A DNA stretch of 64,000 bases, from NCBI RefSeq assembly GCF_007997295.1, contig NZ_VORY01000016.1, positions 1 through 64,000 of the forward strand. The letters are read 5' to 3'. The notes beneath the pieces are model-generated. The model was given only the letters and a program-made list of their open reading frames with translations, had not been told where the DNA came from and made no database searches. Position 1 is the stretch's first letter. Every line of letters begins with the position of its first letter. The position numbers and the translations under genes are program-made. This document shows positions 1-64,000 of the stretch, piece by piece. This DNA comes from Gillisia hiemivivida (GTDB taxonomy: Bacteria > Bacteroidota > Bacteroidia > Flavobacteriales > Flavobacteriaceae).

Positions 1-430
1 TGAACTCTAAGGGCCTGTTCCAAACTTTAATATCAGAATAGCCGTAGGGGGTACCAGTCACGGCATCCAAGACCAAACTTGGATGAATAAAGAATCCCAA
101 TCCTTGGGAGCCCTTTGCATTGGTAGTACCCACAAAGCTATCTTTGTTGATCCTTTTACCATGGCTGCTTAAGTTGATTTCTGTGGTATCTTGGATACAG
201 ACAACGAATCTGGCGGCACATGCCATCCGGCAATTATGAATCAGGTTTTCTATAATATCTTTTTCACTGACCCTGTCGTTCTGCAAAAAACGGTAAACCG
301 CTTTTGCCTCTGATTCATTCCTGTTAATCTGACGGATTGAATGGACGCTTTTACTGAATAAATCCGATAAAATCTTATTGCCTCTATAAACTAAACGTTT
401 ATCCTCTAAGTCTGTGAATCCCCTTTTCAT
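1..430 (-). CDS. IS4-family (Tn5-like) transposase, N-terminal part, cut by window edge
   Basis: Reading the minus strand from the ATG at 428-430 gives an open frame of about 143 codons that runs off the left edge with no stop. It begins MKRGFTDLEDKRL and carries a segment like KAVYRFLQNDRVSEKDI followed by VVCIQDTTEINL. This matches the layout of Tn5/IS4 transposases: an N-terminal DNA-binding domain, the 'YRFxxNDxV' block, then the first catalytic Asp in QDTTE. Later text (GLGFFIHPSLVLD) fits the same family. Only the N-terminal third is in the window, so intactness cannot be judged. The terminal repeat of the element should lie between the ATG and the glycan locus, but I could not fix it. 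Confidence 0.85.
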   Translation of the reverse strand, partial: MKRGFTDLEDKRLVYRGNKILSDLFSKSVHSIRQINRNESEAKAVYRFLQNDRVSEKDIIENLIHNCRMACAARFVVCIQDTTEINLSSHGKRINKDSFVGTTNAKGSQGLGFFIHPSLVLDAVTGTPYGYSDIKVWNRPLEF

Positions 431-594
431 TTTATTAGCAAAACTATTATTAGTCAGCTAAAATATTAAAAAATTGTGTCCACACGATAGGATGGTTCGG
501 GAGGAAAATACTTTTGAAATTTCGAGGCATCCCGAGAGTTCGGGACGGAGAACCTGCCCAGCCAGTCAGGCGGGTTAAACCCTCAATGAGGGAT

Positions 595-705
595 AAAATT
601 CCCTGAAAACATTCGTGAATTCGTGGCTTCAATTTAAGTATTTCTAGCATCAGGAAGAAATTCAATAAAATGCCAGTTTCCTATGCTAGATAAATTATTT
701 TGTTA
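595..705. repeat. Diverged direct repeat, copy A
   Basis: This starts with aaaattccctgaaaacattc and continues through 'gtggcttcaatttaagt' and 'agaaattcaataaaa' to a 'cgggtctcag' end. The same words occur in the same order at 1082-1200, with scattered substitutions and small indels. The copies have the same orientation. Neither encodes a recognisable protein. Confidence 0.75.
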
Positions 706-1081
706 CGGGTCTCAGACAGAGATAGGTTTAGAAACATTGAACTTATCGGAATGTGCTTTCCTTTTTGGAAGAAGCTTCGACATGCTCAGCTTGAAATTGA
801 GCTTGTCGAAATGTGTTTTTTCAAAAAAGCCTCCACTAGACACGATTGAAATAATTTTTAAAATTGGTAATACTTGCCAATTTTAGCTCAGGAATAAATG
901 GCAAATTATTCACTAAGATTATATCATTGTTTTAAAGTCCTCCCTCGGGGGAGGATTTAGGAGGGATGGAGTATAATTTATTTTAACTCTTCCTAGGAAC
1001 TGCCTTTCCCCAAGGGAAGGGAGCAAATATTTTCTCATTATCAAGACGTTTCTAAACTAGAACCTTCACTAATTGTGTATT

Positions 1082-1200
1082 AAAAATTCCCTGAAAACAT
1101 TCGTGAATTTGTGGCTTCAATTTAAGTGTTATTCCTCAGGAGAAATTCAATAAAATTGGTAAATTTCCTAGGCTATATATTTTTTTTCACGGATCTCAGC
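1082..1200. repeat. Diverged direct repeat, copy B
   Basis: Second copy of the element at 595-705: aaaattccctgaaaacattc, then 'gtggcttcaatttaagtg', 'agaaattcaataaaat' and 'cacggatctcag'. It ends about 45 bp short of the wzc stop codon. Confidence 0.75.
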
Positions 1201-1246
1201 ACGACCAAACCCACTTTATTTGTAAATGCGGAAATACAAAGAAAAA

Positions 1247-3646
1247 TTAGCTTGATTTCTTCTTCGAAACCTTATTCCATACTTTTTGCCATTTAGATTC
1301 TTCATCTACTCCGTACCCATAGCCGTAAGAGTAACCATATTTTGCTCCATATGAGAATTTAGAATAATCTACATCATTAAGGATTACAGCTAGACCTTTT
1401 AATTTACCTTGTTGTTTAAGTTCCTTAGGAAATTCTAACAATTTCTTCTCTGTATATCCTGCACGTGTAACATAAAGTGTGGTATCAGCTAAAGGACTAA
1501 TTAAGAGGGTGTCGGTGACTATCATAGTTGGAGCAGTATCTACAATAACAAAATCGTAAAGAGTAGAAAGATCATTCAATAAATTATTCATTCTATCGCT
1601 CATAAATAACTCTGCAGGATTTGGAGGGATTGAGCCCGACAGTACTATATCTACCTTTATCTCTTTATCCAAAGAATCATTAATAATATCACTTGTTACT
1701 AAATCATAATTATAAAGATAATCAGATAACCCTTTGCTTTCCATAGGCAAATCAATATATCTATGTAATTTTGGATTTCTAATATCCGCTCCAATAATTA
1801 TAACTTTTTTATTTGTAGTAGATAGAGTTCTTGCTAGGTTGAAAGAAATAAAGGTTTTACCCTCCCCTTTAATTGTAGAGGTGATATAAATTATTTCACC
1901 CTTATTATCAGCTTTAGGTTTTAATAAATAGGCCAAATTCGTCCTCAAAATTCTAAAAGACTCGGCCAATGGTGATCTGTCATTTAACTGAATAATTTCG
2001 TCTTGCTTCTCACCAATTTTTGGAACTTCTCCTAAAAACGGAATGTTTTTAATTAATAGCGCTAAATCTCCTTTGTGATGAACCTTCGTGTCCAGCATAA
2101 ATTTGATAAGAAGAATAATTATTGGTAAGATAAGCCCAACTAAAAAACCTCCAACTAAAATTAACCATGGTTTAGGGTCTACAGGATCAGAAATTGTATA
2201 TGCAGGATCTATAACCTTAGCTACTGGGCCAGTCACTGCAAATGCTATTGCGGCTTCCTCCCTACGTTGAAGCAGGAATAAATACAATTGTTCTTTAATT
2301 TGTTGTTGTCTCTCAATTCCGCGCATTCCTTTTTCCATTCCAGGAAAAGAACTAAACTTGCTCTGAGCTGATCTATCTAATTGGTTTAATTCGCTCAATT
2401 TGATATTTAGTGAACTTTGTTGACTATTAATATTGTCAATTAAATTTTCTTTTAGAGAATTTAATTGAGAAGTAATCAATTCTACTGCGGGGTTTTTAAT
2501 AGTTGCATTTCTCAGGTAGGCATTCCTTTCCAAAACCAAAGCATTATAAGTTGACATAAACCCCGACAAACTTCCTTCTTCACCAATATTTGATGGTAAC
2601 AATTCATAACCATCTCTAGAATTTAGTAAATTTTTTACCGATTTTATAATCATCAGCTGTGTTTTAATATCAAAAACTTGCTGTTCAGCTTGACTGGATT
2701 TTGATAGAAATTCTTGTGCTCCTGAAGAAACATCCATGAATTTGTTCTCCCTCTTAAAATTTGCCATTCCGCCTTCTACCGAATCCAATTCAGAAGTAAT
2801 TATCCCTAAACGATCTTGAATAAATTCAGTTGTACTTAAAGCAACCTGTCTTTTATCTGCCACTCCATCAGAATTAAACTGGAACATAAGATTATTTAAA
2901 AAATCTTGAGATTTTTCTTTCTCAGCATCTATAATAGACAATGACAAAATATCTGCGGCCTTACCTTTTGGTAAAATTACAAGTCTTGAAATATAGTCGC
3001 CAGCAATCTGATCTACTGGGCTTATATTTATCTGAACCGTTCTAGTTTTTTTAAAAATCGACTCAACACCTATAGTTCGTGGTACAATCGAAAATTTTAA
3101 GCCCTCTAATTCTATTATCTCTCCAATTGTATGATTTTTCTCATATCCAGTAGCTTCATTCTTTAAGAGAAAACCAGTATCCGAAATAGGAGAAATAAAC
3201 AATGTTTTAGATGTATTTTGGACAATACTATCTGGGGAAATAAGCTGAATTCTTAAAGGACTGTCTTTATAAGCCTCGGTAGTAATAACATTCCCTTCAA
3301 TAAAATAGGAGATATTATGATTTAACTCCTCAACTACTTTTTCAACTAATCGTTTAGACTTGAGTGTTATAATCTGATTATCTAATGAGTTATCATCAAA
3401 AGTCAAAATAGATCCTCCCCCTGATGGCAAAGCACTGGCCATATTACTTTTTTCTTCGTTCAGGATCATCATGGAAGCCTCTGTACGAAATTGAGGAATT
3501 GTATATCTATTATAAAGAAAAGCAAGTAATCCTCCTAACAAAAAACCTAATACTAGCCATTTCCAATAGGCTAGATATTTAAATATTTCTGCTTTTAAAT
3601 CAAAATTTGATTCTTTTTCTTCTGTAAATTCTTGTAATTCTTCCAT
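1247..3646 (-). CDS. wzc: Polysaccharide co-polymerase / BY-kinase (Wzc-like)
   Basis: This 799-residue protein has the full Wzc layout. There is an N-terminal membrane segment near residues 29-46, a Wzz-type periplasmic region with a long coiled coil (about 270-460), and a second membrane segment near 490-515. The cytoplasmic kinase follows, with Walker A GEGKT (about 594-598), Walker A' GADIRNP (about 620) and Walker B VIVDTAP (about 700). The tail is tyrosine-rich (about 761-779, e.g. YGYSYGYGYG), the usual autophosphorylation cluster. Wzc proteins set chain length and drive export with Wza, whose gene lies 6 bp upstream. It starts at an ATG and is the last gene of the leftward glycan locus. 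Confidence 0.95.
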   Translation of the reverse strand: MEELQEFTEEKESNFDLKAEIFKYLAYWKWLVLGFLLGGLLAFLYNRYTIPQFRTEASMMILNEEKSNMASALPSGGGSILTFDDNSLDNQIITLKSKRLVEKVVEELNHNISYFIEGNVITTEAYKDSPLRIQLISPDSIVQNTSKTLFISPISDTGFLLKNEATGYEKNHTIGEIIELEGLKFSIVPRTIGVESIFKKTRTVQINISPVDQIAGDYISRLVILPKGKAADILSLSIIDAEKEKSQDFLNNLMFQFNSDGVADKRQVALSTTEFIQDRLGIITSELDSVEGGMANFKRENKFMDVSSGAQEFLSKSSQAEQQVFDIKTQLMIIKSVKNLLNSRDGYELLPSNIGEEGSLSGFMSTYNALVLERNAYLRNATIKNPAVELITSQLNSLKENLIDNINSQQSSLNIKLSELNQLDRSAQSKFSSFPGMEKGMRGIERQQQIKEQLYLFLLQRREEAAIAFAVTGPVAKVIDPAYTISDPVDPKPWLILVGGFLVGLILPIIILLIKFMLDTKVHHKGDLALLIKNIPFLGEVPKIGEKQDEIIQLNDRSPLAESFRILRTNLAYLLKPKADNKGEIIYITSTIKGEGKTFISFNLARTLSTTNKKVIIIGADIRNPKLHRYIDLPMESKGLSDYLYNYDLVTSDIINDSLDKEIKVDIVLSGSIPPNPAELFMSDRMNNLLNDLSTLYDFVIVDTAPTMIVTDTLLISPLADTTLYVTRAGYTEKKLLEFPKELKQQGKLKGLAVILNDVDYSKFSYGAKYGYSYGYGYGVDEESKWQKVWNKVSKKKSS

Positions 3647-3652
3647 TAAATG

Positions 3653-4414
3653 CTATCTCGTAAATAAGATTACTAAACCAAAAATAGTTGTCGCTATTGA
3701 TATTAACCCAGTATAACTAGTAATAAAACCGGCCTGCTTAACAGTCTTGTAATTTGGTTCGACATAAACAATGTCATTTTGTTTTAAGTAATAAAAAGGA
3801 CTTTTAAAAACATCTGCACTTGTCATATCCACATAACCTACGGTTTTAACCCCATTCACTTCTCTAAAAATCATAATATTATCACGCACCCCACCATAAC
3901 TAATACCTCCTACAGTCGCAAATAATTCTGGAATTGTAATTTGTTCATTTTCAACTTGTACTACAGTTTGACTTCCTGCCTCACCTAAAACAACAACTCT
4001 AAAATTTAATAACCTCACCGCTACAACCGCATCCGTAACATAATCATGAATTTTTTCTGTTAACTTAGCCTCAAATTCACTTCTGCTTTTACCGGCAACT
4101 TCAATCTTTCCTAGTACTGGAAATTGTATATTCCCATCTACATCCACCAAATAACCCATAAGAGAAGGATTCTGTTGTCCACCTCCACCTTGAGATTGAC
4201 CTCCTGTTCTCATTTGGAATGGAGCAGCGACCTCCTCATTCATGGAAGAAACTTTAATATGAAGTATGTCATTCACCTCAAAAACAGGTTCGAAATTTTT
4301 AATTTTCTCCATTGATTCCAAACTCTCAGGATTCTGAAAGTAAAGAATTTCTTTTTTTGTAGAGCAGCTAAAAAAAAGGGCACTAATTAATAATAAAACA
4401 ATCTTATTTTTCAT
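3653..4414 (-). CDS. wza: Outer-membrane polysaccharide export lipoprotein (Wza-like)
   Basis: The ATG at 4414 is chosen because it opens directly on a lipoprotein signal, MKNKIVLLLISALFFSCST, with Cys in a lipobox. An upstream in-frame TTG would add seven residues before the signal. The mature protein of about 235 residues has the polysaccharide-export and SLBB beta-grasp segments (e.g. GYLVDVDGNIQFPVLGKIEV and VVVLGEAGSQTVV). A C-terminal hydrophobic helix (SIATTIFGLVILF) would span the outer membrane, as in Wza. It lies 43 bp after the CapD-like gene and 6 bp before wzc, so it should be co-transcribed with both. Confidence 0.93.
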   Translation of the reverse strand: MKNKIVLLLISALFFSCSTKKEILYFQNPESLESMEKIKNFEPVFEVNDILHIKVSSMNEEVAAPFQMRTGGQSQGGGGQQNPSLMGYLVDVDGNIQFPVLGKIEVAGKSRSEFEAKLTEKIHDYVTDAVVAVRLLNFRVVVLGEAGSQTVVQVENEQITIPELFATVGGISYGGVRDNIMIFREVNGVKTVGYVDMTSADVFKSPFYYLKQNDIVYVEPNYKTVKQAGFITSYTGLISIATTIFGLVILFTR

Positions 4415-4457
4415 GGAATTCTTTTGAGGTATCAAATATAATATGATTTTGATTAAA

Positions 4458-6470
4458 TCATATTTCAGTCTTATTTTGTTCTTGAGAAATATGTTCTTTT
4501 CTTAATTTAAATGGGATTTTATCTAAACTCTGATAAGAAGAGTTATTGCTAATAAATTCAGGAATCAATTCCTTCAATTTGGCAACTACTTTGTCATTCT
4601 TTAATTTTTCGGAGGATTTTATAATTTTCTCAATTTTCAAATTAATAAATTCATAGTCCTGAATTTTATCAATCCCTATCATAATTTTCTTATGATGGGT
4701 TGGTAAAGTTTTACATTCATCATTTAACAATTCTTCGTATAACTTTTCGCCAGGTCTAAGTCCGGTAATCTTTACTTTAATATTTTTATTCGGGGTATAA
4801 CCTGCCAGCTTTATCATCTTAATAGCAAGATCCATGATTTTTACAGGCTCTCCCATATCGAACACGAAGATCTCTCCACCTTTCCCCATTGTTCCAGCCT
4901 CCAATACTAATTGGCAAGCTTCAGGAATTGTCATGAAATATCTGATGATATCAGGATGAGTAATAGTTACCGGACCTCCTTTTTCTATTTGTTTTCTAAA
5001 CAAAGGAACCACAGAGCCATTAGATCCCAACACATTACCAAAACGCGTAGTTATAAACTTAGTTTCTTTCTTATCAAATTTTGCTTGATCATGATACAGC
5101 GCTTGCACATACATTTCAGCAGCTCTTTTAGAAGCTCCCATCACATTACTAGGATTTACAGCTTTGTCTGTAGAAACCATTACAAAATGTCCTACATCAT
5201 ACTTAACAGCTAGATCTGCAAGATTCTTTGTTCCGCGGATGTTTACGGAGATAGCTTCATGCGGATTTGCTTCCATTAAAGGAACATGTTTATAAGCTGC
5301 AGCATGATAAACCACATCTATGCTGTGATTTTGAAACATTAACTCCAATCTTTTTTGATTTCCAACATCGCAAATTATAAATCTACATTTCAAACCAGGG
5401 AATTTGGCTTCTACTTCTAGTTGAAGATTATGTAAAGGCGTTTCTGCCTGATCTAAGATAATTAGCTTTTTAGGATTGTATTGAGCAACTTGTCTTACGA
5501 TTTCACTGCCTATAGATCCAGCGCCGCCAGTTACCAGAATTGTTTTTCCAGTGAGCTGAGCCATTTTATTTTCTCTATCCAAGACAATTGGTTCTCTATC
5601 TAAAAGATCTTCAATTTGCAAAGTTTTAATCTTCTGTGCTAGCGGTTTATCATCGTCTTCCCAATTAGACACTAAAGGCGCATTAAAAACTTGAATATCA
5701 TTTTCTAAACAATCTTCTACCAGTGCGAATTTTTCTTCTGAAGTGCAATTTTGCTCAGTAAGTATAACTGCTGTAGCATTTAAAATTTTAAGCTGATTAT
5801 GAATAGTAGTTCTATATTTTACAACAGGTTTATCAAGAATTCTAATACTATTATTATGCTTGGTTTTTGTTAGAAAACCTACAATTTTAAATCTTCGCGG
5901 ATGTTCAATATTTAAAGCTCCTGCAATAGAAATAGCATTCTCATCTGCTCCTATGATAACGGCTCTTTTTATTTCATCACCGCGCATAACAATCTTATAA
6001 AACTCATAAACTTGTTTGACACCTAGACGAAATAAAAATAGTAACGAAAATGAGATCCATAAATTGATTAGTAAACCTCCAACTAAATAGATCTTTTGAC
6101 CAATGACAAAAAATATGATATAGTTGATAATAACCAAAGTTATAAACGAAGATGTAGTCGCTAATATTAATTTCAAGGCATCTATATTGGAAGAATACCT
6201 AATAATTCCAGCATAGGTTTTAAAAACAAAGAAAAAGAGAATATTGGTTAAAATAACAATAAGAGCCTTTATTGGAAATGCTAATAAAGTATAATAATTG
6301 GGTGTAAGATCTACAATTATTAATATAGTAAGTATTGAGGATGCAGAAACTAAAAATATATCAATAAGAAAGACAGCCCATCTTGGGAGATACTTTAAGT
6401 TTCTCAAATTCAGTGCGCTGTCTTTAGCGGCCAAACTTAATTTTAATGCTGAAAGTAAACGCTCACCCAT
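4458..6470 (-). CDS. Membrane-bound nucleotide-sugar 4,6-dehydratase (CapD/PglF/WbpM type)
   Basis: The 670-residue protein has four N-terminal membrane helices (about 31-150), a CoA-binding-like domain (GADENAISIAG near 175), then a C-terminal SDR domain with the NAD motif VTGGAGSIGSEI. The catalytic region STDKAVNPSNVMGASKRAAE has Met in place of the usual Tyr of YxxxK, as in the PglF/WbpM/FlaA1 group. These enzymes make UDP-4-keto-6-deoxy-GlcNAc. The next genes in the operon encode a PglE-like aminotransferase, a PglD-like acetyltransferase and a PglC-like phosphosugar transferase, so UDP-di-N-acetylbacillosamine is the likely product. The stereochemistry is inferred. Confidence 0.92.
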   Translation of the reverse strand: MGERLLSALKLSLAAKDSALNLRNLKYLPRWAVFLIDIFLVSASSILTILIIVDLTPNYYTLLAFPIKALIVILTNILFFFVFKTYAGIIRYSSNIDALKLILATTSSFITLVIINYIIFFVIGQKIYLVGGLLINLWISFSLLFLFRLGVKQVYEFYKIVMRGDEIKRAVIIGADENAISIAGALNIEHPRRFKIVGFLTKTKHNNSIRILDKPVVKYRTTIHNQLKILNATAVILTEQNCTSEEKFALVEDCLENDIQVFNAPLVSNWEDDDKPLAQKIKTLQIEDLLDREPIVLDRENKMAQLTGKTILVTGGAGSIGSEIVRQVAQYNPKKLIILDQAETPLHNLQLEVEAKFPGLKCRFIICDVGNQKRLELMFQNHSIDVVYHAAAYKHVPLMEANPHEAISVNIRGTKNLADLAVKYDVGHFVMVSTDKAVNPSNVMGASKRAAEMYVQALYHDQAKFDKKETKFITTRFGNVLGSNGSVVPLFRKQIEKGGPVTITHPDIIRYFMTIPEACQLVLEAGTMGKGGEIFVFDMGEPVKIMDLAIKMIKLAGYTPNKNIKVKITGLRPGEKLYEELLNDECKTLPTHHKKIMIGIDKIQDYEFINLKIEKIIKSSEKLKNDKVVAKLKELIPEFISNNSSYQSLDKIPFKLRKEHISQEQNKTEI

Positions 6471-6487
6471 TTGTAAAATATTTATTT

Positions 6488-7645
6488 CTATGCTTTAAAA
6501 AACTCATTTATTCCAAGACCTATTCTTTCTCTATCATCATCAGTTAAATTAGAACCTGAAGGTAAACATAAACCAGATTCGAATAATTCTTCCGCTAAAC
6601 CATCACCATAAAAGGGCATGTTTTTAAATACTGGTTGCAAATGCATAGGCTTCCAAAGAGGCCTACATTCAATATTAAGTCCTTCCATATATAGCCTTAA
6701 TTGTTCTCTTGTTTTCCCAGTAACCTTTGCATCAACAGAAATTATTGTTAACCAATTATTACAAAAATAGTCATCATTTGGTTCAGAAAAGACAGTAACT
6801 CCATCTATATTCAAGAATATATCCCGATAAAACAAATTCATCTCTCTTCTTAAATTTACATGCGCATCTAAGACTTCCATTTGTCCTCTTCCGATACCTG
6901 CTGAAATGTTACTCAATCTGTAATTATAACCAATTTCAGTATGTTGATAATGTGGAGCATCATCACGTGCCTGAGTTGCTAAAAATATGGCTTTTTGTTT
7001 AACCGCCTTGCTTTTAGCGACTAAAGCACCTCCGCCAGAAGTAGTTATGATCTTATTACCATTAAAAGATAATATTCCTATTTCCCCAAAAGTACCGCAT
7101 TTTCTTCCTTTATAAGAACTACCCAAGGCTTCTGCACTATCCTCAATAATTGGAATTTCAAATTTATCAGCCACTTGCTGAACTTCATCAATTTTATACG
7201 GCATGCCATACAAATGAACAGCAATAATAGCTTTCGGCTTTTTACCTTTAGAAATCCTATCTTCAATTGCTTTCTCCAACTGAATTGGACAAAGATTTAA
7301 AGTATCACTTTCACTATCAACAAATACGGGTGTTGCGCCTAAATACATAATAGGGTTTGCTGAAGCTGCAAATGTCATACTTTGACACAACACCTCATCA
7401 CCTGCCTTAACTCCTAACAAGATCAAAGCTAAATGAAGCGCAGCAGTTCCTGAACTTAAAGCTGCAACATGAATTGAAGTTTCCTCATTTTTTGAGTTCG
7501 ATAAATAACTTTCTATATCCAATTCAAACCCAGTAACGTTTGGGCCAAGTGGTGCTATCCAGTTTGCTTCAAAGGCTTCATTTACAAATTTTCGTTCACT
7601 TCCACCCATATGAGGTGAGGAGAGCCATATTTTGCTCTGTTCCAT
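6488..7645 (-). CDS. PLP-dependent nucleotide-sugar aminotransferase (PglE-like, DegT/DnrJ/EryC1)
   Basis: The 385-residue protein is full length for the DegT/DnrJ/EryC1 family. The PLP lysine lies in ILSFNGNKIITTSGGG and the cofactor aspartate in IPIIEDSAEALGS. The N-terminus (KIWLSSPHMGGSE...FEANWIAPLGPNV) is typical of the 4-aminotransferases that act on UDP-4-keto-6-deoxy-GlcNAc. It should convert the product of the adjacent dehydratase to UDP-4-amino-4,6-dideoxy-GlcNAc. It sits 17 bp before the dehydratase gene and 5 bp after the acetyltransferase gene. A paralogue (LegC) lies at 34633-35778 and probably works on a GDP-linked substrate. Confidence 0.9.
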   Translation of the reverse strand: MEQSKIWLSSPHMGGSERKFVNEAFEANWIAPLGPNVTGFELDIESYLSNSKNEETSIHVAALSSGTAALHLALILLGVKAGDEVLCQSMTFAASANPIMYLGATPVFVDSESDTLNLCPIQLEKAIEDRISKGKKPKAIIAVHLYGMPYKIDEVQQVADKFEIPIIEDSAEALGSSYKGRKCGTFGEIGILSFNGNKIITTSGGGALVAKSKAVKQKAIFLATQARDDAPHYQHTEIGYNYRLSNISAGIGRGQMEVLDAHVNLRREMNLFYRDIFLNIDGVTVFSEPNDDYFCNNWLTIISVDAKVTGKTREQLRLYMEGLNIECRPLWKPMHLQPVFKNMPFYGDGLAEELFESGLCLPSGSNLTDDDRERIGLGINEFFKA

Positions 7646-7650
7646 ATATT

Positions 7651-8250
7651 TTAATTTAAATACTTTATAATCTTACCAGGATTCCCAACTACTACTGCAT
7701 GGTCTGGAACATCACGTATAATTACAGCTCCAGCACCAATGGTTACCCAGTTACCAATTTTTATACCAGGAATAACGACGGCTCCAATACCAACGTGAGT
7801 TCCTTCATTAATAATAACATTTCCAGCAATAGCTGCATTAGGGGATATATGAACATAATTCCCTAAAACACAGTCATGATCTATTGTTGAAGCAGTGTTA
7901 ATAATACAATGTTCTCCAATCGATGTTGCAGAGTTCACAGAAGCATTAGGCATAATAACTGTGCCTTTCTCTACAATTGCATTTGGGGAAATTATAGCCG
8001 ATTTGTGGATTATTGCCTCTGCAATTTTGCCCTTAAACGAATCCGCAACCCTCTTTCTAATTTTGTTATTTCCAATGGCAATAATTGTATCAGAATTTAA
8101 GAAGTTTTTATTTAAGTCATGAATAACCGATATCTCGTTAAGCGTATAAATTTTATTATTGTCATCAAAAATTTGATCAATAGTAATATTAATTGACTCA
8201 GCAATATCTATAATTACTTTTCCATGACCGCTGGCTCCGTAAATATTCAT
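7651..8250 (-). CDS. NeuD/PglD-like sugar N-acetyltransferase
   Basis: The 199-residue protein begins MNIYGASGHGKVIIDIAES, the nucleotide-sugar binding N-terminus of the PglD/NeuD family. It continues as hexapeptide repeats forming a left-handed beta-helix (e.g. IGEHCIINTASTIDHDCVLG, VIPGIKIGNWVTIGAGAVII). The histidine in TIDHDCVLG is in the position of the PglD catalytic base. It probably transfers acetyl from acetyl-CoA to the 4-amino group made by the adjacent aminotransferase. It lies 2 bp after the phosphosugar transferase gene. O-acetylation is possible but less likely in this context. Confidence 0.88.
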   Translation of the reverse strand: MNIYGASGHGKVIIDIAESINITIDQIFDDNNKIYTLNEISVIHDLNKNFLNSDTIIAIGNNKIRKRVADSFKGKIAEAIIHKSAIISPNAIVEKGTVIMPNASVNSATSIGEHCIINTASTIDHDCVLGNYVHISPNAAIAGNVIINEGTHVGIGAVVIPGIKIGNWVTIGAGAVIIRDVPDHAVVVGNPGKIIKYLN

Positions 8251-8252
8251 AG

Positions 8253-8864
8253 TTAATTATTTCCATTAAAAGGTTCAGTAGTGGCCATGTTCTCTGCATT
8301 GATGCCTTCAGAAACCAAAACTTTTTGAACAGTTTTAAACAGGATTTCCATATCTACCAAAAAAGATATATTTTGAACATACCAAACATCATATTCAAAT
8401 TTTTGGGTCCAACTAATAGCATTTCTACCATTCACTTGGGCCCAACCAGTTATTCCTGGTTTCAAATTATGTCTTTTATATTGATGTGCTGTATATATAG
8501 GCAAATATTGAGGCAAAAGAGGTCTAGGACCAATAATACTCATATCCCCAATTAAAACATTCCATAATTGAGGAATTTCATCTAATGATGTTTTTCTAAT
8601 AAACTTACCTATAACTGTCAATCTTTGGGAATCCGGCAGTAGAATGCCATCAACATTCTTCTCATTGGTCATGGTCTTAAATTTAACAATATTAAAAATT
8701 TCGCCATTTTTACCAGGTCTTTTCTGTACAAAAAAAGGATTTCCTTTATTCGCCAAAAATAAGAGAATTGTAGCTATTAATAATAACGGACTTAAAATTA
8801 GAAGTGCCACTAATGAAATAAGGAAATCACAAAATGGTTTAAAAAATAAAATATAAATCTTCAA
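8253..8864 (-). CDS. Small initiating phosphosugar transferase (PglC-like)
   Basis: The 203-residue monotopic membrane enzyme transfers a sugar-1-phosphate to undecaprenyl phosphate. It has one hydrophobic re-entrant helix (about 12-38), then KRPGKNGEIFNIVKFKTM, the catalytic Asp-Glu pair in KTSLDEIPQLWN, and IGPRPLLPQY. There is no ATG between the upstream stop and the conserved KPFCD region. The TTG at 8862-8864 gives nine residues before KPFCD, the expected spacing, so a TTG start is likely. As first gene of the PglC-D-E-F block it defines the initiating sugar, probably diNAcBac. Confidence 0.9.
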   Translation of the reverse strand: MKIYILFFKPFCDFLISLVALLILSPLLLIATILLFLANKGNPFFVQKRPGKNGEIFNIVKFKTMTNEKNVDGILLPDSQRLTVIGKFIRKTSLDEIPQLWNVLIGDMSIIGPRPLLPQYLPIYTAHQYKRHNLKPGITGWAQVNGRNAISWTQKFEYDVWYVQNISFLVDMEILFKTVQKVLVSEGINAENMATTEPFNGNN

Positions 8865-8966
8865 TAAGTCTGTTTTAAATTATAGAATATCTCCATTTGT
8901 ATTTGATTAAAATATTCGGAGATAAATTCGAGCAAAAGTACAAAATTCTTTGCAGTAAATATTTTA

Positions 8967-10136
8967 TTACTCCTTACTCGATTTGTTTTGCATTTCCAGG
9001 TCTTTATATTCAGCTAAAAGAAGATTCCAAAATTGTTCCCTTTCATAGTTAGCAGTAATATGAACTCTCGCATTCTTTTTTAAGCTCTCTAAAAGGATAG
9101 GATCATTTTGCAATTGACTCATTGCATCATATAAACTAATACTATTCTTTACAGGGATTATAATTCCATTTATATTATTCTCAATTATTTCGTTACAACC
9201 ATTGATATCGGTAACTATAGAAGGTAAATTCATAGCTCCTGCCTGCATAACAACATTTGGAAAGCCCTCTCTGTAACTTGGGAATGTGAGAATATCTGAA
9301 ATAGCCAAATAGGGCCGGACATCTTCTTGATAACCAACAGAAATAATCGCATTATGGGATTTTATGATTTCTAAATTAGAATCATCAATTGGATCCAGAT
9401 CACTTTCAAATGGTCCTACCAGCAATAACTTCACATCCGGAATAACTTCGTATAATTTTTTAAATGCTGTAATTAGTTCGTTAATCCCTTTTTCTGAAAC
9501 GATCCTTCCAATAAAAATATAGACAAGCTCATTCCTATTTATACTTAGTTCTTTTCTAAGCGTGTCATTATCCTTTTCAGAATACAACATTGGATCGAAA
9601 TATTTAGTATCTATTCCGTTTGAGCTTCCTTTTCCTAAAATTTTAAGCTTTTTGTTTGATGTGAATTTTTGATTAAGGATGATCTTTTTCAATCCAAAAG
9701 AATTAGGGTAAATCTTAGTAGCCAAGCTATAAGTAAGCTTTTCTACGAAATTTAAAATCTTTCTTTTAGTTCCTGTAGTTTCAAGCAAGGGTAATCCAGC
9801 CACTGTATGCAGTCTAATTGGAACTCCTGCTAATTTCGCAGCAAACATTCCAACAATTCCTGCTTTTGGAGTATGCGTATGTACAATTAGAGGCTTTTCA
9901 GTTATGAAATACCTATATAGCTTAAGCACCGCTTTTAGATCTTCAAGAGGTGTTATTTTTCGAGTCATATTGACCCAAAAAGTTTTTACAGAATTATCTC
10001 TCCCATACTTTTCAAGACGCTCTTTTTCTGCAGCTATCGCAATAACTTCGTAATGACTATTCATAAAGGAAAGTTGCCCTTCTAAAAGTTTCTCTAAAGA
10101 AAGCGGGATGGTGGTAATGCGTATGAGTTTGTGCAA
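8967..10136 (-). CDS. GT4 glycosyltransferase (PglA-like)
   Basis: The 389-residue protein has a GT-B fold of the GT4 family. The N-terminal domain (LIRITTIPLSLEKLLEGQL) is followed by VHTHTPKAGIVGMFAAKLAG. The C-terminal nucleotide-sugar domain carries YIFIGRIVSEKGI, and the donor site contains SYREGFPNVVMQAGAMNLPS. The second Glu of the usual EX7E motif is Gln here, as is common in PglA-like enzymes. It probably adds the second sugar to the primed lipid. A TGA lies two codons upstream of the TTG at 10134-10136 and no ATG precedes the conserved start, so TTG initiation is inferred. It is about 100 bp upstream of the PglC-like gene. Confidence 0.88.
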   Translation of the reverse strand: MHKLIRITTIPLSLEKLLEGQLSFMNSHYEVIAIAAEKERLEKYGRDNSVKTFWVNMTRKITPLEDLKAVLKLYRYFITEKPLIVHTHTPKAGIVGMFAAKLAGVPIRLHTVAGLPLLETTGTKRKILNFVEKLTYSLATKIYPNSFGLKKIILNQKFTSNKKLKILGKGSSNGIDTKYFDPMLYSEKDNDTLRKELSINRNELVYIFIGRIVSEKGINELITAFKKLYEVIPDVKLLLVGPFESDLDPIDDSNLEIIKSHNAIISVGYQEDVRPYLAISDILTFPSYREGFPNVVMQAGAMNLPSIVTDINGCNEIIENNINGIIIPVKNSISLYDAMSQLQNDPILLESLKKNARVHITANYEREQFWNLLLAEYKDLEMQNKSSKE

Positions 10137-10176
10137 ATGAAATCAGATTAAGTATCAAAATTGAAAACGAGAAGGA

Positions 10177-10184
10177 CAAATATA
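10177..10184 (-). promoter_or_regulatory. Candidate -7 promoter box TATATTTG
   Basis: This matches the Bacteroidota -7 consensus TAnnTTTG on the minus strand, about 40 bp upstream of the TTG start at 10136. I see no good -33 TTTG box at the expected spacing, so it is only a candidate. Confidence 0.35.
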
Positions 10185-10300
10185 TATTAACTGAATAAAT
10201 TTAGATTGATCATTAACATTAAATATATTAATTGAATCATACATTTGGATTACACCTTATAGAAAGCTAGAATCAAAATTATAATATTGCCAAGATATTT

Positions 10301-11533
10301 CTAAGCTGCATTTAACAATTGTTTAGAATCAATATTTAAAATTTCCCTAGATTTTAATTTTAACTGCTTTTCATGAGCCAAGTAATAATATATTACAAAA
10401 AAGATAAAATACATTATCATAGATTTCTGACGTATTATAATTCCTAGATTAGTCATGACGAAAGTCATGGCAAAAGAAGTAATTAAAAATAAGGCTAAAC
10501 TCATTTTAACATTAACTGGAGCAAATTTAATGAATTTAAGAAAATCCCATTTCACAATTTTTAAAAAAAGCAGTATATAGATCAAATTCTCAACAGAAAC
10601 TATAAGCCCTAAAATTCCTGGAGCATCAAAAAATAGGGGTCTAAACCAGAAACTAAATATTTTTTCTGGAAGAGAATATCCAGCCATATTTAAACCAGAG
10701 CCTGAATTGCTAAGTGAGTCTGCCCGGTTCGAAGTGAATTTCAGAAAATCTGAAATGAGATTGTTAGAGTTTTCAAGATTGACAACCGAAAGAATTGAAT
10801 TTTGAAGTAAAATAAGACTTAGCAAAAAAATGCCAACTGCAAAACTTTTTTGCTTCCAAGTAAATTTCCCTACCCCAGTTAGGAATCCGATTAGTGATCC
10901 TATTGCTAAAATCAGGAAAATGTGAGGACGAATATAAAAAACCAGCAATGAACCAAGTATTAAGGTAATAACACGTTCTTTTGGTTTGGAAATTGCATAT
11001 CCAAAAAGCATTAATCCTAAAAATATAAGGGCTCCTTTACCCAAAGAGGCCGTCCAGAAATGCATATTCGGAAGAAAAAGAATTAGGGTAAGCAAATCAA
11101 TTTTTTTAAACACTTTCACATCCAAAGGGATGTTTTCTTTAAAAAACAAGTATGCATAAACAAACCCCATAAAGCCAATCCAAGTAAAAAGCAACATCAT
11201 CATTTCATAGCTAAAGCCAAGATAATTGATGAAAGGGTAAGAAATGAATTTTATAAAAGTCGTTTCGGTTCCAAAAAACTCCAACCAGCCTTTGTTAATA
11301 TTCTGGGAAGCTTTAAAATATTTTATCGAATCTGACCTGTTGAAAAGAGCATAAATATAATATATACCTCCAAAACCTAGATGATACAAAGAAAGTACAT
11401 TCATCAGTTTCTTATTAAAAAAGGAGTGTCTAAATTGTAACTTGGAGAAAATTTGCTGATTCATAAAAAACAAAACCAACAATAATAAACCGGTTTGAAT
11501 TAAATTAATAAAGTCAATATCTAAAATTTCCAT
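10301..11533 (-). CDS. Multi-spanning membrane protein, putative Wzy-like polymerase (copy 1)
   Basis: The 410-residue protein has roughly ten hydrophobic helices throughout and no soluble domain. I cannot place it in a named family from motifs alone. A Wzy/EpsG-type polymerase is inferred from topology, size and context. It is clearly paralogous to 13029-14240: both share long blocks such as LLTLILF-PNMHFWTASLGKG, IRPH near the middle, FSFWFRPLFFDAPGILGLI and NLGIIIRQKSM. The acidic/polar loop with repeated Ser/Asn (NRADSLSNSGSG) precedes the FWFRP motif in both copies. The Arg-rich loops could form the catalytic site of a polymerase. It starts at an ATG. Confidence 0.72.
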   Translation of the reverse strand: MEILDIDFINLIQTGLLLLVLFFMNQQIFSKLQFRHSFFNKKLMNVLSLYHLGFGGIYYIYALFNRSDSIKYFKASQNINKGWLEFFGTETTFIKFISYPFINYLGFSYEMMMLLFTWIGFMGFVYAYLFFKENIPLDVKVFKKIDLLTLILFLPNMHFWTASLGKGALIFLGLMLFGYAISKPKERVITLILGSLLVFYIRPHIFLILAIGSLIGFLTGVGKFTWKQKSFAVGIFLLSLILLQNSILSVVNLENSNNLISDFLKFTSNRADSLSNSGSGLNMAGYSLPEKIFSFWFRPLFFDAPGILGLIVSVENLIYILLFLKIVKWDFLKFIKFAPVNVKMSLALFLITSFAMTFVMTNLGIIIRQKSMIMYFIFFVIYYYLAHEKQLKLKSREILNIDSKQLLNAA

Positions 11534-11862
11534 ACTTAACTATAATGTGTTAGCAGGACATTACAATTATAAGACCGCTTGAAAATAAATTTAAGCTTTC
11601 CGGACATTAAGCATAAGAACATACTATTAATCAATGCTTTAAGGATATTTGTTTTTTAATTTATTAAGCAAACTATATATCACGTGATCAAATTATCCCA
11701 CCAATGTGTGGAAATATTACATAATGTAAAAAAAAGTGAGGTTGTGATGGAGTGAAGAGTACGATGGTGTAACGCTGTAACCGACTGAAGGAGTGTCCGT
11801 GTGACGCTGTGATGAAGTAACGCAGTGAAGGAGTGACCCAGTAATGAAGTAAAGAATAAAAA
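11534..11862. other. Intergenic gap with 8-bp repeat array
   Basis: This is 329 bp between the deacetylase gene and the first polymerase-like gene. The part next to the deacetylase stop is the degenerate repeat array at 11736-11855. The rest is AT-rich and I see nothing else in it. Confidence 0.6.
11736..11855. repeat. Degenerate 8-bp array, GTRANGNN orientation
   Basis: The array includes units GTGATGAA, GTAACGCA, GTGAAGGA, GTGACCCA, GTAATGAA near its right end, in 8-bp register, with less regular units further left. It ends just 7 bp from the TAG of the deacetylase gene at 11863. It belongs to the same family as the arrays at 12945, 15268, 15513, 51145, 51854, 51912 and 53388. Confidence 0.8.
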
Positions 11863-12834
11863 CTAACGAGTTAACAAACCAACGTCATTCATTGTCACTG
11901 ATTGAAATCCGTATTTCTCATTACAAACTAAATAATGATTTAGAATTTCCTTTAAGTCGGCGAGGTTCTCATCAGGATTGTTTCCAAAATTATGAGGATG
12001 CCACCACAAATGGTAAATTTCATTATTTTTTGCTGCGGTTGTCATTTCCGATTTAATCCTTTCTAATTTTAGATCGTTGAAAAATTTATTTGCAGAATAA
12101 GGACGCAATAACCTGCTAGCTTTTTGAGCCAAGGGTTTTCCTTGTCCAACATTCAAATCTGTTAACTTGTATGATTTATTATTGGAACCTAAATATGCAT
12201 CGCCTGTTCTGAAAATTTTATTTGCTAGAGAATCATTTTGAGTGTCTTTCCAATACCAATCGGTTGGATTGGATCGCACATTTTCGATTCCTAATTCATA
12301 ACAAGCCTTTAAATATTCTTCATTGAATTGATTTCTCGGAAATACTAGGGATTTAAGTTCTATTCCCAGTTGTTTGGCGAGTTTTATAGATTTCTCTAGA
12401 TCGGCTTTGAAGGAGGCTAAAGTCTGACCTTCTTCCAGGCAATAATAATGTGAATAGGTATGGGTTCCAATTTCCTGATTAGGAGTTTTTTGGATTTGCT
12501 GAACAAGATCCTTTGCGAAGCAAAAAAATTCTGTCTCCGGCGAATTTAATGCTTTGCCATAATCATAAGCTGAAAGATTAGTGTTTTTATAATTTGGCAA
12601 AATTTTCGGTATATTATCCTCCCATTCCTCCCAATTTTTATTGAATAACATTCCCACGGTAGCCCATGTACAATGAATTTCATATTCTGAAAACAGGCCT
12701 AAAATTTCCGGAATAACTCTTCGCGTATTTTTAAAGTAAGTTTCCTTTTCTTTATAATTCACCTTGTCGAAAACTCCCCAAAGAAGTTCAAAGTCAAGAG
12801 AAATTACTAAAAAGCCGTTTATTGATTGGTTCAT
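11863..12834 (-). CDS. Polysaccharide deacetylase-family protein (NodB-like)
   Basis: The 323-residue protein opens with FLVISLDFELLWGVFD, a variant of the first NodB motif, in which Asp acts as base or metal ligand. It later has IGTHTYSHYY, the second NodB motif with two metal-ligand His residues, and a C-terminal YHLWWHPHNFG. It has no signal peptide or membrane helix, so it would act in the cytoplasm, perhaps on a lipid-linked or nucleotide-linked N-acetyl sugar. It sits between two paralogous polymerase-like genes, and array repeats flank it on both sides. The substrate is unknown. Confidence 0.82.
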   Translation of the reverse strand: MNQSINGFLVISLDFELLWGVFDKVNYKEKETYFKNTRRVIPEILGLFSEYEIHCTWATVGMLFNKNWEEWEDNIPKILPNYKNTNLSAYDYGKALNSPETEFFCFAKDLVQQIQKTPNQEIGTHTYSHYYCLEEGQTLASFKADLEKSIKLAKQLGIELKSLVFPRNQFNEEYLKACYELGIENVRSNPTDWYWKDTQNDSLANKIFRTGDAYLGSNNKSYKLTDLNVGQGKPLAQKASRLLRPYSANKFFNDLKLERIKSEMTTAAKNNEIYHLWWHPHNFGNNPDENLADLKEILNHYLVCNEKYGFQSVTMNDVGLLTR

Positions 12835-12856
12835 TCGTTGATTCGTTAATTCGTTT

Positions 12857-12895
12857 ACCCCCCAGCCCCCTAAAGGGGGAGAAGGAGATTTTTTT
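12857..12895. repeat. C/G-rich hairpin, part of composite repeat
   Basis: The element contains CCCCCTAAAGGGGG, a perfect short palindrome, followed by agaaggagattttttt. A near-identical copy lies at 15447-15483. In both places it is followed by 7-bp repeats, then 'caaataacac' or 'aaaataacac', then an 8-bp array. An intrinsic terminator is possible, but the T-run is displaced from the stem. Confidence 0.75.
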
Positions 12896-12903
12896 GTTTA
12901 CGG

Positions 12904-12924
12904 TTTTCGGTTCTCTGTTCTCTG
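12904..12924. repeat. Short 7-bp tandem repeat
   Basis: Three 7-bp units (ttttcgg, ttctctg, ttctctg) lie between the C/G hairpin and the 8-bp array. They are a shorter counterpart of the nine-unit repeat at 15185-15247. Confidence 0.65.
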
Positions 12925-12944
12925 TTTAATATTCAAAATAACAC

Positions 12945-13040
12945 AGTATTACTTCATCACAGCGTCACTTCTATACTCCTTCACTCTTTCACTCTTTCAC
13001 TCCATAACATCGTCACTTCATCACAGCGTTAGATCGTCAC
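12945..13040. repeat. Degenerate 8-bp array (NNCNTYAC) overlapping a gene end
   Basis: Units such as TTCATCAC and AGCGTCAC (12953-12968), and again TTCATCAC, AGCGTTAG, ATCGTCAC (13017-13040), are in 8-bp register. A less regular TTCACTC stretch lies between. The array runs 12 bp into the 3' end of the gene at 13029 and supplies its TAA stop. Confidence 0.8.
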
Positions 13041-14240
13041 AATTTTTCCCACCTCAAGTTCCTTTGCACGCTTAAACTTCTTCAATCTCAAAATCTTATC
13101 ATACTTTTTCTGGGCCAGGTAATAATAGATCACAAAAAATGCAAAATACATGACCATAGATTTTTGGCGCATAATGATTCCTAAATTGGACATTATAAAA
13201 GTCATTGCGAAGGAGGAAAGGAAAAATACCACCAAACTCATCTTTACTACGACATTTGAATTTTTTATAAAAGTAATAAAGTCTTTTTTTAAAATTTTTA
13301 CAAATAATAATAAATACATTAAATTTTCTACTGAGGTAATTAATCCAAGAATTCCGGGAGCATCAAAAAATAAGGGGCGAAACCAAAAGGTGAATAATTT
13401 AAGAGGTAATGGATAATTAGACATATCTACTCCTGAGCCCGACTCACTTAATGAATCTGATCTGTTATCAGAAAAATTACCGAAATCCTCAACCAAATCA
13501 TCAGAACCTTCCAATCCTGCTACCCCTAGTATGGTATCCTGGACCAAAACCAATCCTCCAATTAAAACGATATATATAAATAATTTTTTACCAAATGATA
13601 TTTTTTCCTTTCCACTCATATATCCAAGAACCGTACCCACTGCCACAAACATAAAAACATGTGGACGGATATAATATATTAATAATGAACCCAAAATTAA
13701 TAGTATAATTCTAGATTTTGGATTCTTAATAGCATAGGCAAATAGCATCAAACCAAGGAAAATAGGCGCACCCTTCCCTAAAGATGCTGTCCAAAAGTGC
13801 ATATTGGGAAAGAACAAAATTAAGGTGAGCAAATCAAATCTTTTGAAAACCGTGATCTTAACCGGAATATTTTCCCTGAAAAAAAGATAAGCATAAACAA
13901 ACCCTAAATATCCTAACCAGGCGAAAAACACCATCATCATTTCATAATTGAAGCCTAAGAAATTGATAAAAGGATAGGAAAGGAAATCTATGAAGGTAGT
14001 ACTTGTACCAAAATGCTCAAACCAATTAAGAAATTCATTTTGAGGTCTTTCATAATATGATCTGGAATCAGATCTATTGAACAAAGCGTATAAATAGTAA
14101 ACCAACCAAAAGAAAAGATGATAGAAAAATAATATATTCATTAATTTCTTAGAAAAGAATTTATGCTTCTTTTGGAAATTACTCAAAATGCCCTGAGTAA
14201 TTAAAAGCAAAATAATTATAAGAAAAATGGCTCCAAGCAT
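13029..14240 (-). CDS. Multi-spanning membrane protein, putative Wzy-like polymerase (copy 2)
   Basis: This 403-residue protein with about ten hydrophobic helices is a paralogue of 10301-11533. The two align over nearly their whole length (e.g. LLTLILFFPNMHFWTASLGK, YYIRPHVFMF, FWFRPLFFDAPGILGLI, SNLGIIMRQKSM). The polymerase function is inferred, as for copy 1. It lies immediately before the GNAT gene in the direction of reading (1 bp gap to that gene's stop). The last codons (IVTI plus stop) are written by units of an 8-bp repeat array, so the C-terminus may have been set by repeat invasion. It starts at an ATG. Confidence 0.72.
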   Translation of the reverse strand: MLGAIFLIIILLLITQGILSNFQKKHKFFSKKLMNILFFYHLFFWLVYYLYALFNRSDSRSYYERPQNEFLNWFEHFGTSTTFIDFLSYPFINFLGFNYEMMMVFFAWLGYLGFVYAYLFFRENIPVKITVFKRFDLLTLILFFPNMHFWTASLGKGAPIFLGLMLFAYAIKNPKSRIILLILGSLLIYYIRPHVFMFVAVGTVLGYMSGKEKISFGKKLFIYIVLIGGLVLVQDTILGVAGLEGSDDLVEDFGNFSDNRSDSLSESGSGVDMSNYPLPLKLFTFWFRPLFFDAPGILGLITSVENLMYLLLFVKILKKDFITFIKNSNVVVKMSLVVFFLSSFAMTFIMSNLGIIMRQKSMVMYFAFFVIYYYLAQKKYDKILRLKKFKRAKELEVGKIVTI

Positions 14241-14241
14241 A

Positions 14242-15183
14242 TTAAAATAATTCCAGGTCCCCTAAGGTGTAGGACCAATTGTTAAGCTGTAATAATTCAT
14301 GTTTTAAATTTGTGGTCAAATTCACATCTCTCAAGGTTAATACCGGACCATAGTTTCCAGAAAAACCTATTGCTAAATTTAAATCTGAAGAAGTTGTTAC
14401 AACTTGCGCACCAAGTTTCTTGGTCAATTCTTTTGCTCCTTTATTCAACTTTTCCAGACCTAAGTTGTTGATAAAAATATGCTCAGTTATTCGAAGTTCT
14501 TTAAAATACTTGTGTTGTTTTATATATCCTGCGATAAAAAAATCTTTATCTGCCTTGACCTCGTATTCTTGTAAAGGATTATTCTCATACCGCCAGGAGA
14601 GATATTCCGGAGATTTCAAAGTAAATAATTTATTTTTCTCAGCTTTTATTAAATTATATTTTGAGATCAACTCAATTAATTGAGCATCGGAACTATTATT
14701 GTTTATCCCATAGTTCCCGGGCTTTTTATTTCCAAACCAATTCAACGGATTAACAGAAATAATCCGGATCTTTAATTTATCCACTTCTTCCCAACCCATT
14801 TTCAGATATCCCGGTAAACTTTGGGTATTCGGGGTGTTAAAAATAAAATGATCACTTTGCTCCCTAGCAATTTCTATAGCTTTCAAAGTAAGTTTTTTAA
14901 AAACCCCTTTACCCTGGTGTTCGGGATGTGTTGCAGTATCTACTGCTCTCAATGTTGAAAACACCTGCTTACCCAATTGCCATTTCCATCTCATCAAAGC
15001 ACGAACCCCAATAAGTTTGTCATTTTCCACAGCCACCAAAACAAGTGATTTTCCAAAGGGATTTTCAATGTGTTTGTACCTCCACACCGCTTCCGTCTTT
15101 TTTGAGGAAGTTTCACCAAGGCTTGCCTTTAGTACCTCTAAAATTTCCGATATATCCAGTTCTGTAGCTTCTCTAATTTGCAT
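14242..15183 (-). CDS. GNAT-family N-acetyltransferase
   Basis: The 313-residue protein has an N-terminal GNAT domain with acetyl-CoA motif A ATHPEHQGKGVFKKL (around residues 88-102) and FNTPNTQSLPGYLKMGWEEV. A second half of similar size is unassigned. The same two-part layout appears in the protein at 39566-40447, which has FANPNRFSHPEFMKMGWKEK at the matching place. Both lie beside a polysaccharide deacetylase, suggesting acylation of a freed amino group during glycan synthesis. The ATG (15181-15183) directly abuts a nine-copy 7-bp tandem repeat, which occupies the ribosome-binding region. Confidence 0.82.
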   Translation of the reverse strand: MQIREATELDISEILEVLKASLGETSSKKTEAVWRYKHIENPFGKSLVLVAVENDKLIGVRALMRWKWQLGKQVFSTLRAVDTATHPEHQGKGVFKKLTLKAIEIAREQSDHFIFNTPNTQSLPGYLKMGWEEVDKLKIRIISVNPLNWFGNKKPGNYGINNNSSDAQLIELISKYNLIKAEKNKLFTLKSPEYLSWRYENNPLQEYEVKADKDFFIAGYIKQHKYFKELRITEHIFINNLGLEKLNKGAKELTKKLGAQVVTTSSDLNLAIGFSGNYGPVLTLRDVNLTTNLKHELLQLNNWSYTLGDLELF

Positions 15184-15184
15184 T

Positions 15185-15247
15185 TTTTCGGTTTTCAGTT
15201 TTCAGTTTTCAGTTTTCAGTTCTCGGTTTTCGGTTTTCAGTTTTCAG
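15185..15247. repeat. 7-bp tandem repeat (nine units) abutting the GNAT start codon
   Basis: Nine contiguous 7-bp units, mostly ttttcag with variants ttttcgg and ttctcgg, begin 1 bp from the ATG of the GNAT gene. In the mRNA they read as CTGAAAA/CCGAAAA units up to the start codon, with no separate Shine-Dalgarno sequence. Shorter 7-bp tracts occur at 12904 and 15484 in the same composite element. Confidence 0.9.
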
Positions 15248-15267
15248 TTTACTATTCAAAATAACAC

Positions 15268-15445
15268 AATATTACTTCATCACATGGTCACAATTTCACT
15301 CCATCACAACGTAACTTGTTTACCCTTCACTCTTCACTCCATAACATCGTCACTCTTAACCCTTCACACCTTCACAGCATCACTCCTTCACAGCATCACT
15401 CCTTCACTTTACGCAGCTTTACTTCATCACTCCGTCACTAAATTT
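15268..15445. repeat. Degenerate 8-bp array (NNCNTYAC)
   Basis: The array starts AATATTAC, TTCATCAC, ATGGTCAC, AATTTCAC, TCCATCAC in register. It later has AGCATCAC, TCCTTCAC twice in alternation, then AGCTTTAC, TTCATCAC, TCCGTCAC. A few units are damaged. The whole gap 15184-15575 is filled by repeats; I see no gene in it. Confidence 0.85.
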
Positions 15446-15446
15446 T

Positions 15447-15504
15447 ACCCCCCGCCCCCTAAAGGGGGAGAAGGAGATTTTTCTGTTTATTGTTTATTGT
15501 TCCA
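15447..15504. repeat. Second copy of C/G hairpin plus 7-bp repeat
   Basis: The C/G-rich block with CCCCCTAAAGGGGG and agaaggagattttt repeats the one at 12857-12895. It is followed by 7-bp units tgtttat, tgtttat, tgttcca (15484-15504) and then another 8-bp array. Confidence 0.75.
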
Positions 15505-15512
15505 AATAACAC

Positions 15513-15587
15513 AATATTACTACTTCATCACTACCTCACTCCGTTACAATTTTACTTCGTCACTTCATCACTCCTTCACTTCATCAC
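15513..15587. repeat. Degenerate 8-bp array overlapping the end of a GT4 gene
   Basis: From 15524 there are eight consecutive units in perfect register: TTCATCAC, TACCTCAC, TCCGTTAC, AATTTTAC, TTCGTCAC, TTCATCAC, TCCTTCAC, TTCATCAC. The last two lie over the final codons and the TGA stop of the gene at 15576. Confidence 0.9.
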
Positions 15588-16688
15588 AGATAAATAAATC
15601 TCCTCTAAAGAATCCACCATCCTTTTTAAGCTAAACGAATTCACTGCGCGTTCACGGGATGCTTTTTTATACTTGCTTAACTTTACAGGATCATCAATTA
15701 AGAACTGGCACAAATTTGAAAGTTTTTCCCAGTCTTCCACTTTGCATGTCAGTCCGTCCTGTTTATCGCGAATTACTTCTTTTATCCCTCCAGCGTTAGT
15801 AGAAACAATGGCACACTCCATACTCATAGCTTCCAAAAGGGCAATGGGCAATCCTTCAAAAGAGCTGCTCATCATAAAAATATCCATTGCAGAAAAATAA
15901 GGTTTAACATCGGTTTTTAAACCTGGAAAGAAAACTTTCTTTTCTAATTTCAATCTTATCAATTCAGCTTTGATCTCTTCTTCCAAAGGTCCGGCGCCGA
16001 CTATTATCCCATATACGTTTGGATTTTTAGCTTCAATTTCCTTAAAAACCTGTAACCATTCAACAAGTCTCTTCTGAAACCGGAAAACAGCCACATTTCC
16101 TATGACTAATGCGTTTTCGGGAATTCCCAATTCCTGCTTTGTTTTAATTCCCAAATCAGGATTTCTTCTGAATGAATCTGTATTGGCACCATTTAGAAGT
16201 GTTTTAACAGGAATTTTTGGGTTGATATTTTTCTTTATTGAACTGGTTACATCCTCTGAAACACCTAAAGCTAAACTCTGTGAATTAAACGTAAGTTTAT
16301 TTATTGTTTTAGTAGCTATATGATACCTCTCTTGCATATTATGCTCTGTATATACAACAGGAATTTTAGTTTTTGCAAAAACCAGTCTTCCTAAAAAGCC
16401 AGCCCAGGGTAAATGACAATGGATAAGATCTATTTCATTTGCTTTACAATAATCAATAATTCCGGAATACTGTTGCATTAATTTTATATTATTGGAAGCC
16501 GAAAAACAAGTTACCTTTCCCCCTGCATTTTCAATACTAGAGACCATCTGATCTTTCCACGGAAGAAAATAAATTGTATGAAACTCAAATTTGGAAGTAT
16601 CATGAATTTTTAAGGTTTCAGGCAACAACATTTCAGCTCCTCCTCTACCTAAAGATTTTATGATATGAAGAATTTTCACTTTGCTCAT
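15576..16688 (-). CDS. GT4 glycosyltransferase
   Basis: This 370-residue GT-B enzyme has an N-terminus LHIIKSLGRGGAEMLLPETL with the glycine-rich GGAE acceptor loop. It also has LIHCHLPWAGFLGRLVF, a linker with NVAVFRFQKRL, and a donor site SSSFEGLPIALLEAMSMECA with a full EX7E motif and STNAGGIKEVI. It should add one sugar to the lipid-linked unit; the sugar cannot be read from sequence. The last residues, SVMK and stop, are encoded by units of the 8-bp repeat array (15580-15587 and on). It starts at an ATG. Confidence 0.9.
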   Translation of the reverse strand: MSKVKILHIIKSLGRGGAEMLLPETLKIHDTSKFEFHTIYFLPWKDQMVSSIENAGGKVTCFSASNNIKLMQQYSGIIDYCKANEIDLIHCHLPWAGFLGRLVFAKTKIPVVYTEHNMQERYHIATKTINKLTFNSQSLALGVSEDVTSSIKKNINPKIPVKTLLNGANTDSFRRNPDLGIKTKQELGIPENALVIGNVAVFRFQKRLVEWLQVFKEIEAKNPNVYGIIVGAGPLEEEIKAELIRLKLEKKVFFPGLKTDVKPYFSAMDIFMMSSSFEGLPIALLEAMSMECAIVSTNAGGIKEVIRDKQDGLTCKVEDWEKLSNLCQFLIDDPVKLSKYKKASRERAVNSFSLKRMVDSLEEIYLSVMK

Positions 16689-16806
16689 GTATTAATCAAC
16701 TTAAAATTTCAAATAAAATTATTAACAAATAGAAACAGCTTTTGCCAGTGATTTTTTATTTTATAGATACACTCGCGATTGATAAAGATATTATAATAGG
16801 AAAAAA

Positions 16807-17925
16807 TTATTTTTTGGTAGATTCAATAAGACTACGATATAAACTTTCAAACTTCTTAACATTTTTTTCTGGGTCAAAACCTTTCGAAATCATATTAAAT
16901 GCGTTCTCTCCAAATAAGATTCTTTTTTCATCATTCTCCATTAAGTCTACAAGTCTATCTTTAAAGCTCATTACATCAAAGTTCTCTATTAAATACCCAG
17001 TCTTATCATTAATTAAGACCTCCGATACACCGCCAACATTTGTAGAAATAGATGGTGTTTTTTGCGTTCCAGCTTCTAAAATAACACCTGGCACTCCTTC
17101 TATTTTACTAGATAATACTAAACAGTCAGAAGCAGCGATAAGCTCAGGAATATCTTGTCTAAATCCAAGCAAGAATACGTTTTGTTCTAATCCCCTTTGA
17201 TGAATAGTCTGTTTAACTTTTTCAAATAAAACACCATTCCCCACGCAAACTAATTTAATATCTGGATGCTCATTCTTTAATTCATAAAATAAATCTAAGA
17301 GGAATTCATGATTTTTTTCAGGGCTAAAATTACCAACATGAATAGCTATTTTCGCATTTCGTTTAAAACCTAAATCTCTCCTTAATTCCTTTGCTAAATT
17401 CTTTCCATCTACTTTTTTAACTGGAATACCCCTCCGAATTACCTCTGTTTGAGTTACAGGGTAATCATAGGTCTTAATAAAATCTGCCATTGCTTCTTCA
17501 CCTACTGAGGTGACATAAGCTATGCGGGTAAACATTCTTTTATATAGTAGTTTTTTAGGTTTGCTATTTACCCATTCACTAATTATACTAATATTTCTAT
17601 ACACAATTGGAATTTCTTCTAAAAAGCAGGAAGCAGAAACCATGTATTTGAGCGTATCTGAGCCATTGCACTGAATTACATCAGGTTTTATCTCTTTTAC
17701 AAGCTTCGTAATTTCTTTAACGATTTTGAACGAAAAAACGCTCTTTTTTACTTTAACTAAATCTCTGTTGTCCGCACCATTCACAACTAAGATATCACTA
17801 TCGTTTTCGTAAATCCCAACAAAAGTTACTTCATGGCCCAATGCTATTAGTTCAGCACTAAGATCTGCTGCAAAAAGCTCTGCTCCCCGATATTGACGTT
17901 TTGTAACGAGTTGTAAAATTTTCAT
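16807..17925 (-). CDS. GT4 glycosyltransferase
   Basis: This 372-residue GT-B enzyme of family GT4 has an N-terminal QLVTKRQYRGAELFAADLSA loop, VIQCNGSDTLKYMVSA, and AIHVGNFSPEKNHEFL at the start of the donor domain. The donor motif is LSSKIEGVPGVILEAGTQKT with EX7E and STNVGGVSEVL. It lies about 120 bp from the neighbouring GT4 gene and is read in the same direction, so both probably serve the same glycan. A candidate TATTTTTG box lies far upstream (18054-18061). Confidence 0.9.
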   Translation of the reverse strand: MKILQLVTKRQYRGAELFAADLSAELIALGHEVTFVGIYENDSDILVVNGADNRDLVKVKKSVFSFKIVKEITKLVKEIKPDVIQCNGSDTLKYMVSASCFLEEIPIVYRNISIISEWVNSKPKKLLYKRMFTRIAYVTSVGEEAMADFIKTYDYPVTQTEVIRRGIPVKKVDGKNLAKELRRDLGFKRNAKIAIHVGNFSPEKNHEFLLDLFYELKNEHPDIKLVCVGNGVLFEKVKQTIHQRGLEQNVFLLGFRQDIPELIAASDCLVLSSKIEGVPGVILEAGTQKTPSISTNVGGVSEVLINDKTGYLIENFDVMSFKDRLVDLMENDEKRILFGENAFNMISKGFDPEKNVKKFESLYRSLIESTKK

Positions 17926-18146
17926 AGAAAAATATCAATATTAACACCCAATAAAATTTCTGGGTAGCTATCATTTATGATGCTTCGACTGAAAGACTTT
18001 TTAAATATTAAAAAACATTCTTAACTTATATTATTTAAAAAACTGAATTTGGGCAAAAATAGCCTAATTCTAGTAGAGAGCAATGTTTTGGTTAATTATA
18101 AAACGTAAAGTAAAAAAACATTAATCTTAGATTGAATGCTAAACTA

Positions 18147-19052
18147 TTATTTTCTTAATTTATTTAAAAAAAGATAAATTGATCCCACGTTAATTAACTT
18201 ATATTTCAATAAATTAAATATCATTTTATTTTGAAAATTTAATCGCTTGTAAAGGGTTTCTATTACAGATAGATAATCTTTTATAATAGAATAAGGCTCT
18301 TTTACCAATTGGGATCGCATGATTTGCTTTAAACAAAACATGAAGATATTATTGCTTTCAATAAATTTTGAATTCTTTTTTATAAAATAAAAGCTTGAAG
18401 TATGTTGCAGCTTTTGACTCATTCTAGCTTCACCTTGTTCCACATAAATATTAACAGTCGGAGTTGGATCCAAAATAAAATTATATTTAGCATCGAAATT
18501 AATAGCCAAATCCCAATCTTGATGTTTTTTTAGATTTTCATCAAACTTTACTTTAAAAAATAATTCTTTTCTAAAAAAGAAAGTAGAAGTTCGAGTATCA
18601 TACCTGGCTGCAGATAATATGGCATTACCTACATTTTTATTATTATTCGCAATTTGATCATTAAATATAACCTCTGTTTTGTTCGTTCCTTTTTGTAGAT
18701 AAAACGTTCCATATACCCCATCTGCATTATTTGATTTTAAAACTTGCAGTTTATTTTCTAAATGATTAGCCAACCATTCATCATCACTGTCTAGAAAGGC
18801 TATATATTCTCCAATAGCTATTTCAGAACCTTGATTTCTTGCCACTGCCCCACCTCGAGAAACCTCATTTCGAATTAGTCGGACTTTTGGATATTGATTA
18901 GAAATAATATTAAATGTATCATCTGTTGAACCGTCATCAATTACAATTATTTCATGAGGAGGTATAGATTGTGCTATTACAGAATCGATGCTTCTAAAAG
19001 TGGCTTCTATTCTATTCTTAGTGGGAATTATTACACTTACTTTATCAACCAT
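18147..19052 (-). CDS. GT2 glycosyltransferase
   Basis: This 301-residue GT-A fold enzyme has an N-terminus KVSVIIPTKNRIEATFRSID and nucleotide-binding IIVIDDGSTDDTF. The metal-binding DxD is in YIAFLDSDDEWL near residue 95. The last third is lysine- and asparagine-rich without membrane helices, so it is a soluble or peripheral enzyme. It transfers a sugar to the growing repeat; specificity is unknown. It starts at an ATG and lies about 220 bp upstream of the GT4 gene at 16807-17925. Confidence 0.88.
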   Translation of the reverse strand: MVDKVSVIIPTKNRIEATFRSIDSVIAQSIPPHEIIVIDDGSTDDTFNIISNQYPKVRLIRNEVSRGGAVARNQGSEIAIGEYIAFLDSDDEWLANHLENKLQVLKSNNADGVYGTFYLQKGTNKTEVIFNDQIANNNKNVGNAILSAARYDTRTSTFFFRKELFFKVKFDENLKKHQDWDLAINFDAKYNFILDPTPTVNIYVEQGEARMSQKLQHTSSFYFIKKNSKFIESNNIFMFCLKQIMRSQLVKEPYSIIKDYLSVIETLYKRLNFQNKMIFNLLKYKLINVGSIYLFLNKLRK

Positions 19053-19249
19053 TTTTATAAATTAACTTGAATTCGCAATATTAGTAAATAATTAACCGGC
19101 TCTTATTTCATTTAACTTAAATTTATTCTTGAAGCACATACTCTTACTACATACATTTTATTATATCGTCTAAAAAATATCATATTTATGTATGAAGTAA
19201 TTAGAAAAATAAAACGAAAATCTCAGGAACACAAACGATTTTCTTTGTT

Positions 19250-21091
19250 TTATTTATTAAGAGGGAAATCCGAAAGAGTTTTTATAAAAGAGATTAGGGC
19301 CGACTTTTCCTCCTGTGTAAGATTGAGAGATTCAGGAGGCAAGGTTTGATGGGGAAGGTTTAATCCAATACCCGAACCGCCGCCAAGATCATAGAATTCA
19401 ATAACTTCCTCAAGCGTGCTATACAACCCATTGTGCATATATGGCGATGTTAGTTCTGTATTCCTTAAAGAAGGTGTTTTAAACATGCCTTTCTGAAAAT
19501 CTAGCTCGTACTGCCAGAAGATACCAAAGTCACGATCGAGAGCCAAATTTTCCGTGGTTTCCGGAACACCAATTACCTCTCTTTCAGTTTCTTTGTAAAA
19601 AGGAGGAACCGTCCCATTAGTTAATGGAATAAAATGGCAGGTCGCACATAAAGCTTTTCCCATATATACATTAAAGCCTAATTTCTCCTGAGTTGTATAG
19701 GTTTTTTCCTCCCCTCGTATATTTCTGTCAAATTTGGAATTAAAGCCATTTAAGGTTGCAATGTATGCAGACAGTGCCTTTATAATATTCGTATATCTAG
19801 AAGAACTTTTTCCATAAGCATTTTGAAATAACTGTTCATAAGAAATATCCGTAAGCATTTTATCGGATAATTGATGAACCCCTGAATTGAATTCTTTCTT
19901 ATTTCGGAATACCGCAGTAACCTGATCCATAATATTTCCCGATCTTCCATCCCAGAAAAAGCTTTGTTGGAAAATTACATTTAGTAAAGAGGGTGTATTT
20001 CGTTCTAATAAATTACCTGTATTATCGAAATTGGAAACCATTCCGTCTGCATACGCTTTTTCAGGTACATGGCAAGTAGCGCAAGAGATCTTTTGATTTT
20101 TAGAAAGATTTTTATCGGAGAAAAGCTTTTTACCTAATTTAATTTGATCAGCAGTAATATTTTGGTTAACCGGAGGCATAAAAAAACTGATATTAAAAGA
20201 ATCCTCTTCAAAAAAAGTTGGAGCAAGAAAATTAAAAACTTCATCTTCTGGTCCAGACCAGCCACTATTATTCGTAATACGAACCCAATTTGACATCATT
20301 GGATTAAAATAGTCGCGTATAAATGTGAATCTGTCAAACACTAAGAAATTATCCTCAGCTTTTAAAAATTTAATCGAACTTCTAAGAGACTGGGAAAAAT
20401 CCTGGTCCAATTCCGGATTTTTTCTTCGAACTATTTCACGAATACTAGCGTTATATACCTGCCCTAAACTTTCCAATGAGATTGCAGCTTCTGAAATTCC
20501 CCAGGAAATTACAGGAGTGTCAAAACCTGTTATTGAGAAACTAATAAGCCTTAAAAGTTGTTGATGAATTGCAATAAAGAATCTATCAGGGGTGAGTTCC
20601 CTTTTGCCCATGATTTCAAGTAAATGTTCCATCATTCCTCTTGTTATCTGAACTTCTTTTAAAAAATCGTTTTCCGAGGTATCCCCGTCAAAAATGCTTT
20701 CCTCAATCTTTTGCAAACCTACAGGAGGAAGAATACTTTCACTGTCTTCAATAAATATTGGTAAGGCCGGTCCATTAATTCTATGGCCAACTTCGGGATT
20801 AAGATAAGCTGCATAAGGCTCCGCTTTTTTCCATTCCTGCCGGAGTTCCCTAAATATTTTAGGAGAATTGGAATGTTCAGATCCTAAATTTTCAATTTGT
20901 GAAAGAAGATCAATTGCATTTTGCAGACTTACAACATAGATTTTTTTCGTTTCTTCCCATTGAATTTTTTCAATCTCCAATTTTTCCTCATTAACTTTTA
21001 TATATTTTGTCTCTTCTTTACAAGAAACAAATAAAAGCAGGAAACCCATACAATAAAAAAACTGGTTGGGTTTTGAGGAACAAAATTTCAT
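19250..21091 (-). CDS. Di-haem cytochrome c peroxidase-like lipoprotein
   Basis: The 613-residue protein starts with a lipoprotein signal (FFYCMGFLLLFVSCKEE) and would sit in the periplasm or outer membrane. The C-terminal half is a MauG/CcpA-type di-haem peroxidase with two CxxCH sites: KISCATCHVPEKAYADG (about 340) and KALCATCHFIPLTNG (about 487). It also has RNTPSLLNVIFQQSFFWDGR and an end segment TPSLRNTELTSPYMHNG. The N-terminal 280 residues are extra and include AEPYAAYLNPEVGHRINGPA, resembling imelysin-like regions. Its gene follows the PhoX-like gene by 12 bp, an operon unrelated to the glycan genes on either side. Confidence 0.9.
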   Translation of the reverse strand: MKFCSSKPNQFFYCMGFLLLFVSCKEETKYIKVNEEKLEIEKIQWEETKKIYVVSLQNAIDLLSQIENLGSEHSNSPKIFRELRQEWKKAEPYAAYLNPEVGHRINGPALPIFIEDSESILPPVGLQKIEESIFDGDTSENDFLKEVQITRGMMEHLLEIMGKRELTPDRFFIAIHQQLLRLISFSITGFDTPVISWGISEAAISLESLGQVYNASIREIVRRKNPELDQDFSQSLRSSIKFLKAEDNFLVFDRFTFIRDYFNPMMSNWVRITNNSGWSGPEDEVFNFLAPTFFEEDSFNISFFMPPVNQNITADQIKLGKKLFSDKNLSKNQKISCATCHVPEKAYADGMVSNFDNTGNLLERNTPSLLNVIFQQSFFWDGRSGNIMDQVTAVFRNKKEFNSGVHQLSDKMLTDISYEQLFQNAYGKSSSRYTNIIKALSAYIATLNGFNSKFDRNIRGEEKTYTTQEKLGFNVYMGKALCATCHFIPLTNGTVPPFYKETEREVIGVPETTENLALDRDFGIFWQYELDFQKGMFKTPSLRNTELTSPYMHNGLYSTLEEVIEFYDLGGGSGIGLNLPHQTLPPESLNLTQEEKSALISFIKTLSDFPLNK

Positions 21092-21103
21092 AGAATTCTT
21101 AAA

Positions 21104-22558
21104 TTACCTTGGTAAGCCTTTTAAAAGAATTATTTGTGACTTAATCTCTCTTTTAGGCATGATGGCAAGCATAAAAGTATCTGGTATGCCAACCTTATCA
21201 GAAATATCTATTAAAGACCCATATTCTCCTTTAAATTGCCCATTGCTTCGAGGGGCTATTTCCATTACAGTTTTTATGTTATCCCCATTAAGACTACTTT
21301 GATAAATTCTAGCTGAATGACCACGCAAAAAAGATCTAGGATCTTCTTGAATATATACAAAATTTTCAGTGACACAAAGATTATCCGGACTTTCTAATTC
21401 TCCTAAATTTCCATCTCTATTATTGGTATTGGTATTACCACTTATAATTTGAGTGAGTTTGCCAGTTAAAGGTGAATCGTTATCCAGTTCCAACTTATAA
21501 ACTGTACCCCAATCATTATATGTTCCCGATGCTGGACCGCCACCGCCTGTAACGGCGAAAAAAATATTTCTTGCATTTTCTTCCTTTCCTTTTTGGTAAT
21601 CAAGATCTTCCACTCTCATAAATTGGGTGGCAAAATTATCAATACAAGCATTTTCCATTTCAGTCTGTGTAAGGTTTCTCCCATTTTCAATCTCGACAAA
21701 CTCAATTTCATATGTTTTTCTAAAATCAAAGCTTGCCTCGGTATAGATTTCATTACTATTAGCCAATTGCTGAGATCCAGATCCATCCGATACTTGCTTC
21801 GTTCTTAAAACATATATTTTTCCGTTATCAAAATCAGCATCCCCATTTTCAGAATAGTATAGAACGACCTGACCAGCTGAATCTGTACTATCATCATCTC
21901 CTCCCAAGATTACAGTTTTTCCAGGATAGGTTTTTTGAGGGAGAGGAACTGCGTTTTCCCAAGCGAATTCTCCTAAAGCCTCAAGACCAAAAGAAGCCGT
22001 AGGAGTTGGTATTTCTATACGAGGGTCTAAAGCTTTTACTTGATAATGGTAAGATTCTGAAGCAGATAAAAAAATATCTTTTCCTCCTCCATGTATGGCA
22101 GATTCCCACATTGTTCCAGAACATTGCCGGGCGTAATCTGCTACTCCTGCGTCAAGAAGATAATCTCCTGAAATCGGATTTAAAAATTCGTCAAATCTTA
22201 TACGACCAATAGATCTATCACTCTCAAAATTCACTACATAAATAAAATCATCTCCATCTTCTAAAAACCCAGACCCATCCGCCGTACCGCCAATTCTAAA
22301 ATTTCCTCCAAGAGTATCAGTAGTACTTACCATCGCAAAAGCTTCTAAAGAAGAAAAATTCTTTGATATATCAACCAAGGGTGGAGTGTTGGATTTATCC
22401 ATAAAAATCTTTGCCATTTTTTCAGGATCAATCTCAGGTATAGCTTCGATTTCAGGTTCTTCTTCAACAATATTTTCATCTGTTTGACATGAATAAATTA
22501 AAAAAGTAGAAAACAATAGAAAAAGAAAATAAAAAATTGGATAAGTAGAAAATTTCAT
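21104..22558 (-). CDS. PhoX-like (DUF839) lipoprotein
   Basis: The 484-residue protein has a lipoprotein signal (FYFLFLLFSTFLIYSCQT) followed by an acidic linker. The body resembles the PhoX/DUF839 beta-propeller family, with CSGTMWESAIHGGGKDIF, KTVILGGDDDSTDSAGQVVL, a glycine-rich FAVTGGGGPASGTYNDWG, and SPDNLCVTENFVYIQED. Some relatives are calcium-dependent phosphatases, but many Bacteroidota members are uncharacterised, so phosphatase activity is not assured. It is first in a two-gene operon with the di-haem peroxidase. The start is an ATG 23 bp from a TATATTTG box. Confidence 0.75.
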   Translation of the reverse strand: MKFSTYPIFYFLFLLFSTFLIYSCQTDENIVEEEPEIEAIPEIDPEKMAKIFMDKSNTPPLVDISKNFSSLEAFAMVSTTDTLGGNFRIGGTADGSGFLEDGDDFIYVVNFESDRSIGRIRFDEFLNPISGDYLLDAGVADYARQCSGTMWESAIHGGGKDIFLSASESYHYQVKALDPRIEIPTPTASFGLEALGEFAWENAVPLPQKTYPGKTVILGGDDDSTDSAGQVVLYYSENGDADFDNGKIYVLRTKQVSDGSGSQQLANSNEIYTEASFDFRKTYEIEFVEIENGRNLTQTEMENACIDNFATQFMRVEDLDYQKGKEENARNIFFAVTGGGGPASGTYNDWGTVYKLELDNDSPLTGKLTQIISGNTNTNNRDGNLGELESPDNLCVTENFVYIQEDPRSFLRGHSARIYQSSLNGDNIKTVMEIAPRSNGQFKGEYGSLIDISDKVGIPDTFMLAIMPKREIKSQIILLKGLPR

Positions 22559-22580
22559 ATGTGTAGATCTTGGGAGTTCT

Positions 22581-22588
22581 CAAATATA
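22581..22588 (-). promoter_or_regulatory. Candidate -7 box TATATTTG for phoX-like operon
   Basis: It matches TAnnTTTG on the minus strand, about 23 bp upstream of the ATG at 22558, which fits a short leader. The -33 box is poor. The divergent MBOAT promoter lies 70 bp away. Confidence 0.45.
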
Positions 22589-22657
22589 TAAAAATACTTC
22601 CTAAGGAATGAAATCAGGATATATTAATTTTTTATTTTTTAAAACAAGATTAACAAC

Positions 22658-22665
22658 TATTTTTG
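22658..22665 (+). promoter_or_regulatory. Candidate -7 box TATTTTTG for MBOAT operon
   Basis: It matches TAnnTTTG on the plus strand. A start about 7 bp downstream would give a leader under 20 nt to the ATG at 22690. That argues against initiation at the TTG at 22663, which overlaps the box. The -33 region is T-rich (tttttt) rather than TTTG. Confidence 0.5.
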
Positions 22666-22689
22666 CTGTGTTTAAAAATAAATAATGAA

Positions 22690-24141
22690 ATGTTATTCAA
22701 CTCCATTGAATTTGCTCTCTTTCTGCCTATCGTATTTTTATTGTATTGGTTTATAGCCCATAAAAATTTATCGGTACAAAACTTTTTAATTGTTCTAGCA
22801 AGCTATGTATTTTATGGATGGTGGGACTGGAGATTTCTTTCATTAATAATATTTAGCACCCTAATTGATTATTCAATAGGGTTAGCACTAAAACAAACAA
22901 GTTCAGAAGTAAAAAGAAAAGTTTTACTCTGGACCAGTATTAGTATAAATTTAGGATTTTTGGGGATATTTAAATATTATAACTTTTTTCTAGACTCACT
23001 TTACAATTTAATGCCTGGTTTACAAACTACAAATGGTTTTAACACATTAGATATAATTTTACCGGTAGGTATCAGTTTTTACACATTTCAAACTCTTAGT
23101 TATACTATTGATGTTTACAGAAAACAATTAGAACCAACCAAAGATTTTATTGCATTTTCAGCCTTTGTAAGTTTCTTTCCTCAATTAGTTGCAGGACCAA
23201 TTGAACGAGCTACCAATTTACTTCCTCAATTTTATAAAAAAAGAAACTTCAATTATAACCTCGCTGTAAATGGTTTGAAACAAATCCTCTGGGGCCTTTT
23301 TAAGAAAGTAGTTATTGCGGATAATTGTGCTGTATTTGCAAATTATATTTTTGAAAATTCCTCAGATCTATCTGGTAGTACACTATTATTAGGTTCATTA
23401 TTTTTTACATTCCAAATTTATGGAGATTTTTCAGGATATTCGGATATAGCTATTGGAACCTCCCGATTATTCGGTTTTAGATTAATGCAAAATTTTGCTT
23501 TTCCATACTTTTCGAGAGATATCGCAGAATTTTGGAGACGATGGCATATTTCACTTTCTACCTGGTTCAGGGATTATTTATACATACCTTTAGGTGGCAG
23601 TCAGGGAGGCATGGCAATGAAGATTAGAAATACTTTTATTATTTTTCTAGTAAGTGGTTTCTGGCATGGTGCAAATTGGAATTTTATTATTTGGGGAGGA
23701 TTAAATGCCTTATATTTTTTACCATTGTTAGTATTAAAAAAAAATCGACAAAACTTAGACATCATAGCTTCAAATTCCTATATACCATCACTTAAAGATT
23801 TTTTTGGTATGGTATCCACATTTACACTTACTGTTTTTGCGTGGATATTTTTTAGAGCAGAAAACGTAAATCATGCTCTTAACATTCTTTCTAAGATTTT
23901 TTCAAGGTCGTTGCTTAGTGTTCCATATTATAACGGTCTAAGTAAAGCTATTGGCTTAGTAATTCTAATATTTTTATTTCTTGTAATCGAATGGATGGGC
24001 CGTAAAAATCAGTTTGCTATCGAAAATGTGTCTTTAATAAAAAAAAGACCAATGCGATTGACGTTCTATGCCTTTATAGTTTTTTTAATAGGAATGTTTA
24101 TGCATACTAGTGAAATGGAATTTATTTATTTTCAATTTTAA
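22690..24141 (+). CDS. MBOAT-family O-acyltransferase (AlgI/DltB-like)
   Basis: Start 22690 gives MLFNSIEFALFLPIVFLLYW, the standard beginning of bacterial AlgI-type MBOAT proteins. The TTG nine codons upstream overlaps the predicted promoter. The protein has about 483 residues and ten or more membrane helices. It shows the family signatures SYVFYGWWDWRFL, LPVGISFYTFQTLSYTID, FPQLVAGPIERA, DIAEFWRRWHISLSTWFRDY, and the catalytic His in SGFWHGANWNFIIWG (about 330). It moves an acyl group, usually acetyl, across the membrane to an exported glycan. The next gene, 2 bp later, is its SGNH partner. These two are the only plus-strand genes inside the locus. Confidence 0.94.
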   Translation: MLFNSIEFALFLPIVFLLYWFIAHKNLSVQNFLIVLASYVFYGWWDWRFLSLIIFSTLIDYSIGLALKQTSSEVKRKVLLWTSISINLGFLGIFKYYNFFLDSLYNLMPGLQTTNGFNTLDIILPVGISFYTFQTLSYTIDVYRKQLEPTKDFIAFSAFVSFFPQLVAGPIERATNLLPQFYKKRNFNYNLAVNGLKQILWGLFKKVVIADNCAVFANYIFENSSDLSGSTLLLGSLFFTFQIYGDFSGYSDIAIGTSRLFGFRLMQNFAFPYFSRDIAEFWRRWHISLSTWFRDYLYIPLGGSQGGMAMKIRNTFIIFLVSGFWHGANWNFIIWGGLNALYFLPLLVLKKNRQNLDIIASNSYIPSLKDFFGMVSTFTLTVFAWIFFRAENVNHALNILSKIFSRSLLSVPYYNGLSKAIGLVILIFLFLVIEWMGRKNQFAIENVSLIKKRPMRLTFYAFIVFLIGMFMHTSEMEFIYFQF

Positions 24142-24143
24142 AT

Positions 24144-25076
24144 ATGAATAAAGAACTCACCAAATTTATCAAACTAATTATTACCACCATTCCATTTATC
24201 ATTGTTAGCTATCTTCTCCTAATAATTTTATGGGGTGTAATATCCCCATCATTTATGAACGATAATTTGGCTGTACCGAGCTATGGTTTTCTTAAAACAA
24301 GATTAAAGGAAGCAAAAACCACATCAAATGTAAATATTGTGTTTCTAGGTTCCTCAAGAGCTTATCGTCATTATGATACCCGAATTTTTGAAGTAAATGG
24401 ATATAAAACTTTTAATCTAGGTTCAAGCGCTCAAACCTTCCTTCAAACTGAAATCCTTTCAAAAAGGAATTTAAAAAGATTAAATCCAGATTTTATTATT
24501 TTAGATATTTATCCCGAAATGTTTAGCTCTGATGGAGTAGAATCTTCTATTGACCTAATAGCTAATGATAATAATGATTGGGATACTTTTAATTTAAATT
24601 TAAAACATTTAAATGCAAAAGTTTTCAATTCATACATTTATAGTTTATTCCAACAAAATTTTACTGCTTCCTTACATAAAAAGGAACCACTGCAAAGAGG
24701 CTCAAGCAAATACGTTAAAGGCGGATATGTCGAGAGAAAATCAGGGGGAACAAGTGAGCCGTCCAATGACACGATTCTCTTTGATCTTAAAAATAACAAT
24801 CAAATTGAGGCTTTTTTAAGAACCGTGAATTATATAAGAAACCAGGGGATAGAGTTAATTCTTGTACAATCTCCCCGCCATAGTCAACTTGAATATACCC
24901 AAGAAAGTAAAATGGATAGTTTAATAAAGAAAAATGATTTAGAATACATAAACTTAAGTGATTTTAACTCTTTAAATGATACTATTGATTTTACCGACCC
25001 TTTACATTTGAACCAAAAAGGAGTCAAAATATTTAATTCATATCTTATTAGAACGGTTTTAAAAGATAAAATTTAA
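24144..25076 (+). CDS. SGNH-hydrolase-like partner of MBOAT acyltransferase
   Basis: The 310-residue protein is anchored by one N-terminal helix (FIKLIITTIPFIIVSYLLLI) with the rest outside the membrane. The block NIVFLGSSRAYRHYD carries the nucleophile serine of an SGNH fold. DPLHLNQKGVKIF near the C-terminus carries the Asp-x-x-His pair. It should receive acyl groups from the MBOAT protein and place them on the polysaccharide, in the manner of AlgJ/AlgX or PatB-type proteins. It is translated 2 bp after the MBOAT gene, so the two are coupled. The glycan target is unknown. Confidence 0.85.
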   Translation: MNKELTKFIKLIITTIPFIIVSYLLLIILWGVISPSFMNDNLAVPSYGFLKTRLKEAKTTSNVNIVFLGSSRAYRHYDTRIFEVNGYKTFNLGSSAQTFLQTEILSKRNLKRLNPDFIILDIYPEMFSSDGVESSIDLIANDNNDWDTFNLNLKHLNAKVFNSYIYSLFQQNFTASLHKKEPLQRGSSKYVKGGYVERKSGGTSEPSNDTILFDLKNNNQIEAFLRTVNYIRNQGIELILVQSPRHSQLEYTQESKMDSLIKKNDLEYINLSDFNSLNDTIDFTDPLHLNQKGVKIFNSYLIRTVLKDKI

Positions 25077-25541
25077 CACTAAAAAAAACTCCTTATTCAA
25101 TTAGTTAAAAAATCTATAAATCTTTAAATTTATCCAAAAGATTAGATGCTATTTCCTTATTTAAGTGATTTTCATTTACAATAATAAAGGAAATTACAAT
25201 TTGATCATAATCCAGTCGTTCCTTAACCTTCTACAAAGCTTTACTTATTAATCATCTGAAACAATAAACAACTCTTTTAATTTAGAATTTCAAATAAACC
25301 TCAAAAATTAAGAGCTAACACAGGTGCTTTGTATTACTTAGCCTCCAGTATAAGTGCAGGAAGTCCCCTCTTATTGCCGAAGCAAATGGCAACATAACTC
25401 CGAAATAGACAATTGGCCACATCTGATTAAATGTAGGTAGTTATGAGATTTTTTACTTAAACTTTTTAAAAGTTTTAAAATGAATTTATGGTTTTTGGTT
25501 TTAGTAAAGGATCCCAATTGGAAAATATTAAATATAAAATT
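25077..25541. other. Intergenic gap between convergent genes, possible gene remnant
   Basis: This is 465 bp between the SGNH gene and the convergent GT4 gene. Most of it is AT-rich with no long frame. On the minus strand at about 25315-25435 a short open stretch reads like a membrane segment (MWPIVYFGVMLPFASAIRGD) and ends in a stop; it may be the tail of a lost gene. I see no clear terminator for either neighbour. Confidence 0.4.
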
Positions 25542-26621
25542 TCACCTTGATACTTCAGTAATTAATTTATCCCATTTTCTTCCTACTGCAGGTCTATTGA
25601 AATTCAAAGCGCTATTATGTGCATTATTCGATAGACGCTTAACCATATTTTCGTTATTATACCACTCATCAAGTTTTGCCTTTAATTCTCCGACATCATT
25701 ATCCGCAATAAGAGCACCATTCTCACCATTTTGTATCATATCTGCAGGGCCATAATTACAATTTGTAGCAATTACAGGCTTACCAAGAAGCAATGCTTCC
25801 AATATTACATTCCCAAAACTTTCAAATTTAGAAGGATTTACAAAAAAATAGGAGTTTTTAATGATAGGAAAAGGGTTTTTAAGCTTACCTGTAAATATTA
25901 TATTATCAGATAACCCTTTCATTTTAACTAATCTTTCCAACTTAGTTCTATAAGCACCATCTCCAATTATTATTAGCTTAAACCTATTTCTAATTTCACT
26001 TTCTGAATAGGCATTTATTAATAGCTCAAAATTCTTCTGTGGTGAAAATCTACCCATTGCAGAAATATACTCAAAATTATACGAACAGGGATCCTCTGCT
26101 TTTTCAAGTATTGAATAGACGTCGATAGAATTAGGAATCAAAATATATTTCTTAATACCATAGGGTCTTTTTTCATTCATTGCTTCAATCATATCCGAAG
26201 AGGGTAAAACAATTTTTTTTACAAAGGGAGAGTAAATAATAAAATCTGCCCAAATTCTTTGTTTTCTATTCATTCTATAAGGGTAAGCATCTAATCTTGC
26301 TATTATATTTGAGTTAAAACTGAAATTTGCAAGAAAACTGCTAAACCTTGAAAAACCAATTGTAATTTCAGGATTAATTCTTTTTGTCTCTTTATAGATA
26401 CCTAAAAATAATGCCTTGAGAATTTTATATGCACCAATATCCTCACTCTTTCTTAAAACCGTGATCTTCTCCGAAGGAATATCATGAGGTATTTCAAAAA
26501 TAGGTTGCTGAATGATATAATGAACATCATGGCCCAGCTGCATTAATTCTTCACCTGTATTGATGCTCATTCTTTCAGCACCACCCATTTTAAAAGAACC
26601 AATTATAATTAAGATTTTCAT
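25542..26621 (-). CDS. GT4 glycosyltransferase
   Basis: This 359-residue GT-B enzyme starts MKILIIIGSFKMGGAERMSI with the GGAE acceptor loop. It has YISAMGRFSPQKNFELLINA at the donor domain and NPSKFESFGNVILEALLLGK with EX7E, then NYGPADMIQNGENG. The NYGPxE/D-type ending is typical of enzymes using UDP-hexoses or N-acetylhexosamines, but the donor is not certain. It is the last gene of the legionaminic acid operon in reading order and follows the ParB-like gene. It starts at an ATG. Confidence 0.9.
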   Translation of the reverse strand: MKILIIIGSFKMGGAERMSINTGEELMQLGHDVHYIIQQPIFEIPHDIPSEKITVLRKSEDIGAYKILKALFLGIYKETKRINPEITIGFSRFSSFLANFSFNSNIIARLDAYPYRMNRKQRIWADFIIYSPFVKKIVLPSSDMIEAMNEKRPYGIKKYILIPNSIDVYSILEKAEDPCSYNFEYISAMGRFSPQKNFELLINAYSESEIRNRFKLIIIGDGAYRTKLERLVKMKGLSDNIIFTGKLKNPFPIIKNSYFFVNPSKFESFGNVILEALLLGKPVIATNCNYGPADMIQNGENGALIADNDVGELKAKLDEWYNNENMVKRLSNNAHNSALNFNRPAVGRKWDKLITEVSR

Positions 26622-26742
26622 TTTACGGAATTTAATTCTTGGAGATTAAAAAAAACACGAAGTTTTTACTTAAATAAAAAAGTTGAAATGGTTAAAATTT
26701 ATTTTAAAAATGCTAATTGGCTATAAATTAAAATGAAAACAA

Positions 26743-27369
26743 TCATTTCGAAAGTTTATGTATCTGCCACTTATTAATTGCTTCTGGATGCAAAAGGCCT
26801 AATTGAGCAGGTATAGATTCAAGCTTTAAAATCTTTGCCATTGAAAATCGATGCATCCCTCCACCCCCAAAAATTAATTGATTATCTCTATCAATGTGAA
26901 AAAGCAACCCGCCATCTTCGTTAAAGGAGGAAATATCTAATTCTTTCTGAGTCTTAAATTTTCTAGAAATTTTAATTTCTAGAAATAATTTATCTAACTT
27001 TTGATACCTAATAATTATGTCTTGTAAATCATAACAGCCGGCTACCGACCCATGTATCTTAATCTTATCCAACAAATACTCATAAATACCTGTTTCAGCC
27101 CAGGGAATATTTTGCTCCCATCTCATTTTGCAAAATATGTATCTTGGTATTTCATCGATGCTATGCTTCTCTGCTAAATCCCAATCTCCACCCAAAATTT
27201 TTCCCGATTGGTTTCTTCTGGCAATGGCTAAATAATTATCAACTGTTCTTGGATCAACAAAAATTAATTCTCCAAATTCCGGCGCTCCAAAACCAAATTT
27301 CAACTTATTTTGAAACCCTACAATTGTCTTATACAAATATTTTTTAATCTTAACAAAATTTTCTTCCAC
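26743..27369 (-). CDS. Uncharacterised ParB/sulfiredoxin-like protein of glycan loci
   Basis: The 208-residue protein has no signal or membrane helix. The C-terminal part, FGGGGMHRFSMAKILKLESI, resembles the GxHR...A..lgl...iP motif of the ParB/Srx nuclease-like fold. An upstream block (ILGGDWDLAEKHSIDEIPRY, then WAETGIYEYLLDKI) looks like proteins I associate with polysaccharide loci of bacteria and archaea. No function is established, and catalytic activity is not implied. It starts at GTG (27367-27369) with an AAAGAAAG purine run just upstream and no better ATG. It lies 17 bp after the GT-B-like gene and is probably in its operon. Confidence 0.6.
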   Translation of the reverse strand: MEENFVKIKKYLYKTIVGFQNKLKFGFGAPEFGELIFVDPRTVDNYLAIARRNQSGKILGGDWDLAEKHSIDEIPRYIFCKMRWEQNIPWAETGIYEYLLDKIKIHGSVAGCYDLQDIIIRYQKLDKLFLEIKISRKFKTQKELDISSFNEDGGLLFHIDRDNQLIFGGGGMHRFSMAKILKLESIPAQLGLLHPEAINKWQIHKLSK

Positions 27370-27386
27370 CTTTCTTTATTATTATA

Positions 27387-28754
27387 TCATGAATTTTTTA
27401 ATATCAATTCTAACAATACATCACTATTTGTTCCTAGATAAACAATACCGTATTCGCTGTCTACAACCTCGGGATAAGTTTCAACTCCAATGCTACTTAG
27501 AATAATAGACTTTTTGCTCATCATAAATGCTTCTAATATAGATCCAGAGAACTTCGACAAATGTACGGAGGTTTCGTTTAGAATTCCCGGTAAAGGCAAT
27601 TTAGTAGCATCCTCTATATTTACCAAACAATTAATACCTTCCTTAAATAAAACTTGTTCTAACTTGCTTTTTTCTCCTAATTGTCTTGGATGAAGTCTTA
27701 ACCACCAAACGTAATTGCGAGGAGTTTTCTTTATAGCCTCAATAATATATTCATCAATTAGCTTTTCTCCTATAGGTTGAAGAGTATATAAGATAATTTT
27801 CTTTCCAGAACTCACTTCAGGGCTTAAATTCTTTATACAATAATCAATCCAAGGGTTTCCACCGTGAAACACTTTATGATAATTCTGCTTACGAGTCCAA
27901 TTTTCAATTTCATCTCCAGAAGCACGATTCCATACCCAGAAATATTTTGGCAATAATTTATAACCCTTTAATGGAACCACATTATAATTCGCGTAAGCGA
28001 AATGTAAATTACCTTGTCCACCATGCTGAATATCATAATTAGATAAATTCATTTCCGAGGCGGCAAGGTTCATTGCATACATTTCAGACACGTAATAACA
28101 TAATATATAAATTTCTTGTACATTATATTTGAACAGAACCTTTTTATAAAAATATTTAAGCAAATCGATATAAGCAAATTGTTTAACTATATCGCTTTTA
28201 TTTATTGTTAGTCTACCCAATTTATCATTTACCTCTTCAATAAAATCTTCGAAGTGTTCCCATTTTGAATCCTTTAGATGCTTTTTCCAAGTAAATTCCC
28301 TAATTATTAGAGATATATATTTAATGCCTTCCAAATAAATGGTAACATCAGGATAATCTAAATTTTTCCTGTAAAATGATTTAGTATTACCGTATTCTGC
28401 AAAATAAAAACTACTATCAGACTTAAGGCAATCATCTATTAATCGGTTAAAATATCTATTAATAAACTTTCTTCCATCGTAATATCTAAAATGAGGAGCT
28501 AAACAAAAAAGTTTAGCTTGTTTATTATTTTTTTTGGTAAAAAAAAATTTAACAATGTAGAATATTCCAATAAAAATCTTTCTAAGCTTAGCTAATCGAG
28601 TTTCGGTATGTTTCTTTGTAGAACTATTATGATATGCAAAGGAAAGCCGCATTTTAATTAAAGGCCAAACATTAACCCCTTTTATTTTCCAATCATTTAC
28701 TGGATAAGATTCCTCTAGCTTATTAATTAGTTCAGCATATTGCTCTCTGTTCAT
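27387..28754 (-). CDS. Putative GT-B glycosyltransferase of surface-carbohydrate type
   Basis: I do not recognise an exact family for this 455-residue soluble protein. The second half looks GT-B-like. It has NLSNYDIQHGGQGNLHFAYA with a QHG motif as in capsule and polysialyl/Kdo-type transferases, a nucleotide-binding-like KKIILYTLQPIGEKL, WWLRLHPRQLGEKS, and HLSKFSGSILEAFMMSKKSI with a Ser-Gly-Ser donor-phosphate loop. HP and S/T loops of this type bind CMP-sugars in several families. It sits directly after the CMP-legionaminate synthetase and dioxygenase genes, so a nonulosonic acid transferase role is a reasonable inference. It starts at an ATG. Confidence 0.6.
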   Translation of the reverse strand: MNREQYAELINKLEESYPVNDWKIKGVNVWPLIKMRLSFAYHNSSTKKHTETRLAKLRKIFIGIFYIVKFFFTKKNNKQAKLFCLAPHFRYYDGRKFINRYFNRLIDDCLKSDSSFYFAEYGNTKSFYRKNLDYPDVTIYLEGIKYISLIIREFTWKKHLKDSKWEHFEDFIEEVNDKLGRLTINKSDIVKQFAYIDLLKYFYKKVLFKYNVQEIYILCYYVSEMYAMNLAASEMNLSNYDIQHGGQGNLHFAYANYNVVPLKGYKLLPKYFWVWNRASGDEIENWTRKQNYHKVFHGGNPWIDYCIKNLSPEVSSGKKIILYTLQPIGEKLIDEYIIEAIKKTPRNYVWWLRLHPRQLGEKSKLEQVLFKEGINCLVNIEDATKLPLPGILNETSVHLSKFSGSILEAFMMSKKSIILSSIGVETYPEVVDSEYGIVYLGTNSDVLLELILKNS

Positions 28755-28779
28755 TATAACATCTTAGAAAATTTAGCAC

Positions 28780-29568
28780 TTAACCTACTAAAGTTTTGGC
28801 AATATGAGAAGGTATATTAGAATGCATCCATAAATAATTTGTAAGAGCATATCTGTAATCCTTTGTAATCGGTTTTCCCCTGTGAATACCTCTAGTATCT
28901 GTAAGTATAACTGTTCCAGCTTCTGCAGTAAAGGTCTTAAGTCGTTCTGGTTCTTTCTCAATTATTCGATTGACTTCAGCATCTTCAAACCTATTCTGAA
29001 ACTGATCATAATTGTATTTATAGGAATCTCTGTAAACTGCTCTGGAGGTATGGCTACCTTCTATATATTGAAACGGACCATTTTCTTCCGTAACATATGT
29101 TAGGTAAACTATAGATTTGGATTGTTTAACATTTGCATGATCTCGATGCCAGCCACCACCAGAACCTTTATTCCCTGGAGCCGCCTCCAATTTGGCGGCT
29201 AAAGTAAAACCATCCTTAACTTTGGTACCTTCATACGTCTGCAATAAAGAAATAAGATTTTTATCTCGATAATATTCTTTTATGAATGTACTAACTCTAT
29301 CTGCACCAAAAATTCTATGATCCGATTCTGCAGTGTCTTTCCAAATTTGAGAATTGTAATCGATGATTAAGCGATCAATTTCTTGCTTAGCTGTTTCGCA
29401 CCATTCTCTTGTAAAGAAATTTTTTAAGACATAATATCCTTTTTCCTTAATTGACTTCACAATCTCTTCCTCTACTTCAGTAGTAATAAATTTTTCTGAA
29501 TGAGTAAAATCCAATCGGAGATTATTCATTTCAACTTTAGCAGATTTCAAAATTTTATTATACTTCAT
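28780..29568 (-). CDS. Phytanoyl-CoA dioxygenase (PhyH)-family Fe(II)/2-oxoglutarate enzyme
   Basis: The 262-residue protein has the PhyH pattern. It begins with GYYVLKNFFTREWCETAKQE. The iron ligands are His and Asp in GGWHRDHANVKQ and the distal His in DTRGIHRGKPIT; Arg in DYRYALTNYLW fits the 2-oxoglutarate-binding position. All ligands are present, so it should be active. Its gene lies between legF and the GT-B-like gene. That suggests hydroxylation or oxidation of the legionaminic-type sugar, its acyl group or a precursor, but the substrate is not shown. It starts at an ATG with a TATATTTG box 35 bp upstream. Confidence 0.82.
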   Translation of the reverse strand: MKYNKILKSAKVEMNNLRLDFTHSEKFITTEVEEEIVKSIKEKGYYVLKNFFTREWCETAKQEIDRLIIDYNSQIWKDTAESDHRIFGADRVSTFIKEYYRDKNLISLLQTYEGTKVKDGFTLAAKLEAAPGNKGSGGGWHRDHANVKQSKSIVYLTYVTEENGPFQYIEGSHTSRAVYRDSYKYNYDQFQNRFEDAEVNRIIEKEPERLKTFTAEAGTVILTDTRGIHRGKPITKDYRYALTNYLWMHSNIPSHIAKTLVG

Positions 29569-29602
29569 TTTGAGGACTTTAGTTATTTAAGGTTATACTC
29601 TA

Positions 29603-29610
29603 CAAATATA
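29603..29610 (-). promoter_or_regulatory. Candidate -7 box TATATTTG upstream of PhyH gene
   Basis: It matches TAnnTTTG on the minus strand in the 83-bp gap between legF and the PhyH gene, giving a leader of about 28 nt. A -33 box is not clear. Confidence 0.4.
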
Positions 29611-29651
29611 TTTTAATCCAATCTATCCTAAAAATCTTTAAGAAAAACTTA

Positions 29652-30332
29652 TTATTTAAATGATTTCAAGAATTCAGCAAACTTCCAATCAAATAATGTA
29701 TCTATGTCGTGAGAGGTCTCTTCATCCATGACGTATTTTTTTACTTTTTTGAAATGGCTTATAGATGAGGTTAGCAGGCTTTTCACATTAATCACATATA
29801 GTGCACCATTTATTTCCCATACAGGAGGACAATCCTGCCTGCGAGTGAAATTCCCAACCTTTGACGGTTCAAGATAACCAAAGCTATTTTCCTCTCTTAG
29901 TATGTAATAAGGATTTGCTTTGGTCTCTTTTACAGAAAGAACCATATCTACATCCTTAGATTTTTCATAAAGATTTATTGCTTCACGAACTTGTTCAGAA
30001 TTTCTAAATGGTGATGTTGGCTGCAATAATAAAATCGTGTCATACTCCTTACCTATCGACTTAGAGTAGTTTAATGCATGAATTAAAACTTCCTGAGTAC
30101 CTGATTTATCTGTTGCTAACTCATCAGGCCTTATAAAAGGCACATTAAGACCCAGCTTTTCAACAGTATTTTTTATAGCACGATCATCCGTAGAAACAGT
30201 AATATCTGAATCCTCAAATAATTCTCTTGCGAGATCTACAGTATATTGTATTAATGGTTTACCATCTAATACTTTTATGTTCTTTCCAGGCACGCCTTTA
30301 GAACCACCTCGAGCAGGTATTACAACTAACAT
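29652..30332 (-). CDS. legF: CMP-legionaminic acid synthetase (LegF/NeuA-like)
   Basis: The 226-residue protein is an acylneuraminate cytidylyltransferase. It starts MLVVIPARGGSKGVPGKNIK, the CTP-binding signature. It has ILLLQPTSPFRNSEQVREAI, FTRRQDCPPVWEINGALYVI, and DEETSHDIDTLFDW with metal-binding Asp residues. It activates the nonulosonic acid made by the upstream genes by joining it to CMP. Its ATG overlaps the stop of the ptmE-like gene by one base (TAATG), a sign of coupling. NeuA activity on sialic acid itself is less likely because the pathway genes are of the legionaminate type. Confidence 0.9.
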   Translation of the reverse strand: MLVVIPARGGSKGVPGKNIKVLDGKPLIQYTVDLARELFEDSDITVSTDDRAIKNTVEKLGLNVPFIRPDELATDKSGTQEVLIHALNYSKSIGKEYDTILLLQPTSPFRNSEQVREAINLYEKSKDVDMVLSVKETKANPYYILREENSFGYLEPSKVGNFTRRQDCPPVWEINGALYVINVKSLLTSSISHFKKVKKYVMDEETSHDIDTLFDWKFAEFLKSFK

Positions 30333-31375
30333 TAATTTAGATGTTTTATAAATTCCTTTGCCTGCTTATAGTCAACTGGGCTGCCAATATCAATCCAAAA
30401 TCCAGTGATTGGATTATGTATAAGTTTTCCTCCATCTTTAACTAGATTCTCCATTAAGTCTGTAATATCGAAAAATTCGTTTTTCGGAATTTTATCTATT
30501 AGTTCCTTCTTCAGAATATATATTCCAGCATTAGAGTGATATACATAAGAAGGTTTCTCTTTAAATTTGATAACCCTATTCTCTTCCGTTTCAAAAACGG
30601 CATAGGGTACATCTACCTTATATTCGGTAGATGCCACGGCCATATCGGCATTTTGATTTATTAGATCCAGGTATAAATCTTCAAAATCTACATCTGTAAA
30701 TAAATCGCTGTTCATCAATAAAACATGATCGGTCTCAAACTTCTCAACTAAAGATAAGGCTCCAGCTGTTCCAAGAGGTTTATCTTCCCATAAATATTCA
30801 ATGATTATACCTTTACTACTACCATCTCCAAAATATTCTTTAATTTGATCTCCCAGGTATTTTACTGATATATATATTTTTTTTATTCCAAAAGCTATTA
30901 GCCTATCAATATTATACTCAATTATTGGCTTATCACCTAATGGTAACATTGGCTTAGGAACTGTGTCGGTTAAGGGACTTAAGCGCTTACCTCTTCCCCC
31001 AGCCATAATCATACATTCCAGCGGTAACTCAGATTTTGTTTTCTCCAAATCTATAATTCTCACCAATCTGTTTTCTGAATCTAGAATTGGTAAAATTTTA
31101 ATATCCTTTTTCCTATATGGTCTTAAATCTAGGAATTCTTTAGTGTCTTGTTCGTATGCAAAATTTCTAAAACAAACATCTCCAACCTGTTTTGTGACAT
31201 CTGCATCCTGAGCTAATGATCTTCTAATATCACCATCTGTTAATGATCCTAAAACTGATTCATCATTATCAGTTACAAATAATATAAGACGGCTTACATC
31301 ACGAATCTTATTTAATTTGCGAAGGGCATCAAGGATGGTTTTATCTTTATGAATTTGTATATCTTGGGATTTCAT
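30332..31375 (-). CDS. ptmE: CBS-domain sugar-phosphate nucleotidyltransferase (PtmE-like)
   Basis: This 347-residue two-part protein has a pair of CBS domains (about 1-115; DALRKLNKIRDVSRLILFVT, GSLTDGDIRRSL) followed by an NTP-transferase domain with MIMAGGRGKRLSPLTDTVPK and LLMNSDLFTDVDF. In Campylobacter, PtmE of the same architecture makes GDP-glucosamine from GlcN-1-phosphate as entry to legionaminic acid. The flanking legF, legG, legI, legH, legC and legB genes support that role here. I see no PtmF-like gene, so GlcN-1-phosphate may come from central metabolism. It starts at an ATG and overlaps legF by 1 bp. Confidence 0.88.
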   Translation of the reverse strand: MKSQDIQIHKDKTILDALRKLNKIRDVSRLILFVTDNDESVLGSLTDGDIRRSLAQDADVTKQVGDVCFRNFAYEQDTKEFLDLRPYRKKDIKILPILDSENRLVRIIDLEKTKSELPLECMIMAGGRGKRLSPLTDTVPKPMLPLGDKPIIEYNIDRLIAFGIKKIYISVKYLGDQIKEYFGDGSSKGIIIEYLWEDKPLGTAGALSLVEKFETDHVLLMNSDLFTDVDFEDLYLDLINQNADMAVASTEYKVDVPYAVFETEENRVIKFKEKPSYVYHSNAGIYILKKELIDKIPKNEFFDITDLMENLVKDGGKLIHNPITGFWIDIGSPVDYKQAKEFIKHLN

Positions 31376-31378
31376 AAT

Positions 31379-32536
31379 TTAGAATTGAATGTCATAAAAG
31401 GATTTTTTTAAGTTGTTCACATTTTGATTTCGTAGTATATTCATTATTTTACCAACGGTATTCCCAGAACCAAATAGTTGCTTTTGGCTTTTAATGTTAT
31501 TTCTATATAAAGGATCATAAGCTCTTTTATATGCAGAAGTAATCGACTCAAATGTAGCATCAGCTTGAATAATACTTTCTGATAATATTCGACCTTTCTG
31601 TCTGTCGCCAATATTAATTGTAGGAATATTAAAGTATGGAACCTCTACAATTCCACTAGATGAATTTCCTAAAACAATATCGATATGCTTTAATGCAGAT
31701 AGATAGCGCAACTGTCCTAAAGACTTAAATGCAACGGAAATTTCATTATTTCTTAAAACAAATTCATCAATCATTTGATTTATTATACGGCCATCCTTAT
31801 CTGAGTTAGCATGCGTAAATATAAAACTTGTATTCATAAAGGAGCTTAGAGCTTCTAAAATATTCTGAAACTGACTTTGGGCAGAATGATCTTCAAGAGT
31901 TACTGGATGAAAAGTAATTAGTATATTCTTTTTTCCCAACTTAAAATTTATAGAATCTTCAAACTCTTCTTTATTTAGAAGAACTAGATTCTTTATAGAA
32001 TCCATACTAATGGAGCCAACATTATAAACGCGACTCGGATGTTCTCCTAGTTGAATTATCCTTTTTCGATAAATCTCAGTAGAAGCAAAATGCAAATAAC
32101 TCATTTTAGTTATTGCATGTCTAATACCCTCATCATAAGCACCTTCCGTTGTTTCTCCTCCGTACATATGAACTATTGGTATGTTAGCTAACATAGATGC
32201 CGTTGCAGCAGCTAACATTTCAGTTCTATCTCCTAGAATGATAACGAAGTCTGGATTCAATTCATTTAAAGCATCCGCAAACCCTATCATAGCTAAGCCT
32301 ACAGATTTAGTAATTCCAACAGCAGAATCTGATGAAAGCAGGCACTCTACTTTTTTATCTATTTTATAGCCTTTCTTTTCAATCTCATTAACAGTATAGC
32401 CGAATTCAGGAGCAAGGTGCATCGCCGTTACAATAAGTTGTAATTGAATTTCTTGGTCATTTTGAATTTCATCTATCAAAGGATTCAATAATCCAAACTC
32501 TGCTCGGGTGCCTGATACAATCGTTATCTTTTTCAA
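31379..32536 (-). CDS. legG: Hydrolysing nucleotide-sugar 2-epimerase (LegG/NeuC-like)
   Basis: The 385-residue UDP-GlcNAc 2-epimerase-fold protein begins KKITIVSGTRAEFGLLNPLI. It contains VIILGDRTEMLAAATASMLA, IVHMYGGETTEGAYDEGIRH, KNILITFHPVTLEDHSA and VLGNSSSGIVEVPYFNIPTI, all typical of hydrolysing NeuC/LegG enzymes. In the pathway it releases 2,4-diacetamido-2,4,6-trideoxymannose from GDP-diNAcBac. No ATG fits the conserved N-terminus. A TTG at 32534-32536 overlaps the TGA of legI (TTGA), so initiation is probably by coupling at TTG. Confidence 0.9.
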   Translation of the reverse strand: MKKITIVSGTRAEFGLLNPLIDEIQNDQEIQLQLIVTAMHLAPEFGYTVNEIEKKGYKIDKKVECLLSSDSAVGITKSVGLAMIGFADALNELNPDFVIILGDRTEMLAAATASMLANIPIVHMYGGETTEGAYDEGIRHAITKMSYLHFASTEIYRKRIIQLGEHPSRVYNVGSISMDSIKNLVLLNKEEFEDSINFKLGKKNILITFHPVTLEDHSAQSQFQNILEALSSFMNTSFIFTHANSDKDGRIINQMIDEFVLRNNEISVAFKSLGQLRYLSALKHIDIVLGNSSSGIVEVPYFNIPTINIGDRQKGRILSESIIQADATFESITSAYKRAYDPLYRNNIKSQKQLFGSGNTVGKIMNILRNQNVNNLKKSFYDIQF

Positions 32537-33543
32537 ACTAATTCTATTAAATCGTCTTCCCTAAAATCTCTTATTGCTTTAAGCCCAATGACTTCATCCC
32601 ATTTCATTGGACTAATTCCAGTCCCTGGTCTTTTGACAGAAAGGTTTTCTATAGAAAACACTTCCCCTTTGAGAATTTTTTGAGAAGCAACAATACTTTT
32701 ACGCGCTATCGGTTTATTTTTTGCTTCAGATGGAGAAGGTTCTTTTATCCCAGAACCGCCTATTGCAATTTCTATATTCCTTATCGCTCTTACCATATTT
32801 TTAAGCTCAACTGGTTCTAGAGACGCACTATGATCAGGTCCTGGCATATTTCTGTCTAGAGTAAAATGCTTTTCTATTATCATCGCGCCCATAGCTACGG
32901 CAGCAGTAGACACTTCAATTCCTAAAGTATGATCTGAATACCCCACTTGCACACCCAATTTTTCCTTTATATTCAACATTGCTCTTAAATTCACATCTTC
33001 CATAGGAGTTGGGTATTCAGTATTGCAATGAATAATAGAGATTTGATCCTCACTCAAACCTTCATTTCGAAGAACTTCAAATGCATTTTTTACTTCTTGG
33101 ATGTTTGCCATTCCAGTAGACATTATAACATTTCGTCCAAAACTTGCGATTTTTCTCAAATATGGCAGATTGGTGATTTCTCCCGAGGGAATCTTATAAA
33201 ATTCTGGACTTAAAGTTTCCAAAAATTCTAGACTTGGGGAATCAAAACCAGTAGATAAAAATTTAATGCCATGAGAATCACAATGCTTCTTCACTAATAA
33301 AAATTCATCATAAGATAATTCAAGTTTTTTAACCATATCATACTGAGATTCCCCAACACCAGTACTCTTTTCCTGATATCCTGCTTTTTTAGCATTTTTA
33401 GTAAGATTCAATTCGGTTTTAAAAGTCTGAAATTTCACAAAATCAGCACCTGCTTCTGCAGCCACTTCAACCAATTTCTTTGCGTTCTCTAAACTGCCAT
33501 TATGATTAACTCCTGCTTCAGCAATAATTGTAACGTGTCTCAT
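32533..33543 (-). CDS. legI: N,N'-diacetyllegionaminic acid synthase (LegI/NeuB-like)
   Basis: This 336-residue protein is full length for NeuB-family synthases. The N-terminal TIM barrel has TIIAEAGVNHNGSLENAKKL, FVKFQTFKTELNL, YKIPSGEITNLPYLRKIASF and MIIEKHFTLDRNMPGPDHSA. The C-terminal SAF domain has RKSIVASQKILKGEVFS and VKRPGTGISPM. It condenses the 6-deoxy aminomannose with phosphoenolpyruvate to give the nine-carbon acid. The legB/legC/legG context favours legionaminic over sialic or pseudaminic acid; its 8-epimer remains possible. It ends in a 4-bp overlap with legG and starts 1 bp after the MaoC gene. Confidence 0.92.
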   Translation of the reverse strand: MRHVTIIAEAGVNHNGSLENAKKLVEVAAEAGADFVKFQTFKTELNLTKNAKKAGYQEKSTGVGESQYDMVKKLELSYDEFLLVKKHCDSHGIKFLSTGFDSPSLEFLETLSPEFYKIPSGEITNLPYLRKIASFGRNVIMSTGMANIQEVKNAFEVLRNEGLSEDQISIIHCNTEYPTPMEDVNLRAMLNIKEKLGVQVGYSDHTLGIEVSTAAVAMGAMIIEKHFTLDRNMPGPDHSASLEPVELKNMVRAIRNIEIAIGGSGIKEPSPSEAKNKPIARKSIVASQKILKGEVFSIENLSVKRPGTGISPMKWDEVIGLKAIRDFREDDLIELV

Positions 33544-33544
33544 A

Positions 33545-33961
33545 TTAATTTTTTAAAAATAAAATGGTTGCCTCACCATCCATAACAATTTCATCATTCT
33601 TAGTCGCCCATGTACGCAATTTTATTATTGGTTTATCTTCACGAATTGAAAGAATTTCCACATTCGCAGTTACAGTATCTCCAATAAAAACAGGTGCAAT
33701 GAAATTAGTATTTTGATTTATATAAATTGTCCCCGGCCCAGGCACTTCGGAGCCCAAAATGCCCCCAAATAAAGCTGCAACATAAGGTCCTTGAACAATT
33801 CTTTTTTTAAATCTTGTAGTTAATGCATACTCTTGATCAAAATGAATAGGGTTTTCATCCCCAGATAAAAGAGAAAATTTTAAAACATTATTTTCTGAAA
33901 AAGTTTTAGTTAGACTGGCATTATCACCAACTTTAAGATCCTTGTAATTAACTTTATTCAT
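33545..33961 (-). CDS. MaoC-like hotdog hydratase/dehydratase in the leg operon
   Basis: The 138-residue protein has a single hotdog fold of the MaoC/R-hydratase type. The motif FSLLSGDENPIHFDQEYA carries the catalytic Asp and His. It continues RIVQGPYVAALFGGIL, where MaoC proteins have V-H/P-G...G, and IYINQNTNFIAPVFIGDTVT. Relatives hydrate enoyl-CoA to (R)-3-hydroxyacyl-CoA. The gene is packed between legH and legI (24 bp and 1 bp gaps), so it is probably part of the pathway. It may supply a 3-hydroxyacyl-CoA for N-acylation of the sugar; this is inference. It starts at an ATG. Confidence 0.82.
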   Translation of the reverse strand: MNKVNYKDLKVGDNASLTKTFSENNVLKFSLLSGDENPIHFDQEYALTTRFKKRIVQGPYVAALFGGILGSEVPGPGTIYINQNTNFIAPVFIGDTVTANVEILSIREDKPIIKLRTWATKNDEIVMDGEATILFLKN

Positions 33962-33985
33962 TTTTTTAAATTAAATATTTTTCAA

Positions 33986-34558
33986 TTATTTATTCAGTAC
34001 ATCATCAAAGTTTGATGGTATAATATTGTTTTTTTTATAAATTTCTTTTTCCATAGCCTTAATTGTATCCATATTTCTACCTCGCACTTTTCTTGCAGGG
34101 GACCCCATATATATGCCCCATGGCTCTAAATCTTTAGTTACTAAACTTCCGCTAGCTACTACAGCACCTTCACCAATAGTAACACCAGGATGGATAATAA
34201 CATTGGTACCTATAAAAGAATGCTTTTTAAGTACAACATGTGAACGATAATAGGATCTAAATTCATCTGACACCATAGGACTCGGAATTCCGTTGCCTGT
34301 AATATCATCTGAACCTGTAATTATTCTTACTCCTGCACAAACTCCAACAAAATCTTCTACAACTAATATTCCGCCACCGGCTATTGAAACATGATTTGCT
34401 ATATGAACGTAGTTACCAATATAAACGCCTTCCCCTCCGGAAATCAAAGTAAATTCACTTAACCTAACATTGCTTTTTATTGTTAATTTACTTTCATCAA
34501 TTATAGAAATAGGTTCAAATATTTCTACATTATCTCCAATCTCTTTGAATTTATACAT
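33986..34558 (-). CDS. legH: Left-handed beta-helix acyltransferase (LegH-like)
   Basis: The 190-residue hexapeptide-repeat protein of the LbetaH/maltose acetyltransferase type has LTIKSNVRLSEFTLISGGEG, VYIGNYVHIANHVSIAGGG, VIIHPGVTIGEGAVVASGSL and IYMGSPARKVRGR. The expected catalytic His is in NYVHIANHVSIAG. Its place between legC and the MaoC gene makes it the likely N-acyltransferase for the 4-amino group made by LegC. It lacks the PglD/NeuD-type N-terminal domain seen at 7651 and 48054, and so differs from those enzymes. It starts at an ATG. Confidence 0.82.
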   Translation of the reverse strand: MYKFKEIGDNVEIFEPISIIDESKLTIKSNVRLSEFTLISGGEGVYIGNYVHIANHVSIAGGGILVVEDFVGVCAGVRIITGSDDITGNGIPSPMVSDEFRSYYRSHVVLKKHSFIGTNVIIHPGVTIGEGAVVASGSLVTKDLEPWGIYMGSPARKVRGRNMDTIKAMEKEIYKKNNIIPSNFDDVLNK

Positions 34559-34632
34559 ATTATAAATTTACTTTCTGTTTGGGTTATACACCCTAAAAGG
34601 TTAATTAACATATTTTTCCATGTGGAAAATAG

Positions 34633-35778
34633 TTATATAACCACACTACTAGGTATATTTACTATTCTATCAACCAAAAATTTGGCATTCACCTGCTCAT
34701 CTTTTAAACAGTTTTCATACATAGGTAATCTAAACATCAATTCCCAAATAGGTCGAGTCATTACCTTCGCCTCATTGGTTCCTTTTAAAAATTCATCTCT
34801 GGTATTTCTGTTATCCAGCTCAACACACATCAACCAGTAATTAGCTTTTGTTTCCGGCAAACCTGTCCTGAATTTAGCATTTGCTCCTTTGAAAAATTCT
34901 TCATATTTTTTTGCCAATTCCCTCTTTTTTTCAAGAAACCAGCTGAGCTTTTCAAGCTGTGCACAAGCCAGGGCTGCGTTAAGATTTGGCATTCTATAAT
35001 TATATCCCAGCTCATCGTGAACATATTCATAGGCATGAGGTTTTTTAGCGGTAGTGGTTAAATATTTCGCTTTAATTCCTAAAGCAGCATTATTTGTAAC
35101 AATTGCTCCTCCCCCTCCACTGGTTACTATTTTGTTTCCGTTAAAGGAGAAAACGCCTACTTCTCCAAAGCTTCCTGTTGGCTGCCCTTTAAATTCACTA
35201 CCCAAAGATTCAGCTGCATCTTCTACTACCGGGATTTTCCAAAAATTGCATATCCTAATTATTTCATCAATACGAACTGGGAAACCAAAAGTATGCATAG
35301 GTAAACACGCACTAATACGATTGCCAGTTTTCTTATTATAACATCCATCTTCTCGAATGTCACCATACTCTTCTAAGAAGTTTTGAATTGCACCCGGAGA
35401 TAGTCCCATTGTGTCCAGACCTACATCCAAAAAAACCGGTTTAGCCCCATTATAAGCAATTGCATTGGCTGTAGCTACAAAAGTAAGCGCCTGGGTTAAA
35501 ACTTCATCTCCAGTTTTGACTCCAACCAAACGCAGAGCAACCTGAATTCCGGAAGTTCCGTTAACAACCGCTATCGCTTTTTTGGTTTTAGTAATATCCT
35601 GCATCATATCCTCAAACTTATCAACATAAGCTCCTACTGAAGAGACAAAGGTAGAATCAATGGTATCCAGAAGATATTTTTTTTCGTTCCCCACAAATCG
35701 CGGTTCGTGCAATGGCATAAAATCCTGAGTCTGGTATATTTCCCGAATAAATGAGATGGTATTTTTAATTTCTGACAT
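34633..35778 (-). CDS. legC: Nucleotide-sugar aminotransferase (LegC-like)
   Basis: The 381-residue DegT/DnrJ/EryC1 enzyme begins with an N-terminal extension (FIREIYQTQDFMPLHEPRFV) typical of LegC. The PLP lysine is in VFSFNGNKIVTSGGGG and the cofactor Asp in IPVVEDAAESLGSEF. It also has LPMHTFGFPVRIDE. It should aminate C4 of the 4-keto sugar made by LegB. Its ATG overlaps the stop of legB by one base, a clear sign of translational coupling. A 74-bp gap separates it from legH. Confidence 0.9.
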   Translation of the reverse strand: MSEIKNTISFIREIYQTQDFMPLHEPRFVGNEKKYLLDTIDSTFVSSVGAYVDKFEDMMQDITKTKKAIAVVNGTSGIQVALRLVGVKTGDEVLTQALTFVATANAIAYNGAKPVFLDVGLDTMGLSPGAIQNFLEEYGDIREDGCYNKKTGNRISACLPMHTFGFPVRIDEIIRICNFWKIPVVEDAAESLGSEFKGQPTGSFGEVGVFSFNGNKIVTSGGGGAIVTNNAALGIKAKYLTTTAKKPHAYEYVHDELGYNYRMPNLNAALACAQLEKLSWFLEKKRELAKKYEEFFKGANAKFRTGLPETKANYWLMCVELDNRNTRDEFLKGTNEAKVMTRPIWELMFRLPMYENCLKDEQVNAKFLVDRIVNIPSSVVI

Positions 35779-36965
35779 TACATTTTTGAATCTAAATATT
35801 TACCGGTTTCCTTATGACCAAAATCAGGGATCATTTTATGAAACAACGATATGATATCATTTTTATCCCAACCTCTCGAATTTCTGAAATTAGCTATCTG
35901 CTCTTCAAAAAATTGAAGTTGTTCGTTTTCTAATTTCAATTCATTCTTAATAATTCCTAAATTTTGAAACCTATCCAAATCCAAAATTTCTTTATTTGTA
36001 AAGAACTCTTCAAAATCTTTTTCTCCGGTGGTATCACTGCCTGTAAATAAACAAGGCCACTTTTTTTGATCTGGCAAGGTTTTTACAAGTTCGCGGGCTT
36101 CCTCCTCATTTTCGCAAAGATAAGGTTCATATCCCAACTGCTCCAGATATTTAACAGCAATATCAGCAAATGAAATAAGATGTAATTTTTCGCTTAATTT
36201 CGGAAAAAAAACATCCCTGTTCTCCCCAAATATACAGGACATTAAACATAATTCCCCGCTTTCCTGCGGAGTTACGAAATAACGTTTCACATCATTAGGA
36301 GCTACTATAGGTTGTTTTTTCTGAATTCTTTGATTAAAACCGTGAAGTAATGAGCCATCGGAAAATGCAACATTGGCAAACCTCGCGGTAGAAATATTAA
36401 TTTCCTCACTTCTACGCATCAAAAACATTTCCATAATTCGTTTGGAAGCTCCCATCATGTTTACGGGATTTGCGGCTTTATCTGTAGAAACACAAAAATA
36501 TTTTTTGGTGCCATTTTCAATAGATTGAAGCAAGGTTTTATCTGTATTAAAAATATTTACATCAATCATTCTCATTAATGTAAAGGGATCCTTTTCACTT
36601 CTAACATGCTTCAACGCGGAAAGGTTAAGAACATAATCGTATTTTCCATCTGCTTTTATAAATGCTTCATATTCCAGAGATCCAATATCTAATGCAAAAG
36701 TTTGAAAATCTCCATTGATATAACCAAAGGAGCTACGTAAATCCCTAACCAGTTCTACCATGTTATTTTCGCTAATATCCACAACATGCATTTTTTTTGG
36801 TCTTCTTTTGAAAATTTCTTTGGTAACAGCCTGACCTATGGAACCAGCTCCTCCAAGAATCAAGAAGCTTGATTCCGAAACAATGGAGCTTAGCTCATCC
36901 TTCCATGCAGTAATATCCTGATTGAATAAGGGTTGTGATCTACCTATTAATTTTAAAATATCCAT
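35778..36965 (-). CDS. legB: Nucleotide-sugar 4,6-dehydratase (LegB-like)
   Basis: The 395-residue soluble SDR enzyme has no membrane helices, unlike the CapD-type protein at 4458. The NAD motif is SFLILGGAGSIGQAVTKEIF. The active-site region is VSTDKAANPVNMMGASKRIM, with Met replacing Tyr of YxxxK as in PglF/LegB-type dehydratases. The C-terminal 100 residues are specific to LegB-like proteins. With legC, legH, legG, legI, ptmE and legF it completes a GDP-sugar route to CMP-legionaminic acid. It is first of that block, 54 bp after wzx, with a TATTTTTG box in the gap. Confidence 0.9.
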   Translation of the reverse strand: MDILKLIGRSQPLFNQDITAWKDELSSIVSESSFLILGGAGSIGQAVTKEIFKRRPKKMHVVDISENNMVELVRDLRSSFGYINGDFQTFALDIGSLEYEAFIKADGKYDYVLNLSALKHVRSEKDPFTLMRMIDVNIFNTDKTLLQSIENGTKKYFCVSTDKAANPVNMMGASKRIMEMFLMRRSEEINISTARFANVAFSDGSLLHGFNQRIQKKQPIVAPNDVKRYFVTPQESGELCLMSCIFGENRDVFFPKLSEKLHLISFADIAVKYLEQLGYEPYLCENEEEARELVKTLPDQKKWPCLFTGSDTTGEKDFEEFFTNKEILDLDRFQNLGIIKNELKLENEQLQFFEEQIANFRNSRGWDKNDIISLFHKMIPDFGHKETGKYLDSKM

Positions 36966-36991
36966 TTAATAGTTTTATTTTGGTCGAAAGG

Positions 36992-36999
36992 CAAAAATA
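36992..36999 (-). promoter_or_regulatory. Candidate -7 box TATTTTTG upstream of legB
   Basis: It matches TAnnTTTG on the minus strand in the 54-bp gap between wzx and legB, about 27 bp from the legB ATG. It could let the leg genes be transcribed separately from wzx. No clear -33 box is present. Confidence 0.4.
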
Positions 37000-37019
37000 A
37001 CTTTTACAGATTTACTTGC

Positions 37020-38465
37020 CTATTGTTTAACTTTTTTTTTAGCAATTAATTTTTTAAAATGTTTATAACTATCCATCTTAAAAATTATACTTAAGCCTAT
37101 ATAACTTATAGCTCCAATACTACCACCAATCAACATCCTGACAATATCCAACTTAGAATAAATATAATAATCTACTAAATAAATCAAAGCTCCACATACG
37201 GTGGCCAAGGCAATAATTGGGATAAGCGTTTTGATTTGTTCCCAGGCAGAATAATCAATAAATTTATCTGTATAATGAGCATTCATAAAAAATGTTGTTG
37301 CACTTACGGCAACCTGTGCATAAAGAAGACCATATATTCCAAATTGCAGGCCTATAAGAATTCCAATAATAATCAATGCTTTCTCTATAACTGAAAGTCG
37401 TAAAAAAAGATCGCTTCTACCTTTAACTTTCAGAACATTTAAATTATAGGAATGTATTGGCTTTAATATCCCTGTAATGCATAAGATTTGGAAATAAGGA
37501 ACAGCAGGCAGCCACTTTTCGGTAAAAAGAAACCTAAACGTAGGCTCAGCTAAAACAGCTAAAAAAATTAAGACTGGAGAAATTAAATACACCACCATTT
37601 GCATAATTTGACGATATGCCCTTTTTAATCTTTTATTATCACCTTGTATTGAAGCAAACAGAGGAAATGTAACTTTTTTTAACGCGTTACTAATATTATT
37701 TACTGGCAACTGATTCATAGTTTCAGCTCTTGTGTAAAATCCAACTTGCTGAGGTGGAAAGAACTTTCCTATTATAATAAGGTAAGAATTTTTAAATAGA
37801 ACATCAATTATTCCTGATAATGCCAATTTATATCCATAATTAAAATGATCTTTAAATTTAGTATAATTAAACTGCCAACTTGGCTTCCATTTTGAATAAA
37901 ACCACACTTGAATCGTACTAATAATAGATATTACAATTTGACTCCAAACCAAACTATAAACCCCGTAGCCTGCATACGCCATATAAATACCAGTAATGCC
38001 ACCCACTATATTTGAGGGTAGAGTGATCATTGTTTGTAGTTTAAAATTCAACTGTTTAGTTAACCTGGTCATTTGCACGCTCTTAAAAGCAGAAAAGACG
38101 AATGTTAAACAATATAACCTTATAATTGTAGTTAGGATAGGTTGACTATAGAAATCAGAAACTAATGGCGCAATAAAATATATTAATATGTAAACTAATA
38201 TACTGGCCACAAGATTGAAATAGAAAACTGTAGAATAATCCTCCTGATCACTATTTTTATCTCTAATTAAGCTCTGTGTAAGGCCTGAATCAACAAGAAC
38301 CCTTCCCAAACCTACCAAAATTGCTATCATCCCAATTAAACCAAATTCTGCCGGGAGCAGTACTCTCGCTAGTATTAAGGATACTACAAACCCAATCAGC
38401 TGATTTCCAAACTGTTCAGCAAAGGTCCAGACAAGACCTGAGGTCGCTTGCTTTCTTAAAGACAT
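37020..38465 (-). CDS. wzx: Wzx-type lipid-linked oligosaccharide flippase (MOP superfamily)
   Basis: The 481-residue protein has about 12-14 membrane helices. It begins SLRKQATSGLVWTFAEQFGN and continues SLILARVLLPAEFGLIGMIA and LVDSGLTQSLIRDKN, the standard start of WzxC/AmsL-like flippases. It has YTRAETMNQLPVNNISNALK and VTFPLFASIQGDNKRLKRAY in the middle. It would flip the undecaprenyl-linked repeat unit to the periplasm. It leads the leg gene block on the same strand. A second exporter (ABC type, 42812) and a decayed ABC gene (38507) lie close by. It starts at an ATG. Confidence 0.92.
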   Translation of the reverse strand: MSLRKQATSGLVWTFAEQFGNQLIGFVVSLILARVLLPAEFGLIGMIAILVGLGRVLVDSGLTQSLIRDKNSDQEDYSTVFYFNLVASILVYILIYFIAPLVSDFYSQPILTTIIRLYCLTFVFSAFKSVQMTRLTKQLNFKLQTMITLPSNIVGGITGIYMAYAGYGVYSLVWSQIVISIISTIQVWFYSKWKPSWQFNYTKFKDHFNYGYKLALSGIIDVLFKNSYLIIIGKFFPPQQVGFYTRAETMNQLPVNNISNALKKVTFPLFASIQGDNKRLKRAYRQIMQMVVYLISPVLIFLAVLAEPTFRFLFTEKWLPAVPYFQILCITGILKPIHSYNLNVLKVKGRSDLFLRLSVIEKALIIIGILIGLQFGIYGLLYAQVAVSATTFFMNAHYTDKFIDYSAWEQIKTLIPIIALATVCGALIYLVDYYIYSKLDIVRMLIGGSIGAISYIGLSIIFKMDSYKHFKKLIAKKKVKQ

Positions 38466-38506
38466 TCTTTGGGTTTTTTATAGTTGGAAATTTTAATAAT
38501 CATAGT

Positions 38507-38745
38507 TTATAGTTCTTGAAGTTGCACTAATTTTCTAAAATACTTGGATTGGTCTAATAACTCATGAAAACTCCCAATATTATATACTTTTTCATTTTTC
38601 ATTACCACTATTTTATCTAATTTTTAATCGTAACCATCCTGTGTGCCATTATTATAATCGTTTTTTCTCCTTTAATGCCATCAATGCTTTTTTGAATTGC
38701 ACTTTTGTAAGCTTTAGAAAAATTCTCGAATGGCAGTATTAAAAG
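38507..38745 (-). pseudogene. Decayed ABC-transporter C-terminal remnant
   Basis: Minus-strand translation gives AIQKSIDGIKGEKTIIIMAH, with the H-loop His of an ABC ATPase, then RMVTIKN and an in-frame stop. After a frameshift it reads DKIVVMKNEKV, then HELLDQSKYFRKLVQLQEL and a stop. This aligns with the end of the intact ABC protein at 42812-44608 (IIIIIAHRIATIKNADKIVI ... SPYFKKMVQLQEI). Upstream, LIL remains from the Walker B strand but the D-E-A-T-S region is scrambled and the rest of the gene is missing. It is too damaged to be functional. Confidence 0.85.
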
Positions 38746-38773
38746 GTTTCGAATTTTAATTGAGGAATACCCT

Positions 38774-39529
38774 CTATTGCAGTTTTTTGAGCAAAATGAT
38801 TAACTCTTCTCCGTGCTTGGCATTGGTAATACAAAGATTTTTCTGAGTAAATTTCCATATAAGATCATTAAAAAACTTAATCTGAAGTGTACCGAATTTG
38901 TTATTGGTCATTTTTGAATAAAGCTTTAACCATTTAGGTTCTTTATACACATAATCTACTTTTTCAATTTCAAAGGGAATATTTGCTGCCTGAAGCTGAT
39001 TTTGAAACAACTCCAAATCATAATGTCTATAGTGCTTGGCAGATACCGGTTTTACCTTTGTTGGAACACTTATTAAAATTCTACCGCCATCGTTTGTTTT
39101 TGCAGCAAGTTTATTGAAAAAACCGTTGACTTCTTCATCCGGGATATGTTCTAAAACTTCGATTGCAGTTACCATATCAAATTTCTCTTCAATTTCTGAA
39201 GCATCTTTAGTTAGGAATTCAACCCCAGGATGAAAAGCTCTTGCAAAGCCTATAGCTCTCTTAGAAAGATCTACACCCACTTTTCTAATAATTCCATCAT
39301 CCAGTAAGCCTAAAAATCGACCTTCTCCGCAGCCCACATCTAAAACAGAATTTAAATCTAAGGATTCTATAATTTTTTTACAATGTAATAGATAGCAAAA
39401 ATATTTAAATCCCCAGGTCAAAGTGCGATAATTCACTGCATTATTCTGTTTATCCAAATAAGCAATGTGATGGTATGGAAACACATACTGATTCTCCTGA
39501 TATTCAAATTTTGGTTTTATGTTATTCAT
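38774..39529 (-). CDS. Class I SAM-dependent methyltransferase
   Basis: The 251-residue protein has motif I SVLDVGCGEGRFLGLLDDG near residue 62, motif II-like KVGVDLSKRAIGFARAF, and FDMVTAIEVLEHIPDEEVN. This is the UbiE/Methyltransf_11-25 pattern. No signal or membrane helix is visible. In a glycan locus it may O-methylate a sugar or act on a small precursor; the substrate cannot be assigned. It lies directly after the decayed ABC remnant and is read in the same direction as its neighbours. It starts at an ATG. Confidence 0.85.
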   Translation of the reverse strand: MNNIKPKFEYQENQYVFPYHHIAYLDKQNNAVNYRTLTWGFKYFCYLLHCKKIIESLDLNSVLDVGCGEGRFLGLLDDGIIRKVGVDLSKRAIGFARAFHPGVEFLTKDASEIEEKFDMVTAIEVLEHIPDEEVNGFFNKLAAKTNDGGRILISVPTKVKPVSAKHYRHYDLELFQNQLQAANIPFEIEKVDYVYKEPKWLKLYSKMTNNKFGTLQIKFFNDLIWKFTQKNLCITNAKHGEELIILLKKLQ

Positions 39530-39565
39530 TTAAAACAATTTAAATAATTTAAAAGTTTTATGAAA

Positions 39566-40447
39566 CTAAATAGTTCCCTCTAAATCACCTAAAGAAAATC
39601 CTATGTTATGTATAATTTCTGGTTCCTCTTCTAAATAGGTAATCACTGCTTGCTTATGGCGCTTTGAAAGCAACAGATTTATTTTAGCAGTAATTTCATT
39701 CTTTAAAAAATAAATAAAACAAGTTCTTTCTATCCTACAAACTTCTTTTATAGCTGCATTAATATAATTTTCATCGCCAATATAATCGCATAGTATTATC
39801 AGCTTTAAGCTGGCTTTTTTATGAAGGCGAAATACTATATAATTTTCCCCATCTGTAGTTTGAATTTTTTTAATCTTATATCTTTTATCTGAATATCTCC
39901 ATTTTAGCATATCTGTTGTGCCTCCAGAAAGATAATATTCATGACTGATTTTTATTTCTTTAGAAATACTAGGTAAAGAATGGGAGGTCAAATTTAAATT
40001 ATTTTGAGTGTCCCAAGGAAAAATGATTCCGACTCGATACTCATAGCTGGTTTTTTCTTTCCATCCCATTTTCATAAATTCTGGATGGCTAAATCTATTC
40101 GGATTTGCAAAAAGAAATTTATAATCTTTTTTATAAGATTCCAGACAGAATTTCATTATATTTTTAAAAATACCCCTTCCCCGATAATCCTGAGCAGTAC
40201 ACCCAGATATAGGGCGTGCAGCATTTATAATTTTCCCATTCCTATAAAAATTAAAAGGTAAGTAGAAAACAACCGCTACTATTTTATTGTCTACTTCTGC
40301 AACTGCACCCGTGGATTTACCTCCAGGATAATTAATATATTTCCATTGAAAGAATTCTTTATTATTTCTAGGGGTTAAATTTTGATTCAATAATCTTATT
40401 ACCTCACTCTCATCTTTATCGAAATCAATCAGCCGGTATTTTACCAT
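39566..40447 (-). CDS. GNAT-family N-acetyltransferase
   Basis: The 293-residue protein has a GNAT domain in the first half (TAQDYRGRGIFKNIMKFCLE as acetyl-CoA motif A) and an uncharacterised second half. It matches the two-part layout of the protein at 14242-15183, including FANPNRFSHPEFMKMGWKEK against FNTPNTQSLPGYLKMGWEEV. Its ATG overlaps the stop of the polysaccharide deacetylase gene by one base, so the two are translated together. A pair that removes one acyl group and adds another is an attractive but unproven reading. Confidence 0.82.
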   Translation of the reverse strand: MVKYRLIDFDKDESEVIRLLNQNLTPRNNKEFFQWKYINYPGGKSTGAVAEVDNKIVAVVFYLPFNFYRNGKIINAARPISGCTAQDYRGRGIFKNIMKFCLESYKKDYKFLFANPNRFSHPEFMKMGWKEKTSYEYRVGIIFPWDTQNNLNLTSHSLPSISKEIKISHEYYLSGGTTDMLKWRYSDKRYKIKKIQTTDGENYIVFRLHKKASLKLIILCDYIGDENYINAAIKEVCRIERTCFIYFLKNEITAKINLLLSKRHKQAVITYLEEEPEIIHNIGFSLGDLEGTI

Positions 40448-41319
40448 TAAAATACTTGTTTTAGATTCAAAATTAGTGTGTGTATACCAGAAACTTTAAC
40501 TTTTAATTCAGGAATGGGCATGTCTGCATTTACTTTAATACGAGAAATTCGAAGGGGTGAGATTACCAAGGGATTTATTTTATGATCGAATAAAAAAGCT
40601 AGATGAATATTGTTTTTTCTTAACAGGTTTTCCGAAATCTCATTCCAATTTCCATTTGGGTAAGCAAAGATATCAAAGCCCTTCATATTCCATTTATTAA
40701 ATAATAATCTCGAACAATCCATTTCATTTTGAATTTCTGTTTCGGTACATTTATCCAGCATAGGATGACTGTGGGTATGATTGCCTACAAACATATTATT
40801 TTCCTGCATATAAATGAGATCTTCTGAGCTTAATTGCTCTAACTTTATTGGAGCATACTTTTCTAACAACTTTAACCTATCAAAATTGCTTACTTCCTTC
40901 AAATGATTAATTTGTTTTCGAGTTATGGATGGGGGTTGATGATTTTTCCTTCCATTCTCTATTATTCTTTCCCACCAGAAACTATTGTTGGTATTTATAT
41001 GTTCTGTTATTATAAATACAAAACTACTAATTTCCTGCTCGATCAAAATCGGCAAGCCATTTTTCAGGGTCGTTTTATCTCCATCGTCAATAGTTATTAA
41101 TAATGGATATTTGGGGAGCTTTCTATCTTTATTTTCTATTGATTCTTTTAAAGTGGCAATATCAATTATATTATAATTGGATTTCAAATATTTAATTTGT
41201 TGTGAAAAAATTTCTTGGTCATGAATTTTGTGAAAAACAAGAACCCGCAGGTTCTTTTTATATAAAGCTCTAACAACATCACTAAATATACTAAGAAAAT
41301 AATAATAGAAATTTCTCAT
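40447..41319 (-). CDS. Polysaccharide deacetylase (NodB domain)
   Basis: This 290-residue CE4-type enzyme has motif 1 YPLLITIDDGDKTTLKNGL (Asp-Asp as base and ligand), motif 2 VGNHTHSHPMLDKCTE (two His ligands), and IFAYPNGNWNEIS matching motif 3. No signal peptide is seen; the N-terminal hydrophobic stretch is weak. It would remove N- or O-acetyl groups from a sugar in the glycan pathway. It is directly coupled to the GNAT gene that follows (1-bp overlap). It starts at an ATG. Confidence 0.87.
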   Translation of the reverse strand: MRNFYYYFLSIFSDVVRALYKKNLRVLVFHKIHDQEIFSQQIKYLKSNYNIIDIATLKESIENKDRKLPKYPLLITIDDGDKTTLKNGLPILIEQEISSFVFIITEHINTNNSFWWERIIENGRKNHQPPSITRKQINHLKEVSNFDRLKLLEKYAPIKLEQLSSEDLIYMQENNMFVGNHTHSHPMLDKCTETEIQNEMDCSRLLFNKWNMKGFDIFAYPNGNWNEISENLLRKNNIHLAFLFDHKINPLVISPLRISRIKVNADMPIPELKVKVSGIHTLILNLKQVF

Positions 41320-41710
41320 TTAATTTATCTTTTTGAACCAGCATTAGTAAGGATAAAAAATCTAGTCTTACCAGGAACTCCATTCCTTCTAATCTAGAAT
41401 AAAAGAATGCTATTATTTTAATATGATATATAATATTGAAATGCTGTATTGAATATCCGTTTAGAGTCCAGTGACCAAATTATCCTATCTGAAATATTCG
41501 CGGTTCCCAGTCCCGAACCATCGGGAGTTTCAGGGTCTTATATTACATATTTGAAATGCTGAAACTCCCGCCTATTCGGGACAGTATGACGGTAACAACC
41601 TGTAATCAATTAATAAAAACTATTTACTGGAACAAAAGCGGACATACAGAATGCTGTTTACATATATAATTCCAATTTGTGATTTGGTAGGTTTTCATCC
41701 TCAACCGTTT
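41320..41710. other. Intergenic gap with long imperfect inverted repeat
   Basis: This is 391 bp between the deacetylase gene and the FkbM gene, with no gene seen. It holds the inverted repeat at 41512-41582 described separately. The remainder is AT-rich. Confidence 0.6.
41512..41582. repeat. Imperfect inverted repeat (23-bp arms)
   Basis: The left arm (41512-41534) ends in cgggagtttcag. The right arm (41560-41582) starts ctgaaactcccg. The arms match at about 19 of 23 positions around a 25-bp loop. TCCCGA/TCGGGA words of the same kind appear at 530-545, so this is probably a dispersed flavobacterial repeat. A terminator role is possible, but there is no T-run. Confidence 0.75.
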
Positions 41711-42457
41711 TTATTCTGGCTCTATTAGATACTCACGTGCCTTTATCATACTTTTATCATCTAAAGGGGTTATATTATAATTTAAACTTTTCATAAGTTT
41801 TAAACAGGACTCTCGAATTTCATCACCGTGTGTGGAAAGAAAAATTATAGGTTTTTGAACCCTTAAATAAGGCTCCAGATCTTTGAGCACCTGGTATTCC
41901 GCTCCTTCGATATCCATTTTTATTAAATCTGGAAACTGAATTATATTTTCATCAACTAATCTGCTAAGTTTTATAGCAGATACATCCATATCTCCTGTCA
42001 AACTCAGTTTACCCCCTACAGAATTCCCTCGCGCAAATCTTAAAACGCCTTCTTTATCTGCTACAGCTTTGTTAAAATGAATAATATTTTCAAGATTATT
42101 CATTTTAATATGTTTCAGCAAAAAATCATAATTACTTTCAACGGGTTCAAAGCTATAAACATTGGATTCTTTATTTACAGATTTATATAAAAGCGTATAA
42201 TATCCTGCGTGGGCACCTAAATCCAAAAATATTTTAGATCCTTTAGATTTTTGAACAAATGTTAAGCTCTGGTTACGCTCGTAAGTTCCCAACCAAACAC
42301 TATTGTTATGTGAACCTGCAATCCATTTTTTTCCTCTTAGTGGCCCAGTAAGAATCGGAATTACCATACTATCGGGAATTATCAAAAAAGGCAATCTTAA
42401 TAACCTTCCTAAAAGATTACTCCTTCTCAATAAATTGTGTTTCCTTAGGTTCAGCAT
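41711..42457 (-). CDS. FkbM-family methyltransferase
   Basis: The 248-residue SAM-dependent enzyme has motif I IFLDLGAHAGYYTLLY and the FkbM signature YSFEPVESNYDFLLKHI. It also has FNKAVADKEGVLRF and DLIKMDIEGAEYQVLKDL. FkbM-type enzymes O-methylate sugars and other small molecules in many glycan clusters. It is probably a decorating enzyme of the repeat unit. The N-terminal 45 residues are basic and hydrophobic and may bind the membrane. It starts at an ATG; a TAATTTTG box lies at 42515-42522. Confidence 0.88.
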   Translation of the reverse strand: MLNLRKHNLLRRSNLLGRLLRLPFLIIPDSMVIPILTGPLRGKKWIAGSHNNSVWLGTYERNQSLTFVQKSKGSKIFLDLGAHAGYYTLLYKSVNKESNVYSFEPVESNYDFLLKHIKMNNLENIIHFNKAVADKEGVLRFARGNSVGGKLSLTGDMDVSAIKLSRLVDENIIQFPDLIKMDIEGAEYQVLKDLEPYLRVQKPIIFLSTHGDEIRESCLKLMKSLNYNITPLDDKSMIKAREYLIEPE

Positions 42458-42811
42458 AGTGATTTAATGGGGAATTTATTATTTCTTTTGGAACTATAAA
42501 TGTTCTGCCTAGTTCAAAATTAATCTTGAGTAACACAGTTTGAAAGATCAAAATTACAACTAAAATCTTTTCTCTCCATTTTTAAAAAGTATTTGTTACC
42601 AAGGCTCTAGTTTAATTTGGCGTTGATATTTTAAAATGAAATGAAAAATCCGAAGGTTTCAAGTAGGTCTGAAAATAGAAAATTCAATTATTCCCTTTAG
42701 GGCCAGGGTAAAAATAATTGAATTTTCGCCTATAATACCTATTTTAAACTAAAGCCGTTTCCAATAATCACTGTATTAAAAAAAAGTATTCTTTTCAGAT
42801 ATGAATAGGTT
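42458..42811. other. Intergenic gap with 15-bp perfect inverted repeat
   Basis: This is 354 bp between the FkbM gene and the ABC exporter gene. No gene is seen. A perfect hairpin lies at 42678-42727. A TAATTTTG promoter-like box (minus strand) lies at 42515-42522, near the FkbM start. Confidence 0.6.
42678..42727. repeat. Perfect 15-bp inverted repeat (hairpin)
   Basis: The arms gaaaattcaattatt (42678-42692) and aataattgaattttc (42713-42727) are perfectly complementary around a 20-bp loop that contains ccctttaggg. The position downstream of the ABC gene fits a transcript end or processing hairpin, but the stem is AT-rich and lacks a T-tail. Confidence 0.85.
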
Positions 42812-44608
42812 CTAAATTTCCTGCAGCTGCACCATTTTTTTGAAATAGGGCGATTTTCTAATCAATTTATTGTAACTATCTATTTCCGAAATTCTTCCAT
42901 TTTTCATTATAACAATTTTATCAGCATTTTTAATTGTAGCAATCCTATGCGCTATAATAATAATAATATAATCTCCCTTTAGGTTATCCATATTATGCTG
43001 AATAGCCATTTCTGTTTCAGAATCTAATGCTGAAGTTGCTTCGTCCAAAATAAGAACCTCAACATCTTTATACAATTCTCGTGCAATAGAAATACGTTGT
43101 TTTTGCCCACCACTTAATTTGATACCGCTATGACCAAGTTTTTCATTCTCTTTTTCGGGAAGTGAAGTGACAAAATCTGAAAGCGCTGCCTTATTTACTG
43201 CTTTCCAAAACCGTTCTAGATTTTCCTCCGTTTGTTCTGCCCAAAAAGAAATATTGTTAAACAGCGAATCGTCGAAGATCACAGGATCCTGGGTAATATA
43301 TCCTATCTTTTTTTGTAAATTATTAATATTTATATCTTTCGTTTGTATTTTATTTATATGGAATTCTCCTTGATCAATTGGCAATAAACCGGCGATAATA
43401 TTTACTAAAGTGGTTTTCCCGCTGCCACTTTCTCCCACTAAAGCAATAGTTTCTTTTTTGTTTATTCTGAAAGAAATATCTTTTAATATTGCAGTTTTGC
43501 CATAATTAAAAAAAACATTTGACAATTCTATAATTTCAATTGGTTCTTCAAAATTTATATTCCCTCTTTTTTCCTGATTTGCCTGTAACTCTTTACCAAA
43601 TTTTGTCATATTTTCTAAAGACCCTGATGTGCCTAAGAACTTATTCCATCTTATTTGTAAATGCACTAAATAACCTAGAGCCCTGTAGAAAATTATTAAG
43701 CTGATTATAATAGGGCCGAGATCGGAATCGAAATAAGTGATTTGAATAAGAATTACAGCTACTACCACCGTTATTAGAATAGGTTCTCTTCCTGCATTTA
43801 GCAGCGCCTCAAGTTTGCCGATTTTTTTATTACTATGCTCAATCCTACTCGTTGAATCTATAAGTTTATTTGTATAATTGTCTGATGTACCTGTAGCTTT
43901 GAGATATTTGAAATTTCCAACATTCTGAATTATTAAGTTTTCAAAAACATTATTTTCTCCAGTTAATTTTCGAGAAGCTTCTTTAGTGTTCTTATATAAA
44001 TTTTTATAAAGAAAATTAGTCAAAAAACCTCCCAGGCTAACTAAAACAGCAAATTGAGCATCTATAAAGAAAGCAAATACCATATATATAAAAACTAGAA
44101 TACCATACTGAAAGGAGGTAAAATATTCCGAATATGCATCTGAGACCTTATTTATCTCTCCAGTTAAAGTATTTTGAATTCTGCCAAAATCAGCATTTGC
44201 GAAAAATTTGTATGAAAGTCTATTTAAACCTTTTACAAGACTTACTCTTAGTTTTTTAATAAACCATTGTTGAACATTAACCTTATATATACCTGAAATG
44301 TAGAGCATCAAGCCTTTTGCGAAGAAAAGAAACAACATAAGGCAAAAAATAGAAATTAAATTTAGCGGTATATTTACCACTTCGAAAAAATCTACTAAAA
44401 ATCGTAATCTTCCCAGTGAATCAGGATTAACCGTTCCTGATTCACTTACTAGCTGCAGTAGTGGTAAGAACATTGTTAAACCTAAGCCATCTAGGAGCCC
44501 AACTATCACACTAAGAAAAACAATCACAAAAATTCTATATCCTAAAAAAGAATAAAAATAGGATAGCCCTGCAAAATACCTTTTAATAAATCTTTTTAAT
44601 AAATCCAA
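42812..44608 (-). CDS. ABC-type flippase/exporter (MsbA/PglK-like half transporter)
   Basis: The 598-residue protein has six N-terminal membrane helices and a C-terminal ATPase with Walker A VGESGSGKTTLVN, signature KLSGGQKQRISIA, Walker B VLILDEATSALDSETE, and H-loop IIIAHRIATI. PglK-type proteins of this form flip lipid-linked oligosaccharides. It may act beside or instead of Wzx. No ATG precedes the first helix. The TTG at 44606-44608 is the best start and has a TAATTTTG box 20 bp upstream. A decayed homologue lies at 38507. Confidence 0.9.
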   Translation of the reverse strand: MDLLKRFIKRYFAGLSYFYSFLGYRIFVIVFLSVIVGLLDGLGLTMFLPLLQLVSESGTVNPDSLGRLRFLVDFFEVVNIPLNLISIFCLMLFLFFAKGLMLYISGIYKVNVQQWFIKKLRVSLVKGLNRLSYKFFANADFGRIQNTLTGEINKVSDAYSEYFTSFQYGILVFIYMVFAFFIDAQFAVLVSLGGFLTNFLYKNLYKNTKEASRKLTGENNVFENLIIQNVGNFKYLKATGTSDNYTNKLIDSTSRIEHSNKKIGKLEALLNAGREPILITVVVAVILIQITYFDSDLGPIIISLIIFYRALGYLVHLQIRWNKFLGTSGSLENMTKFGKELQANQEKRGNINFEEPIEIIELSNVFFNYGKTAILKDISFRINKKETIALVGESGSGKTTLVNIIAGLLPIDQGEFHINKIQTKDININNLQKKIGYITQDPVIFDDSLFNNISFWAEQTEENLERFWKAVNKAALSDFVTSLPEKENEKLGHSGIKLSGGQKQRISIARELYKDVEVLILDEATSALDSETEMAIQHNMDNLKGDYIIIIIAHRIATIKNADKIVIMKNGRISEIDSYNKLIRKSPYFKKMVQLQEI

Positions 44609-44627
44609 TTTTCTCTTTAATTTAAAG

Positions 44628-44635
44628 CAAAATTA
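44628..44635 (-). promoter_or_regulatory. Candidate -7 box TAATTTTG upstream of ABC exporter
   Basis: It matches TAnnTTTG on the minus strand in the 99-bp gap before the ABC gene and would give a leader of about 13 nt to the TTG start. The -33 box is not clear. Confidence 0.4.
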
Positions 44636-44707
44636 ATGTTTTCTTAATCATAAGGCTTTGCCTGATAAAACCGGAATTAATAGTGAATAAAATTTTTCTC
44701 AATCATA

Positions 44708-45922
44708 CTAATCTTCGACTGAAAGAACTTCATATTTTTCTCTAAATTCATCATCCGGTTTAAAGCCATATCTATACCCTATTTCTTCAAGCACAGGATT
44801 GCGGTAATCATTTAGAATATATAAGAATCTAAAATGTTTGTATAAAAAAACATCAGAGCCTACAGGATATTCTTTCCTGGTTTCTGCAGCGAGCTCCAAC
44901 TGTTCATCATATACCCCTTTATATCTGTTTATTCTAGCTATCAACAAACCCGCAATTATCATTAGTACAAGATTTGACATCATAAAGAATTTTTTATTAG
45001 ATACGTCTAAATTCCTTGCTAGTAATATAAAAACAAATGGAAAGCTAAGGATAAAATAATGAGACACCGTTTGTATATATAAAGGCATTAGATTAACGAG
45101 AATGCCGAGAATTAAAACTGCATTAACTTTATTCCGAAACGGATTAATCCGAACAAATATAAAGGGTATGAGCAATAAGATGAAAATCTTTGCACCTGCC
45201 AAAAAACTGAACCAGGATGTCTCCAACTCTATCATCTCTTGGTCATATCCAGACCCGGTTAATTGTAGCGCTAAAGCCGTGAAACTAATTTGTTGCACAA
45301 GAACAAAATAGGTTAGAAAAAAAATCAAGGGTAAAAATGCTCCTAATATGAATTTTACCAAGTAACCCTTTTGATAACCATGATAAATAAAAATTAAAAG
45401 AAAAAAGGGCAGAAAATTGAAAATCCCATATTGTTTGGAAAAGAAACCTAAAGCCAGAAAAAATCCACACCAAAAGAATTCCTTTTTGAGTAAAAAGTAG
45501 TAAGCAATTAAGCAAAACATAATCACATATACCTCAAGATTTATATAAGAACCGTCTGAACTTAAAACCGCTATAAACAAAAAAAAACTCAAGAAAGTAG
45601 ATAGTGCTTTTCCGAGCCCTTCCCTCCTGCTTATTTTGTAAAAAAACACTACCGATACTGCCGTAATACAATATTGAAAAGTCAAGAAAAGGTGATAGGA
45701 AGGGTTATCTGTCATCAATCTTACAAGAGAGTTAAGATACATAGCTACAGGTGTATAACTACTAAAAATATCTCTATAGGGTACATAGCCTAGGGCAATA
45801 TCGCGTGCCATAGAAAGATAGTAAGGTGCATCGGTACTAATATAAGTGCAAACCACACTTAAAATAAGCAGAAAGAAAAGTACAATACCCCAAAAATAGT
45901 TAGTTAGCTTTAATAGTTTCAT
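44708..45922 (-). CDS. GT-C-like integral membrane glycosyltransferase (family 39 type)
   Basis: The 404-residue protein has about ten membrane helices. The first periplasmic loop carries CTYISTDAPYYLSMARDIAL followed by GYVPYRDIFSSYTPVAMYL. This acidic loop and the GxxPYRD motif are typical of PMT/ArnT-like GT-C enzymes that use lipid-phosphate sugars. It may use a polyprenyl-phosphate sugar made by the GT2 protein at 47064, whose gene is two upstream. It overlaps the aminotransferase gene by 23 bp. A polymerase role is the main alternative. Confidence 0.75.
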   Translation of the reverse strand: MKLLKLTNYFWGIVLFFLLILSVVCTYISTDAPYYLSMARDIALGYVPYRDIFSSYTPVAMYLNSLVRLMTDNPSYHLFLTFQYCITAVSVVFFYKISRREGLGKALSTFLSFFLFIAVLSSDGSYINLEVYVIMFCLIAYYFLLKKEFFWCGFFLALGFFSKQYGIFNFLPFFLLIFIYHGYQKGYLVKFILGAFLPLIFFLTYFVLVQQISFTALALQLTGSGYDQEMIELETSWFSFLAGAKIFILLLIPFIFVRINPFRNKVNAVLILGILVNLMPLYIQTVSHYFILSFPFVFILLARNLDVSNKKFFMMSNLVLMIIAGLLIARINRYKGVYDEQLELAAETRKEYPVGSDVFLYKHFRFLYILNDYRNPVLEEIGYRYGFKPDDEFREKYEVLSVED

Positions 45923-47051
45923 CTATCGTGTTGGTAATTAGATCTATTGTATTTTCCCCGAGCTCAAAAAAGAATGGTAATCTTAGTAAACACCGGCTAT
46001 ATTTATCTGAATTTTCCAATGCCGGACCTTTGTATTTTTCTTGATAAAATGGGCTTTTATGGAGGCTAAGATAATGAAAAACAGCTAGGACATTGGCCTT
46101 TTTTAGCTTTTCAATAATCGAGGAACGTTGTTCTTCGCTATTGCAAACCACATAAAACATATGGGCATTATTGGTTGCATAAGCTGGAATAACAGGAAGT
46201 TTTACGTTCGGATTTTCCTCTAGATGCTTAAGCCTATCTTTATATGATTTCCAAATTGTAATTCTCTTTTTTTGAATTTTTTCTAAATTCTCCAACTGTG
46301 CCCATAGAAAAGCAGCTATAATTTCTGAAGGCAAAAAAGAACTACCAATATCTACCCAATTATACTTATCTATTTCTCCTCTAAAAAAAGCAGAACGGTT
46401 TGTACCTTTTTCCCATATGATTTCTGATCTGTCAAAAAATTGTTCATCATTTATTGCTATCATCCCTCCTTCCCCGGAAATAATGTTCTTGGTTTCGTGG
46501 AACGAAAAAGCACCTATGTGTCCTATGGAGCCCAAAGCTTTTTTAATCCCGTCTTTGCCTGTATAATAACTATCAATTGCGTGTGCGGCATCTTCTACCA
46601 CAAAAAGCTTATATTTATTGGCCAATCCCATAATCAAATCCATATTGCAAGCAACGCCAGCATAGTGAACCGGCACAATTGCCTTAGTTTTTGGAGTAAT
46701 TAATTCTTCAATTTTAGATTCATCCATTCCGGGATGATCTTCCCTGCTATCACAAAAAATAATTTTCGCACCTCTTAAGACAAAAGCGTTAGCTGCACTC
46801 ACAAAAGTATAGGAAGGCATAATTACCTCGTCTCCGGGCTCAATATTTAAAAGGATTGCTGCCATTTCCAGGGCATCGGTACAAGAAGTGGTTAAGAGGC
46901 ATTTTTTGAAACCGTATTTTTCCTGAAAAAGGTCCTGACATTTTTTCGTATAAAAACCATTTCCGGAAATTTTACCCAGGTCAACTGCATCTTTAATGTA
47001 GTTCATTTCATTACCTGTAAGGTATGGTTTATTGAAAGGGATATTCTTCAT
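45900..47051 (-). CDS. dTDP-4-keto-6-deoxy-sugar aminotransferase (WecE/RffA-like)
   Basis: This 383-residue DegT/DnrJ/EryC1 enzyme has an N-terminus IPFNKPYLTGNEMNYIKDAV, LLTTSCTDALEMAAILLNI, the PLP lysine in GAFSFHETKNIISGEGGM and LFVVEDAAHAIDSYYTG. The FHETKN motif and the beginning mark the WecE/RffA group, which makes dTDP-4-amino-4,6-dideoxygalactose. rfbA and rfbB in this locus supply dTDP-4-keto-6-deoxyglucose. A NeuD-like acyltransferase gene two upstream may acylate the new amino group. It starts at an ATG. Confidence 0.88.
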   Translation of the reverse strand: MKNIPFNKPYLTGNEMNYIKDAVDLGKISGNGFYTKKCQDLFQEKYGFKKCLLTTSCTDALEMAAILLNIEPGDEVIMPSYTFVSAANAFVLRGAKIIFCDSREDHPGMDESKIEELITPKTKAIVPVHYAGVACNMDLIMGLANKYKLFVVEDAAHAIDSYYTGKDGIKKALGSIGHIGAFSFHETKNIISGEGGMIAINDEQFFDRSEIIWEKGTNRSAFFRGEIDKYNWVDIGSSFLPSEIIAAFLWAQLENLEKIQKKRITIWKSYKDRLKHLEENPNVKLPVIPAYATNNAHMFYVVCNSEEQRSSIIEKLKKANVLAVFHYLSLHKSPFYQEKYKGPALENSDKYSRCLLRLPFFFELGENTIDLITNTIDETIKAN

Positions 47052-47063
47052 TAAAATAATAGA

Positions 47064-47987
47064 CTATTTAATTAAATCTTTCAAGTTTGGTTTCTGTTGC
47101 TCCTTTATTATTCGTAAAAGGTACTCTCCTATTATTCCAAAAGCAAAAAGGTTAAGTCCCCCAAAAAAACTGATTAGGGTTACCGTAGAAGCATATCCAG
47201 GAAAATCTATACCCACCGCTAATTTCCTGAAGATTATGGAGATAATAAAAAGCATGGAACCTAAAAACCCAATAATCCCCACGATTCCCAAAATACGCAA
47301 AGGAAGGGATGAATAATACAAAATCCCGTTCAAGGCCAGGCTCAATAACTTCGAGAAAGTGTAATTGGTTTCTCCAAACTCACGGGAAGTATGTTTAACT
47401 TTAACGTTTATTAAATTATTGGACGCATTTACCATGAGGCTAGATACCGCTGGCATTGCATTATAACTATTTAAGGTAGCTTGAGCCAAATCCTTGGTCA
47501 TTATGCGATATGACGAAAGGATTAAACCTTTTGGTTTTTCTAAAAAAATGGAATCCGACTTTTTCAATAGATAACTGGCAACGCTCCTCCAAAAGCTATG
47601 TTTTCGATTCCTGTAATTTGGAATGGCAAAAACACCCTCAGCATTGCTAGTTTGAATACCTTCAATTAATTTGGGTAATTCGGAAACAGGATGTTGCAGA
47701 TCATCGTCCATAGTTATAATGAAATCTCCTAAAGCAATGTTAATACCTGCCAAGGTAGCAATATGCTGTCCTTGATTTTTCCTAAAAGTTACAATTTTAA
47801 CATTATCATTTCCAATTCTCAAGTTTCCCAACATATTTACAGTTTCCAGGAAAAAAGGGCTGTCATTCACAAATATAATTTCAAACTTATAACCTAATTC
47901 GGTTTGCATCTTTGAAAGTTCAGAAACTATAATTTTTAGGCTATCCGAACTTTTATAAACAGGAATAATTATTGAATATAATGCCAT
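47064..47987 (-). CDS. GT2 glycosyltransferase, DPM1/GtrB-like, with C-terminal membrane helices
   Basis: The 307-residue protein has an N-terminal GT-A domain with YSIIIPVYKSSDSLKIIVSE, KFEIIFVNDSPFFLETVN and the DDD motif in DFIITMDDDLQHPVSELP. Two C-terminal helices (ILGIVGIIGFLGSMLFIISI and ISFFGGLNLFAFGIIGEYLL) are followed by a basic tail. This layout is that of polyprenyl-phosphate sugar synthases of the GtrB/ArnC/DPM1 group, which feed GT-C enzymes. The GT-C-like protein at 44708 is the likely partner. It lies 12 bp before the aminotransferase gene and starts at an ATG. Confidence 0.87.
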   Translation of the reverse strand: MALYSIIIPVYKSSDSLKIIVSELSKMQTELGYKFEIIFVNDSPFFLETVNMLGNLRIGNDNVKIVTFRKNQGQHIATLAGINIALGDFIITMDDDLQHPVSELPKLIEGIQTSNAEGVFAIPNYRNRKHSFWRSVASYLLKKSDSIFLEKPKGLILSSYRIMTKDLAQATLNSYNAMPAVSSLMVNASNNLINVKVKHTSREFGETNYTFSKLLSLALNGILYYSSLPLRILGIVGIIGFLGSMLFIISIIFRKLAVGIDFPGYASTVTLISFFGGLNLFAFGIIGEYLLRIIKEQQKPNLKDLIK

Positions 47988-48053
47988 TGAAAAAAATATT
48001 TATGAATCCTTAATTGTTATTTGAGTGATGATACATTATTTTATAATAATACA

Positions 48054-48722
48054 TTAATTTAATTTCCATTCCGTATTTTCTCGAATAACTTTACAAGGGT
48101 TCCCGTAAGCAATTACTCCAGAAGGTATGTCTTTAGTGACCAAACTTCCCGCTCCTACTACAGAATTTTCACCTACATTAACGCCATCTAATATTGTAGC
48201 ACCTGCTCCAATTACTGAACCTTTACCTATGTTAACCTTACCCGCTATAATAGCACCAGGATTAATATCCACAAAATCTCCAATAATACAATGATGCCCT
48301 ATTAAAACACCTCGTTTAATTGTAACTCCAAAGCCCAGTCTTGTTTGAGAACTAATTGTAACATTTTGCTCTACAAAACATCCCGCCTCCATTATTGTCG
48401 ATTTTGCTACATAGGAAGTATGGTGAACTACATTAATAAATTGATCTTTTGAAAGGTTGTAAGTATCCATAAAATAATTGAATATAGGATATTTATTTTT
48501 CGGACCGGATGCACCAAAGATAACAGGAGAATTTTTATCTGGACTCTCCCCTAGTTTATGAATCGTAATAGGGAATTTTAGAATAGGCATTTGCGGGACT
48601 GAATTCATTTTCATATTTACGAAGATATCTAAATGATCAGCTTGATCATTATCATTTAGAATATCGTAAATCACGCATACCAAATACTCGGACATGCCTA
48701 ATACTTGGATTTTATTATCCAT
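48054..48722 (-). CDS. NeuD/PglD-like acyltransferase
   Basis: The 222-residue protein has an N-terminal nucleotide-sugar-binding-like domain (IQVLGMSEYLVCVIYDIL, then VIFGASGPKNKYPIF) and a C-terminal left-handed beta-helix (GVTIKRGVLIGHHCIIGDFV, KGSVIGAGATILDGVNVG, IAYGNPCKVIREN). The His pair in LIGHHCIIGD marks the active site. Its ATG lies inside the end of the BKACE gene (8-bp overlap), so the two are coupled. Together with the WecE-like aminotransferase, an N-acyltransferase acting on dTDP-Fuc4N is the best guess. The acyl group may be unusual. Confidence 0.82.
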   Translation of the reverse strand: MDNKIQVLGMSEYLVCVIYDILNDNDQADHLDIFVNMKMNSVPQMPILKFPITIHKLGESPDKNSPVIFGASGPKNKYPIFNYFMDTYNLSKDQFINVVHHTSYVAKSTIMEAGCFVEQNVTISSQTRLGFGVTIKRGVLIGHHCIIGDFVDINPGAIIAGKVNIGKGSVIGAGATILDGVNVGENSVVGAGSLVTKDIPSGVIAYGNPCKVIRENTEWKLN

Positions 48723-49554
48723 TCCTATGGCGATTATAAAACCCTAATTCCCCAAGATCCTTTGGTTTAAAAAATTCTTTTTGGTTAATCTCTATCAACT
48801 CATGTGTTCGCTTAATCAACTCTACATTAGAAGCATGTTTTGTTCTTTTAGAATCCCACCAAATATTATCTTCTATCCCTACTCTTGCACCGTAACCCAT
48901 TGCAATTGCACAAGCATTTATTGGTAACTGATCTGCTCCAAGTCCAGCTAAAGCGACAAAGTGATTTTTTGGAATTTCACTTAAAGCTGTTCCTATTTGA
49001 TTAAAAGTAGCTTGAAACCCTGCTATATTTCCAAAGAGAAGATTCCAATAATAAGGTCCGTCCAAATAACCCTTATCTATTAAATATTTACCATAGTTAA
49101 TCATTCCTAGATCAAAACATTCAAGCTCCGGTACCACTCCATTTTCCACCATCTTTTCCAGTAAGCCTACAATAGTGTGAGGTTCATTAACAGAGGCCTG
49201 TCTCACAAAATTTAAAGAAGATAAGGTTAAGGAACACATGTCAGGTTTCAGGTCTATTACCGCTGAGCGCTTCTCAAACTCAGGAAAATTTCTTCCAGAG
49301 GTACTACCACAGATAATTAAATCTGGACAGTGTAATCTAACACCTTCAAATATTTTCTGATAAATTCCTGGATTCCAATCGGGTATTCCATTTTCATCTC
49401 TTGCATGAAGATGGGCAATTGTTATACCCAATTCATATGCCTCATGTGTTTGTTCAATAATTTCGGAAGGCGAAATTGGAACATGTGCTGTGATATTTTT
49501 AGTTGGAATCATTCCTGTAGGACAGAAATTAACTATAATTTTGTTTTTATTCAA
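48715..49554 (-). CDS. BKACE (DUF849) beta-keto acid cleavage enzyme
   Basis: The protein of about 279 residues has the DUF849 signatures KIIVNFCPTGMIPTKNITAH with VPISPSEI, ITIAHLHARDENGIPDWNP with metal-ligand His residues, PDLIICGSTSGRNF, and ELECFDLGMI. BKACE enzymes exchange CoA between a beta-keto acid and acetyl-CoA, giving acetoacetate and a new acyl-CoA, usually in amino-acid catabolism. Presence in a glycan locus and overlap with an acyltransferase gene suggest it supplies a special acyl-CoA. The TTG at 49552-49554 gives the family's usual N-terminus (NKNKIIVNF); another TTG lies 33 bp further upstream. No ATG is available. Confidence 0.85.
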   Translation of the reverse strand: MNKNKIIVNFCPTGMIPTKNITAHVPISPSEIIEQTHEAYELGITIAHLHARDENGIPDWNPGIYQKIFEGVRLHCPDLIICGSTSGRNFPEFEKRSAVIDLKPDMCSLTLSSLNFVRQASVNEPHTIVGLLEKMVENGVVPELECFDLGMINYGKYLIDKGYLDGPYYWNLLFGNIAGFQATFNQIGTALSEIPKNHFVALAGLGADQLPINACAIAMGYGARVGIEDNIWWDSKRTKHASNVELIKRTHELIEINQKEFFKPKDLGELGFYNRHRNG

Positions 49555-49686
49555 AATACATAAATTATTAGTGCTTATTTCAATCAATTTAGAGAAATTT
49601 AAAAAATTATTGGCTCTAAAAAAAGAATGATTTAAGAGTGGTAAATTACAAAATAGAGTACAAGTTGGCGTTAAATATTAGAATAA

Positions 49687-51084
49687 TTAGCTACCAATTG
49701 CATAAAATTCAAAACCAAAGTCTTCCTTTGTCTTTCTATTTAAAAGTCTTCTACCGTCAAAAAGGAATGCTGGTTTTAGCATCTCAATATAGATTTCTTG
49801 CCAATCTAATTCTTTAAATTCATCCCATTCGGTTAAAATCGCAACCGCGTGAGAATCTTTACAGGCATCCTGTGCTGCATGTACCACCTTTACCCTCTCT
49901 CTTATTTCCTCAGAGCTATGAGTACCCAGATATTCAAGATCTGCATAAATCTGTTCCTTTTTAACCTTGGGATCATAAACTATTATATCTGCCTGTTCAT
50001 TCAAAAGATAATCTGTAACATAAATTGCTGCAGATTCCCTGGTATCATTGGTATCTTTCTTAAAGGCCCACCCCAGAATTGCTATTTTCTTACCTGAAAC
50101 AGTATTGTATAAAGTTTTTACGATTTTTGCGGCAAACCTTCTTTTTTGATGATCGTTCATTATAATTACCTGTTCCCAATAGTCAGCAACCTCATTTAAT
50201 CCGAAGGATTTGGAAATATAAACCAGGTTCAAAATATCCTTTTGAAAACAAGAGCCACCAAAACCTACTGAAGATTGAAGGAATTTTGGACCAATTCTGG
50301 AATCCATTCCTACTGCTTTTGCCACTTCATTTACATCTGCCCCTGTTTTTTCACATAATTCGCTCATTGCGTTGATGCTTGAAATTCGCTGGGCTAAAAA
50401 TGCATTAGCAGTAAGTTTTGATAATTCGGAAGACCAAACATTAGTAGTCAAAATATTCGCTTCAGGAACCCAATGAGCATATACATCTACCAGAGCCTGT
50501 ACTGCATCCAGGCCTCTCTCAGTGTCAATATCGCCTCCAATTAAAATCCTGTCGGGATTTTGAAGGTCCTGGACTGCCGTCCCTTCTGCTAAAAATTCCG
50601 GATTGGAAAGTATTTGGTAATTCACGCCGTTCCCGGTGTTATCTAATATATTTCTCAAAGCCTCGGCCGTACGCACCGGCAATGTAGATTTTTCAACTAC
50701 TATTTTATCGTTTTTTGAAACTCTGGCAATTTGCCTTGCGCAGAGTTCGATAAATTTTAAGTCGGCAGCCATCCCCTTTCCAATTCCGTAGGTTTTGGTG
50801 GGGGTATTTACCGAGATAAAGATCATATCAGCTTTATCAATAGCTCCGTCCACGTCTGTTGAAAAGAATAAATTCCTTCCGCGGGCTTCTTTTACAATAT
50901 CAGACAATCCCGGTTCGTAAATAGGAATATTCTCTACATCCTCATCATTCCAGGCAGCGATCCTGCTCTTGTTTATATCTACAACGGTTACATTAATTTC
51001 AGGACACTTTTGGGCAATTACAGCCATTGTTGGCCCTCCTACGTAACCGGCGCCGATGCAGCAGATGTTTTTTATTGTACTCAT
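49687..51084 (-). CDS. ugd: UDP-glucose 6-dehydrogenase, animal-type
   Basis: The ATG at 51084 gives [20 protein letters not shown]; a TTG seven codons earlier is less likely. The 465-residue protein has the NAD motif [28 protein letters not shown], the catalytic Cys in [17 protein letters not shown] and the C-terminal [16 protein letters not shown]. These details match the metazoan-like Ugd subgroup found in Bacteroidota. It oxidises UDP-glucose to UDP-glucuronic acid, which feeds the 4-epimerase at 57120. An array of 8-bp repeats (51145-51495) lies upstream. Confidence 0.94.
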
Positions 51085-51144
51085 TTTAATGTTTTTTTTA
51101 ACCAACTAATTTTTTAAGTGATACAATGATCCTGCTTGTTATTT

Positions 51145-51495
51145 GTGACGGAGTAACGAAGTGACCAAGTAAACATGTAACCCAGTGACGAAGGGTTTTA
51201 GTTACGGAGTGACCATGTGATGCAGTGACGGAGTTTTGTGCATAGTTCTATAACACCATTTCATTACTTCATCAGTGACGATGTGACGCAGTAACGTAGT
51301 CTCTTTTTAACTTCGTTAATCTATCACAGTAAACATGTAATGTAGTGACAGAGTAACGTAGTTTTTATTCAACTTAGTTGCTCATTATAGTTCACTCCTT
51401 AACAACATTACTTCATCACTGCATCACATGGTCACTTCTTCACTTCTTTTCATCACAGCGTCACTTCGTCACAACATTACTTCGTTTCTTCATCA
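51145..51495. repeat. Facing degenerate 8-bp arrays upstream of ugd
   Basis: The left part reads GTGACGGA, GTAACGAA, GTGACCAA, GTAAACAT, GTAACCCA, GTGACGAA, with further GTRACG-type groups to about 51360. The right part (from about 51393) reads TCCTTAAC, AACATTAC, TTCATCAC, TGCATCAC, ATGGTCAC, TTCTTCAC ... AGCGTCAC, TTCGTCAC, AACATTAC. The two parts are on opposite strands, so the transcript could fold. The 408-bp gap 51085-51492 contains no gene. The right end supplies the TGA stop of the gene at 51493. Confidence 0.88.
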
Positions 51496-51840
51496 CTCCT
51501 TCAAACTCTGTATTAATTTCAACAACATTCTGCGAATGTAAATTGATTGTTCTTCTAATTCTTTATTTTCTGCTATAAATTTTAACTTACCAGCAATTTC
51601 CAATTGCGTTTCTACTTCTGCCAGTGAACCTAATGAAATATGTAAAAATCTAATAAATTCCTTTTTACTATTTCTGGCAGCGCCTTCTGCAATATTTGAA
51701 GGGATAGAAATCACCGCCCTTCTAAGCTGACTTGTTAAACCAAATCTTTCCTCAACAGGGAAATTTTTAGTTAAAGTGTATACTGCAACAACAAGATCAA
51801 TACTTGATTTATAAACGGTTAAGTCTTTGTGTGATTTCAT
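51493..51840 (-). CDS. Four-helix-bundle protein (23S rRNA intervening-sequence family)
   Basis: The 115-residue protein begins MKSHKDLTVYKSSIDLVVAV and has FGLTSQLRRAVISIPSNIAE with GAARNSKKEFIRFL, then SLGSLAEVETQLEIAGKLK. This is the signature of the family first known from intervening sequences in 23S rRNA genes. Its function is unknown. It stands alone between ugd and the WbpO-like dehydrogenase gene and is flanked by complementary 8-bp arrays. Its TGA stop is part of an array unit. It looks like an inserted cassette rather than a pathway enzyme. Confidence 0.9.
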   Translation of the reverse strand: MKSHKDLTVYKSSIDLVVAVYTLTKNFPVEERFGLTSQLRRAVISIPSNIAEGAARNSKKEFIRFLHISLGSLAEVETQLEIAGKLKFIAENKELEEQSIYIRRMLLKLIQSLKE

Positions 51841-51853
51841 TTTTTTGTTATTT

Positions 51854-51889
51854 GTGACGCAGTGAAGCTGTGAAGGAGTGACGCAGTTT
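51854..51889. repeat. Degenerate 8-bp array, GTRANGNN orientation
   Basis: Four units in register, GTGACGCA, GTGAAGCT, GTGAAGGA, GTGACGCA, lie just upstream of the four-helix-bundle start. They face the 21-unit array at 51912 across a spacer of about 25 bp. Confidence 0.85.
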
Positions 51890-51911
51890 TATTTAAACTT
51901 AGTCTCATAAC

Positions 51912-52079
51912 AGCATCACTTCGTTACAACATTACTTCTTCACTTCGTTACTCCATCACTGCGTTACAACATTACTTCATTACAGCGTTACTTCATTACA
52001 ACTTCACTTTATCACTTAGTTACAACTTCACAGCTTAACTTCTTCACAACTTTACAGCGTCACTTCGTCACAACTTTAC
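51912..52079. repeat. Register-perfect 21-unit array of a degenerate 8-bp motif (NNCNTYAC)
   Basis: Twenty-one consecutive 8-mers follow without a single indel: AGCATCAC, TTCGTTAC, AACATTAC, TTCTTCAC, TTCGTTAC, TCCATCAC, TGCGTTAC, AACATTAC and so on to AGCGTCAC, TTCGTCAC, AACTTTAC. All have T at position 5 and AC at 7-8. Nearly all have C at 3 and C or T at 6. The first two bases are free between a few choices (TT, AA, AG, TC, TG). The last unit contains the TAA stop of the dehydrogenase gene at 52076. Confidence 0.95.
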
Positions 52080-53356
52080 AACTTCTTATCACACCTGTCT
52101 CCCAAAACACCCTTAACATCATATACCACGGCATTATCAGACTTAAGATCATTAAATTCTAAATTCAAAAACTCTTTATGAGCCACTGTTAAAACAATTG
52201 CATCAAATTTTTGATCTGGCAATGATTTAGATGTAGACAAATCATATTCATGCTTCACTTCTTCAGGATTAGCCAATGGATCGTAAATGGTAATATTAAC
52301 TCCATATTCCTTCAAGTTCTTAATTACATCCACAACCTTTGTGTTTCTTACATCCGGACAATTTTCTTTAAAAGTAATTCCCAAAATTAAAATTTCTGCT
52401 CCTTTTACTTTTATGTCATGCTGAAGCATAAGTTTAACTACCTCGCTAGCGACATATTGTCCCATAGAATCATTCATTCTTCTTCCTGCAAGAATAATTT
52501 CAGGATGGTACCCAACTTCCTGAGCTTTTTGTGCTAAATAATAAGGATCTACCCCTATACAATGCCCACCAACCAAGCCAGGCTTAAATGGTAAAAAGTT
52601 CCATTTTGTACCTGCTGCTTCTAAAACATCATTGGTATCTATATCCAACATATTGAAGATCTTAGCTAATTCATTTACAAAAGCAATATTGATGTCTCTT
52701 TGAGAATTTTCTATAACTTTTGCAGCTTCAGCAACCTTAATAGTTGGAGCTAAATGGGTCCCAGCTGTAATAACAGATTTATAAAGATCGTTGACTCTTT
52801 GTCCAATTTCAGGTGTAGAACCTGCGGTTACTTTTAAAATTTTATCTACGGTATGTTCTTTATCTCCTGGATTTATACGCTCTGGAGAATAGCCTGCAAA
52901 AAAGTCCACATTATATTTTAATCCACTAACTTTTTCAAGCACAGGGATACATTCATCTTCAGTTGCACCTGGGAATACCGTAGATTCATAAATTACAATA
53001 TCTCCTTTTTTGAGAACCTTTGCTACCGTTTCACTACTCTTATATAATGGAGTAAGATCTGGTCTATTATTTTTATCTACCGGTGTTGGTACAGTAATAA
53101 TATAATAATTACAATCTTTTATGTCATCTAAATTAGTAGAGCAATAAAGACCTATTTTATCTGATGGCTTATCTACTAAAGATGCCATTAATATATCTTG
53201 TTCTACTTCTAAAGTGGAGTCAACACCAGTCATGAGTTCCTTTACTCTAGAATGATTAATGTCGAATCCAATTACAGGAAACTTTGTTGCAAATAATCTA
53301 GCTAAAGGTAATCCTACGTATCCTAAGCCAATGATTGCAATTTTAATATTGTTCAT
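52076..53356 (-). CDS. UDP-N-acetylhexosamine 6-dehydrogenase (WbpO/TviB-like)
   Basis: The 426-residue nucleotide-sugar dehydrogenase has NAD motif IAIIGLGYVGLPLARLF, YIITVPTPVDKNNRPDLTPL, ESTVFPGATEDECIPVL, the catalytic Cys in PGLVGGHCIGVDPYYLA and ILGITFKENCPDVRNTKV. The VGGHCIGVDPYYL form marks the WbpO/TviB group that oxidises UDP-GlcNAc or UDP-GalNAc to the uronic acid. The WbpP/TviC-like epimerase gene directly upstream is the usual partner. The TAA stop lies in the last unit of the 21-unit repeat array. It starts at an ATG. Confidence 0.92.
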   Translation of the reverse strand: MNNIKIAIIGLGYVGLPLARLFATKFPVIGFDINHSRVKELMTGVDSTLEVEQDILMASLVDKPSDKIGLYCSTNLDDIKDCNYYIITVPTPVDKNNRPDLTPLYKSSETVAKVLKKGDIVIYESTVFPGATEDECIPVLEKVSGLKYNVDFFAGYSPERINPGDKEHTVDKILKVTAGSTPEIGQRVNDLYKSVITAGTHLAPTIKVAEAAKVIENSQRDINIAFVNELAKIFNMLDIDTNDVLEAAGTKWNFLPFKPGLVGGHCIGVDPYYLAQKAQEVGYHPEIILAGRRMNDSMGQYVASEVVKLMLQHDIKVKGAEILILGITFKENCPDVRNTKVVDVIKNLKEYGVNITIYDPLANPEEVKHEYDLSTSKSLPDQKFDAIVLTVAHKEFLNLEFNDLKSDNAVVYDVKGVLGDRCDKKL

Positions 53357-53387
53357 TTTATAATTTGTTGATTCGTTAATTTTTTTT

Positions 53388-53518
53388 GTAACGGAGTGAC
53401 CATGTGATGGAGTAACGTAGTTTAATCGTTTCCTTCGCTCAATATTACTTCATTACATTTTTACTTCTTTTTTTTCACAGCATTACTTCATCACAGCATT
53501 ACTTCTTCAAAGCATCAC
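53388..53518. repeat. Facing degenerate 8-bp arrays between dehydrogenase and epimerase genes
   Basis: The first half is GTAACGGA, GTGACCAT, GTGATGGA, GTAACGTA (53388-53419). A spacer of about 21 bp follows, then AATATTAC, TTCATTAC, ATTTTTAC, an irregular T-run, AGCATTAC, TTCATCAC, AGCATTAC, TTCTTCAA, AGCATCAC. The last unit provides the TGA stop of the epimerase gene at 53515. The rest of the gap has nothing else visible. Confidence 0.88.
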
Positions 53519-54513
53519 TTCAAATTCCTCCAATACCAATCCACCGCCTCCTTTAAGCCGGCTTCAATGTTAAACTGAGGATCATATCCCAACAATGTTT
53601 TAGCTTTTTCAACTGAAGCCAAGGAATGCGGGATATCCCCTGCTCTATTTGGACCGTGTTTGATTTCAATTTTCGCTATTTCAGGATCGTATTTGGATAA
53701 ATATTCTTTCAGCAAAGATGTTAGTTCCAATAAATTTGTTCGGTCTCCCACTGCAGTGTTGTACACCTGATTTACGGCTTCTTTATTTTCAGAAGTAAGC
53801 GCCAGAAGATTCATTTGAATTACGTTGTCTATATACGTGAAATCGCGGGAATACGTGCCGTCTCCATTAATCAAAGGAGATTCGTGGTTCATCAACTGGA
53901 TAACGAATTTTGGAATTACTGCTGCATAAGCTCCGTCCGGATCTTGTTTTCTCCCAAAAACATTAAAATATCTAAGTCCGATAGTGTCCAGGTCATAGGC
54001 AGATTTAAAAATATCGGCGTATAGCTCATTTACATATTTTGTTATTGCATAAGGGGATAGCGGTTTCCCTATCACATCTTCAACCTTTGGCAGATTTTCT
54101 GAATCTCCGTAGGTAGATGAACTGGCCGCATATACAAAGCGTTTTACTTTAGCATCCCTGGCCGCAACCAACATATTTAAAAATCCTGAAACATTCACCT
54201 CATTGGTGGTAATTGGATCATTTAATGAACGGGGAACCGAACCTAATGCGGCTTCATGAAAAATATAATCAACCCCTTTAGCTGCTTTGTGGCAGGTTTC
54301 AAGATTTCGGATATCTCCTTCTATTAAGGTGAAATTTGAGTGCTCTATAATGGCAGAAAGATTTTCTCTTTTCCCGGTGGCGAAGTTATCAAGACAAACC
54401 ACCTTCGCATCGAGTTCTATAAGCTTTTCACAAAGATTAGAACCTATAAAGCCGGCTCCACCTGTCACCAATATTTTTTTAGAACTTAATTTTAAAAATT
54501 GTTCTTTTTGCAT
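53515..54513 (-). CDS. UDP-N-acetylhexosamine 4-epimerase (WbpP/TviC-like)
   Basis: The 332-residue extended SDR protein has NAD motif KKILVTGGAGFIGSNLCEKL, DNFATGKRENLSAII, Ser and the YxxxK pair in YAASSSTYGDSE with LSPYAITKYVNELYADIF, and YSRDFTYIDNVIQMNL. The EAALGSVPRSLNDPITTNEV segment is typical of WbpP/TviC, which interconverts UDP-GlcNAc(A) and UDP-GalNAc(A). It works with the WbpO/TviB-like dehydrogenase whose gene follows. The final Lys codon and TGA are written by an 8-bp repeat unit. It starts at an ATG. Confidence 0.92.
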   Translation of the reverse strand: MQKEQFLKLSSKKILVTGGAGFIGSNLCEKLIELDAKVVCLDNFATGKRENLSAIIEHSNFTLIEGDIRNLETCHKAAKGVDYIFHEAALGSVPRSLNDPITTNEVNVSGFLNMLVAARDAKVKRFVYAASSSTYGDSENLPKVEDVIGKPLSPYAITKYVNELYADIFKSAYDLDTIGLRYFNVFGRKQDPDGAYAAVIPKFVIQLMNHESPLINGDGTYSRDFTYIDNVIQMNLLALTSENKEAVNQVYNTAVGDRTNLLELTSLLKEYLSKYDPEIAKIEIKHGPNRAGDIPHSLASVEKAKTLLGYDPQFNIEAGLKEAVDWYWRNLK

Positions 54514-54732
54514 AAATCATTTTTAGAATCAGTCGGCAAAGATAGGATTTCTATTTTAAGCTTGGAGGTTGGTCATCTTAAAGAAATGTGAAAAGGTTTG
54601 AGCGTTTTTGAAAAAAGAATTTGATTGAGAACTAATTGTGTAAAACCTGATAATTAGAATTCTTTACGATGGGATTTCTTAAGCATTTCTATTCTATAGC
54701 TCAAAAAGCTCTTAAAAGTAGAAACCTGAAGA

Positions 54733-55608
54733 TTATTTTTTATCTACAATCTTCATCAAATATTTCCCATATTCATTTTTGCTTAATGGGGTTGCTAGAT
54801 CACGCAACTGTTCTCTGGAAATATATTTTTTATTGAAAGCTATCTCTTCAATACATGCTATTTTTAATCCTTGGCGTTTTTCTATTGTATGTACAAAATT
54901 GGAGGCATCTAAAAAAGATTCATGTGTCCCTGTATCTAACCATGCAAAACCTCTTCCCATTAATTCAACTTCCAATTTCTCTTTAGCTAAATACTTTTGA
55001 TTTACTGAAGTGATTTCTAGCTCACCACGATCACTTGGAGTTACCTTTTTCGCAATACCAATAACAGAATTCGGATAAAAATAAATTCCGGTTACCGCGT
55101 AGTTACTTTTGGGGTTAATTGGTTTCTCTTCTATACTTTTAACTTCACCTATACTATTGAAATCTACAACTCCGTATCTTTGAGGGTCATCAACGTAATA
55201 CCCAAATACGGTTGCTTTTTCATTTTTTGAATTTTCTACCGCTTTTTTAAGCATTCCAGTAAATCCTTGTCCATAAAAAATATTGTCTCCTAATATCAAA
55301 CAAACATCATCGTCTCCTATAAACTCTTCCCCAATAATGAATGCTTGAGCAAGGCCATCTGGAGAAGCTTGCTCTTCAAATGAAAAATTCATTCCCAAGT
55401 CTTTTCCTTCTCCTAATAATTTTTTAAAGTTGGGAAGATCTTCCGGGGTAGATATTATTAAAATTTCACGTATTCCCGCTAACATTAAAACAGATAAAGG
55501 ATAATAAATCATCGGTTTATCATAAATAGGCAATAGCTGTTTAGAAATTCCTTTTGTTATAGGGTAGAGCCTGGTGCCGGTTCCTCCTGCTAGTATTATT
55601 CCTTTCAT
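54733..55608 (-). CDS. rfbA: Glucose-1-phosphate thymidylyltransferase (RmlA)
   Basis: The 291-residue protein is full length for RmlA. It starts [20 protein letters not shown] and has [35 protein letters not shown] and [18 protein letters not shown]. It makes dTDP-glucose from glucose-1-phosphate and dTTP. With rfbB it provides dTDP-4-keto-6-deoxyglucose. No rmlC or rmlD is in the window, so the product is more likely used by the WecE-like aminotransferase than for rhamnose. A small GxxExxY gene stands between it and rfbB. It starts at an ATG. Confidence 0.95.
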
Positions 55609-55637
55609 TTTATACGAATTTTTATTACAAATTAATC

Positions 55638-55654
55638 CGAATTAATCCGAATTT
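55638..55654. repeat. Left arm of 17-bp inverted repeat flanking the GxxExxY gene
   Basis: The sequence CGAATTAATCCGAATTT is the exact reverse complement of 56056-56072. It contains the TAA stop of the GxxExxY gene (55642-55644). An additional AATTAATCCGAATT word overlaps on the left. Confidence 0.9.
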
Positions 55655-56040
55655 TTTGAATTTAATATTCTTTTATACGTTAGAGAAGACGTGCCGAAAT
55701 TAATCAACATTCCTAATTCCGTATTAGTACATTTTAAATAGTTTTTTAATTGAGCATAAAATACGATAGGAATTAGTTTAACCGCTTTTATTTCCAAAAT
55801 AATAGAGTCATAACAAACGAAATCTGCTCTATATTGTTTTTTCAATTTTTGATTTTCGTAATATAATTCCAGCTTAACTTGTTTCCTAAATTGTATTTTT
55901 TGGTTCTGAAATTCTTTCTCCAAAGCTTCTTCATAAACCGCTTCCAAAAATCCGGGACCTAAGGTTCTATGAACTTTCATACAGGCTCCTATTATTTTAT
56001 AACTCTCTTCCTTGAATAATATCTTCTCATTGGAATCCAT
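55642..56040 (-). CDS. GxxExxY-family protein
   Basis: The 132-residue protein has the signature VHRTLGPGFLEAVYEEAL (GxxExxY) in the first third. It continues KEFQNQKIQFRKQVKLELYY, YRADFVCYDSIILEIKAVK with a PD-(D/E)xK-like D...ExK arrangement, and YLKCTNTELGMLINFG. The family is widespread in Bacteroidota and uncharacterised; a nuclease-like fold is suggested by the core motif only. It separates rfbB from rfbA. A perfect 17-bp inverted repeat flanks it, which suggests insertion as a unit. It starts at an ATG. Confidence 0.9.
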   Translation of the reverse strand: MDSNEKILFKEESYKIIGACMKVHRTLGPGFLEAVYEEALEKEFQNQKIQFRKQVKLELYYENQKLKKQYRADFVCYDSIILEIKAVKLIPIVFYAQLKNYLKCTNTELGMLINFGTSSLTYKRILNSKNSD

Positions 56041-56055
56041 TCGTGTTATTAGTAT

Positions 56056-56072
56056 AAATTCGGATTAATTCG
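56056..56072. repeat. Right arm of 17-bp inverted repeat flanking the GxxExxY gene
   Basis: AAATTCGGATTAATTCG is the exact reverse complement of 55638-55654. It contains the TAA stop of rfbB (56065-56067). Confidence 0.9.
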
Positions 56073-57114
56073 CAATATATTGTTTTGTATAATATTCCTG
56101 ATATTTCCCTGAAGTCACATTTTTCAACCAATCCTCATTTTTTAAATACCAATCTATTGTTTTTTCTAATCCTTGTTCAAAAGTAACAGAGGGTTTCCAT
56201 CCTAATTCTTTATTTATCTTGGATGCATCTATAGCATATCTTTTATCGTGACCTGGACGATCTTTGATATAAGTAATCAAACCTTCCGAAGCACCTTCAG
56301 CACGATCTAATTTCTTATCCATTATTTTACAAAGCAATTTCACTAAATCTATATTCTGCCATTCATTGAAACCTCCAATATTATAGGTGCTTTTTGTTTT
56401 GCCTTGATGAAATGCCAAGTCTATTGCAATAGCGTGGTCGATAACATATAACCAGTCTCTAGTGTACTTTCCATCTCCGTAGACAGGTAGTTGTTTATTC
56501 TGGATTATATTATTAATAAAGAGCGGGATCAGTTTTTCCGGAAATTGATTGGGTCCATAATTATTTGAACAGTTCGAAATCACATAAGGTAGATCATAAG
56601 TTTCTCCATAAGCCCTCACAAAATGATCTGAACTCGCTTTGGATGCTGAATAAGGGGAATTAGGATCATAAGCAGTATTTTCGTTGAAGAGTCCAGTTTC
56701 CCCAAGGGTTCCATAAACTTCATCGGTACTGATATGATAAAACAGTTTGTTTTTAAAATTATCTTTCCATAACTCCTTCGCTGCATTTAGTAAATTCATA
56801 GTCCCAATCACATTAGTACGTACAAATGCGAGAGGGTCAGAAATTGAACGATCTACATGAGATTCTGCTGCCAGATGAATTACTTTATCAAATTGATGTT
56901 TTTTAAATAAATCATCTATTTCCAAGGCATTATTGATATCTCCTTTCAAAAAAGTGTAATTGGATGCATCTTCAATATCTCCCAAATTCTCTAAATTCCC
57001 AGCGTAGGTTAAAGCATCTAAATTGAACACTTCATAGTCAGGGTATCTATTTACAAATAACCTGACTACATGAGAGCCAATAAAACCTGCTCCACCTGTT
57101 ATTAAAACTTTCAT
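56065..57114 (-). CDS. rfbB: dTDP-glucose 4,6-dehydratase (RmlB)
   Basis: The 349-residue extended SDR enzyme has NAD motif KVLITGGAGFIGSHVVRLFV, HLAAESHVDRSISDP, the active-site ISTDEVYGTLGE (Asp-Glu pair) and YSASKASSDHFVRAY (YxxxK), and NCSNNYGPNQFPEKLIPLFI. It converts dTDP-glucose to dTDP-4-keto-6-deoxyglucose. It lies 5 bp after the UDP-glucuronate epimerase-like gene. The stop codon sits in the inverted repeat that flanks the neighbouring GxxExxY gene. It starts at an ATG. Confidence 0.96.
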   Translation of the reverse strand: MKVLITGGAGFIGSHVVRLFVNRYPDYEVFNLDALTYAGNLENLGDIEDASNYTFLKGDINNALEIDDLFKKHQFDKVIHLAAESHVDRSISDPLAFVRTNVIGTMNLLNAAKELWKDNFKNKLFYHISTDEVYGTLGETGLFNENTAYDPNSPYSASKASSDHFVRAYGETYDLPYVISNCSNNYGPNQFPEKLIPLFINNIIQNKQLPVYGDGKYTRDWLYVIDHAIAIDLAFHQGKTKSTYNIGGFNEWQNIDLVKLLCKIMDKKLDRAEGASEGLITYIKDRPGHDKRYAIDASKINKELGWKPSVTFEQGLEKTIDWYLKNEDWLKNVTSGKYQEYYTKQYIAN

Positions 57115-57119
57115 AATAA

Positions 57120-58151
57120 TTATTTTTGAATATAATACCCCTTATACCACTCTATAAACTCCCCCACTCCTTTTTCAATACTAGTATTTGGCTCATACCC
57201 AAAATCCCTAGTTAGATCACTTACATCTGCCCAGGTTCTCTCTACATCTCCGGCTTGCATAGGTAACATTTCTTTTTCTGCCTTTAAGTCAAGTTGTTTT
57301 TCTATCTCGTCGATAAAATCTAAAAGTTTTACTGGCTTGCTGTTTCCTATATTATAAAGACTATAGTTTGTGTTTTGATCTTTGCTATTTGTAACGATCT
57401 TTATAACCCCATCTACAATATCATCTATAAAAGTAAAATCGCGTTCTAAATTTCCGTTATTGAATACCTTTATCGGCTTTCCTTTAATTATGGCATCTGT
57501 AAACAAGAACATGGCCATATCTGGCCTTCCCCAAGGTCCATAAACGGTAAAGAATCTGAGTCCCGTGGTTTTAAAATTAAATAAGTGACTATAAGTATAT
57601 GCCATTAATTCGTTGCTCTTTTTGGTAGCTGCGTACAAACTAATGGGATGATCCACATTATCCTTTACCGAGAAAGGGATTTTTTTGTTCTGGCCATACA
57701 CGCTAGAGCTGGTTGCATAAACCAGATGTTTAATATTATAATTCCTGCAGCATTCCAATATATTCAAAAACCCAACCACGTTACTATCTATATAAGCTTC
57801 CGGGTTTTCCAGACTGTATCTAACCCCGGCCTGTGCTGCTAGGTTACAAACAATTTTAAATTTATGCTGTTTAAAAAGTTCTGGCAATTGCTCTCTATCT
57901 TCTAAGTTTAACTTGATAAACTGAAATTTAGGATAGCTATCACTTTCCAGTATTTCATTGTAAGATATTATCTCCTTTTCAATTCCTAGTTCTTTAAGTC
58001 TTGCCAGTTTTAAGTTGACATCATAATAATCATTTAAATTATCTAGACCTACCACCTCGAAGCCTATGTCAAGTAACTGCTTTGTTAAATGAAATCCAAT
58101 AAATCCAGCGGCTCCGGTAACTAAAACCTTGTTTTTAAGTTCTTCTTGCAT
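57120..58151 (-). CDS. UDP-glucuronate 4-epimerase-like SDR protein
   Basis: The ATG at 58151 gives MQEELKNKVLVTGAAGFIGF; a TTG 12 codons upstream is less likely. The 343-residue protein has KVLVTGAAGFIGFHLTKQLL, DNLNDYYDVNLKLARL, NLAAQAGVRYSLENPEAYID and FFTVYGPWGRPDMAMFLFTD. These are marks of UDP-GlcA 4-epimerases (CapI/WbnF/LspL type). With ugd it would provide UDP-galacturonic acid. It is the first gene in reading order of the leftward locus, with a promoter-like TACTTTTG box about 65 bp upstream. Confidence 0.9.
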   Translation of the reverse strand: MQEELKNKVLVTGAAGFIGFHLTKQLLDIGFEVVGLDNLNDYYDVNLKLARLKELGIEKEIISYNEILESDSYPKFQFIKLNLEDREQLPELFKQHKFKIVCNLAAQAGVRYSLENPEAYIDSNVVGFLNILECCRNYNIKHLVYATSSSVYGQNKKIPFSVKDNVDHPISLYAATKKSNELMAYTYSHLFNFKTTGLRFFTVYGPWGRPDMAMFLFTDAIIKGKPIKVFNNGNLERDFTFIDDIVDGVIKIVTNSKDQNTNYSLYNIGNSKPVKLLDFIDEIEKQLDLKAEKEMLPMQAGDVERTWADVSDLTRDFGYEPNTSIEKGVGEFIEWYKGYYIQK

Positions 58152-58214
58152 ATATTTAAATTGCCAAGTATTCTGGGTAATCGGCAATCACCCCTTTAAA
58201 ATTCTTAGTTTTTA

Positions 58215-58222
58215 CAAAAGTA
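58215..58222 (-). promoter_or_regulatory. Candidate -7 box TACTTTTG at the head of the glycan locus
   Basis: It matches TAnnTTTG on the minus strand in the divergent gap between the epimerase gene (58151) and the DUF393 gene (58267). It would give a leader of about 57 nt. The -33 region is weak (taaa). Confidence 0.45.
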
Positions 58223-58266
58223 TCAATTTCAATTTTATAACTTTATTGTTTATACAATTCAATTCT

Positions 58267-58731
58267 ATGTTTCAAGAAATAAATAGTACCAAGTATCCCC
58301 CAGAACATTCAACCCTTGTATGGGACGGCGAATGTAAATTTTGCAAATGGTGGAAAGATCGCTGGGAACATAAGATTAAGGGCAAAGTGCAATTCCGTAC
58401 CTATCAAGATGTTCATCTTAAATTTCCTGACATTCCAAAAAAAGAATTTCAAAAAGCTAGTAGACTTATAGACACCAATGGAAATGTGTATTCCGGTCCA
58501 GACTCGGCTTACAAGCTTTACTATTACTTAGGCAAACCCAAATGGCATTTATGGTATAAAAGACAAAAATGGTTTAAGGTTTTTAGTAATAATGCGTATA
58601 ATCATATCGCAAAAAACAGGAGTTTCTATTATAAGGTAACTATACTTTTATTTGGAAACGATCCTACAAAACCAAAGATCTACTGGTTTTACTATGTGCT
58701 CCTTTTAATATTGATTTTAATCTCCATATGA
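58267..58731 (+). CDS. DUF393 (DCC family) thiol-disulfide-oxidoreductase-like protein
   Basis: The ATG at 58267 gives MFQEINSTKYPPEHSTLVWD with the conserved DCC motif STLVWDGECKFCKWWKDRW directly after. In-frame codons further upstream would overlap the divergent epimerase gene and encode no conserved sequence. The 154-residue protein has a CxxC pair in the DGECKFC motif, a KKEFQKASRLIDTNGNVYSG segment, and a C-terminal hydrophobic helix (WFYYVLLLILILISI). Function in this family is not established. Its TGA overlaps the ATG of a small membrane protein gene. Confidence 0.85.
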   Translation: MFQEINSTKYPPEHSTLVWDGECKFCKWWKDRWEHKIKGKVQFRTYQDVHLKFPDIPKKEFQKASRLIDTNGNVYSGPDSAYKLYYYLGKPKWHLWYKRQKWFKVFSNNAYNHIAKNRSFYYKVTILLFGNDPTKPKIYWFYYVLLLILILISI

Positions 58732-58850
58732 AATTTTTAAAATCTTATTGGGTCTATATAGTGGCTGCAATTATTACGATTTTCGGACTAATAACAGGCT
58801 GGTATTTATTTATTTTCTTCGCGATTCCATTTGCTTTATTCCGCAGATGA
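58728..58850 (+). CDS. Small membrane protein (40 aa)
   Basis: A 40-codon frame starts at an ATG that overlaps the DUF393 stop (ATGA). It encodes MKFLKSYWVYIVAAIITIFG and a second hydrophobic stretch, LITGWYLFIFFAIPFALF, ending in Arg-Arg. Two short helices with a basic tail and the coupled start make it a likely real gene. No family is recognised. Confidence 0.6.
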   Translation: MKFLKSYWVYIVAAIITIFGLITGWYLFIFFAIPFALFRR

Positions 58851-59504
58851 TTGTCCGCTTTTATTCCGGTGAGTAGTTTTCAACCAATTTATACTAGATG
58901 GTAACAGTCATGCTGTCAAGACGCTTAGGAGTTTCAGCATCCCATTTATTTGGAGTTGCGACCCTTAAACAATTTACCATTGACGAATTTCAAGAAGTCT
59001 GACAACACTCCTTTTAGTCGGTAATAATCTGTTTAATTTTTTAAATTGTTCATTTTTTTGTTGTGCTTTCCTCTCGCTTCACTCGTCGGAAGCAATCAAA
59101 ACGAACCAAAAAAAGGACACTTTTTTGTAGGTGTTTCCAATTATGCTCCCGCATAATTAGAACCGTACTTCCACGGCTAAATTTTCTCCAAGGCTTCGAA
59201 AATTTTACGCCGTGGAAGCACTACACTTGCAAAAAAGAAGTTCTTAAGAACATAAATATAATGGTAACCATAATACGTCAAAAACCTACGCAAGATCTTT
59301 TATTTATCTATGATCTTAGGGTGAAGTGACCATTTCAAAAAGAATAATAGGTTATTGGATTTAAAAGGGATATACAAATTCAGAACTAATTATTCCGACA
59401 AATAATATATAAGCTGAGTTAAATTTATACTAAACATTAAAAGCAATTTGCTTTTAGAAATCCATGGCAGTAACTTTCCTTATAAATCTAAAATAAAATT
59501 GAAA
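58851..59504. other. Intergenic gap with two hairpins
   Basis: This is 654 bp with no supported gene. A perfect short hairpin, aattatgc-tccc-gcataatt, lies at about 59138-59158. A longer one lies at 59169-59217, with arms ttccacggc/gccgtggaa and an inner aaattttc/gaaaattt. A word 'aggagtttcagcatccc' at about 58930 resembles the dispersed element at 41512. The frame at 59063-59329 runs through these hairpins and looks spurious. Confidence 0.55.
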
Positions 59505-59825
59505 ATGAAGGACTACGGGACACTTTCTCAGGCTATAAATATATTGAAATTGGAAGAAGGATATGAATTCGATTTTAATTTAATGGATGAAAAAATCGAA
59601 TTAAAAGCTGAATCAAAATCTTATCATCCAGACGATTTTGAAGTAGATAAAGTATTGAGATTTGAAGGAATGAGCAATCCAGATGATAATGCTATTCTAT
59701 ACTGCATTCATACTAAAGATGGTAAAAAAGGTACTTTGGTAGACGGATACGGAATTTCTGGCGGGCAAATATCTAAAGAATTAATGGCCAGACTTGATCT
59801 TAAATCGGGTAGAGAAACAAAATAA
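59505..59825 (+). CDS. Small conserved Bacteroidota protein
   Basis: The ATG at 59505 gives MKDYGTLSQAINILKLEEGY, the usual start; codons upstream encode nothing conserved. The 106-residue protein continues YHPDDFEVDKVLRFEGMSNP, DDNAILYCIHTKDGKKGTLV and DGYGISGGQISKELMARLDL. Close relatives are often labelled phosphoribosylpyrophosphate synthetase in databases, but nothing here resembles that enzyme. Function is unknown. It is followed by dps after 99 bp, with its own promoter for dps. Confidence 0.75.
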   Translation: MKDYGTLSQAINILKLEEGYEFDFNLMDEKIELKAESKSYHPDDFEVDKVLRFEGMSNPDDNAILYCIHTKDGKKGTLVDGYGISGGQISKELMARLDLKSGRETK

Positions 59826-59861
59826 GCTCCCGTTAAAGTTGTATTAAACCCAATTTCAAAA

Positions 59862-59892
59862 TTGGATAGCATCACTTACTATCATATTTTTG
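59862..59892 (+). promoter_or_regulatory. Bacteroidota-type promoter of dps (TTG-N20-TATTTTTG)
   Basis: TTG at 59862-59864, 20 bp, then TATTTTTG at 59885-59892 fits the TTTG-N19-TAnnTTTG consensus well. It lies about 33 bp before the dps ATG. This is the best two-box promoter I found in the window. Confidence 0.65.
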
Positions 59893-59924
59893 TATGATAA
59901 ATTAACAATCAATAAATAAAAACT

Positions 59925-60416
59925 ATGAACTATTTAGGATTAGACGATAAAAAAACTGCCAAAACTGTTGAGGAACTTAATATACTATTGGCAGATTACC
60001 ATTTGTATTATCAAAAACTTAGAAATTTTCACTGGAATGTAATCGGGAAAAATTTCTTCGATCTTCATGAAAAATTTGAAGAACTTTATGAAGATGCTAA
60101 ATTAAAAGTAGATGAAATTGCTGAAAGAATTCTAACCCTTCGCTATCAGCCGGTTAGTAATTTAAGTGATTACCTAAAATCTTCTGATGTAAAAGAATCA
60201 AAATCTGATCTTTCTGATTCTCAAATGATAAAAACATTGCTGGAAGATCATGGTACTATTCTAAAGCAATTAAGAAAAGTTGCTGATTTAGCAGATAAAG
60301 GTGGTGATGAAGGGACTATAGATCAGATTGGAGGATATATTGGAGAGCTGGAAAAAACTAGCTGGATGCTAGATGCATGGAAAATGAAAACCAACGACAC
60401 TCATAAAACACTATAA
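59925..60416 (+). CDS. dps: Dps-family ferritin-like DNA-protection protein
   Basis: The 163-residue four-helix protein has RNFHWNVIGKNFFDLHEKFE and LKVDEIAERILTLRYQP. The ferroxidase ligands can be read at H36, H48, D63 and E67, in the spacing known for Dps dodecamers. It stores iron as ferric oxide and consumes hydrogen peroxide, and some members bind DNA. The N-terminus lacks a strongly basic tail. A good promoter lies just upstream, and the MscS-type channel gene follows 15 bp later, so the two may be co-transcribed. Confidence 0.93.
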   Translation: MNYLGLDDKKTAKTVEELNILLADYHLYYQKLRNFHWNVIGKNFFDLHEKFEELYEDAKLKVDEIAERILTLRYQPVSNLSDYLKSSDVKESKSDLSDSQMIKTLLEDHGTILKQLRKVADLADKGGDEGTIDQIGGYIGELEKTSWMLDAWKMKTNDTHKTL

Positions 60417-60431
60417 TTTATAAATCAATAG

Positions 60432-61322
60432 ATGTCCAAAGATTTCAGTTTAAATGAGTCTATTAGAGGTATTTGGGATAAAATGGCCTCATGGCTAGAT
60501 TCATTAATTCTCAACCTCCCAAATTTTATATTAGCTACGATAATTTTCGTGATATTTATATTTATCGCAAAGTATGCCGCAAAGCTATTAGATAAAATAC
60601 TCAAGAGAAAAGGATCTCAAGATTCTATAAGGCACATTTCAACGAAAGTTGCAAAGGTCTTTATAATACTTCTAGGGTTCTTTGTCGCCTTAGGACTTTT
60701 AAATTTAGATACAATTTTAACTTCTGTACTTGCCGGTGCTGGGGTGATTGGTCTTGCCATTGGACTTGCTCTTCAAGGTACACTTAGCAATACCTTTAGT
60801 GGAGTTATCTTAAGTTTTTTACCAGAATTGCAAATTGGCGACTGGGTGGAAACTAACGGATTCGCAGGAGAAGTTATAGAAATTAATTTAAGGAATATCG
60901 TTGTTAAGGAATCGGACAATAACTATGTGATGATCCCCAATTCTAAGATAATAGAAGAGCCGTTCAAGAATTTCACTAGAACTGCAAGATCTCGAGTTAT
61001 GGTTAATTGTGGTGTGAGTTATAGTAGCGATCTTGAATTCGTTCAGAAACTAACTACTGAAACTATGCAAGCTCTTTTCGCGCAAAGGGGAAATGAAGAG
61101 GTAGAGTTCATGTATGGAGAATTTGGAGATAGCTCTATTAATTTTGTGGTTCGTTTCTGGACAGATGTTACTAGGAATCGTGATGTATTGACGGCAAAGA
61201 ATAAAGCTATCATAGCAATTAAGAAAGCTTATGATCAAAACGGAATCAACATTCCATTCCCTATCAGAACTATAGATTTCACTAATAAGTTATCTATTAA
61301 TGAGCCTAAAAAAGAGGAGTAA
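60432..61322 (+). CDS. MscS-family small-conductance mechanosensitive channel
   Basis: The 296-residue protein has three membrane segments (about 28-50, 72-92 and the pore helix). The pore-lining region is LAGAGVIGLAIGLALQGTLS, rich in Gly and Ala, followed by NTFSGVILSFLPELQIGDWV. The beta domain has VVKESDNNYVMIPNSKIIEE, and a C-terminal alpha/beta cage domain follows. These are the standard parts of MscS, which releases solutes on hypo-osmotic shock. It follows dps by 15 bp and ends 21 bp before a strong terminator. Confidence 0.94.
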   Translation: MSKDFSLNESIRGIWDKMASWLDSLILNLPNFILATIIFVIFIFIAKYAAKLLDKILKRKGSQDSIRHISTKVAKVFIILLGFFVALGLLNLDTILTSVLAGAGVIGLAIGLALQGTLSNTFSGVILSFLPELQIGDWVETNGFAGEVIEINLRNIVVKESDNNYVMIPNSKIIEEPFKNFTRTARSRVMVNCGVSYSSDLEFVQKLTTETMQALFAQRGNEEVEFMYGEFGDSSINFVVRFWTDVTRNRDVLTAKNKAIIAIKKAYDQNGINIPFPIRTIDFTNKLSINEPKKEE

Positions 61323-61343
61323 ATCTAAGATATTTTTCAATTA

Positions 61344-61379
61344 AAAAAAGCCCTTGCGAAATTCGCAAGGGCTTTTTTT
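61344..61379. terminator. Rho-independent terminator, usable from both strands
   Basis: A perfect GC-containing stem (agcccttgcgaa / ttcgcaagggct) is flanked by A- and T-runs. It lies just after the MscS gene stop and before the convergent outer membrane protein gene. It can end transcripts from either side. Confidence 0.95.
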
Positions 61380-61603
61380 AATTCTATATGCATATCCACT
61401 TTGCGTCCTAATGGATATTCTAAACTTAAAAACGCAAAATTTTTGTTTCCCCCGACCTTAAAGGGAGCAAAATTTTAGAATTATTCAAAATTTTGAGAAT
61501 ATGACCAGCCTTTAGGGCTGGGGCAAAGACATATTCGGCTATGGCATATTAAAATTAACTTTTTGTACTGTTTGCGGATATACGTAAATTCAACTAATAG
61601 CGC

Positions 61604-64000
61604 TTAAAACTTAAATCCGAATCCGAAAGTAAACCTCATATCTTCTTCACTACCAAAGAGACTGAACTTAGCACTCAATGCTTCAGCGCTATTAATCCAA
61701 AGTCCTCCTCCATAGCTGTCATGCCATTTTTTGCTATCGCCTGCTTCTGTCCAAACCCTTCCAAAATCGAATCCTCCATATATTCCAATTTGGAATGGTA
61801 AGAAAGAGGTCTTAAATTGATTAAAGCTATAACGCAAGTCTGCTCCAGTCGCAAAGGCTGTTTTACCAGAAAAACGTTGTTGTCTAAAACCTCTTAATCC
61901 TGAATCATCACCTAATGAAGCGGCTTGATAAAACTCGTAGTTTTCTCCAATATTAAAATGTGCTTGTACCTGAGATTTTAAAACTAGTTTTCTGTTCTTT
62001 GAAAGGGAATTATAAAAGCCCAGATGAGGTTTTATATATCCAAAATGTCTCTCAAGATGTTCAAGATTTAATTTTCCTCCTCCATTCAATTCAAATTTCA
62101 TTCCTCGTGTAGGATTCAAATTATTATCATAACTCTCATATCTATAGGTTGCATCTAAACCACCAAAGAATTTTCTTTCAAAAAAGCCTGGATCATTAGG
62201 CATAAATTCTTCAGAAATAAATCTACCCTCAGTATCATCAACTTTGATTCCTTCAAAATTCGCCATATATCCAAAATAACTTCCGAAGGGTGATTTTCTA
62301 GCGAAGCCAAATTTGATTCCGGCTCTTCCTATTTTTGTCCTATTATAGTCGTAATCCAGATCATCATCAAAATTTGAAGTTTCATTTCCGAAGCCAAAGA
62401 AATTATTTGAGGCATTAGGACTAGAAAAATTAGCACCAATCAATAAATTAAAATTCCCTAAAATTTGAGCAAATTCACCTTCATAACTTGCATCAAAACC
62501 ATTAGTGGCAAAATAATAACCAAGACTATAAGTATTTCTTGTGGTGAATGGATTTCTCTTAAAACCATTCACAGTAGAAACAACCTTCAAGCCAATTTTA
62601 ATTCCTTCGTCTGGGTTGTAGCCAAAGCCTGGTAATAAAGATCCAGATTTAAACGTCTTCTTATCTTTATCAAATGTATTCTGATTGTAGTTATCTCTAA
62701 ACCGGATTTTTGCTTTCCCTTTGGACTCTACAGTACTAGGTTTACTTAAATAATCGTAGATCTTAACCTTTCTACCGCTATTCTCTTCAACATTATAAAT
62801 ATCGTTGTTCTGCCCTCCAATAACTCGTACAAAGATCAAATTTTCATCTACTTCTCCTGTTATATTTATTACATCATCATCATCTAAGGCATATAACCAA
62901 ATTTCATCTGTATCTGCTTTATTATAAGTCTTATCACTTACCAGATCTGCTTTTTTACCATCTTTGATCCTAGAGATAGTTATTCGAGTTTTACCTTGGT
63001 CTAAACGCTCAATATCTACAAAATCATCTTTATCTGTTCCCGTAACTATGGCCAATTTCGCCATATAATCGTAATATCTTTTAGCGATATCTACAATATT
63101 CCCTCTTCTTCCCTTCAGGCTTTTTACAATAAATTCAGTCGTTTCGTTTCTTGTTATCTCTGGTAGTTCTAAAAACGCCTCATCAATTATTTTGTCGGTC
63201 AAATTCTTCTGAATAAATTCAGCTTGTTCTATCCACTCCTCTCTTCCTACATTCTGAATTAGTGTTCTGTCCATTCCCGTAGTTGCGGTATTGAACCATT
63301 TTACATCTTTAATATCATCACCGTACACAGCGAATTGATTTGCAAATCCAGATAGACCTCTTAAGGTTCCAAAAAATGCACCATCAAAATTCGAAAAAGC
63401 TTGATCGCGATCTCTAGGAATAGGTAAAAATCGTTTATCCCCCTCAGCGGTTTCTACTTCTGCCCATTTCCATTGATCTTGATGTCTATCCCAATCGCCA
63501 ATGAGCATATCAAAAACTCTAGCCTTGATGTATGCTTTTTCGTCCAGGAAATATTTCTCGTCTTTCCTCAACTTCTCTAACATATCTGAAGTACTTAGAA
63601 TATCTTCCGTTTCCTCTCCAAAAGACTTCATATTAGTCCAATCATCTTCTGGCCTTTCCACGATCATATACAATTCATCTCCAAAATCTGAATTATATTC
63701 TTCTAAGGCTTTTTGCTTAGGCACATAGAATAATTTAGGATTTGTATGGAACAATCCAATGGCATCTGATAGTTTTGGAACTGCCAAAAACGCGTATGGA
63801 TGTGCTGCTGTATAAAAATCCTGAATCACATTTTCTGCAATTGTATTCTCTAACTGGTCTTGTACTGGAGTGTCCTTAAATGCTACAGCTTGTAAGAATT
63901 GTACAGCACTCTTTTTAAGACGGCGCATATTATAATCTCTACCTAAACTATCTTCTAATCTAACTGATATTGTTTGGTGCCCACCTCCTTTAATTACAGG
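61604..64000 (-). CDS. Outer membrane protein with C-terminal BamA/TamA-like barrel, 5' end beyond window
   Basis: The frame is open to the right edge. Before the internal Met at 63928 there are 24 more codons (KGGGHQTISVRLEDSLGRDY), so the start lies outside. The visible 799 residues contain a conserved RARVFD-like segment (YIKARVFDMLIGDWDRHQDQ) and a metal-site-like PIPRDRDQAFSNFDG. They end with a 16-strand-type barrel having DDSGLRGFRQQRFSGKTAFA and a terminal aromatic residue (FTFGFGFKF). In Bacteroidota such proteins often carry an N-terminal metallophosphoesterase; that part is not in view. It is convergent with the MscS gene. Confidence 0.82.
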   Translation of the reverse strand, partial: PVIKGGGHQTISVRLEDSLGRDYNMRRLKKSAVQFLQAVAFKDTPVQDQLENTIAENVIQDFYTAAHPYAFLAVPKLSDAIGLFHTNPKLFYVPKQKALEEYNSDFGDELYMIVERPEDDWTNMKSFGEETEDILSTSDMLEKLRKDEKYFLDEKAYIKARVFDMLIGDWDRHQDQWKWAEVETAEGDKRFLPIPRDRDQAFSNFDGAFFGTLRGLSGFANQFAVYGDDIKDVKWFNTATTGMDRTLIQNVGREEWIEQAEFIQKNLTDKIIDEAFLELPEITRNETTEFIVKSLKGRRGNIVDIAKRYYDYMAKLAIVTGTDKDDFVDIERLDQGKTRITISRIKDGKKADLVSDKTYNKADTDEIWLYALDDDDVINITGEVDENLIFVRVIGGQNNDIYNVEENSGRKVKIYDYLSKPSTVESKGKAKIRFRDNYNQNTFDKDKKTFKSGSLLPGFGYNPDEGIKIGLKVVSTVNGFKRNPFTTRNTYSLGYYFATNGFDASYEGEFAQILGNFNLLIGANFSSPNASNNFFGFGNETSNFDDDLDYDYNRTKIGRAGIKFGFARKSPFGSYFGYMANFEGIKVDDTEGRFISEEFMPNDPGFFERKFFGGLDATYRYESYDNNLNPTRGMKFELNGGGKLNLEHLERHFGYIKPHLGFYNSLSKNRKLVLKSQVQAHFNIGENYEFYQAASLGDDSGLRGFRQQRFSGKTAFATGADLRYSFNQFKTSFLPFQIGIYGGFDFGRVWTEAGDSKKWHDSYGGGLWINSAEALSAKFSLFGSEEDMRFTFGFGFKF

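Follow-up and report, generated by a model that had tools for sequence, protein, structure and literature searches.

The window analysed here, that is the whole stretch of DNA of 64,000 nt, carries a minus-strand operon in which a small gene of the S23 family is flanked on either side by genes of the UDP-glucose/GDP-mannose dehydrogenase family (49687-51105 and 52076-53356). The spacers around the small gene contain tandem arrays of a degenerate 8-bp unit, NNCNTYAC, which reads GTRANGNN in the sense of the operon. The features of this cluster and the other arrays of the window are the following.

49687..51105, minus strand: downstream gene, second member of the UDP-glucose/GDP-mannose dehydrogenase family
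51145..51192, minus strand: distal opposite-oriented array of 6 units, which aligns to the 21-unit array over 44 nt with 36 identities
51207..51222, plus strand: GAGTGACCATGTGATG, in a degenerate stretch, complementary to 51422-51437 with 1 mismatch; the word recurs at 53394-53409
51329..51360, minus strand: opposite-oriented array of 4 units
51388..51443, plus strand: array of 7 unit positions, oriented like 51449..51496
51449..51496, plus strand: array with 6 unit positions that overlaps the S23-family stop codon
51493..51840, minus strand: S23-family gene, 115 aa, 23S_rRNA_IVP (PF05635, E 3.4e-37) / TIGR02436 four helix bundle protein
51854..51885, minus strand: opposite-oriented array of 4 units, between the 21-unit array and the start codon of the S23-family gene
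51912..52079, plus strand: the reported array, 21 units of NNCNTYAC, including the stop codon of the 426-aa UDP-sugar dehydrogenase
52076..53356, minus strand: upstream operon gene, 426 aa, UDP-glucose/GDP-mannose dehydrogenase family
53388..53419, minus strand: array without an S23-family gene, one arm
53471..53518, plus strand: other arm of this pair without an S23-family gene, at the stop codon of a 332-aa epimerase
11801..11856, minus strand: array without an S23-family gene
12945..13040, plus strand: array without an S23-family gene that extends into the 3' end of a 403-aa ORF
15268..15323, plus strand: array without an S23-family gene
15360..15407, plus strand: array without an S23-family gene
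15524..15587, plus strand: array without an S23-family gene that extends into the 3' end of a 370-aa glycosyltransferase

Splitting the window sequence at 51912-52079 gave 21 consecutive 8-mers without an indel, as the first-pass annotation had reported. The T at position 5 and the AC at positions 7-8 are present in 21/21 units, C occupies position 3 in 19/21 (the exceptions being TTTATCAC and TTAGTTAC) and position 6 is C or T in 20/21. The impression that a small vocabulary is reused also held, with 5 dinucleotides at positions 1-2 compared with a mean of 7.0 if the columns were independent, a count of 5 or fewer being reached in a fraction of 0.0014 of 5000 shuffles. Likewise, arrays of even 4 such units were found in 0/100 order-2 and 0/100 order-5 Markov sequences made from the window. 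The array extends from the stop codon of the UDP-sugar dehydrogenase gene to 72 nt from the 115-aa S23-family ORF. Its 8-mers are contiguous and lack spacers, and are thus distinct from the long identical repeats and unique spacers of a CRISPR array; no Rfam family reached its gathering score in window positions 11000-55000. The adjoining S23-family gene and the oppositely oriented partner arrays had been absent from the earlier description. Rather than standing alone as a satellite, the array forms one arm of an imperfect inverted-repeat unit around the S23-family gene. Read along the transcript of the minus-strand operon, the order is 21 GTRANGNN units, 4 units of opposite sense, the S23-family gene, two GTRA arrays, the opposite-sense arrays at 51329-51360 and 51145-51192 and finally the next dehydrogenase gene.

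Related arrays had been noticed in at least seven other places; we found 12 further arrays of 4 units or more in the window, and the 13 arrays are spread over about six intergenic regions. Their reported near-confinement to the glycan locus is correct for this unit, since 21 of the 24 matches of the 4-unit pattern in the 3.73-Mb genome fall in the window. The remaining 3 lie on contig C52, which also bears an S23-family gene with NNCNTYAC arrays near it (L035), and the reversed control pattern gave 0 matches. The pattern is present in 11/60 genomes searched, this one included, although these counts are not all specific because the reversed control scores too in several genomes (e.g. G001, G022 and G052). 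Other repeats were seen in the same spacers. About 9 copies of the 7-mer TTTTCAG occupy 15185-15250, and TTTTCGG copies are found in the nearby orthologous spacer of the related genome G001, so several array types share these spacers. An 8-mer array of TTGATTCG at 12822-12855 resembles the unit around a different S23-family gene in G001. Moreover, CCCCCTAAAGGGGGAG followed by AAGGAGATTTTT, at about 12866-12881 and within 15407-15524, constitutes a second intergenic repeat with a palindromic core, and similar stretches occur in G001 spacers.

The arrays stand in opposite orientations on both sides of the S23-family gene, and the folding of the transcript was predicted. A long stem was predicted within 51106-51496 (z -8.45, 0/100 shuffles as good), and the whole 974-nt element gave z -6.36 (0/20 shuffles as good) with an outer predicted stem that encloses the S23 gene. 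Folded alone, 51843-52079 was modest, with z -2.55 and 1/200 shuffles as good, and because the other strand of this stretch folds too (z -4.03) the folding does not tell an RNA from a DNA constraint. For the gene-less pair at 53370-53518 the fold was not significant (z -1.04, 32/200 shuffles as good). The arms are lopsided, 21 units against 4 to 6, and most units of the long arm therefore need not pair. A mirror-image order of the units was considered as proof of inverted duplication and gained no support overall, the long arm and its partner giving p 0.076 in unit shuffles, with no excess over all array pairs.

The nearest solved structure to the S23-family protein of the window is 2gsc; in an excerpt of PMC4990558 the S23 protein of Xanthomonas is a homopentamer of four-helix bundles, and S23/IVP (‘four helix bundle’) proteins are there described as being without known function. 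Among 156 intact S23-family proteins, Q38, S45, N49, E52 and E75 are near-invariant. The net charge is just mildly positive (median +2), so that nucleic-acid binding by the protein is conjectural. Differential expression of an S23-family gene in a fish-pathogenic Flavobacterium (PMC5787105, excerpt) indicates that genes of this family can be transcribed.

To relate the arrays to stop codons we surveyed the window together with 21 further regions, picked because they contain arrays with 5 or more units; 49 such arrays were counted. In the GTRA sense 17/49 lie within 20 nt of a stop codon, compared with 2 of the opposite sense. In 14 of these 17 the stop codon falls within a unit, and 14/17 share one register (distances -3, -11 and -19). 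TAA or TGA occurs in nearly every GTRA unit and the period of 8 puts stops in all frames, so that translation running into such an array is terminated. Further stops at +7, +14 and +21 after the stops of upstream genes were counted in 17, 19 and 15 of 86 cases, compared with 73, 71 and 61 of 890 control stops. We do not claim the in-register stop codon as a targeting signal, since the register of 14/17 follows partly from the stops in nearly every unit. At four loci (L129, L102, L087 and L143) the predicted N-termini of downstream genes resemble translated arrays, e.g. THHSPLTTDHSPFP.

The proximity to stop codons in one sense, the stops in every frame and a same-strand gene just upstream of the S23 gene in 86/95 loci (the set is defined below) would suit a regulatory device of the host, in which the stem after the stop codon would work as a 3'-UTR hairpin or like an attenuator and control how strongly the downstream glycan genes are expressed, its effect being tunable by array length. 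The neighbours across taxa, however, have no function in common, comprising genes that we take from their N-termini to be leuB-, folD-, sufB- and rmlA-like as well as cas genes; the lack of significant stability of the gene-less hairpin at 53370-53518 also speaks against it, and we consider a regulatory role quite improbable.

We examined whether arrays accompany S23-family genes elsewhere, using as a first set the best 80 of 580 confirmed matches to the window's S23-family protein in named genomes; by record title these belong to Bacteroidota, Cloacimonadota, Acidobacteria, Geobacter and other groups, many being MAG contigs. In a lag analysis of these best 80 of 580 (24/32 matches required), period 8 was detected in 9/80 downstream and 7/80 upstream flanks compared with 0/366 distant positions, period 7 in 19/80 and 16/80 compared with 10/370, and period 9 in 4/80 and 2/80 compared with 0/380. 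With seven of the ten matching genes of this genome and eight genus or family loci added, the set comprised 95 loci. Here the best period (5-12 tried) was 7, 8 or 9 in 37/37 upstream and 44/44 downstream flanks over the threshold, compared with 9/309 distant windows, and was equal on both sides in 22/24 loci.

Furthermore, the upstream flank matched the reverse complement of the downstream flank with a score of 20 or more in 46/93 loci, while the controls at this score gave 28/1095 for flanks of mismatched loci, 5/447 for other positions and 3/465 for shuffles. In direct orientation 13/93 loci reached the score, and some loci (L083, L207 and L214) have direct instead of inverted arrays. The comparison of scores within and between loci indicates that the flanks of one S23 gene often match, inverted, while the units vary among loci. 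A second set was drawn from the 125 matches to PF05635 in 21 relatives, of which 80, mostly with higher scores, were taken together with the seven own genes (86 usable; it overlaps the first by the own genes and eight relatives' loci). It gave an inverted match at score 20 in 23/86 compared with 14/850 controls. The best period was 7 or 8 in 45/46 upstream and 38/40 downstream flanks over the threshold, with equal sides in 21/24; when the threshold was lowered to 18, 65/86 showed an array or an inverted match.

In the same loci, arrays were found in 18/50 upstream and 22/38 downstream S23 spacers and in 35/333 other co-directional spacers, which is a 3.4-fold enrichment upstream and 5.5-fold downstream; for inverted flanks at score 20, the figures were 42/82 for S23 genes and 13/320 for other small ORFs. 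The enrichment at S23 genes thus persists against other spacers but is smaller than that against distant positions. With about a tenth of the other co-directional spacers bearing such arrays, a count that may include spacers adjoining another S23 gene, arrays without an adjacent S23 gene are common, and this counts against a specific tie. It suits a simpler explanation, namely that arrays of period 7 to 9 arise and expand by slippage in spacers as ordinary intergenic repeats which S23 genes merely share; so does the fact that among the arrays of the window just the 51-52-kb cluster adjoins an S23 gene. On such an explanation the enrichment at S23 genes over other spacers, the inverted match of two flanks within but not between loci, and the equal period on both sides in those 22/24 loci (of the 95, with the best 80 of 580 among them) are not expected, and we regard it as rather unlikely.

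Slippage as a process is nevertheless supported. Between this genome and G001, three orthologous arrays changed in length, from 6 to 22, from 8 to 25 and from 12 to 22 unit positions (in the last case as two arrays that adjoin), and five neighbouring proteins are 83-96% identical despite the change in length. This is in line with the replication slippage proposed by the first-pass annotation, and such fast length change between orthologous spacers is also what the purely slippage-born origin predicts. In the G001 spacer next to the 426-aa gene, the S23 protein is just 30% identical to that of the window and a TTAGTTCG-type unit lies beside TYAC arrays.

Two operon sites occur with long and with short spacers. 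Of the 13/16 genus genomes in which folD was found, 5 have a long ffh-folD spacer (451-469 nt) and 8 a short one, which measures 54-115 nt in seven and 210 nt in the eighth, where an array and a remnant seem by eye to be retained. Of the 15/16 in which the CoA-transferase gene was found, 9 have a long spacer between the A and B genes (411-438 nt) and 5 a short one (12-136 nt), with 1 unassigned; by eye, TTCAAATC-like units are still present in 4/5 of the short ones. The S23 copies of G006 are interrupted by internal stops at both sites and that of G005 at the CoA site; the ffh-folD copy of this genome has one stop, and the long CoA spacer of G013 has no S23 match among the PF05635 matches. The comparison is treeless, and insertion and loss at these operon sites are not separable by it. 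S23-family matches number 0-16 per genome in 21 relatives, 19/125 having internal stops. For intact S23 stretches at the two sites, broken copies left out, dN/dS was 0.06-0.25 in 11/18 pairs; dS was saturated in the other seven pairs and many of the computed dS values are above 1, which makes the ratios rough. Among the proteins compared, the most similar within one genome are 72% identical, so no recent transposition is seen. In terms of an IS or MITE, the S23 gene is the sole ORF of at least 80 aa between the arms and short versions of the sites were seen; a target-site duplication was not delimited in this comparison.

Whether unit and protein go together was examined by several comparisons. 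The NNCNTYAC unit also accompanies the two S23 proteins most closely related to that of the window, one of them 86% identical (and classed as the same locus) and the other 66%, and relatedness to the protein gave a weak signal for this unit (5/87 proteins, p 0.007). Of 485 different-locus pairs with at least 55% identity, 14% exceed the 95th percentile of low-identity pairs in their array words. A general specificity between unit and protein was rejected, with a Mantel r of -0.03 and p 0.78 (167 proteins, same-locus pairs masked).

At one conserved site in six Flavobacteriaceae, with S23 proteins 63-92% identical, the unit varies by species and the flanks, by eye, are still alike in inverted orientation. 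This variation with likeness across the gene suits pairing better than a fixed binding site, and it bears on a further reading, that the units are DNA sites for a nucleoid or partition-like protein. The regular 8-nt spacing and the invariant T5, A7 and C8 of the reported array would fit such sites; a spacing of 8, however, is not the helical repeat of DNA, and the units change between orthologous sites. We therefore consider DNA binding very improbable, though similar paired tandem octamers of Geobacter metallireducens were called predicted global regulator binding sites (PMC2700814, excerpt), the proposal on which this reading is modelled.

Two further groups of loci extend the picture. In Luteimonas salinisoli an S23 gene lies between accB- and accC-like genes (which we presume to be accB and accC), with GGGAATC units upstream and their inverse downstream. 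These units are the repeat published for Xanthomonas (PMC4692102, excerpt).

In a protein search, 43 plasmid records proved to contain S23-family genes; at least 26 of these records are from Nostoc, Calothrix, Aulosira, Trichormus or Anabaena. Of 12 plasmid loci examined, 10 have repeats of period 7 or 8 (at least 19/24 matches) on at least one side, that of L204 looking like chance, and the inverted flank match exceeded all 100 shuffles in 8/12. The units include GGGAGTA/TACTCCC and GGGAACA/TGTTCCC. At 4/12 loci (L203, L204, L210 and L214) the S23 gene is antisense to both annotated neighbours, a poor fit to a cistron of the neighbours' mRNA. At three others (L205, L207 and L208) it lies between cas6 and cas4, or between cas10 and a Cmr3-family gene. 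A figure legend of PMC10910872 (excerpt) names the S23-family protein, and these cas-adjacent genes in 3/12 plasmid loci may bear on the appearance of the family in CRISPR-associated gene searches.

The protein family, the inverted arrays, the predicted fold, the enrichment in many taxa, the presence and absence at fixed sites, the low dN/dS of intact copies at two sites and the fast turnover are the computed support for our main reading. We suggest, with a probability of about 0.5, that an imperfect inverted repeat, with the array as its 5' arm, flanks an S23-family (PF05635) gene between two co-directional glycan genes, the whole being an intercistronic analogue of the rRNA intervening sequences (IVS) whose stems are built from arrays. 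In the polycistronic mRNA the arms would form an irregular duplex, which RNase III or a similar nuclease would cut, by analogy with the rRNA intervening sequences, releasing the S23 cistron; the operon mRNA would thereby be split at the spacer and not inside a gene. The arrays would lengthen and shorten by slippage, the variation being limited to what still permits some pairing, and arrays without an S23 gene, as are most in the locus of the window, would be relics or gene-less versions. Against this reading we count the results of PMC4692102 (excerpt) on stability, mobile elements and Nostoc, which are given below. The weak folds of 51843-52079 and 53370-53518, the lopsided arms, the unit order without clear mirroring, the direct arrays and the antisense plasmid genes count against it also, as do the lack of recent copies, the Mantel result and the mild net charge.

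The short tandemly repeated repetitive (STRR) sequences of cyanobacteria are heptamer arrays, like those around the S23 genes on cyanobacterial plasmids, and we know of no link drawn between STRR sequences and S23 genes. A further parallel is offered by the GGGAATC and GGGGAYT heptamers of Xanthomonas and Nostoc (PMC4692102, excerpt), with which the present arrays share degenerate tandem units in variable number, inverted pairs (in Xanthomonas) and a coding-strand preference just after stop codons; the unit there has 7 nt, is G-rich and forms G-quadruplexes, whereas that of the NNCNTYAC arrays has 8. Convergent heptamer pairs number 70 and 75 in two Xanthomonas strains and lie near stop codons, while in Nostoc, which has the GGGGAYT form, such pairs are few and none of the repeats is on the plasmids of that strain (same excerpt). 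The heptamers have no general tie to mobile elements and stability is increased near them, according to that excerpt, which favours the slippage-born origin discussed above. The words ‘four helix’, ‘S23’ and ‘xcc0516’ have 0 occurrences in the main text of PMC4692102.

The paired tandem octa- and heptanucleotide sites of Geobacter metallireducens (PMC2700814, excerpt) likewise are tandem 8-mers paired on opposite strands at variable distance; they differ in being read by their authors as predicted regulator sites, and the excerpt mentions no S23 gene, ‘23S’ occurring 0 times. In Beggiatoaceae, Cyanobacteria and some Bacteroidetes, direct repeats of TAACTGA (PMC4679880, excerpt) are also intergenic short tandem repeats common to distant taxa, but consist of one fixed 7-mer, lie mostly just upstream of start codons in the main genome there and include one indirect repeat; ‘four helix’ and ‘23S’ have 0 occurrences in that paper. 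A survey cited there found heptamers to be the most abundant class of 5-11-nt repeats in most genomes, a further point for ordinary slippage. PF05635 also resembles Avd of diversity-generating retroelements in sequence and structure (PMC10053308, excerpt). The protein of the window stayed well under the Avd cut-offs, with 23.7 bits for NF033474 (cut-off 80) and 20.8 for Pfam bAvd (cut-off 40).

The statement of the first-pass annotation that no described element has this grammar is thus right only in part. Degenerate tandem repeats of short units that have inverted partners close to stop codons have been published (PMC4692102 and PMC2700814, excerpts), as has TAACTGA (PMC4679880, excerpt), so for short inverted heptamer and octamer arrays it does not stand. 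None of the open-licence papers listed by full-text searches was seen to connect S23/IVP genes with short-period arrays, and among the papers listed by a search with the letters of the repeats no title looked related. What may be new here is this tie. A wider proposal, which we hold to be unlikely and put forward as speculation, is that S23/IVP genes belong together with short-period inverted arrays in a single widespread element of two parts. The S23 pentamer would bind the stems and help to make, copy or homogenise them, and the repeats of Xanthomonas, Nostoc, Geobacter and Beggiatoaceae would be mostly gene-less remains. Intergenic arrays of short period have repeatedly been described without a clear role, and the tie gives the arrays and the protein a testable partner each: one can ask whether the stems are bound by the S23 protein and cut by RNase III, and whether the element is mobile.

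The system closest to our main reading is the 23S rRNA IVS with an S23p ORF in Coxiella and Leptospira (PMC4990558, excerpt). Such sequences are reported to be freed by RNase III-like cutting, and S23p was suggested not to be made in vivo in the organism studied there (same excerpt). The present element lies between two dehydrogenase genes, in an mRNA spacer and not in a 23S or 16S rRNA gene, and its stems are degenerate tandem arrays instead of the one 28-bp stem. What the two have in common is a patchy distribution and a small S23-family ORF, here at 51493..51840 with its clear PF05635 match, set between complementary sequences that form stems, which in our case are inverted arrays with predicted, imperfect and lopsided pairing.
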